From assembly GCA_903881585.1 (NCBI GenBank), contig CAIRTW010000259.1:1-35467 (forward strand): a stretch of 35,467 bases of DNA. Direction: 5' to 3'. The DNA is from an uncultured Bacteroidota bacterium. GTDB lineage: Bacteria > Bacteroidota > Bacteroidia > Chitinophagales > Chitinophagaceae. A program made the translations under genes and the position numbers. The notes beneath the pieces were generated by a model. The model searched no databases. It saw only the letters and a program-made list of their open reading frames with translations, and was not told where the DNA came from. Positions 1 through 35,467 of the stretch are shown here, one piece after another (positions within the stretch are counted from its first letter, which is position 1; each line of letters opens with the position of its first letter).

Positions 1-1177
1 CTGAGCCTGAACCGAAGAACGGTGTCCACCAGACGTGGAACGACATCCATGGTACTTCAAAGCCGAATGGGCCTCCTCCGCTACCAACCGTAGTATCAAA
101 AAGTGACATAGGGTTATATAAAAGATTGTGGCCAAGATATCCCGGAGAACCATAGTCTGGCTTGTTAAGGGATATGAGGCCGGTCTGGAAAGATCCTTTG
201 TAACCGGTTGCGTGATTGGAGGGAGGCTGTTGTGGCCAAACTGTTGTTCCACCAGGATCACCGGAAAATAAACGAAAATAGTTAGCGTCCGCTGTCGAGG
301 TTCCTAAAGGATAATTCACCTGGCTTTTAAAATGAACATAAGCGACGACTTTTTGCCCACTGTCCACCCACAAATAGTGACCAAGTGGAAAGAATATTTC
401 GTTGAAGCCGTCTGCGTCCGTATCATTAACGCTGGCCGCAGTAAGCGGGAAGGCATAACGCTGCATGGTGGATGAGACATATGTGGACGAAATAGAATCC
501 CAACAGTCATTTGCAAGACCCGGATGTACGGCATAGTTACAAGGCATATAGTTGGCTAGTGCCACGCGCGGTGTAGAGTCGGAAGTAATTACCGTATAAT
601 TCACGTTTGCAGGATAAGTACGTAAATAAGTGCCGGTAGCTGAGGTAGCTATCAAATCTACAATAATACTGTCCACATTACCAGATGATGGGTCATTGCG
701 GATATATTTGCCTATGCAAAGAAAGCTATCAACTGCATAAATAGTAGATGAGTCAGTTGTCTGTACTATCGGGGGGCAGCCTATACCATTAGCTCCGTCA
801 TAGTAACCGTTATCGGTAGGATCGAAAGACATACCAAGGCCATGGGTAAAAACGTATCCATCGTTGGTAGCAGATATCGTGGCGGGGTCAATTAAATTAC
901 TATCTGGATATACATCAAAATAATAACCACTAACACTGAAATCGGTATTTTGGCCCCAATAGTCAAACCAGCCACCATAGGCATATACCGTATCGGCGGT
1001 AGTTCTTTGAGCGCTTCTGCTTCTGTCAATCCGTGCATTGTGGTATTGCTTGTCTGTTGGGTGGGCTTGGGTTTTGACCCGCTGGCCCAGAGGGCGGCTA
1101 TTCTTTTTTTGACTTTCCTGGGCTATGGAGGAATAAAAAGCAAGAGAAGCAAACAAGAGTAAAAGCAGGTTTTTCAT
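1..1177 (-). CDS. Secreted T9SS-type protein, paralog of 1317..2774; C-terminus truncated by window edge
   Basis: Manual reverse-strand translation from ATG at 1177: MKNLLLLLFASLAFYSSIAQESQKKNSRPLGQRVKTQAHPTDKQYHNARIDRSRSAQRTTADTVYAYGGWFDYWGQNTDFSVSGYYFDVYPDSNLIDPATISATNDGYVFTHGLGMSFDPTDNGYYDGANGIG...; open to base 1 and closely similar to the 485-aa ORF at 1317..2774. Missing from the ORF track, probably because it has no stop inside the window. Confidence 0.9.
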   Translation of the reverse strand, partial: MKNLLLLLFASLAFYSSIAQESQKKNSRPLGQRVKTQAHPTDKQYHNARIDRSRSAQRTTADTVYAYGGWFDYWGQNTDFSVSGYYFDVYPDSNLIDPATISATNDGYVFTHGLGMSFDPTDNGYYDGANGIGCPPIVQTTDSSTIYAVDSFLCIGKYIRNDPSSGNVDSIIVDLIATSATGTYLRTYPANVNYTVITSDSTPRVALANYMPCNYAVHPGLANDCWDSISSTYVSSTMQRYAFPLTAASVNDTDADGFNEIFFPLGHYLWVDSGQKVVAYVHFKSQVNYPLGTSTADANYFRLFSGDPGGTTVWPQQPPSNHATGYKGSFQTGLISLNKPDYGSPGYLGHNLLYNPMSLFDTTVGSGGGPFGFEVPWMSFHVWWTPFFGSGS

Positions 1178-1192
1178 ATAGTTGGTTTGATA

Positions 1193-1205
1193 TAAAGATA
1201 ATAAA
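1193..1205 (-). promoter_or_regulatory. Shared leader block TTTATTATCTTTA upstream of the partial paralog
   Basis: taaagataataaa at 1193-1205 is identical to 2789-2801 upstream of the other paralog; contains a TAnnTTTa element close to the Bacteroidetes -7 consensus. Confidence 0.4.
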
Positions 1206-1268
1206 AATTATCCACCGTAAGCTATAATTATAAATACACAAATGCTGCGCCTGCACTTTACCAACGAA

Positions 1269-1296
1269 AAAAGGGCGGCAAAAATGCCGCCCTTTT
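1269..1296 (-). terminator. Rho-independent terminator downstream of 1317..2774
   Basis: Perfect 11-bp inverted repeat aaaagggcggc-(aaaaat)-gccgccctttt; followed on the minus strand by a T run (TTTTTT); lies about 20 bp past the stop codon. Confidence 0.85.
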
Positions 1297-1316
1297 AAAA
1301 AGATATTAAGTGGATA

Positions 1317-2774
1317 TTAGTGTGCTACAACGATGCGGCCAGTTGAACGGGCTCCATCTGCATTAACACTGTAAATATAAACACCATTAGCAAGAGAAGC
1401 AGTGCTGAAAGTAGCATTGCCGCTGCCAACGCCTGAAGCGTTTTCAGATGCAACTACCTGGCCCAGCATATCTGTAAGTGTAACAGTTACGTTAGCGCTG
1501 TTAGCCAAACGGAAAGATACAGTTACTGTGCTTGTAGCAGGGTTAGGAACGGCAGTTACCTTAGTAAGGTTCTGCACTGTGTTCACGCTAGAAGAACTTG
1601 TGATTGTTGCACCCCACTCTACGCTGAAAGCCATCCATGGCACTTCGAAACCGAATGGACCGCTAGGAGAAGCTGGATCGAAAAATGACATTGGGTCAAA
1701 CAACAGGTTATGGCCACCAAAACCAGGGAAACCATAATCATTCTGATTCTGAGACAGAAGACCTGTCTGGTAAGAACCTGCATAACCAGCGCCAACACCT
1801 GAATAGATAGCAGGAGTCTGCATAGGCCACACAGTAGTACCAGCTGGATCGCCGGCGAATAAATGGAAGTAGTTAGCTGCAGAAGTCAAAGTACCTACAG
1901 GGTAGTTTACCTGGCTCTTGAAGTGAACATAAGCCTGTACCTTTCCGCCACCAGGTATCCATAATGGGCTGGTTAAAGGGAAAAATATTTCGTTGAAGCC
2001 GTTTGCATCGGTATCATTGATGCTGGCAGCAGTAAGCGGGAAAGCATAACGCTGACTAACAGTTGTGATCGAATCCCATGAATCGTTTGCAAGACCTGGA
2101 TGCACACCATAGTTGTATGGCATATAATCTGCTACAGCAACACGTGGAGTTGAATCGGTAGTAATTGAAGTATACCCTACATTTGCATTATATTTAAGTA
2201 GATAAGTACCTGAACCAGCTGCATTGGTAACACCGATCAGATCAACAATGATACTGTCCACATTAGAAGCGGTTGGGTCATTGCGGTAATATTTACCTAA
2301 ACACAGAAAGGTATCTATCGCATAAGGAGTAGAGCTATCCGTTGTCTGGATTATTGGAGGAAAACCAATGCCGCTTGCGCCGTTATAGTATCCGCCATCA
2401 GTAGGGTCAAATGACATACCAAGGCCGTGACAAAAAATGTAGCCATTGCTGGTAGCGCTTACATTTCCAGGGTCAAGTACATTGCTGTCAGGATATACAT
2501 CGAAGTAATAACCCTGAACACCGCTAACATAATTCTGGTTGTAATAATCAAACCAGGAAGTATACGTATAGGAAGTATCAGTTGCAGTAGTTCTTTGTGT
2601 GCTTCTGCTTTTGTTCCTGTCGATCAGCGTAGTGTTATGGTAAGCTTTGTCCATAAGTTTCGCCTGGGCCTTCATCGGCTGAACTCCCGGATGGTACATA
2701 ATGCTTGAGTTTTCCTGAGCCATCGCAGAGGAAAAAGCAAAGCCTGCGGCTAAGAGTAAAAGTAATTTTTTCAT
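1317..2774 (-). CDS. Secreted protein with C-terminal type IX secretion sorting domain
   Basis: N-terminal signal peptide (MKKLLLLLAAGFAFSSAMAQ); C-terminal domain VPNPATSTVTVSF...VTVTLTDMLGQVVAS...ANGVYIYSVNADGARSTGRIVVAH typical of T9SS type A sorting domains. Confidence 0.9.
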   Translation of the reverse strand: MKKLLLLLAAGFAFSSAMAQENSSIMYHPGVQPMKAQAKLMDKAYHNTTLIDRNKSRSTQRTTATDTSYTYTSWFDYYNQNYVSGVQGYYFDVYPDSNVLDPGNVSATSNGYIFCHGLGMSFDPTDGGYYNGASGIGFPPIIQTTDSSTPYAIDTFLCLGKYYRNDPTASNVDSIIVDLIGVTNAAGSGTYLLKYNANVGYTSITTDSTPRVAVADYMPYNYGVHPGLANDSWDSITTVSQRYAFPLTAASINDTDANGFNEIFFPLTSPLWIPGGGKVQAYVHFKSQVNYPVGTLTSAANYFHLFAGDPAGTTVWPMQTPAIYSGVGAGYAGSYQTGLLSQNQNDYGFPGFGGHNLLFDPMSFFDPASPSGPFGFEVPWMAFSVEWGATITSSSSVNTVQNLTKVTAVPNPATSTVTVSFRLANSANVTVTLTDMLGQVVASENASGVGSGNATFSTASLANGVYIYSVNADGARSTGRIVVAH

Positions 2775-2788
2775 TGTTTGAGATTTTT

Positions 2789-2801
2789 TAAAGATAATAA
2801 A
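2789..2801 (-). promoter_or_regulatory. Shared leader block TTTATTATCTTTA upstream of 1317..2774
   Basis: Identical 13-mer to 1193-1205, both a short distance upstream of the paralog start codons. Confidence 0.4.
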
Positions 2802-2925
2802 TGGTTCGCGTAAAGGTAAGGGGTTTTATTAATTAAATAACCATTGCCGTGAAAAATTATTCCGAAATGATTTTTTTTTATATTTGTCCACCGTTTCTGG
2901 TGCTGAAAAAAGCAAACCAGCTGAG

Positions 2926-2954
2926 TTGTAAAAATCTATTTGGTGTTACATTTG
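2926..2954 (+). promoter_or_regulatory. Bacteroidetes-type promoter for proline dehydrogenase
   Basis: TTG (2926-2928), 18 nt spacer, TACATTTG (2947-2954) matching the TTTG / TAnnTTTG consensus; about 46 nt before the ATG. Confidence 0.6.
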
Positions 2955-3000
2955 CAATCCGAACTTGTAGCAGGAGATTCCCGCACCTTTAAATTGTACT

Positions 3001-4167
3001 ATGCTTCCAGAATTTGACAATACCGAAGTAGCTTTTCAATACCGCAGCAATAAAGAGCTCAAACACGCACGTTTCCTGTTCTCGTCGATGAGCTCCCCTA
3101 TGCTGACAAATATTGGTATAAAAATGACCAAACTGGCATTATCAATGCACCTGCCGGTAAAGGCGATCATTAAAAGTACCCTGTTCGACCATTTTTGCGG
3201 GGGTGAAACGATGGAGGATGCTGCAAAAACGGCCGCTGTGATCGGGAAATACGGTATAAATACGATCCTGGATTATGGCGTGGAAGGCAAGGAAAGCGAG
3301 GAGGACTTTGATAAAGCAGTGCCGGAATTTATAAAGGCTATACAATATGCCGCCTCCGGCAAGAACATTCCTTTTATCAGCCTGAAAATAACCGGTTTTG
3401 CATATTTTTCTCTTTTGGAGAAAATACATTCAGCTGCGCCGCTTACCAAAGACGAAGAAGCTGCCTGGCAGCGGGTGTACAACCGGATAGACCAGGTGTG
3501 CAAGGCCGCATCAGATAACAACATCATGGTGCTGGTAGATGCGGAAGAAAGCTGGATACAATTACCGGTGGATGATCTTACCGACAAAATGATGGCACGG
3601 TATAACAAGCCGAAAGCCATTGTTTTCAATACTTTTCAGCTATACAGGCACGACCGCCTGGTTTTCCTCCAGCAATCTTATGAGACGGCCAAAAAACAAG
3701 GCTACCAGCTTGGCGCCAAACTAGTGCGTGGGGCCTATATGGAAAAAGAACGCAACAGGGCCGCGGAAAAAGGATACCCGTCGCCTATTCAGCCCAACAA
3801 GGAAGCAACAGACAAAGACTACGATGAAGCGGTGCATTTCTGCATGCAGCACCTGGATGGGTTGTCATTGTTCATTGGTACCCACAACGAAACAAGCTGC
3901 CTCAAAGCGGCCAAATATATGCTCGACCGCAACATACCCGTAAACACCGAAAAGGTATTTTTCTCACAACTCTATGGGATGAGCGATAACATCTCCTTCA
4001 ACCTTTCGCATGAAGGTTACCACGTTGCCAAGTACTTGCCTTACGGCCCGGTAAACGATGTGATCCCCTACCTGATGCGCCGGGCACAGGAAAACACTTC
4101 GGTGGCAGGGCAAACAGGCCGTGAACTATCTCTGATAAAAAAAGAAATAAAACGTCGGGGGATCTGA
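3001..4167 (+). CDS. Proline dehydrogenase (FAD-dependent)
   Basis: Full-length 388-aa ORF; motifs LGAKLVRGAYMEKER, GTHNETS, VFFSQLYGMSD, KYLPYGPVNDVIPYLMRRAQEN typical of the proline dehydrogenase barrel. Confidence 0.92.
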   Translation: MLPEFDNTEVAFQYRSNKELKHARFLFSSMSSPMLTNIGIKMTKLALSMHLPVKAIIKSTLFDHFCGGETMEDAAKTAAVIGKYGINTILDYGVEGKESEEDFDKAVPEFIKAIQYAASGKNIPFISLKITGFAYFSLLEKIHSAAPLTKDEEAAWQRVYNRIDQVCKAASDNNIMVLVDAEESWIQLPVDDLTDKMMARYNKPKAIVFNTFQLYRHDRLVFLQQSYETAKKQGYQLGAKLVRGAYMEKERNRAAEKGYPSPIQPNKEATDKDYDEAVHFCMQHLDGLSLFIGTHNETSCLKAAKYMLDRNIPVNTEKVFFSQLYGMSDNISFNLSHEGYHVAKYLPYGPVNDVIPYLMRRAQENTSVAGQTGRELSLIKKEIKRRGI

Positions 4168-4194
4168 GGACCGTAGTTGGTTTTTATATGTTTC

Positions 4195-4223
4195 GGGGAG
4201 ACGTTGCGGTGCAACGTCTCCCC
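4195..4223. repeat. REP-like palindrome, copy 1
   Basis: ggggagacgttgc-ggt-gcaacgtctcccc: perfect 13-bp stem with 3-nt loop. Confidence 0.8.
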
Positions 4224-4260
4224 AGCATCTCTCAGATCATCAGATTTTGTTCCAGCGATC

Positions 4261-4281
4261 AGACGTTGCAGTGCAACGTCT
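4261..4281. repeat. REP-like palindrome, copy 2
   Basis: agacgttgc-agt-gcaacgtct: same core as copy 1 with one loop substitution; centers about 62 bp apart. Confidence 0.8.
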
Positions 4282-4301
4282 CTACCAGGGATATACGCCC
4301 C

Positions 4302-4322
4302 AAATATTGCCGGGCAATATTT
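4302..4322 (+). terminator. Candidate terminator between convergent genes
   Basis: aaatattgc-cgg-gcaatattt hairpin followed by tt; lies between the proline dehydrogenase stop and the convergent acyltransferase stop. AT-rich stem and short T run make it a weak terminator candidate. Confidence 0.45.
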
Positions 4323-5537
4323 TTACTCGCCTATATTTCTCAGTGGTTTTATTTGCCAGGGCCAGAACATATTTGCGGTTACGAGACCACGGGCAAACCG
4401 CCTTTCAACAAAATGAAAAAGCAGCATTGCTGCAAACAGCGCTACCGGCAGGCCTATGCCACGGGAAAGAACTGCATAAAGCGTGGTCCGGCTGGTTATG
4501 AACCGTGATATGATATTATCAACGAGGTAGAAGACAGAAAAGTGAACTACAAAAAGTGAATACGACCGCTCACCCAGCCACAGCATAAACGGCTTACTCA
4601 GCATATCCCTGAAAGACCTGTTGTTGAATGCAAAGGTTATTACCCCACCGAAGATCAGGCCGTAGCCAGAGTGGAGAAAAAACGGGGGATAATTCTGACT
4701 TGCACACCACGCAGCCAGGTGATTTGATGGCCCCAGGTGCATACATACCGAAGGATAAACTGACGAGACAAATACCAGCAGCGCCCCTGAAAAGAAAAAC
4801 AGGCGGGCATGTTTCAGATCAAAATCTTTTGCTGCGATCAGTACGCCCATCATGAAACAAACGGGATACTCAACAAACCTGCCAATATTTAGTACGATGT
4901 AGGTGAACGAGTAGATATTATACAACCAGCCACTGAAGAATACCTGCAATAATGCCGTGAGCACTACCCCCGAAAATATGGCGAGCGCAAGCTTTGCGTC
5001 TGTCAGCTTTGAGTGTTTTGGGTATAGAAACACAACGATAGGCACAACCAGGTAAAACAGTATCTCTGTCCCCAGGCTCCACCAGGCCAGGTTGTAATAA
5101 TTGCCGTCCAGGTTAATGATCGGCATCTGGTGTATGATCTCGCGCCAGGAAAACTGCATATTCATACCCCCGCTGGCATTGTACCAGGTTTGGTACCTGT
5201 TCATAAACCATATGACTGCGGCCGCAAAGAGCAACGCCACAAAATAGGGCGGATAGATGCGCCAGAACCTTCTCCTGAAATACTCCACTACTTTCAACTC
5301 TCTCTGCCTCCTTAAGTAGGGGCGCAACAACACCACCCCACTGAGCACGAAAAAGAGGTCAACCCCATATCCATCCAGGTAATTGAATATCGCACCCAGA
5401 ACGTGCAGGTGCGATTTGTCGGACATCTTAATAATATTAGACGCAAAAGCATGGAGAATAACCACCATTGATGCTGCCACCGCCCTTAACCCATCTAAAA
5501 AGTGAAATCTTACTGGTTTCTCAGATACTAAACTCAT
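4323..5537 (-). CDS. Acyltransferase 3 family protein (OafA/NodX-like O-acyltransferase)
   Basis: Multi-TM; N-terminal RFHFLDGLRAVAASMVVILHAF, DLFFVLSGVVLLRPYLRRQ, FRRRFWRIYPPYF motifs. Confidence 0.9.
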   Translation of the reverse strand: MSLVSEKPVRFHFLDGLRAVAASMVVILHAFASNIIKMSDKSHLHVLGAIFNYLDGYGVDLFFVLSGVVLLRPYLRRQRELKVVEYFRRRFWRIYPPYFVALLFAAAVIWFMNRYQTWYNASGGMNMQFSWREIIHQMPIINLDGNYYNLAWWSLGTEILFYLVVPIVVFLYPKHSKLTDAKLALAIFSGVVLTALLQVFFSGWLYNIYSFTYIVLNIGRFVEYPVCFMMGVLIAAKDFDLKHARLFFFSGALLVFVSSVYPSVCMHLGPSNHLAAWCASQNYPPFFLHSGYGLIFGGVITFAFNNRSFRDMLSKPFMLWLGERSYSLFVVHFSVFYLVDNIISRFITSRTTLYAVLSRGIGLPVALFAAMLLFHFVERRFARGLVTANMFWPWQIKPLRNIGE

Positions 5538-5568
5538 GAAATACTGGTTATCCCGGAATTGGCAATTA

Positions 5569-5576
5569 CAAAGCTA
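5569..5576 (-). promoter_or_regulatory. Candidate -7 element (TAGCTTTG) upstream of acyltransferase
   Basis: caaagcta on + strand; matches TAnnTTTG about 30 nt upstream of the ATG; no well-spaced -33 element. Confidence 0.3.
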
Positions 5577-5600
5577 GTGAAGCAGGTTAGAATGAGCATA

Positions 5601-6731
5601 TCAACGCATGACTTCGTCGAATACAGCAAATATCCTAAACAAATCCTCACTTTCCAAATTGGAGCCTGAGGGGAGGCAAAGTCCGTTTTGAAACAGCTTT
5701 TCGGCTGTGCCGTCCCCATAAAACGGGTACTGCTCGAAGACAGGCTGCAGGTGCATAGGCTTCCAAAGCGGGCGCGATTCGATATTTTCTTTTTCCAATG
5801 CCAGGCGCAGATCTTCTCTTGTAAAACCTGCTTCGGCAGGATCTATCAATATTGTGGTAAGCCACCTGTTGCTTATATACCAGAATGGTTCTTCTAGGAA
5901 GTGAATGCCTTTTTTGCCGCTTAATTTTTCAAAGTATTTATCATATATCTCCCTGCGCTTCGCTATTCTTGCTGGTAGCACTTCCATCTGGCCGCGGCCC
6001 ACTCCTGCACAGAGGTTACTCATGCGGTAGTTGTACCCAATCTTAGAATGCTGGTAGTGTGGCGCCTCGTCCCGCGCCTGTGTAGCAAGGAAGCGCGCAT
6101 CTTTTACCACCGCCTCATTGGCTGACACTAAAGCACCACCGCCAGATGTGGTTATTATTTTATTCCCGTTAAAAGAGAGAATAGAAATATCACCAAATGT
6201 GCCGCACTTGCGGCCATCGATAGATGACCCCAAAGCCTCGGCCGCATCTTCGAGTATTGGAATTTTATAGTGGTTGGAAATTACCTTTAGTGCACCCATT
6301 TTTGCCGGCATACCATAGAGGTGTACCGGTATTATGGCTTTGGGCTTATTGCCTTTTGCGATACGGTCTTTAATTGCCTCTTCCAGCAATACGGGTGACA
6401 TGTTCCAGGTGTCCTTCTCGCTGTCCACAAATATCGGCGTAGCGCCCACATAAGTAATTGGATTGGCAGTGGCGGAAAAAGTCATGCTCTGGCATAATAC
6501 CTCATCGCCGGCCTTTACGCCCAGCAATACCAGCCCCAGGTGCAGCCCTGCCGTACCGGAACTCAGCGCCGCCACATGGCTTTCATTGCCCAGGAACAGC
6601 TCCAGGTCTTTTTCAAAACCATTCACATTAGGGCCAAGCGGAGCTATCCAGTTGGTCTCAAAAGCCTCTTTCACAAACTGTTGCTCCGTGCCGCCCATGT
6701 GCGGTGATGAGAGCCATATCTTTGGTTTCAT
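5601..6731 (-). CDS. DegT/DnrJ/EryC1/StrS family aminotransferase (PglE-like sugar aminotransferase)
   Basis: MKPKIWLSSPHMGGTEQQFVKEAFETNWIAPLGPNVNGFEKDLE; PLP-Lys region SILSFNGNKIITTSGGGALVS; overlaps the acetyltransferase start by 4 bp. Confidence 0.92.
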   Translation of the reverse strand: MKPKIWLSSPHMGGTEQQFVKEAFETNWIAPLGPNVNGFEKDLELFLGNESHVAALSSGTAGLHLGLVLLGVKAGDEVLCQSMTFSATANPITYVGATPIFVDSEKDTWNMSPVLLEEAIKDRIAKGNKPKAIIPVHLYGMPAKMGALKVISNHYKIPILEDAAEALGSSIDGRKCGTFGDISILSFNGNKIITTSGGGALVSANEAVVKDARFLATQARDEAPHYQHSKIGYNYRMSNLCAGVGRGQMEVLPARIAKRREIYDKYFEKLSGKKGIHFLEEPFWYISNRWLTTILIDPAEAGFTREDLRLALEKENIESRPLWKPMHLQPVFEQYPFYGDGTAEKLFQNGLCLPSGSNLESEDLFRIFAVFDEVMR

Positions 6732-7339
6732 TTTCCTGTTTCTTTTATCTTAATGATCCTGGCAGGGTTGCCAACTGCTGTTGCATAGTCGGGTATATCT
6801 TTGATGATCACCGCACCCGCACCTATAGTACACCACTTGCCTATTCTTACTCCCTGTATCGTTGCAGCCCCAGCACCAATATGACTACCCTCCCCTACCT
6901 GCACATCCCCGCTAAGCGTGGCATTAGGAGACACGTGCACATAATCACCTAGTACACAATCGTGATCTATAGATGCACAAGTATTAATGATACAGTGCTT
7001 ACCTATTTGCGTATCCGCATTCACAACAGCACCGGCCATTATCACCGTACCCTCACCGATCGTTGCTCTTTTCGAAACGCAGGTTGAAGTGTGAATGGCA
7101 GTACCAAAGGAAACAATACCAGCAAGCCGCTCCGCCACTTTCTTACGGGTAGCATTCACACCTATGCTGATCACCATTTTGTCGCTAACCGGCTCACCGG
7201 CAGGCAATGGGCGCCTTACTGGATATTGCCATATAGGCGTTGCCGCCGCATCATCCCATATCTCGATGTGCGGCGTACTGATGCTTTCCAGTATTTCGAT
7301 GATCACCTTTCCATGCCCACTGGCTCCGTAAACGATCAT
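6728..7339 (-). CDS. NeuD/PglD-like sugar O/N-acetyltransferase
   Basis: N-terminal MIVYGASGHGKVIIEILE; left-handed beta-helix hexapeptide repeats; C-terminal AVGNPARIIK. Confidence 0.92.
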   Translation of the reverse strand: MIVYGASGHGKVIIEILESISTPHIEIWDDAAATPIWQYPVRRPLPAGEPVSDKMVISIGVNATRKKVAERLAGIVSFGTAIHTSTCVSKRATIGEGTVIMAGAVVNADTQIGKHCIINTCASIDHDCVLGDYVHVSPNATLSGDVQVGEGSHIGAGAATIQGVRIGKWCTIGAGAVIIKDIPDYATAVGNPARIIKIKETGK

Positions 7340-7374
7340 AATATTATTTCAAAAGTAAAAATGAGGTATTGTGG

Positions 7375-7404
7375 CAAAGATAAGTATTGAGGCAGTGATT
7401 CAAA
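7375..7404 (-). promoter_or_regulatory. Bacteroidetes-type promoter for the pglD/pglE-like/acyltransferase unit
   Basis: On the minus strand: TTTG - 18 nt - TATCTTTG, about 36 nt upstream of the ATG at 7339; good match to TTTG/TAnnTTTG consensus. Confidence 0.7.
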
Positions 7405-7477
7405 GGATTCCAGGTTGAGGAAAATACGAACTTCGTCATTAACTATTAATCACATATCTTTACTGATAATTTTAAGT

Positions 7478-7702
7478 ATGCTGATTGAAAGAACAAGTGA
7501 TGAAGTAATAATTCGCCTGCCATCGTATGTAGATACTGAAGGTGTGCAACGTCTTGTAGATTATTTAAGCTATAAAGAAGCTACTGCAAGATCAAAAGCA
7601 AAACAATCGGATGTTGACAAGCTCGTAAAGGAAATTAAGAAAGGTTGGTGGGACAAGAATAAAAGCAGGTTTATTAAATCAGAAACTAAGCCCAAAAAAT
7701 AA
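7478..7702 (+). CDS. Probable antitoxin of a VapBC-like TA pair (74 aa)
   Basis: ATG at 7478 gives MLIERTSDEVIIRLPSYVDTEGVQRLVDYLSYKEATARSKAKQSDVDKLVKEIKKGWWDKNKSRFIKSETKPKK; the 7415 start in the track is a TTG. Small charged protein immediately upstream of a PIN-domain ORF. Confidence 0.65.
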   Translation: MLIERTSDEVIIRLPSYVDTEGVQRLVDYLSYKEATARSKAKQSDVDKLVKEIKKGWWDKNKSRFIKSETKPKK

Positions 7703-7705
7703 TCA

Positions 7706-8155
7706 ATCATCAAAATCGTTGTTGACTCAAATATAGTGTTTAGTTGCATCCTTAACACTAATGGTACGATCGGAGATTTGATTTTCAACTCTGATGGCTT
7801 TTTTGAATTTTATAGCTGCAACTATATGCGTTATGAAATCGAAAAGCATTACAAAAAACTTAAACAAATCTCGAAACTTAGTGACGCTGAACTTAGCGTA
7901 GCACACTCCAGAGTTTTATCCCGCATACATTTTATCAATGAAGAATTAATACCAGAGAAAAGATGGATAGAGGCAGGCAAACTTATTTCAGACATTGACG
8001 TTGATGACATTGACTTCGTTGCCCTGACCAACCACTTAAAAGGTTTTTTATGGACCGGCGATAAGCCTCTTTACAATGGCCTTCGGAAAAAAGGTTTCAA
8101 AAAAGTATTGACAACTTCCGATCTTCAAAATAAAAGGCGCTCGAAAAAAGAATAA
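7706..8155 (+). CDS. PIN-domain putative toxin ribonuclease; no canonical start codon for the full domain
   Basis: Frame reads (S)IIKIVVDSNIVFSCILNTNGTIGDLIFN...EIEKHYKKL...DVDDIDFVALTNHLKGFLWTGDKPLYNGLRKKGFKKVLTTSDL; VVDSNIVFS and DFVALTNHLKGFLWTGD are PIN motifs. The track start (GTG 7736) would delete the first catalytic Asp. Confidence 0.7.
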   Translation: MIKIVVDSNIVFSCILNTNGTIGDLIFNSDGFFEFYSCNYMRYEIEKHYKKLKQISKLSDAELSVAHSRVLSRIHFINEELIPEKRWIEAGKLISDIDVDDIDFVALTNHLKGFLWTGDKPLYNGLRKKGFKKVLTTSDLQNKRRSKKE

Positions 8156-8172
8156 TGTGCAATTCGGAACAA

Positions 8173-8799
8173 TCAATCTCCCCTGAATTTCTCCATAGTA
8201 GCAGAAGTCTCTGAACTGATACCTTCCGACTTAACAATATTCCGGATGGTGAGGAAAAATATTTTGAAGTCGAGAGCGAAGCTGATGTTGTTTACATACC
8301 AGACATCATACTCAAATTTTTGCTGCCAGCTTATGGCGTTACGGCCATTTACCTGTGCCCAGCCGGTAATACCCGGCATGGCATCATGCCTGTGTCGTTG
8401 CACATCGCTATACAGAGGCAAGTATTCGATCAGCAAGGGGCGGGGGCCAATGAGGCTCATGTCACCTTTTATCACATTGAGCAGTTGCGGCAGTTCGTCG
8501 AGGGAGGTCTTCCGGATAAATTTGCCTATGCCTGTAAGCCGTACGGCATCGGGCAATAATTCGCCGTTTTTATCCTTGCGGTCGTTCATGGTCTTGAATT
8601 TTATCACCTTGAATATCCGCTCCTTTTTACCTGGCCTGCTTTGAAAAAAGAATGGTTTGCCGGAATTGGCAATGGCCAGCAGTATCACCACGATAATAAA
8701 AACAGGAGACAACACTGTGAAGATAATAAGCGCCACCAGCAGATCTATGACCCGCTTAAAGAAGTAAACGTATATGGATGATGTGAAACTTCGTTTCAT
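8173..8799 (-). CDS. Bacterial sugar transferase (PglC/WcaJ-type initiating phosphoglycosyltransferase)
   Basis: KRVIDLLVALIIFTVLSPVFIIVVILLAI, FFFQSRPGKKERIFKVIKFKTM, RKTSLDELPQLLNVIKGDMSLIGPRPLLIEYLPLY, PGITGWAQVNGRNAISWQQKFEYDVWYV motifs. Confidence 0.96.
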   Translation of the reverse strand: MKRSFTSSIYVYFFKRVIDLLVALIIFTVLSPVFIIVVILLAIANSGKPFFFQSRPGKKERIFKVIKFKTMNDRKDKNGELLPDAVRLTGIGKFIRKTSLDELPQLLNVIKGDMSLIGPRPLLIEYLPLYSDVQRHRHDAMPGITGWAQVNGRNAISWQQKFEYDVWYVNNISFALDFKIFFLTIRNIVKSEGISSETSATMEKFRGD

Positions 8800-10040
8800 T
8801 ATTTTCCTTTCACTATTTTACTGATATAGTTTATGTACTTCATCGCCAGTACCTCTCTGTCGAAATTCTCCTTTGCAAATCTGTAGCCACTTTCGCCTTC
8901 ACGCATTATACGTGCAGGATCATTGAGATAAAGGCGTATTATACGGTTGTACTCAGCGATGTTCTCCGGCTCCACATAAACACCCGCACCAGCAGCTTCA
9001 ACCAGCTCTCGCGATACACCATCTATCGCCATTAGTATAGGCCGCTTGCACGACATGTAGTCAAAGGTTTTGTTTGAATAAACGGTCTTAAAGGTATCAA
9101 CACGCTTTAATACCGATGCCCCCATTTCTGAAGCAAGGATGTAGCAAAACACTTCCGCCTTGGGCACAGAATCAAGGAACCGTACGTTTGCAATTTTCCG
9201 GTCCGCGGCCATTTTCATGAGGCGGTCTTTTTCCATGCCCTGTCCTATCAGCAGAAACAGCACATTGGTATCAGCAAGCGCTTCGCCCGCGTCCAGCAAC
9301 TGCTCCAGGTAATTGGCTACCCCATGTGCACCCACATAAGTGATCACAAACCGGCCTTCCAGATCATGTTCTTTGCGAAAAGCGTTACGGTCAAAATCAT
9401 TCAGCAGTTTTTCAGACAGGCTGAAATCGGATGCGTTTGATATCTGGATGAGCTTGTTCTCAGGTATGCCTTTCTTTTCTCTCAGTGCTGTGTAAAAAGC
9501 CGGAGTAAGCACATTGATCAATGCTGCTCTTTTATAAATGAATGCTTCCACCCAATAAGCTAGTTTTATGACCAGTTTATTGGTAAGCACCCCTGTATCA
9601 ATAGCCGATTCCGGCCACAGATCTCGCACCTCAAAGACAAACGGCATGCGGCGAAGCCGGGAAATAAGATAACCACTGGCCCCTACAAACAATGGCGGAG
9701 ACGTGACGATAACTACATCAAATTTTCCTTTGGCTTTGAACAGTCCGGCATACAGTGATGAGAACATAAAAGAAAAATACCCCCAAAGCCTGCCAATAAA
9801 ATGTTTGTTGTACGCCTCTGAAACATGGCATCGCCAAACATTAACAGCACCCTGCTGTTTGTTCACAAAATGTCTGCCTTTGTACTCCGCTATTTTTTCT
9901 TTGCCGTTATAATGCATCATGCCGCCAAGTACGGTCACGGTATGCCCCTGTTCTGTCCACACACGTGTGAATTCATTCCAACGGGAGCCGCCGGGATCAT
10001 TTTCTTCCAGAAAGTATTGGTGGATAAGCAGTATGTTCAT
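8799..10040 (-). CDS. Glycosyltransferase family 4 (WbuB-like)
   Basis: MNILLIHQYFLEENDPGGSRWNEFTRVWTEQGHTVTVLGG; FEVRDLWPESAIDTGVL; 1-bp overlap with the sugar transferase gene. Confidence 0.93.
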   Translation of the reverse strand: MNILLIHQYFLEENDPGGSRWNEFTRVWTEQGHTVTVLGGMMHYNGKEKIAEYKGRHFVNKQQGAVNVWRCHVSEAYNKHFIGRLWGYFSFMFSSLYAGLFKAKGKFDVVIVTSPPLFVGASGYLISRLRRMPFVFEVRDLWPESAIDTGVLTNKLVIKLAYWVEAFIYKRAALINVLTPAFYTALREKKGIPENKLIQISNASDFSLSEKLLNDFDRNAFRKEHDLEGRFVITYVGAHGVANYLEQLLDAGEALADTNVLFLLIGQGMEKDRLMKMAADRKIANVRFLDSVPKAEVFCYILASEMGASVLKRVDTFKTVYSNKTFDYMSCKRPILMAIDGVSRELVEAAGAGVYVEPENIAEYNRIIRLYLNDPARIMREGESGYRFAKENFDREVLAMKYINYISKIVKGK

Positions 10041-11935
10041 TTCTTGGTTTCAACGATTATGTGAGTATCAATAATCTTATTTTGGGCTGTAAAATAGCAT
10101 TCTTCGGTCTTCTCCTTTTGTCCGTATAAAGAGGAATACCAACCATCACGTTTTTCACATACCATGTCTTCGCCGTTTTCGTTCTTAGCAGTAATCAATA
10201 TTTTGCTTATCGGGTTTAGCGGCAGGTGCCACAGTTGTACCATTTTCATAGCGGGTGGCGCGTTAGTTACTACGTCTTTTATCTGCCATTCCGGCTCTCC
10301 TTTCTTCTTAATAACCACCCGCTGGTGAACAATATGCTCATTGATGTAGCGGAAAATATTCACCGAGCCTATGAACGTATATGCACCCACATCTTCGGTA
10401 ATAGCGGCCTTAGCATTTTGCGCCCAGAAGAACCAGATGAAATGCCCGCCTTTCAGCATCTGATCTTTATCATCGAGCATTACCGTATTGTGCGACTGCG
10501 TGCCACTAAAGTATCTTATGGTTCCTGCATCGGTATTGTACTTATAAGAACCTGCATCCGGCAAGATATTCTCTCCCTTATACCAAACATCAAGATGCAG
10601 ATTATCGGCTTGTGATGGCCGGTCTTTGTATGCGCCGCATTTAATAAACGTAAGCGTTTCCGGCTCCCGGATAATATAGTATCCCCCTTTAGTAAAAGTA
10701 TGTGCTCCATCAGCAGGGCTCCATTGAGTAGTTGGTTTGGCGATATTATACCAGGCTACATCTTCAAGGCTGCCCAACCCTATATCCATCCCCAGAACGG
10801 CTCCCAATGCCTGTACTTGTGGCCGGTAGTCGCGGAAATGCGCATTACTCAACCTGAAGAATAGCGCGCCGTCATTTGCGCCGTAATTAGGCAACCATCC
10901 GTTCTCTTCTACCATGCAAGTTCTCAGGAACGCAACCGACTTCCTAGCCCGGTCATACACCACATCACTGAACCGCTCACCATTCTTTTCAGACAATGCA
11001 ATGCCCCAGCTAAGCAATTGCACCACCACCCGGTGGTAATTCATAGAGAACTGCAGGAAGGTGCCATCATCATATACCTGGTAGGCTATCTCTTCTTCAA
11101 ACCATGCCTTTCCTTTTTTCTTCCAGACATCAGCTCCCGGCATGCCCGGAAAGAAGACGCCAGTAAGGTATAAGGCAAGTGTCTCCGTTATTGCATGATT
11201 GTTGCGCACAGCTATCCTGGAGAAATCAATGTTGTTATACACATGGTGCATGTGCCAGTAGATAGTATGCTGTATCTGATCAAACACTTCGTCATTGAGG
11301 AATCTGGAATTGCGATAGTAGTACAGGGCAAAGGTCCAGTTCAGTACCCGTAACGACATTTCCTGGCTACAGCGATAATTCGGGCCGCAATTGATGGGGT
11401 TACTTTTTATCCATGAGCTGATCTCGTTAAATACAAATTCAGCCTGATCGTCCTCATAATGATGATCGTAGCGGATGATGTCATAGAGATAAGAAAACCT
11501 CGACTTCTCCCACACAAATTTGATATCGCCTGCTTCTTTTGAATAATCGGCTATCTCTGTCCAATGTTTGCTAACATCGTATCTATGGCCGGAATCCGGA
11601 TTGGTGACCCAATCGTAATTGATGCCAAGATTGGCCGGCACACTGCTGAACAGCAAAAAATTACCGCTCTTTATTTTGTTAACCGTTTCTTTCAATTCCG
11701 GACTTTGGTTTCGCGGGATAGTAAGTGATTCGCGATCTGGAAAGAAAAATTTAGCAGGTTGTTGCTTCCATTGCGCGAGCGAGCAGTATTGTTTAAACGC
11801 TGGATTTACCGGGAATTTTCTTTTTAACAAACCACTGCGCCGCATCAACTCATAACGGGAGCGAAAAGCGACGTACTGCCACCCCATGTTGCCTAAAAGG
11901 TTAATTACTTTGCTTAGTCTTCCCGCCATCTGCAC
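10037..11935 (-). CDS. Heparinase II/III-family protein (polysaccharide lyase-like)
   Basis: 632 aa; alpha-toroid region NNHAITETLALYLTG, YHRVVVQLLSWG; C-terminal HLDVWYKGENILPDAGSYKYNTDAGTIRYFSGTQSHNTVMLDDKDQM. ATG at 11929 is a likely alternative start to the GTG at 11935. Confidence 0.9.
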   Translation of the reverse strand: MQMAGRLSKVINLLGNMGWQYVAFRSRYELMRRSGLLKRKFPVNPAFKQYCSLAQWKQQPAKFFFPDRESLTIPRNQSPELKETVNKIKSGNFLLFSSVPANLGINYDWVTNPDSGHRYDVSKHWTEIADYSKEAGDIKFVWEKSRFSYLYDIIRYDHHYEDDQAEFVFNEISSWIKSNPINCGPNYRCSQEMSLRVLNWTFALYYYRNSRFLNDEVFDQIQHTIYWHMHHVYNNIDFSRIAVRNNHAITETLALYLTGVFFPGMPGADVWKKKGKAWFEEEIAYQVYDDGTFLQFSMNYHRVVVQLLSWGIALSEKNGERFSDVVYDRARKSVAFLRTCMVEENGWLPNYGANDGALFFRLSNAHFRDYRPQVQALGAVLGMDIGLGSLEDVAWYNIAKPTTQWSPADGAHTFTKGGYYIIREPETLTFIKCGAYKDRPSQADNLHLDVWYKGENILPDAGSYKYNTDAGTIRYFSGTQSHNTVMLDDKDQMLKGGHFIWFFWAQNAKAAITEDVGAYTFIGSVNIFRYINEHIVHQRVVIKKKGEPEWQIKDVVTNAPPAMKMVQLWHLPLNPISKILITAKNENGEDMVCEKRDGWYSSLYGQKEKTEECYFTAQNKIIDTHIIVETKK

Positions 11936-11936
11936 A

Positions 11937-14590
11937 TCAAAGGGTTACAATGAACTCCGTACCTTCATTTACTTTGCTCCTCACTTCTATTTTCCCGCCA
12001 AGAGATTCCACCTGTGTTTTTGTGATATAAAGCCCCACGCCCTTGCTGTCATAGCCCTGGTGGAATACAGCATTCAATTTAAATATTCTGTCGGCATACC
12101 TGCCCAGGTCTATACCCAGGCCATTGTCTTTTACGATCACCTGCACTTTCCCATTTTTCGTTTGCGTGCTTATGGTGATCTCCGGTGGAACATCTGGCCT
12201 GCAGTACTTGAGCGAATTACTGATAAAATTGTACAGAATGTTCTCAAGGTATGCCTTGGGATAGCTCACATTATTCACTTCAAGGTTGAGTATTATTTGG
12301 GCATGCTTCTCAAAAATAGTACTATATAGTTGGGTGGTAATATCATTCACCAATTCCGTGACAGTGCAGTCGTTGTATGGTATTTCTTTATCCAGTATTA
12401 TTTTAGTGATCTCCATAAGCGTGGCAAGGCTGCTCATCAGCGCTGAGCTGCTCTCTTCGATCAATTCAAGCGCTTCTTCCTGCGTAAAAAGGTCGCTGAT
12501 CGAGTTCTCTGATTCTGATGAATCTCCTTTGTACTTGGCTGACAACCCCCTCGACAACATTTTAATATTCGCCGCGGGGCCACGCAAATTATGAGCTATG
12601 ATATGGCTCAGATCTTCGAGCTGAGTGATCTTATTGATCAGGTTTATCCTGGTAGCTTCCATCTCTGCGTTCTTCCGCTGCAGTTCATTTTCAAGCTCCT
12701 TTCGCTTCGTTATATCAACGACCTGTGCGATCACAAATCTCGCGCTGTCATCATTGTTCCATACCACCGATACGGTCAGCGATACCAGAATGATCTTCTT
12801 TTTCTTTGAGACGTACCGTTTTTCAATATTGTAGGTGGATATCTGCCTTGTCAGGAGTTTCTTTACAAGCGTATGATCATTATGCAGGTCATCAGGGTAA
12901 GTAATGTGCTGTAGGGTAAGCTGCAACAGCTCATCCTTGGGGTAGCCTATCATATCGCACAGTACGTTGTTCACATCCAACCACCTCCCTTCCGGGCTTA
13001 TCAGGGCCATGCCAATGCCAGAGTAATCGAAAGCATTTGCAAAGGTATCGCGGCTGGTTTTTAATGCCTGCTCTGCTAATATGCGGTCAGTAATATTAAG
13101 CCCGTAACCTATCACCATCTGCAGTTCGCCACCTTCATCAAACACCGGGAACATAATGCGGAGATGATATTCGATCTCTCCTTTGGGGTTGTGCAATTTT
13201 TCTTCCCACTCTATAGGGTGCCTTTCATATTTTGCAGTGTTGAATATTTCCCGTCTTCTTTCTGCGATGGACATCGGTTTGTCCTTTGCCCGGCAATAGT
13301 CCTCGTCTGTCTTTCCTATCAGCCATTTCCGCAGCTCCTCATCCTTAATAGCAATGGGGTTAATAAACAGATACCTGTGCTGCGCATCAAAACCACTATA
13401 TCGGCAGCAATTGAATTAAGCACGTGCTCATAAAACATGCGCTGCTCTTCCAGCTTTTTTTCCTCATTCCTTTGGTCTGTAACATCTGCGAACTTCCAGA
13501 TGCCTCCTTTGTAGTTGTTGCCAAACGTGAGCGGTATGTAATCCCGCGTAAATACCCTCCCGTCTGCCAGCGCCCATGTTTCTTCCAGTACTATTTCATT
13601 CTTCTCAAGTATCTCATCAGTGCGCCTGGGGAATTTATCAGGTTCTTTATAAAAATATTTGCTTATGCCAAGGCTCTTGCTCACATCCTTTCCAACCAGC
13701 TGATCGGGTGAACCCTTGATATTGTACATGTTGCAAAACATCTGGTTGGCGAAAATAATTTTCCTGGATTCATCGGTAACCAATACACCATTTTGCAGAT
13801 TGTTTATCAGCTTAGATAATAGTTCGGCAGCACCTGAGTACCGCTCTTCTGATATTTTCCGGTCAGTAATATCAGTCTGCGTACCGATGAATCTAAGAGG
13901 CTCACCAGTCTGCGTATAAGAGACTGCAATGCCTCTGCTTAGTATCCATTTATAAGAACCATCCTTACACAAATACCGAAATTCTACCGTAAATGTTGAG
14001 GTCTTACCAGACAAATAATCCTCCCGAAGCTGTATGTAGCGCGGCATGTCATCGGGGTGCACTTTCGAAGCCCATTGGGTCCTTGTCGTTATCTCGGCAG
14101 CAGAGTAGCCGAACTCTTCGTGCCACTTATCCGAAAAATAAATTTTGTCCGTCTGGAGATTAACGTCCCACATACCGTCTCCGGCTGCGTCAAGCGCCAA
14201 CTTCCATTTGCCTTCTATCAGCGATACGCCTTCTTTCTTAGAGAGATTTTTTATGACAACAAATAAAAAGTCCTTATCCGGGTGGATCGGCAGCACACGT
14301 ATGCTATATGTTGCCGTGTATTGCTGATGCGAGATCGTATATTCAATACTGCCATTATCGCGGGTCTCAAAGCTCTTTGTTACCAGGCCGTCTATCTCGC
14401 CCAGGATATTCTCGTTACCCGAATCGATTATCTTTCGGCCCAGAAAACGAGTTGTGTCAGCCAGTTTGTAGCTGCCGTTTTCCCATATCCGGGAGATAAC
14501 ATGGGTCTGAGATACCTCCACGACAATGTCGCTCAACTGCAGTAGTGCATTTGCGACCGTTTCAATATCCTTTGACCGGGTTTTGATCAT
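11937..14590 (-). pseudogene. PAS-domain sensor histidine kinase, split by a -1 frameshift at about 13388 (ORFs 13319..14590 and 11937..13274)
   Basis: Upstream ORF ends ...VLNSIAADIVVL then shifts to non-PAS residues. The -1 frame continues DAQHRYLFINPIAIKDEELRKWLIGKTDEDYCRAKDKP directly into MSIAERRREIF... of the 445-aa ORF. C-terminal ORF carries PAS, H-box (LSHIIAHNLRGPAANIKML) and HATPase motifs (NILYNFISNSLKYC, VKDNGLGIDL, GVGLYITKTQVESLGGKIEV). Confidence 0.88.
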
Positions 14591-14599
14591 AATTCAAAC

Positions 14600-15700
14600 T
14601 TAACTTAAACTAAATATCCTGCAAATATGGTTTACGATCCTTCCTGATGTTTTACCATCCCACAACTCAGGTATAGCTCCCTTTTTCCACTGCCCTGAAA
14701 ACAACTTCTCAAACGCTGGTGCGATACTCTTCGGATCTGTGCCCAGCAACTCATTGGTTCCAACAGTGCAAGTCTCAGGCCGCTCTGTGCTGTCCCGCAA
14801 TGTCATGCACGGTACGCTCATCACTGTCGCTTCTTCGGTTATTCCTCCCGAATCCGTTACCACTGCTTTGGCATTCTTCACCAGGTAATTGAACTCAAGA
14901 TAACCTAAAGGATCGATTACATGCAAATTATTTGCCTCTATACCTATATGCTCCAACATTTTTGCAGTGCGCGGATGTACCGGAAAGATAACCGGCAAGC
15001 CCCGTGAAGAACTAATTATCGCGGTTATCAATTCTTTAAGATTGTCTTTATCGTCTACGTTTGCGGGGCGGTGCAGGGTCATCATGATGTAGGCCTTTTC
15101 GCTAAGGCCGAACTTATCCCACAGCTCCGGCTTTGTAAACCGGGGCATCTGCTTATACAAAGTATCTATCATGGTGTTGCCCACAAAAAACACCTGGCTA
15201 TCCGCTATCCCCGCTTTACGCAAATTACTATTTGCAACGTCTGATGTGGTAAAGAAATAGTCCGTGATCGCATCGGTCACTATCCTGTTGATCTCTTCCG
15301 GCATCGTCCAGTCGCCCGACCGGATGCCGCCTTCCACATGTGCCACCTTCGTATTGTTTACCTTTTTTGCAGCTATAGAGCAAGCCATGGTAGAGGTTAC
15401 ATCTCCCACAACTATGCACAGGTCGCACGGCTTTTCCAGCAACAGTTTCTCATAGCCGATCATTATCTTGCCTGTCTGTTCAGCCTGTGTTCCGGAGCCT
15501 ACTTCCAGGTTATGATGGGGATCAGGAATGCCAAGCTGCTCAAAAAAGTCACCGCTCATTTTTTTGTCGTAATGCTGCCCTGTATGCACCAAACGGAAAT
15601 TGATATCCACACCGGTTTTCCGCATAGTTTCTATCGCCTCAATAATTGGAGCTATCTTAATAAAATTTGGCCTTGCTCCTGCTATGATGTCTATTAACAT
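14600..15700 (-). CDS. wecB: UDP-N-acetylglucosamine 2-epimerase (non-hydrolysing)
   Basis: MLIDIIAGARPNFIKIAPIIEAI; HTGQHYDKKMSGDFFEQLGIPDP; HVEGGIRSGDWTMPEEINRIVTDAI; VVTDSGGITEEATVMSVPCMTLRDSTERPET. ATG at 15700 preferred over the TTG at 15709. Confidence 0.94.
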   Translation of the reverse strand: MLIDIIAGARPNFIKIAPIIEAIETMRKTGVDINFRLVHTGQHYDKKMSGDFFEQLGIPDPHHNLEVGSGTQAEQTGKIMIGYEKLLLEKPCDLCIVVGDVTSTMACSIAAKKVNNTKVAHVEGGIRSGDWTMPEEINRIVTDAITDYFFTTSDVANSNLRKAGIADSQVFFVGNTMIDTLYKQMPRFTKPELWDKFGLSEKAYIMMTLHRPANVDDKDNLKELITAIISSSRGLPVIFPVHPRTAKMLEHIGIEANNLHVIDPLGYLEFNYLVKNAKAVVTDSGGITEEATVMSVPCMTLRDSTERPETCTVGTNELLGTDPKSIAPAFEKLFSGQWKKGAIPELWDGKTSGRIVNHICRIFSLS

Positions 15701-15710
15701 AAACCCCAAA

Positions 15711-15722
15711 CCCCTGAAGGGG
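15711..15722. repeat. Small GC hairpin CCCC-TGAA-GGGG in intergenic gap
   Basis: aaaccccaaacccctgaaggggcttctcc; 4-bp GC stem with tetraloop between two minus-strand CDSs. Confidence 0.5.
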
Positions 15723-15739
15723 CTTCTCCTTGTTTTAAA

Positions 15740-17884
15740 TTAGTTTATCAATCTGCCCACGGGCACCCACTCCCTTTTCATCAAACTCTCAATAGCAGCA
15801 AAAGATGCCAGTGTTGTATTTACTATCTCCTCCATCGGTATCAATGGTGCCCCACCATTTTTCACACGTTCTACCAATAATTTGAATTGCGCATTATGCC
15901 CTTTATCCAGGTTCGTCTTCAGTTTTGAAAATCCCTTTGTGCCAAAGCCTTCCGTTACCATAAAATTATCGGTGACGATAGTACGATCCTGTGCATATAC
16001 TTCTATCCGTTCCTTGGAATACGATTTCGATCCATTTGCAAAATAGTTGATCACCCCGGTACTTCCGTTCTCATACTGGAGCAAGATGGATGCATTGTCT
16101 GTGTTTGCCTGCGGGTTTTCTCCCATCGCATTCATACACACTGTCTTTATTTTACTGCCAGTAAGAAAGGTAATGAGGTCCATATAATGGCATGCCTCAC
16201 CTACTATACGCCCACCGCCTGTTTTCAGATCATGTACCCACACATTAGCCGGGATATTTCCCGCATTCATTGTTGCGATTACATTCATTTGCGCGTCGCC
16301 CACTAATTGCTTTACACGTTGCATATGCGGTGAAAAACGCCTGTTAAAACCAACGGTCAATGTCTTACTCCCGTTATAGGCTGCCAGTACATTGTCAAGC
16401 TCTTCCTTACCTAGTGCAAGCGGCTTCTCAACAAATACATGCTTTCCCGCTGCAAGACATTCAGCCGCCATGTGCGCATGCTCGTTGTGGCGGGTAGTTA
16501 TCATTACCAGGTCTATGGCGGGGTCACTGATAATACTTTTATAATCGGTAGTGCTCTTGCCTATCTTATATTTCTTGGCCAGCGACGTGCCCGTAAGACC
16601 TGAAGCGCTAGCTATTGCATACAGCGGCGCTCCAATTGCCGACAATGCCGGCAGCATGGTCATGGCAGTAAAGTTGCCCGCGCCTATAATACCGATGCCT
16701 CCTTTGCCCGACGCAAATGTTCCACTGGTGATACTTACAGTGTCGGCCGGGCTGCTATTCCCGGGGTATTCAAGTACCGATGCTATGGATGCACCGCTGC
16801 TGATATTCGAGTATATTTTCTGGTAATCCGCCAGCGGCACAAGCTCTGTTATCAGCGACTTCACTTCCAGCTTGCCACTGCTAATGGTTTGCAGCAGTGC
16901 TTTAAAGTTGCGCTGTTCTGTCCATCGCACAAATGGCAGCGGATAGTCTATACCGCCTTTCTCATAACTGTCGTCATATCGCCCTGGCCCATAGGAGCAG
17001 GACACCTGAAAGGTTAATTCTTTTTCATAAAAGTCAGCCCGGCTGATGTTTAGCCCTATCACCCCCACAAGTATGATACGCCCTCGCTTACGGCTCATCT
17101 TCGCTGCGTCCGCTATTATTTCATCGGTCTTTGCCGATGCTGTAATGATCACCCCATCTGCACCTGCATTGTCTGTAAGCTCTGTTACCAGCTTTACCGC
17201 ATCTGCACCATCCCTCGGATTGATCGCTATGATACCTTTCTTTTTCGCGATCTCTATCTTACTAGCGTCAAGGTCTATACCTATTACCCTGCAACCATTA
17301 GCAACAAGGAGCTCTGCCGTTATCAGCCCTATGAGACCCAGGCCTACTACCACTATTGTTTCCCCAAGTTGCGGATCACAAAGCCTTATTCCCTGCAATC
17401 CAATAGAACCAATGACAGTAAACGCGGCCTCATCGTCACTCACATTTGCCGGTATATGCGCACAAAGGTTTTTCGGTACGCATACAAACTCGGCATGATG
17501 CCCGTTGCTTGCTACCCTGTCACCAATCTTAAAATCGGTTACCCCATCTCCCACTGCTATTACTTTGCCCACATTGCAATATCCAAGCGGCAGGGGTTGG
17601 CCCAGCTTATTAAATACAGCAGTAAGTGTTGGCCTTAATCCTTCGGTCTTTATTTTGGTAAGCACCTGTTTCACCCTGTCGGGCTGCTGGCGGGCTTTCT
17701 GTAGCATGTTCGCCCTGCCAAATTCAACAAGCATACGCTCTGTGCCTATAGAAACGAGGCTCCGTGTGGTTTGTATCAACACACAGCCCCTTTTCACCTT
17801 CGGAGCAGGCACTTCCTCTAAAACAGTTTCCCCGTTTTTAAAAGATTGAATAATTTGTTTCAATGTATGATCGCTTAGCAGCAA
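15740..17884 (-). CDS. Bi-domain oxidoreductase: Zn-dependent alcohol dehydrogenase-like + Gfo/Idh/MocA-like
   Basis: N-terminal MDR/ADH fold (LGYCNVGKVIAVGDGVTDFKIGDRVASNGHHAEFV; VVVGLGLIGLITAELLVANGCRVIGIDLD); C-terminal Gfo/Idh (GIGIIGAGNFTAMTMLPALSA; DLVMITTRHNEHAHMAAECLAAGKHVFVEKPLAL; GEACHYMDLITFLTGS). Confidence 0.93.
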   Translation of the reverse strand: MLLSDHTLKQIIQSFKNGETVLEEVPAPKVKRGCVLIQTTRSLVSIGTERMLVEFGRANMLQKARQQPDRVKQVLTKIKTEGLRPTLTAVFNKLGQPLPLGYCNVGKVIAVGDGVTDFKIGDRVASNGHHAEFVCVPKNLCAHIPANVSDDEAAFTVIGSIGLQGIRLCDPQLGETIVVVGLGLIGLITAELLVANGCRVIGIDLDASKIEIAKKKGIIAINPRDGADAVKLVTELTDNAGADGVIITASAKTDEIIADAAKMSRKRGRIILVGVIGLNISRADFYEKELTFQVSCSYGPGRYDDSYEKGGIDYPLPFVRWTEQRNFKALLQTISSGKLEVKSLITELVPLADYQKIYSNISSGASIASVLEYPGNSSPADTVSITSGTFASGKGGIGIIGAGNFTAMTMLPALSAIGAPLYAIASASGLTGTSLAKKYKIGKSTTDYKSIISDPAIDLVMITTRHNEHAHMAAECLAAGKHVFVEKPLALGKEELDNVLAAYNGSKTLTVGFNRRFSPHMQRVKQLVGDAQMNVIATMNAGNIPANVWVHDLKTGGGRIVGEACHYMDLITFLTGSKIKTVCMNAMGENPQANTDNASILLQYENGSTGVINYFANGSKSYSKERIEVYAQDRTIVTDNFMVTEGFGTKGFSKLKTNLDKGHNAQFKLLVERVKNGGAPLIPMEEIVNTTLASFAAIESLMKREWVPVGRLIN

Positions 17885-18001
17885 ATGATGAAAAGAGAAT
17901 ACATGAACGTATCCTCATCTGTTTGCAGTTTCCGTGGTAAAGATAACGAATATAGGCCATTGAAGATAAGCAACTAACGGAGTAATATCTTACTGTTGAT
18001 C

Positions 18002-18631
18002 TTACTTCACGCCGAAAGAAAAACCAATGGCAATAATAATTCCGCCGGGAGAAAGTAGTTTGATAGTTTCCGTTGAAACGTCATCGATCGGAGTGCCCGC
18101 TGTTTGCGTAAAACGGTTACTACCGTTGAGGGCCAGCGTATAGCCCAACTCAATGTAAAACCGGCTTTTATGATTTCCCAAAGCCCAGTACCGGTAGGCT
18201 GCAAACATCAGGTTCGCCTGCGGGTTCAGTTGCAGTTCGACAGGCTCTGTAGCCCCGTCAATTGTTGGCAGGTTATCATCGAAATTTCTTAAGCCGGTGC
18301 TATAGGTGATGCCCGACCCGAAAGCCCAACCAAAATGGCAAGGCTTTAGAAAATATTTGGCGCCAACATATAACTTCTCGCCCCATGTACTGAGGCCAAC
18401 GCCACCATCTATAGAAAAATGCTGAGAAACGGGCACTTCCGCATTTACGCCCAAAAGGCCGGTATTATTGTTCCAGCCGGTACTTAATGCTATAAAAAAA
18501 GACGGGCATTTTCCCCTGGTCGCGCTTTTCTTCTCTTTCTTAAATGGTTTGCCTTCAGAGCCATCGGTGCTTTGCGCAAAAACATTCAGGCTTACTAATA
18601 CGACGGACAGGGTCAGTATTATTTTCTTCAT
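18002..18631 (-). CDS. Predicted outer-membrane beta-barrel-like protein
   Basis: Signal peptide MKKIILTLSVVLVSLNVFAQ; alternating-hydrophobic Gly-rich strands; terminal IIIAIGFSFGVK resembles a porin-like last strand. Confidence 0.6.
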   Translation of the reverse strand: MKKIILTLSVVLVSLNVFAQSTDGSEGKPFKKEKKSATRGKCPSFFIALSTGWNNNTGLLGVNAEVPVSQHFSIDGGVGLSTWGEKLYVGAKYFLKPCHFGWAFGSGITYSTGLRNFDDNLPTIDGATEPVELQLNPQANLMFAAYRYWALGNHKSRFYIELGYTLALNGSNRFTQTAGTPIDDVSTETIKLLSPGGIIIAIGFSFGVK

Positions 18632-18645
18632 AAAAAAAGTTTGAA

Positions 18646-18653
18646 CAAAAATA
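18646..18653 (-). promoter_or_regulatory. Candidate -7 element (TATTTTTG) upstream of the OM protein
   Basis: caaaaata on + strand, 15-22 nt upstream of ATG at 18631; no convincing -33 element. Confidence 0.35.
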
Positions 18654-18684
18654 AGGTTTTCCGATAAAACCCTTATAGGGCTTG

Positions 18685-19710
18685 CTAACTGTTTGATGTT
18701 TTCAGCAACAATGCAATCAGTTTATCCACATCATTGCGTGTAACCACTTCCGGGAATGGCAGGTCTGGGTTCATAGCATTGATCACAGCGTCTGCTATCG
18801 CAATTTTGTCAAAAGGATCGAAGGTCAAACTGGGTTTTACCACGTCATATACATAAGGAAGGTCGGACGCGATCACCTTCATACCACTGTCTGCAGCCTC
18901 AATAAGTGGCAAACCGAAACTCTCAATAATGGATGGAAAGATCAGGTAAGGACAATTAAAATAAAGCTCACGTGGGTCCAGGTAAACATGGTTCACGATA
19001 CGCGCACCACGCGCATTCAGCTCTTTCACGCGGTCTATAAGTTGCGGTGCTGTATCATCTATCGTCACATGCAGCCGTGGCGAAAAATCTTTTTCCAGCA
19101 AATACTCCCACGCATCAAGCAGCCGGGGATAATTCTTCTGCGGGGATGGATTGCTGATAAAAACGAATTCATCCTTTACACGCCGTTCAAAAGGTTTGGA
19201 GTTGCCCGTTGTATATTTCTCATTATCGTAAAAAGGGATGGATAATGTATGGGCAGTGTCTTTCAGCCCGATATTGGTCAGCTCCGTCACCATGTGCCGG
19301 GTCTGCACTATGTAGTAGTCTGTGTTCTTATTGTACAGCTTTATGACCAGGTATTTCAGGTACTGGGTAAAATACATTTTGGAGAAAACGCGCCGAGGAG
19401 CTTCCAGCAATTTCTGATTATGGAGGTATGTATATGTTGGCGCTTTTATCCGTACAGGCGGCGGGGTATTGGCAAAACAGAATACTTTGGTATAATTGCT
19501 TTGCGTCTCTTTATAAAACTTTTTGCGGGCCTTCATGCTGTTCTGAACTACTGCATAATTTTTGTCCAGCACTGCGAGCTTATCAAACCGCGGATCGAGC
19601 AGGAAGAAGAACTGATCTTTGGCCGGGTGTGCCAATATCTTTTCCATAAGGTATTGCAACAGCACCGCTCCTCCGCCTTTGTTTATATATAGTGCGTCTA
19701 TGAGTATCAT
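18685..19710 (-). CDS. Glycosyltransferase (GT4-like)
   Basis: FVFISNPSPQKNYPRLLDAWEYLLEK; CPYLIFPSIIESFGLPLIEAADSGMKVIASDLPYVYDVV. Confidence 0.85.
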   Translation of the reverse strand: MILIDALYINKGGGAVLLQYLMEKILAHPAKDQFFFLLDPRFDKLAVLDKNYAVVQNSMKARKKFYKETQSNYTKVFCFANTPPPVRIKAPTYTYLHNQKLLEAPRRVFSKMYFTQYLKYLVIKLYNKNTDYYIVQTRHMVTELTNIGLKDTAHTLSIPFYDNEKYTTGNSKPFERRVKDEFVFISNPSPQKNYPRLLDAWEYLLEKDFSPRLHVTIDDTAPQLIDRVKELNARGARIVNHVYLDPRELYFNCPYLIFPSIIESFGLPLIEAADSGMKVIASDLPYVYDVVKPSLTFDPFDKIAIADAVINAMNPDLPFPEVVTRNDVDKLIALLLKTSNS

Positions 19711-20498
19711 TTTCCGGCCTGCTGCTGTTTTAGTTTTTCAAATTGCTTTTTTATCCTCAGAAACTGCCCGTAGGACGGCGTTGTATAAGAGGTTCCATTG
19801 CCCTGCGGCTTAGCCGCCAAAAAATATTGTTCGAAATTCTGAAGCACACGCACAAGCCCCGCCAACGAGGCATCAAATAACCGGGCATAGTTAAAGGCTA
19901 CCGTATCTTCCAGGGTATCCCTGAAAATGATCGGCAGCTTTTCCTGCAGTAAAATTTCCCCGGTATCTATGTGCTTATCTATTTTATGAATGGTGTAGCC
20001 TGTCTGCGAAGAGCCGTTGTATAATTGCCAGATAATGCTTTGTGCATTCTGGTATTCCGGCAGCACTTCATGGTGTATGTTCAGCATACCCCATTTCGGG
20101 ATCTTGAAAACTTTACCGGATATATACCCATTGCCCAGGCTTAACCCTACATCTGCATTAGCTTCTTTAAACAATTTTACTGTCTCGTCACTGTTGGTCG
20201 ATGGAACTCTTTTGAATGGGATATTGTTTGCTTTACAATAGTTTTCGGCGTTTTCGATTTTACAATATTTGTTTATATCCTCGTTGTACCATTTGCGCAT
20301 CCGAACACCGTTCATTGCACCGCCAATACCTATTTTCAATATCTTCTTTATCTTTCTCAGGTACTGTTTTTTTCTGCTTGTTACCAGCCCCTCACTTACT
20401 ACAACCATCCCGATCTCAATATCCTTGCACGCAAACAGTGCGGGCAGGTGATGCCCGGTGGTTCCGTATGCCGAAGTAGTAAGAATGATCACTCTCAT
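19707..20498 (-). CDS. Formyltransferase-domain protein (methionyl-tRNA/sugar formyltransferase-like)
   Basis: GLSLGNGYISGKVFKIPKWGMLNIHHEVLPEYQNAQSIIWQLYNGSSQTGYTIHKIDKHIDTGEILLQEKLPI keeps the N / H / D catalytic pattern; 4-bp overlaps with both neighbours. Confidence 0.88.
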   Translation of the reverse strand: MRVIILTTSAYGTTGHHLPALFACKDIEIGMVVVSEGLVTSRKKQYLRKIKKILKIGIGGAMNGVRMRKWYNEDINKYCKIENAENYCKANNIPFKRVPSTNSDETVKLFKEANADVGLSLGNGYISGKVFKIPKWGMLNIHHEVLPEYQNAQSIIWQLYNGSSQTGYTIHKIDKHIDTGEILLQEKLPIIFRDTLEDTVAFNYARLFDASLAGLVRVLQNFEQYFLAAKPQGNGTSYTTPSYGQFLRIKKQFEKLKQQQAGK

Positions 20499-21370
20499 TT
20501 GAAGGTGTCCGGGTAAAAATTATTATTTACAGAAGCATGCTTTGCATTATTGATAAGGAAATACATGATGTGGTTCATATCCCACCCCAGCACCGTATGG
20601 TCGCGTCTGATGCACAGATCCTGGCCGGAGATAGGCGTCAGTGGATTTATATGGCAGCCCCGTTCTGCCGTGGCACAGGTTGTAAAGCCTGCTTCAAACA
20701 CGCTTTTCCTGCCTGCCTCACTAAAGTGAAAGAAACGCCCAAACGGAAAAGCGAAATGCTTTATCTGGCCGCACCGCTCCGTAAGTATGCGATAAGTCTG
20801 GTGCATATCATCCGTTATCTCCGCTGTGTTCGCCGCTGCAATGTTCATGTGCGTCATGGTATGGCTGCCTATCTCATGGCCCCATTGCTGTAGCTTGCTC
20901 ACTTCATCCCAGTTCAAAAACTCAACCGGTGGAAAATCCAGTGTGCCAATACAAAACTCGTTTATCTTATCAAAGTTAGTTTCTCCTATTATACCCGGGT
21001 TGATAAAAAAACAGGCCTTGGCATTATACTCATTCAATATCTCCGCTGCCCTTAAATTATTTTTAAAACCATCATCAGAGCTGAAAGTAATGTAAGGCTT
21101 ATCAATGGAACCGTTCAATATTTTGTCTACGGCATCATTGTAACTAATGAAGTCATGATGCTTGCTCAGTCGCTTCATCAGTGCATCCAGCCGTTTTTCT
21201 TCATCTATGAACAAATGATGTATATACAAAAACTGCACTCTCGGTATGGACAGGTACTTTTCACTTGCAGCCAATGACAACCCGCTAAGCGCCAGATCAC
21301 GCGCATAGCCCCGCAACGTTCTTTTTTTTGAACGTACCAGGTCTTCGTATCGGGTCATGAATTGCTCCAT
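20495..21370 (-). CDS. Polysaccharide deacetylase family protein (NodB-like)
   Basis: ITFSSDDGFKNNLRAAEILNEYNAKACFFINPGIIGE; WGHEIGSHTMTHMNI; HFAFPFGRF. Confidence 0.9.
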   Translation of the reverse strand: MEQFMTRYEDLVRSKKRTLRGYARDLALSGLSLAASEKYLSIPRVQFLYIHHLFIDEEKRLDALMKRLSKHHDFISYNDAVDKILNGSIDKPYITFSSDDGFKNNLRAAEILNEYNAKACFFINPGIIGETNFDKINEFCIGTLDFPPVEFLNWDEVSKLQQWGHEIGSHTMTHMNIAAANTAEITDDMHQTYRILTERCGQIKHFAFPFGRFFHFSEAGRKSVFEAGFTTCATAERGCHINPLTPISGQDLCIRRDHTVLGWDMNHIMYFLINNAKHASVNNNFYPDTFK

Positions 21371-21373
21371 ATG

Positions 21374-22480
21374 CTATGCTCTTTCCCACGGTACACCGGG
21401 CATTTCTTTACCATTGTAAACACTTTCAATTATTTCCAGGTAGTATTTGGCACCCGTTTCCGCACTTATCGCACCTAGCGCCCATGATCTTATCGTCTCT
21501 GAATCCGCAAATCCTTTATCATCCAGCGCCTGTTCAATTGCTTTTCTGCAGCTTCCTTCCTGCGCCCAGCTAAACACCACGCCGTTAAAATTACTTTTTA
21601 TAGCCCAGCTTACGCCACAAATGTTGCTGCATATGGCTTTAAGCCCGTTCAGCAGGCCCTCGCTCACGATTACACCCCAGCCATCTTTTTTGGAGCTTGG
21701 AAGCACCACCCAGTCGTAGTTGGCGTACTTGGTTACCAGCTCATCGTATTTCAGGAAAGGGTAAAAACGAATTTTATCCATCAGCCCCTTATCAGCTACT
21801 AACTTCTTCAGGCTTTCTTCTTCCGGCCCCCCGCCGTATATATCCAGGCTATACTTCCTGTCTTTCACCGCAGAAAGCTCTGCCACAAAGCGCGAAATAC
21901 CCTTACCTTCTTCTATTCTGCCTGCATAAATGATTCTCTTTTCTACAACAGGTACCGACTTTGTAGTTGGCACTTTTACACTTACAAAGTATGCCCATGG
22001 AAATACTCGTTTTGGATCAAAACCGAGGCCGGTATAGGTTTTCACACCCTCTTTGCCTACCGCCAGGAAGAAATCAATATGCTTATAGTATCTCAGCCGC
22101 TGATAATAATATTTTAAGTGCCGCAGTTTACCTTTTAACCCCGCCTTATTATACGGCTCCGATAATGATCCCATCTTAGCCTTCTGCCGCACACCTTCGT
22201 CATAGGCCATGGTCATCATTTTTCCAACGCGTATTCCACCCAGCACATGCACTGCATCTTTATACTTACCGAAAATAGCGGCTACCTCGTCTTTCGATGG
22301 TGAACGAATGATCTCCACACCCGCTATTACCGGCACTTCCCAACCCATATTTTTCCGGTAAGGTGAAATATCCTGCTCCACCACCATCAGCACCTTTGTT
22401 ACAGACGGCTCTTTTACAAGTGCCTCGAGAAAGGTCTTTTGATGTAAGCTGATTATACCCTGCCAAAAAATAAGTATCAT
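21374..22480 (-). CDS. Glycosyltransferase family 4
   Basis: ATG at 22480 (MILIFWQGIISLHQKTFLEALVKEP) preferred over the track start at 22522, which would overlap the upstream CDS; KRIIYAGRIEEGKGISRFVAEL; VVLPSSKKDGWGVIVSEGLLNGLKAICSNICG. Confidence 0.87.
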   Translation of the reverse strand: MILIFWQGIISLHQKTFLEALVKEPSVTKVLMVVEQDISPYRKNMGWEVPVIAGVEIIRSPSKDEVAAIFGKYKDAVHVLGGIRVGKMMTMAYDEGVRQKAKMGSLSEPYNKAGLKGKLRHLKYYYQRLRYYKHIDFFLAVGKEGVKTYTGLGFDPKRVFPWAYFVSVKVPTTKSVPVVEKRIIYAGRIEEGKGISRFVAELSAVKDRKYSLDIYGGGPEEESLKKLVADKGLMDKIRFYPFLKYDELVTKYANYDWVVLPSSKKDGWGVIVSEGLLNGLKAICSNICGVSWAIKSNFNGVVFSWAQEGSCRKAIEQALDDKGFADSETIRSWALGAISAETGAKYYLEIIESVYNGKEMPGVPWERA

Positions 22481-22481
22481 T

Positions 22482-23474
22482 CTATTTCCCGTTTTTTGCA
22501 TCCAGTTCCTTATACACTTCAAGGTACTGTTCTGCTATTTTTTTAAAGTCATACTTTGCCGCATTCTTATAACCCAGAGCAACAGTATCGTCATACAGTT
22601 GTTGATTATTTAGCAGCGAGTTTATCACATCCCTGATCGAGGCCACATCAAGCGGATCAACCAGTATTGCCGACCCTTCCCCGACTTCCTTCATAGCGCC
22701 AATGTTACCGGTGATCACCGGCCTTCCCACTGCCTGCGCCTCAATGATAGGCATTCCAAATCCTTCGTATAAAGATGCCATGAACAATACATCGCAAGCC
22801 ACATACCGCTCAAAAACCTGCTCATCCGAAAGCCCGTTGTAAATACTATGTGATATACTGTACTTCCTCAACTTTTCGAGCTCATCCGGCGCCGGCCACC
22901 CTACTATATCTATATGAAAATTCCGTCCTTGCGCCGCTTTTATAAGATTGTCGAGGTTCTTATGCTTCCCGGTTCCCAGCATCAGCACCACAGGTTTATC
23001 ACTACGCTTCTTTCGTTCAGCCCTTTGAAACACTGGTTTTACAGGATCAGGTATTACTCTTATCCTTTCTTCCGGAAATTGAAAATATCGGATGAGTTTT
23101 TCTTTTGTAAACAGAGACACTACAGTAACAATATCAATCTTTTTCAAAGGAAAGTAAAACCAGAAAAGATGGTACATCATCTTCACCATCTTTGAATGGA
23201 CCGGGTTTTCGTAAAACCCAAAATCATGTATCGTAAGTATATTGTTCCCTTTCAGCCCTAGCGCCAGGAAGTTTACATCACCAGTGATATGATTGATCTT
23301 GTCTGAGCTCTTACCTGCCCTCCGGGTATTCTGCAACCTCGACAGTTTCGGGTCGCAGTCGAATTCTTTTATTTTCAGCCGGTTTTGCAAACAGCTTTTT
23401 ACAAGGCCAAAGATCCCCTCTATCGAAACTCCTGTCTTCCTCGGTTCCCTATAAAAATAAGTTACTGACTGCAT
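22482..23474 (-). CDS. Glycosyltransferase family 4
   Basis: VVSLFTKEKLIRYFQFPEERIRVIPDPV; VVLMLGTGKHKNLDNLIKAA; CDVLFMASLYEGFGMPIIEAQAVGRPVITGNIGAMKEVGEGSAILVDPLD. Confidence 0.93.
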   Translation of the reverse strand: MQSVTYFYREPRKTGVSIEGIFGLVKSCLQNRLKIKEFDCDPKLSRLQNTRRAGKSSDKINHITGDVNFLALGLKGNNILTIHDFGFYENPVHSKMVKMMYHLFWFYFPLKKIDIVTVVSLFTKEKLIRYFQFPEERIRVIPDPVKPVFQRAERKKRSDKPVVLMLGTGKHKNLDNLIKAAQGRNFHIDIVGWPAPDELEKLRKYSISHSIYNGLSDEQVFERYVACDVLFMASLYEGFGMPIIEAQAVGRPVITGNIGAMKEVGEGSAILVDPLDVASIRDVINSLLNNQQLYDDTVALGYKNAAKYDFKKIAEQYLEVYKELDAKNGK

Positions 23475-23497
23475 GAAATATATTTATGCCAATAGCG

Positions 23498-24970
23498 CTA
23501 CTGCCCAATATACTGATAAATATAGCACGAATAGTTTTCACTGATCTTATATGGCAATTTCATGATGATCTTATGGAAAAAACCGGCGTTGTTATCGTCG
23601 TTCACTACCGCTTCCAACTTATAGTTATTGGCAAGTAAAACCTTGTCGTAATCGGGTTGGCTGGAGTTGTCTTTACTGACTATAAAATAGTTGACCTTGT
23701 GGTCCATGAAATATTTCATCTTATTCGCCCACGGCCCGTTTTCTTCCAGGCTCAGAAAGGCACAATCATTATCCCGCGCTATATAGTAATACCTGAAATC
23801 GCCAGCCACCAAAACGTTCTTCGACAAATACTTCAATATTTCTGCCTCATTCTTATGAGGATCATGCTGCTCTAAAGTGCCGAAAATGTACGCGCCCTTA
23901 AAAATAAAGACTGCTGCGAACAAGCCAATAATAAGGTAAGTAATTCCCCTAAAAACGATATTGGAATACATACTTACAAATACGCCCGCGATAAGCAGGT
24001 AGATGAAGGGCGCCACCAAAGCAAAGTACCTGCCGGAGAGACCACCGGTAACCAACGCAAGAAATGCCAGGATGACCGGCAGCGTAAGCAGAACGAGGTG
24101 CATGTTACTTTTCACCGCTCTGTTTTTCAGCAAAACAAAGAACGCGATAAATGCATAGACATAGATCAGCAGATTATACTTTATCGTCCTTACCCCAGTA
24201 TCCATGCCAGTGTGCTCTTTAATGACTGCCGAGTGTGTATAGTAATAAATAAGTCCGTGCAGGCTCCCGAATGCTGCATATATCCAGATATAGTATATCC
24301 CAACAAAACCAACGGCCACAAAGGCATATTTTAAAAGCAGCGCTTTCCAGTCCTTTTCTTTTTGCGTGATCTCATAAATAAAATAAAGCGCATAAAATGA
24401 AAATGCGAAAATTATCCTAGGCGTAGTCAATATGGCCAATGCCAGCAAAACACCCGTAGCCAACGCAAGCAGGATACCACGCGGCACCTTGGCGTTGGCG
24501 CCATTTACAAATGCCAGGTAGGAAAGGAAGAAGAAAAACAGCGTTACAAAATCCATCCGGCCGGAATGCAGGAACTGGTTGAAATTAGGCTCCAGGGCAA
24601 TGAGAGCAATTGTCGCTACAATTGCTCCACCTGTAAATTTCAGCTGCCTGCATATCTTATACACCAGGAACAGATCTATAAGCCCAAACAGCAAGCTGGC
24701 GATCCGGAAATTGAATATGCTGAAACCCAGTGTCTTTATCACTGCGGCCTGCATCATAAAATATACCGGGCCATAGTCCAGTTTTTGGTCTGGTAAAACT
24801 ATGATGCGGGCCTCTTCATAAAACGTATGGTGCTTTAAGTAAGAGTTGGTAATGCTGGCGAAAGACACCTCATCGAACCACGGTAACGGGGAGTAAATTA
24901 ATGTTGCAAAGTGATAAGCGACATAGATCAGCGAAGCAATCAGTATAAGTATTTTGTACTTTTTAGCCAT
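23498..24970 (-). CDS. Polytopic GT-C-type glycosyltransferase (ArnT/PMT-like)
   Basis: About 10 or more hydrophobic segments; acidic pair in first periplasmic loop (PLPWFDEVSFA); soluble C-terminal domain. Confidence 0.75.
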   Translation of the reverse strand: MAKKYKILILIASLIYVAYHFATLIYSPLPWFDEVSFASITNSYLKHHTFYEEARIIVLPDQKLDYGPVYFMMQAAVIKTLGFSIFNFRIASLLFGLIDLFLVYKICRQLKFTGGAIVATIALIALEPNFNQFLHSGRMDFVTLFFFFLSYLAFVNGANAKVPRGILLALATGVLLALAILTTPRIIFAFSFYALYFIYEITQKEKDWKALLLKYAFVAVGFVGIYYIWIYAAFGSLHGLIYYYTHSAVIKEHTGMDTGVRTIKYNLLIYVYAFIAFFVLLKNRAVKSNMHLVLLTLPVILAFLALVTGGLSGRYFALVAPFIYLLIAGVFVSMYSNIVFRGITYLIIGLFAAVFIFKGAYIFGTLEQHDPHKNEAEILKYLSKNVLVAGDFRYYYIARDNDCAFLSLEENGPWANKMKYFMDHKVNYFIVSKDNSSQPDYDKVLLANNYKLEAVVNDDNNAGFFHKIIMKLPYKISENYSCYIYQYIGQ

Positions 24971-25035
24971 ATCGAAAATCCCTTGCTTAGTGCGAAAACT
25001 CTTACCAATAAAGGTAGCTCATATTTTCTCCTCTG

Positions 25036-27012
25036 CTACTCGTATATCTTAAACGAGGTTCGCCTTAATTCCATCTTTGAGAAGGGGTTCACAACCATAG
25101 GTATCTTTTCTGTGCGGGTTTCGCTGGTGTCAAGCCCGAAAGATTTATCATCAGACAAGGCAAGGTGCTTTAAGAAGAAATAACTGTTAAGCAGGAACCC
25201 TTCTGTGGCGCTGAATTCATTATCTGAAGAAAGGAAAGTTTCCAGTATCACGAATACGAAATCAGCCGCGAGGTTATGCTTTGCCAGCGCAGGGTATGGA
25301 TTTGCCATCTCCAGTTCTTTGTTGGCTACCATCTCCTGCACCACTTTCCTCATCAGCAGGTTTATCCTCGGTTGCACACGGAACCCTAATCTGAACTCTA
25401 CCCTTATCACCTTGTCTTTTTTGAGCTCCTCCACCGTATACTCCATAGTGTATGGCTCATCGGTTCGTTCCACATGCACAAACCAATAAACATCCGCACG
25501 TTTAGGCTTCCGGCTGAATATGGAATAGATGATGCGGTCCTCTATCTGGTAAGTATTATAAGCCTTTGTAAGGAATATGGCATGAGTGGCGAATTTTGGC
25601 GTTTTCTCGTCCTTGCTCAGGTCATCCAGCAGCGGCAGGTACTCCTTTATGTTTCCAAAGCTCAGGAAACGATTAGTTATCTTACGCGCACGGTACCATA
25701 CATACATGGTAAAGATGAGGCCGATCTCAAACACAAGGAAGAACAGCCGCTTTAATATCTTCACTGCATTAGTAATAAAGAAGGACGATTCTACTGTAAT
25801 AAAGACACACATGATCACTATTATAAGCCACAAGGGCCAGTGCTTCACATAGCGCATGAAATAATACACAAGTACTGTAGTCATGAGCATAGCAATGGTA
25901 ATAGAAAAACCATATGCCGCAGTCATGTTCTCAGAGGTTTTAAAATAAAGCACTACCAGGATACAGCCTATGCAAAGTATCCAGTTGATGCTGGGTATGT
26001 ATATCTGGCCACGTACGGTAGTCGGGTATTTCACGCGTACCTTTGGCCAGAAATTGAGGCTTATGGCTTCACTGATAAGTGTAAAGGAGCCGCTGATAAG
26101 CGCCTGGCTGGCAATGATGGTAGCCGCGGTAGCAAGAAGGGTACACGGAAGGAGATAGCCATGTGGCACGATCTGGAAAAACGGGTTGATATCCCCCAAG
26201 TTTTCTTTATGCTGCAGTAATACCCATGCGCCCTGTCCCAGGTAGTTTAGTACCAGGGTGGTCTTTACAAATATCCAGCTTACCTGTATGTTCCGGCGGC
26301 CGCAATGCCCCAGGTCAGAATAAAGGGCCTCAGCCCCTGTAGTACAAAGGAAGACCGCACCTAGCAGCCAAAACCCTTTCGGATGTATTGTCAGCAACTT
26401 GATGCCATATACCGGGCTCAGCGCTTTGAATATTTGCGGATAGTGTATGATCTGGTTTATGCCAAGCGCACCCAGCATCATGAACCATACAAACATAATA
26501 GGCCCAAACGACCAGCCCACCACTTTGGCGCCAAAACGCTGAAAAATAAAGAGCAGTATTAAAATGGTCATTACAAGCCCCATCACCAGCGAATTGCCCG
26601 GCACTATCATGCCCTCAAGTCCCTTTACACCATTAAGGCCCTCTATAGCCGATGTCACAGAGATGGGCGGTGTGATAATACCATCAGCCAGCAGCGTGCC
26701 TGCTCCTATCATCGCAGGGAACATGAGCTTCTTGCCATACCGCCGCACAAGCGCATAGAGGGAGAATATACCCCCTTCGCCTTTATTATCGGCTTGGAGC
26801 GTGATGAGTATGTACTTGAAGGTCGTCTGCAAAGTCAGCGTCCAGAAGACACAGGAAATAGCGCCCAGCACCAGCTCTTCCGTTGCCGGCCCGCCCTCTT
26901 TGAGTATGGTTTGAAAGGTGTATAGCGGGGAGGTGCCTATGTCACCGAAAATGATCCCCAATGTAATTAACAGCCCTGCGAAGGAAATCTTTTTAATATG
27001 GCCTGTGTCCAT
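25036..27012 (-). CDS. kup: KUP-family potassium transporter
   Basis: LLITLGIIFGDIGTSPLYTFQTI; TLQADNKGEGGIFSLYALVRR; GALGINQIIHYPQIFKALSPVYGI; GAVFLCTTGAEALYSDLGHCGRRNIQ. ATG at 27012 (MDTGHIKK) preferred. Confidence 0.96.
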   Translation of the reverse strand: MDTGHIKKISFAGLLITLGIIFGDIGTSPLYTFQTILKEGGPATEELVLGAISCVFWTLTLQTTFKYILITLQADNKGEGGIFSLYALVRRYGKKLMFPAMIGAGTLLADGIITPPISVTSAIEGLNGVKGLEGMIVPGNSLVMGLVMTILILLFIFQRFGAKVVGWSFGPIMFVWFMMLGALGINQIIHYPQIFKALSPVYGIKLLTIHPKGFWLLGAVFLCTTGAEALYSDLGHCGRRNIQVSWIFVKTTLVLNYLGQGAWVLLQHKENLGDINPFFQIVPHGYLLPCTLLATAATIIASQALISGSFTLISEAISLNFWPKVRVKYPTTVRGQIYIPSINWILCIGCILVVLYFKTSENMTAAYGFSITIAMLMTTVLVYYFMRYVKHWPLWLIIVIMCVFITVESSFFITNAVKILKRLFFLVFEIGLIFTMYVWYRARKITNRFLSFGNIKEYLPLLDDLSKDEKTPKFATHAIFLTKAYNTYQIEDRIIYSIFSRKPKRADVYWFVHVERTDEPYTMEYTVEELKKDKVIRVEFRLGFRVQPRINLLMRKVVQEMVANKELEMANPYPALAKHNLAADFVFVILETFLSSDNEFSATEGFLLNSYFFLKHLALSDDKSFGLDTSETRTEKIPMVVNPFSKMELRRTSFKIYE

Positions 27013-27040
27013 TGTCCCCAACTATTAGTTATTGGGTGCG

Positions 27041-27048
27041 CAAAGTTA
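27041..27048 (-). promoter_or_regulatory. Candidate -7 element (TAACTTTG) upstream of kup
   Basis: caaagtta on + strand about 29 nt upstream of ATG 27012; upstream TTTTTTTTGACA is at a shorter than consensus spacing. Confidence 0.45.
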
Positions 27049-27096
27049 TATCACAGTTATGTCAAAAAAAATTTTATTCCTTAATTGTTGAACATT

Positions 27097-28026
27097 TTAC
27101 TGCTCCATGTAAGCCAGCCCGAATTTCTTATAGGTTTTTGTGCTTTTGTAGGCAGGCTCCATCATATCGGTTGTATTCTGGCCACCGTTCCTTCCACTGC
27201 TGTGGTGCATACCGCCGCCCATTCCCATACCCATTCCCATGCCTCCCATACCGCCAAACCCTACGCTGGGCCTGAACCCGCTGCCACTGCCGCGGCTTCC
27301 GCCACCCTGCTGCCCCGGGGGGCGCTTCATAGCTGTAGTCTCAAAGCAGACGCTTATGGCCTTGCCCTTATCAGCTCTTGTTAGCTGTGGTTTAAAATAA
27401 AACGATTTTAATGGCACCTTGGCTTCCCATACCAGCTCATTATCTGCATCCAGTCCTATCCGCACCACGATACCACAACTATCCAACTCCATTACTGGAA
27501 ATTGCAGGTTGCAGCTCTTAAAGCCTTGCAGGGAGAATTCTTTAGCATCATCCAGCGCGGCCCTTACTTTGTCTTCCAGCTCCATGCGCTGCTTTTGCAG
27601 CCGATCGCTACCTAGCCCCTGCTGGCCTTCGCTCTGTACCTTTTGCCGGGGAACACGCTGTTCTTTACCATCTTTGTTCACCGGTATTGGATAGTTTATA
27701 GCCGTTTCCTCGCTCTTATCCCCCTTCCTGTCTATCCATACAGTAAGCCCTTCGCGCAGTATTTTAAGCTGGGTTGCAGGGTCACCTGTTTCTACTGTTA
27801 TGTACAGATTCTCTTTGTCGTTGGATACGGCATACCCTATCTGGGCTTTTTCATCATACTCAGGATATGGCTCAGGCCAGTCTTTGTTACTGCCATCAAT
27901 AGTTACCGGCTGCACTTGCCATATCCCGGGCAAACGCTTGGAACTGGAATGCTTTGAGCTGCTGCATGAAAAAACCGTAATAACCGCGAATAAAAAAAAC
28001 AACCTGGAAAAAACACGCTTATGCAT
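27097..28026 (-). CDS. Lipoprotein with Gly/Met/His-rich C-terminal segment
   Basis: Lipobox-like FAVITVFSCSSSKH; beta-rich N-terminal domain (TIDGSNKDWPEPYPEYDEKAQIGYAVSNDKENLYITVETGDPATQLKI) resembling CBM9/DOMON-like folds; FGGMGGMGMGMGMGGGMHHSSG. Confidence 0.75.
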   Translation of the reverse strand: MHKRVFSRLFFLFAVITVFSCSSSKHSSSKRLPGIWQVQPVTIDGSNKDWPEPYPEYDEKAQIGYAVSNDKENLYITVETGDPATQLKILREGLTVWIDRKGDKSEETAINYPIPVNKDGKEQRVPRQKVQSEGQQGLGSDRLQKQRMELEDKVRAALDDAKEFSLQGFKSCNLQFPVMELDSCGIVVRIGLDADNELVWEAKVPLKSFYFKPQLTRADKGKAISVCFETTAMKRPPGQQGGGSRGSGSGFRPSVGFGGMGGMGMGMGMGGGMHHSSGRNGGQNTTDMMEPAYKSTKTYKKFGLAYMEQ

Positions 28027-28141
28027 GGAAACGAATTATAGTATGAAGCGAAGATAATACCTGATAGCCCGTTTAGACCTTCAAAAACCGTTAAAGTTTA
28101 AAACTATTAGTATAGACGACAGGTATTAAGTGCTACAATGC

Positions 28142-28149
28142 TACTTTTG
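28142..28149 (+). promoter_or_regulatory. Candidate -7 element (TACTTTTG) upstream of AsmA-like gene
   Basis: Matches TAnnTTTG, 22 nt before ATG 28172; no clear -33 element. Confidence 0.4.
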
Positions 28150-28171
28150 CGGGAGTAATAAAATATTAATT

Positions 28172-30832
28172 ATGAAAATGGGCAATATGATCAAACGTTT
28201 CTTTATCGCCATTGGTGTTATCATCGGGCTATTTCTTTTAACGGCTATTCTGGTGCCCATATTTTTTAAAGACAAAATAATGGCGCTCGTCAAGAAAGAG
28301 CTTAACGAGCAGCTTGACGCCACAACAGACTTCAAAGATGTAAACCTTTCCCTGTTCCGTAATTTTCCTCATCTTTCTGTGAGTATAGAAAACCTAAGTA
28401 TTGTAGGGAAGGAATCTTTCCAAAATGATACCCTGGTTTCTGCAAAAAGCATTGACATCTCACTGGACCTCATGAAAGCCATCAGTGGCACTTACGACAT
28501 ACTCAACATTGGCCTCGTTACCCCCCGCATCCATGCCATAGTGCATACCGATGGCAAAGCCAACTGGAACATCGCTAAGCCTACGCCACCAACGGCTCCC
28601 GCTGCACCAAGCAAACCTTTCTCCATGAAGTTGCGCAAATACTCCATAGAAAACGCATACATAGAGTACAACGATGAGCAAGGCAAAATGCACGCGATCA
28701 TTGAGAACCTCGACCACAGTGGCTCCGGCGACTTCTCCAGCGATGCTTTTACACTGGCTACAAAGACCTCTATTGAAGGTTTGACCTTTATAAATGGAAA
28801 TATCTCCTACCTCTACAAAGTAAAGACCTCCGCAGACCTTGACCTACAGATAGACAATAAAACGAGCAAATACACTTTCAATACAGAGAAGATACAACTG
28901 AACGGGCTGCGCCTTTCCACAAAAGGATTTGTGCAAATGCCCGATACCAACAACATGGTAATGGACATACAATTCAGCACTCCGTCTAATGATTTTAAGG
29001 ACATTCTTTCGCTGGTGCCCGGCATCTATCAGAATAACTTTAAGGACATAAAAACAACAGGCAAACTAACACTCGCTGGCTTTGTAAAAGGCACTTACAA
29101 CAAGAAGCAAATGCCGGCATACCAGCTGGCCCTGGGCATACAGGATGGCTCTTTCCAATACCCTGATCTGCCGGAGAAAGTATCAGATATCCAGGTGAAG
29201 CTGGACGTGAACAACCCCGATGGCATCACAGACCACGCCATAGTAAACCTCGAAAAATGCCACCTCAGCCTCGGCGCACAACCATTCGATCTCCGGATGC
29301 TGATGAAGACCCCTGTTTCCAACCAGTGGGTGGATGCCTCAGCCAAAGGCAGTATAGACCTTTCGCGGGTTCAAAAATTCATGAAGATGGATGCAGGCAC
29401 TAAGCTGACGGGTATAGTGAACGCAGATGTTTCAGTAAAAGGCTCTATAGCAGCTGCAGAGAAAAAGCAATTTGAGCAGCTGTATGCCGCCGGTACCATA
29501 GGGATAAACAACCTTGCATACGCCTCAAAAGACTATCCCGATGGCGTAACCATAGCCAGCCTGCTGCTTACTTTCAATCCAAAAAATGTAACCGTATCTA
29601 ACCTCAAAGGCGCATACCTCAAAGCCAACTTTACCGGCGAGGGCAGCATAAACAATATGCTCGGCTACTACTTGCACAACGAAGCGCTGAACGGCGCCTT
29701 CAACTTCACTGCCGACAATATAGACGTGAACAAATTTATGGGCCCTCCATCCACACAGCCTGAAGCAAAGGCAGCGCCATCTACACAGGCGTTCCAAGTG
29801 CCGTCAAATCTGGACGTAGCACTCAATGTTTCTGTAGGCTCTGTGAAGTATGATAATCTGCTACTTACGGGTGTACAGGGCAGCCTTATCATTCGCAACG
29901 AGATCGTGAACCTGAAAAGCATAACCGCAAAAGCGCTTGACGGCACTATAAAAATTGACGGATTATATTCAACTAAAACAGACAAGAAAAATCCGGATAT
30001 CGCTTTCGACTATGACGTAACTAATGTAGATGTGCAAAAAACATTTACCACGATCGACATGGTGAAGAAGATGATGCCTGTTGCTAAATATGTGAACGGC
30101 AAGATCACATCTAACCTTAGCATGACCGGCAAAATAGGCCCGGATATGTCGCCGGTAATGAGCTCACTCTCTGGCAAAGGAGATCTGCTGCTGCTGAATG
30201 GCGTACTGAGCAATTTCCCCGTGACCGACCAGCTTGCCGATAAGCTGCACCTGTCACAGTTCAAGACAATAACACTTAAAGACACTAAGATATTCTTCAC
30301 GTTTGAAAACGGCCGTGTAACTGTGCAGCCATACAAGACAAAGATTGGCGACCTGGATGCCGAAATAGCTGGCAGCAATGGTTTTGACCAGACCATAAAT
30401 TATGGTGTCAACCTCTCTGTTCCCCGCTCGTCAATGGGCAGCGCCGGCAATGCTATGGTGAGCAGCCTTGTAAGCCAGGCCGCAAGCAAGGGTGTCAATG
30501 TTAACCCAGGCGATAAAATAAGCCTCGCAATAAAAATAACCGGAACAACTACCAGCCCGAAGATAGAGACCGACCTGAAAAATGTAGTGGGCGATGCCGT
30601 GAATAACGTAAAAGAAGAAATAAAAAAAGAAGCGGAAAAGAAAATAGACAGCGTAAAAGCTGTAGTAAAAGATACCGTTAAGGCGCTTAAAACCCAGGTA
30701 GTGTCACAGGCAAAAGACGAATTGCAGCGCCAACTGATGGGCGGCAAGAGCGACACCTCCAAAAAGAAAAATGACGTACTGAACGATGTGGGTGATAAGG
30801 CTAAAAAAGGATTGAAGGGGCTGTTTAAATAA
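28172..30832 (+). CDS. AsmA-family protein
   Basis: Single N-terminal TM (MIKRFFIAIGVIIGLFLLTAILVPIFF), LFRNFPHLSVSIENLSIVG, GKANWNIAKP, repeated beta-rich AsmA segments. Track start 28130 (GTG) overlaps a candidate promoter element, so ATG 28172 preferred. Confidence 0.88.
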   Translation: MKMGNMIKRFFIAIGVIIGLFLLTAILVPIFFKDKIMALVKKELNEQLDATTDFKDVNLSLFRNFPHLSVSIENLSIVGKESFQNDTLVSAKSIDISLDLMKAISGTYDILNIGLVTPRIHAIVHTDGKANWNIAKPTPPTAPAAPSKPFSMKLRKYSIENAYIEYNDEQGKMHAIIENLDHSGSGDFSSDAFTLATKTSIEGLTFINGNISYLYKVKTSADLDLQIDNKTSKYTFNTEKIQLNGLRLSTKGFVQMPDTNNMVMDIQFSTPSNDFKDILSLVPGIYQNNFKDIKTTGKLTLAGFVKGTYNKKQMPAYQLALGIQDGSFQYPDLPEKVSDIQVKLDVNNPDGITDHAIVNLEKCHLSLGAQPFDLRMLMKTPVSNQWVDASAKGSIDLSRVQKFMKMDAGTKLTGIVNADVSVKGSIAAAEKKQFEQLYAAGTIGINNLAYASKDYPDGVTIASLLLTFNPKNVTVSNLKGAYLKANFTGEGSINNMLGYYLHNEALNGAFNFTADNIDVNKFMGPPSTQPEAKAAPSTQAFQVPSNLDVALNVSVGSVKYDNLLLTGVQGSLIIRNEIVNLKSITAKALDGTIKIDGLYSTKTDKKNPDIAFDYDVTNVDVQKTFTTIDMVKKMMPVAKYVNGKITSNLSMTGKIGPDMSPVMSSLSGKGDLLLLNGVLSNFPVTDQLADKLHLSQFKTITLKDTKIFFTFENGRVTVQPYKTKIGDLDAEIAGSNGFDQTINYGVNLSVPRSSMGSAGNAMVSSLVSQAASKGVNVNPGDKISLAIKITGTTTSPKIETDLKNVVGDAVNNVKEEIKKEAEKKIDSVKAVVKDTVKALKTQVVSQAKDELQRQLMGGKSDTSKKKNDVLNDVGDKAKKGLKGLFK

Positions 30833-30848
30833 ACCAGAAAAGTCATTA

Positions 30849-31376
30849 ATGAAAGAATACAAAAGTTCCCTTGATGTCGTGGCTCGTGTAGTGCCATGGT
30901 TCCTGATTTTTATCGCGGTAATGATCGCAATACCATTATGCCTTAATTTTTCAGCAATGGGCTTCGCCGCTTTACCTGCGGCCGTTTTCGGGCCGGCGCT
31001 GATAGTAGCCTTGTATATCGCCATGTATTTGTTGAAAACGCTTTCCATCAGTGTTGACGATTATGCGGTCACTATCAACAGGAAGATGAAACCTGTCACT
31101 ATTCCGTTCTCTGAGATCAGCTCCATTCGGAAGGTTGCTGATATGAGATTCGCCATCAGAACACTTGGCAATGGCGGCGTATTTGGCTATACCGGCTATT
31201 TTTACAAAAAAGGTATCGGCAGCATGTTATGGTATTGCACACAAAGGACCAACTACATGCTCATTGAAAAAACAAACGGCAAAAAGATAGTAATAACGCC
31301 GGATGATGCAGATGGTTTTATTAAAGACATGGAACAGGCTCATCCATTGATAGTCATCAATCAGCCTGCATCATAA
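30849..31376 (+). CDS. PH-domain-containing membrane protein
   Basis: Two N-terminal TM segments followed by bacterial PH-like domain (DDYAVTINRKMKPVTIPFSEISSIRKV...KKIVITPDDADGFIKDM). Confidence 0.7.
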   Translation: MKEYKSSLDVVARVVPWFLIFIAVMIAIPLCLNFSAMGFAALPAAVFGPALIVALYIAMYLLKTLSISVDDYAVTINRKMKPVTIPFSEISSIRKVADMRFAIRTLGNGGVFGYTGYFYKKGIGSMLWYCTQRTNYMLIEKTNGKKIVITPDDADGFIKDMEQAHPLIVINQPAS

Positions 31377-31379
31377 TAA

Positions 31380-32513
31380 TCAATTCGCACGGGCAATAGC
31401 CTTCATGATCGTTGGCCATCCACTTATGCCCTCTTTCTTGCCCAGCCGCACTATGACTATATTTTTTTCGGGATACACATAAATGAACTGGCCCAGGAAT
31501 CCATCTGCATAAAAATCATTGGCCGGCGTTACCTTATTATTTTCATCCCGGTCAAGTGTATGCCACCATTGGTAGGAATAAAAAGTGTTTTTCTTGCCCT
31601 TTAAGTCCAGCGATTGTTTCACCCATTTATCAGGCACTACCTGCTTTCCATTCCAGTTGCCATTGTGCAGGTATAGCCTGCCTATTTTTGCAAAATCCTT
31701 CGCCCTTGCATTAAAACAGCAAAAGCCCTTCACCTCGCTGTCCTTCTTGCTGTCTATGCTCCACGATGCATCGTACTCAGCGCCTATATTGCGCCATACT
31801 TTATCCTCCATATAGTCGGCCAGTGGGTTGTGCACCGCCCGCTCCACGATCATGGCCAGCAACTGAGAATTTACACTTTTGTAATTAAATGCCTGGTCCG
31901 GTCCAGTTTCTATCTTTAACTGCTTGATATATTTGCTAAGATTAACGCCGTAATAGTACTTCGCTACATCACCAAACGGGTTTAGATACCCTTCATTGAA
32001 CCTGATGCCTGAGCGCATATTCAGCAAGTCCTCGATCGTTATTTTTTCAAACCCGGGAGTGTTCAATTCAGGCAGGTATTTTGTGATCGGCTCATGCACA
32101 TCTTTTATTGCCCCTTCTTCTATAGCTATCCCCAGCAACATAGATACAAATGACTTAGCCATAGAGAAAGACGGAACAATTGACGACTCCTTGTAGCCCT
32201 GCCCATAATATTGATACAGCACCGTATCATTCCTGATAACAATAAAGGCTACCGTCTTTGTTTTATCCAGAAATGGCCTGAAACTATATTCCGTCTTTTT
32301 CACCGTGATCCTTGAAGGCAGTTTCACCGAATCACGCTCGTCCTTATTTGAAAAAAGAAAAGGCTTGCCCTGCTTGTTGATATCTACCTTCGGAAATTTT
32401 TTATAATCCCGTATGTCTGCAAAATTGTAGATAAAAAAACGTGCAACATGGCAGGAGCAAACCACGCTCATGCCAAATAGGAAAATCCAAAAACGAAAAC
32501 TGCGTGCTATCAT
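31380..32513 (-). CDS. Serine hydrolase (beta-lactamase class C/PBP-like)
   Basis: SxxK motif PSFSMAKSFVSMLLG; YKSVNSQLLAMIVERA; ITIEDLLNMRSGIRFNEGY. Confidence 0.92.
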   Translation of the reverse strand: MIARSFRFWIFLFGMSVVCSCHVARFFIYNFADIRDYKKFPKVDINKQGKPFLFSNKDERDSVKLPSRITVKKTEYSFRPFLDKTKTVAFIVIRNDTVLYQYYGQGYKESSIVPSFSMAKSFVSMLLGIAIEEGAIKDVHEPITKYLPELNTPGFEKITIEDLLNMRSGIRFNEGYLNPFGDVAKYYYGVNLSKYIKQLKIETGPDQAFNYKSVNSQLLAMIVERAVHNPLADYMEDKVWRNIGAEYDASWSIDSKKDSEVKGFCCFNARAKDFAKIGRLYLHNGNWNGKQVVPDKWVKQSLDLKGKKNTFYSYQWWHTLDRDENNKVTPANDFYADGFLGQFIYVYPEKNIVIVRLGKKEGISGWPTIMKAIARAN

Positions 32514-32887
32514 TCAGGAAGTTTAAAATGCGGGTTATAAATAACGCCAAAAGGATTGCCCCATGGGTCCCTAACTGCGGCAACCATTATACCATCACCC
32601 ACATCCATCGGCTGTTCAAGTTCGGTTGCTCCGTTCGCCAAAAGGTCAGCCCATGCCGCATTAACATTATCCACACCCCAGTAGGTGATAACATTTGCAG
32701 CGTCGGATCCTTCTGCACTTCCTTCGGGCTGCAGGCCCAGCTCATAGCCAGCTACATTAAAGCCCACATAAAACGGCTCGTTAAAATAAGGCGCTATGCC
32801 AAGCGCTTTGCTGTACCATTCTTTTGCTTTGTCGAGGTCGCTTACTTTGATACCTACGGTCCGAAGGCCTTTAAGATTTATTGCCAT
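32510..32887 (-). CDS. VOC (glyoxalase/bleomycin-resistance) family protein
   Basis: LRTVGIKVSDLDKAKEWYSKALGIAPYF; VAAVRDPWGNPFGVIYNPHF; 4-bp overlap with the serine hydrolase gene. Confidence 0.93.
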   Translation of the reverse strand: MAINLKGLRTVGIKVSDLDKAKEWYSKALGIAPYFNEPFYVGFNVAGYELGLQPEGSAEGSDAANVITYWGVDNVNAAWADLLANGATELEQPMDVGDGIMVAAVRDPWGNPFGVIYNPHFKLPE

Positions 32888-32936
32888 GTTTGCAAATTAA
32901 AAAAGTAAAAATAAAAAGTAAAAAACCACCTCTTAT

Positions 32937-34718
32937 CTATCTACCGGCGGGTATGTTTACAGGCGCCATCAATTCCCTGATGTACTTCACCGGCGCACTC
33001 CCATAGCTCAGGAATTGCTCATGAAATTTTTTCAGGTTGAATTTAGCGCCCATTGATTCTTTCAGGCTCTGCCGCAGATCGTATATCTCTGTATAGCCTG
33101 TAAAATAGCAATCCAGCTGCACCTGTGTCACCGATACCCGGTTCCACTTGCCCTCGGCCTCGGCCTGTTGTTGAAAGGCTTCATTGACCAACAGGTTCAT
33201 TGCTTCTTCCTTACTCATGTTTTTAGTATGCACGCTATAATCGAGAATAGTATTGCAGGTGCTGCGCAGGTTCCATTTATAATACATCAGCCACATTTCA
33301 GGGGAGGCTTCGGTGGAGTTAACGCCGCGATCGCCATCATAGCCATTCTCCAGCATCATGCGCTCTCCATACACCGCCCATCCCTCTATCATCGCATTGT
33401 TGCCAAGTATTGACTTTATAATGCTCGGTGACTGGTTGGCATAAACCAGTTGCGTATAGTGCCCCGGTATGGCCTCATGAATGTTCAGTATCTGCAGTAT
33501 GTAGTGATTGTATTCCCGCAGGTAGCTTTCTGCCTTGTCCTTGTCCCACCCGCTGAGGCTGCCAACGTTGTAGTAGGTGTTGCCGTTCTTATCATAAGGG
33601 CCGGGGGCGTTTATAGATGCACCTGCCACACCTGCCATGTATGCCGGTTCCTTGCGCACTACCAGCGGCTTGGATGGGTCTATATAGATCAGGTCTTTGT
33701 TCTTGATAAACGCTACAAGCTCGGGTAACTGATGTTCTATCGCCGCCTGGAAAGAATCCGGTTGCGTATGGTTCAGCGAAAGTACATCTATCATCTGCCT
33801 GATGGCCAGCGACCTGTCACCTGGAATAGGCTTGCCTGCCATGTATTTTGGCCATAGCTTAGTGGTAATGTCGTGCATCTTTACCAGTAGCTCATCTTTA
33901 TGCTCCAGCGCCTTTTTATAGATCTGCTCGGCAGTATAGCCTGATTGAATCTCGTACTGAAATTTTTTCGCGTACAATTCTGAACCAAGCCGGAAGCTAC
34001 GTGGGTTGGCGTTTGGAAGTTTACCCAGCCACGAGGTATAACGCTTTATCGCCGACACAACCTGTATGGCCCGCTCCTTTATTGCCGCCTGCTCAGTATC
34101 CCGCAACGTAGATTTTTTAAGCGCCTCATTAAGATCATCTGTAAACACCGAAAGCCCGCCAGAGTTTTGCTCCATGGCAAGCGTGGTATGCTCCTTTGTA
34201 GGGTTTTTAATATTGTGCTTTGCTGCGCTATAGTAGTCCGATACCGCGTCCATCCTGGTATAAAAATTACGAAGCCGGGTGTTGATATCTGCATAATCAT
34301 TGCCCAGCATATTTGCGAAGCTCTCCGATACATTATACGAAGCCGGGTTCCATTCATAGGCCTTCTCTTCATTGATCCCCCACTGTGCATATTTCAGCTG
34401 GTTCTCAATAAGGTGATAGTCTATCTTATTCAGGTCCGACAGTTCCGCGAGCTTGAATTTTTTAAGTGAATCCAGCTCCGCTTTGCAAAAAGTAAGCTCC
34501 CTGTTTCGCGACGCCTCATCTGGTATCACCAGCACCGAGTCATACTTATGGTAACCCACACTGCTGGCCCATCCTGGATAAACCTTCCACAATTCCAGTA
34601 CAAAATTTTCTTTGTAGTTATCGAAGCGGGCATCCATACCAGCCGGCATCTTCGCATTTGTTGTATCCATGCAAACCAGTATAAAAAAGCCAAGAAGAAT
34701 TGCTATTCTGTTCATCAT
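32937..34718 (-). CDS. DUF885-family protein (putative zinc peptidase)
   Basis: Signal peptide MMNRIAILLGFFILVCMDTTNA; HEAIPGHYTQLVYANQSPS; NAMIEGWAVYGERMMLENGY. Confidence 0.92.
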   Translation of the reverse strand: MMNRIAILLGFFILVCMDTTNAKMPAGMDARFDNYKENFVLELWKVYPGWASSVGYHKYDSVLVIPDEASRNRELTFCKAELDSLKKFKLAELSDLNKIDYHLIENQLKYAQWGINEEKAYEWNPASYNVSESFANMLGNDYADINTRLRNFYTRMDAVSDYYSAAKHNIKNPTKEHTTLAMEQNSGGLSVFTDDLNEALKKSTLRDTEQAAIKERAIQVVSAIKRYTSWLGKLPNANPRSFRLGSELYAKKFQYEIQSGYTAEQIYKKALEHKDELLVKMHDITTKLWPKYMAGKPIPGDRSLAIRQMIDVLSLNHTQPDSFQAAIEHQLPELVAFIKNKDLIYIDPSKPLVVRKEPAYMAGVAGASINAPGPYDKNGNTYYNVGSLSGWDKDKAESYLREYNHYILQILNIHEAIPGHYTQLVYANQSPSIIKSILGNNAMIEGWAVYGERMMLENGYDGDRGVNSTEASPEMWLMYYKWNLRSTCNTILDYSVHTKNMSKEEAMNLLVNEAFQQQAEAEGKWNRVSVTQVQLDCYFTGYTEIYDLRQSLKESMGAKFNLKKFHEQFLSYGSAPVKYIRELMAPVNIPAGR

Positions 34719-34735
34719 ACGTTTCCTTTAAAACA

Positions 34736-34743
34736 CAAACATA
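34736..34743 (-). promoter_or_regulatory. Candidate -7 element (TATGTTTG) upstream of DUF885 gene
   Basis: caaacata on + strand, 18-25 nt upstream of ATG 34718; no clear -33 element. Confidence 0.35.
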
Positions 34744-34787
34744 CCATTTCTTAATTTTTAAATGGGCATCGTGTACATTTATACAAT

Positions 34788-35333
34788 ATGAGCAAAATAA
34801 TTGCATTCTTAAAAAAGAAAGACCTCTACCTCGGCATTGTGCGATATGCATTGGCCGGCGAAATGATGGGGTATGGCCTTCTAAAAGCCATCGGGCTGCA
34901 AGCTGTTTTTGTATTCCCGTTTTCCGGCTGGCAGCACCCCTTAGAGGCCGCCACAGGCAGTCAATTGCTTTGGGCGTTCATTGGGTACGCGCCTTGGTTC
35001 CGTATACTGCTTGGGCTTTTTGAATTTATACCGTCGGTTTTGCTATTGTTCAGGCGAACAACCCTTTTAGGCGCTATATTACTATTTCCGATGACGCTTA
35101 GTGTATTCCTCATAAACCAGGCTTTGAACCTTTGGCCGTATACACGGTGGCTTACCGCAGGCCTCTTTCTTATGAACTGCATCATCTTTTTGTTTGAATG
35201 GAAAAAACTGGCCGATGGGATCAGGATAGTGGTTGGTGTTGGCGCCCGTTTAAAAGGAAGGTTGTCTGAAACAATTATTAATGTCGTTTTAGTGGGCCTG
35301 TTTTTATTCGTTGGGCCCCGCTATTACTATTAA
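34788..35333 (+). CDS. Polytopic membrane protein of unknown function (DoxX-like size and topology)
   Basis: 181-aa ORF with about 4 or more hydrophobic helices; no recognised motif. Confidence 0.7.
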   Translation: MSKIIAFLKKKDLYLGIVRYALAGEMMGYGLLKAIGLQAVFVFPFSGWQHPLEAATGSQLLWAFIGYAPWFRILLGLFEFIPSVLLLFRRTTLLGAILLFPMTLSVFLINQALNLWPYTRWLTAGLFLMNCIIFLFEWKKLADGIRIVVGVGARLKGRLSETIINVVLVGLFLFVGPRYYY

Positions 35334-35435
35334 CCTGAGTTCGGGATAAGAAAATGTGGAAAAGAAGTTGTTTAAAAGCAAAAAGCGGAATGATTTTTGA
35401 TGTATAAGTAATTGACTAAAAAACAATTACACCAA

Positions 35436-35467
35436 ATGAGCACTCCACTTTTCAAAGATAAAGTTAC
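35436..35467 (+). CDS. Possible start of a CDS running off the right edge (MSTPLFKDKV...)
   Basis: ATG at 35436 with open frame to window end; too short to identify. Confidence 0.4.
   Translation, partial: MSTPLFKDKV

Follow-up and report, generated by a model that had tools for sequence, protein, structure and literature searches.

At 7478–8155 the window, by which we mean the whole analysed stretch of 35,467 nucleotides from an uncultured Bacteroidota bacterium, carries a small gene pair on the + strand, comprising an antitoxin-like gene and a predicted PIN-domain toxin. The frame of the toxin offers no ordinary start codon ahead of its catalytic aspartate. Has this toxin lost its start, or is it translated in an unusual way?

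The Toxin Frame and Its Surroundings

The pair is flanked by two genes of a polysaccharide cluster, both on the - strand. The features referred to below are:

6728–7339, - strand: PglD-type hexapeptide acetyltransferase gene, flanking the pair
7408–8165, no strand: approximate extent of the putatively inserted antitoxin-toxin unit, judged from the empty site in sister species
7478–7702, + strand: antitoxin gene, 74 amino acids, with an ATG start at 7478 and a TAA stop at 7700–7702
7678–7681, + strand: ATCA where relatives have the ATGA/GTGA overlap, by comparison with homolog junctions
7679–7711, + strand: rebuilt junction, ~31 nt longer than that of relatives and containing the TAA at 7700–7702, by homolog comparison
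7706–7708, + strand: another ATC, at the position where MKK-type homologs begin
7709–7711, + strand: ATC aligned to the ATG/GTG start of homologs, candidate AUC start with an A at -3
7709–8155, + strand: predicted PIN_2 RNase-like toxin, 148 codons plus TAA, by profile search, alignment and structural model
8173–8799, - strand: Bac_transf sugar transferase gene, flanking the pair

From stop to stop the toxin ORF spans 7703–8155 (150 codons, TAA at 8153–8155), in the same frame as the antitoxin. Downstream of the antitoxin TAA this frame reads TCA ATC ATC AAA ATC GTT GTT GAC TCA AAT ATA GTG; ATG, GTG and TTG are absent 5' of the codon for the catalytic aspartate (GAC, 7724–7726), and the first canonical in-frame start is the GTG at 7736, 3' of that codon. 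Re-reading of the sequence thus bears out what an earlier, sequence-only reading had described: a toxin-antitoxin (TA) pair on the strand opposite to the glycan cluster, an antitoxin stop and a PIN ORF in one frame, and a catalytic aspartate that precedes the first canonical start.

The PIN Domain Is Intact

The toxin ORF is firmly assigned to the PIN fold. It matches the PIN_2 profile (PF10130) with 85.3 bits against a cut-off of 22.4 (E = 5.5e-24) over profile positions 1–128 of 133, that is, as a full domain, and its AlphaFold model (pLDDT 94.7, pTM 0.88) matched PIN/VapC structures in a Foldseek search. The acidic residues D6, E43, D97, and D118, invariant across 46 sequences, are all kept, and in the alignment of these sequences the toxin retains 8 of 8 invariant and 17 of 17 nearly invariant residues (25/25). 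With a confident model and all conserved residues in place, the earlier statement that the rest of the domain appears intact holds.

There is no decay in the toxin body. Relaxed selection was sought by comparing the divergence of toxin and antitoxin and was not seen, the divergence of the toxin relative to the antitoxin being ordinary (residual -0.006, sd 0.073). In a simulation of neutral drift a visible lesion, defined as a stop or a change at a conserved residue, appeared after a median of 5 substitutions (95th percentile 18). As the body is undamaged, a loss of the start, if real, would be very recent.

The antitoxin-like gene lies directly upstream of the toxin in the same orientation, an arrangement conserved in relatives (46 aligned), and by this gene order the two would constitute a type II TA module of the PIN type. 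Its product is at most 87% identical to the antitoxins of relatives and is modeled as beta-beta-helix-helix (pLDDT 84); searches of Pfam, NCBIfam, and PADLOC gave no family above its cut-off. Close relatives end in ...RFIK and the window in ...RFIK SETKPKK, the final seven codons (SETKPKK) being an extension that is absent from relatives.

Most Relatives Start the Toxin at the Antitoxin Stop

Bacteroidota genomes were searched at the level of genus, family, order, class, and phylum, which yielded 150 distinct loci with the toxin N-terminus present, the window included. A canonical start is found shortly before the catalytic aspartate, at a distance of 3 to 9 codons, in 145 of the 150 (92 ATG, 50 GTG, and 3 TTG). 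The dominant positions, -5 and -6 codons from the aspartate, correspond to the ATC at 7709 and the ATC at 7706 in the window, and homologs do carry ATG or GTG at the codon equivalent to 7709 (or, in the MKK form, 7706), as the sequence-only reading had proposed to check. The overlap was counted in the 77 pairs whose antitoxin could be delimited; in 60 of them toxin start and antitoxin stop overlap by 4 nt (ATGA/GTGA). Toxin and antitoxin of relatives are normally in different frames, and a frame shared across the stop is unusual in the family. Antitoxin starts are ATG in 80 of the 81 detected.

These homologs leave next to no room for an N-terminally shorter toxin made from the GTG at 7736. 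That codon is indeed the first canonical start in frame, but in each of the 145 homologs that have one, the canonical start lies ahead of the catalytic aspartate, and a search for homologs that begin at the equivalent of GTG 7736, which the earlier reading had allowed for, found none. We rejected this start since a protein made from it would lack strand 1 of the modeled toxin (residues 2–5) as well as Asp6 and Asn8, both invariant.

Where relatives have the overlap, the window has ATCA (7678–7681). This tetranucleotide provides no stop and no canonical start, and the frame of its ATC is closed by the TAA at 7687–7689. The distance from the last conserved lysine codon of the antitoxin to the catalytic aspartate is 45 nt, versus 14 in relatives. 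Together, the altered tetranucleotide and the longer spacing indicate that the junction was rebuilt, rather than changed by one substitution. The earlier suggestion of inactivation by an ATG-to-ATC change therefore had the start position right, but more than one base, in fact the whole junction, is affected.

The extent of the change also bears on whether the missing start is an error of sequencing or assembly. The assembly is a draft of metagenome type in 376 contigs with 5.2% contamination, and the locus is a single record; however, a longer antitoxin and ~31 extra nt exceed a single-base error, and similar junctions occur in independent assemblies (loci L008, L042, and L052). We consider such an error quite improbable.

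Readthrough of the TAA at 7700–7702 into an antitoxin-toxin fusion would account for two ORFs that share one frame with a single stop between them, and we judge it more improbable still. A fusion was not found among the homologs examined, most relatives have the genes in different frames with the 4-nt overlap, and efficient readthrough of UAA would be exceptional. Moreover, the toxins of L008, L042, and L123 are out of frame with their own antitoxins, so that sharing of the frame is not conserved. Of the three alternatives put forward earlier, recent loss and a non-canonical start both survive, and readthrough, for want of a fused homolog, does not.

We also considered whether the junction arose from a copy of the antitoxin 3' end that has since diverged. 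This found no support in the window, where 662 of 1000 shuffles did equally well, or in L008 (963 of 1000); the same test was marginal in L052 (37 of 1000). At the junction there was no match to Rfam, and RNA folding across it was not significant (z -1.5). At the locus no terminators were found, and promoter-like sites were not above shuffled expectation.

The Pair Is Probably a Recent Arrival

With a single exception, the other genomes in the window's genus match the flanking genes. In the six sister loci examined in which both flanks adjoin, the acetyltransferase and sugar transferase genes are separated by a few to ~70 nt with nothing like the pair between them. From this comparison the pair appears to be an insertion of ~0.76 kb in the lineage of the window and, the site being empty in sister species, probably a recent arrival; compared with the nearest relative that has an empty site, the flanking genes show a dS of ~1.1. 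No repeats bounding the insert were evident. A search of viral contigs gave no relative, and a search of plasmids one distant relative.

A seventh sister locus, in G315 (L203:380–1634), holds a different stretch of ~1.25 kb at the site, unlike the TA pair, so the gap may receive insertions repeatedly. Elsewhere in the window, the glycosyltransferase cluster includes a gene for a Heparinase II/III-like protein with a GTG start (10037–11935).

Relatives Without a Canonical Start

Four loci, namely the window, L050, L052, and L123, have an intact toxin body without a canonical start in place. L123 has ATA at the start position and is otherwise intact; L052 has ATC there, with an in-frame ATG 9 codons upstream; L050 is likewise otherwise intact and has a GTG that is 2 nt out of frame. 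Two further junctions come from one genus: in L008/L150 (Flavipsychrobacter), which is cut by a contig end, an ATC stands 4 nt past the antitoxin stop (TAG AGCT ATC AAG), and in L042 it stands 2 nt past the stop (TAG CC ATC AAA), the toxin body being interrupted by an insert bounded by inverted repeats. A canonical start is lacking in 4 of the 20 closest loci (window included) versus 1 of the 130 others (Fisher p 0.001). A conserved subclade with ATC was considered and rejected, as the tree scatters these cases.

Two of these loci deserve description in their own right. The insert in the PIN_2 toxin gene of L042 (L042:1315–1530) is short, has the inverted repeats gataaaataaagtacaccat / atggtgtactttattttatc, and looks like a miniature transposable element. 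In L050 (G470:C9:7471–7900), with the sequence AAGTGAAAAGATCGTC, slippage by -1 on the run of A would yield MKKIVVD; alternatively, the frameshift may be fresh.

Toxin genes with damaged bodies are frequent. An early stop is present in 24 of the 150 loci and frameshifts in others, so that ordinary loss of the toxin gene is common in the family. The ratio of four start-less loci with intact bodies to 24 with body lesions could arise from ordinary decay.

Loss of the Start or Initiation at AUC

The most economical reading, and the one to which we incline somewhat, is that the toxin start was recently lost through rearrangement of the coupled junction. A small PIN-domain TA pair would have entered a Bacteroidota genome by horizontal transfer and come to lie between two of its polysaccharide genes. 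In relatives, to judge from the 4-nt stop overlap, the toxin is probably translated by termination-reinitiation at the ATG or GTG. In the window a rearrangement of the junction would have removed both overlap and start codon and left ATC. Coupled reinitiation depends strongly on the two genes overlapping or lying very close together and fades within about 20 nt (PMC10666635); the disappearance of overlap and AUG from the window thus supports loss of the start. With both gone, the toxin is most likely silenced or translated in traces only, without meaningful synthesis; the antitoxin is intact.

Two observations count against loss. The body shows no decay, although a lesion would be expected after few substitutions and dS is ~1.1, and other start-less relatives have ATC or ATA in place of the start codon, unlike what random loss predicts.

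Both fit a functional toxin that starts at AUC (7709 or 7706), by reinitiation on a weak near-cognate codon 3–6 nt past the UAA at 7700–7702, which we regard as possible though less probable. Such a weak start would hold toxin synthesis low relative to the antitoxin. The ATC is located exactly at the start codon of homologs and directly past the antitoxin stop, at a gap short enough for termination-reinitiation; the body is intact with no relaxed selection seen; and the start-less relatives also have AUH at this place (ATC in L008, L042, and L052, ATA in L123). In the family, moreover, toxin starts are often GTG (50/145) and antitoxin starts ATG (80/81 detected), but the GTG frequency may merely reflect the last lysine codon of the antitoxin (AAG-TGA). 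AUC is, in the bacteria studied, a very weak initiator. Weak third-base pairs are excluded by IF3 (PMC10158994), whereas an A at -3, as present at the ATC at 7709, favors initiation in Bacteroidota (PMC6847099). The ATCAA could furthermore be a relic of the isoleucine and lysine codons of the antitoxin, and the ATC cases, few in number, do not group together in the tree. L042 is broken by its insert and L008 is cut by the contig end, so neither proves function. The AUH codons of the start-less relatives are suggestive of use as weak starts, but the cases are few, were noticed post hoc and include one clearly broken gene. A wider proposal, that in some PIN_2 TA members the overlapping ATG or GTG was replaced several times independently by AUC or AUA shortly past the antitoxin stop, with near-cognate reinitiation selected as it lowers the toxin, appears doubtful to us.

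If the toxin is silenced, the locus would be a snapshot of a TA pair losing its toxin at the coupled start, with antitoxin and toxin body still intact. Use of AUC would instead make it a rare natural example of near-cognate initiation, shared by related junctions within a single toxin family, and a simple means of tuning toxin dose; it would also caution that toxins of this kind are overlooked or truncated in gene prediction.

Comparison With Known Systems

The pair is closest in kind to the PIN_2 (PF10130) toxin pairs of Bacteroidota, with which it shares the full-length profile match, the gene order, and the conserved residues, at identities of at most 87% for the antitoxin and about 65% for the toxin. 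It differs from them in the loss of the overlapping ATG/GTG, the seven additional antitoxin codons, the ~31 nt added, and the single frame. With VapBC it has in common a PIN fold with conserved acids, a small upstream antitoxin gene, and the Foldseek matches to VapC; however, the toxin is just about 10–16% identical to the matched VapC structures, and the antitoxin matches no known antitoxin family, those of the DNA-binding VapB type included. Bacterial genes with AUU, AUC, or AUA starts have been reported, such as infC and pcnB (both AUU) of E. coli. The window likewise has AUH at the start place; in those genes initiation is experimentally shown, whereas in the window it is a possibility.
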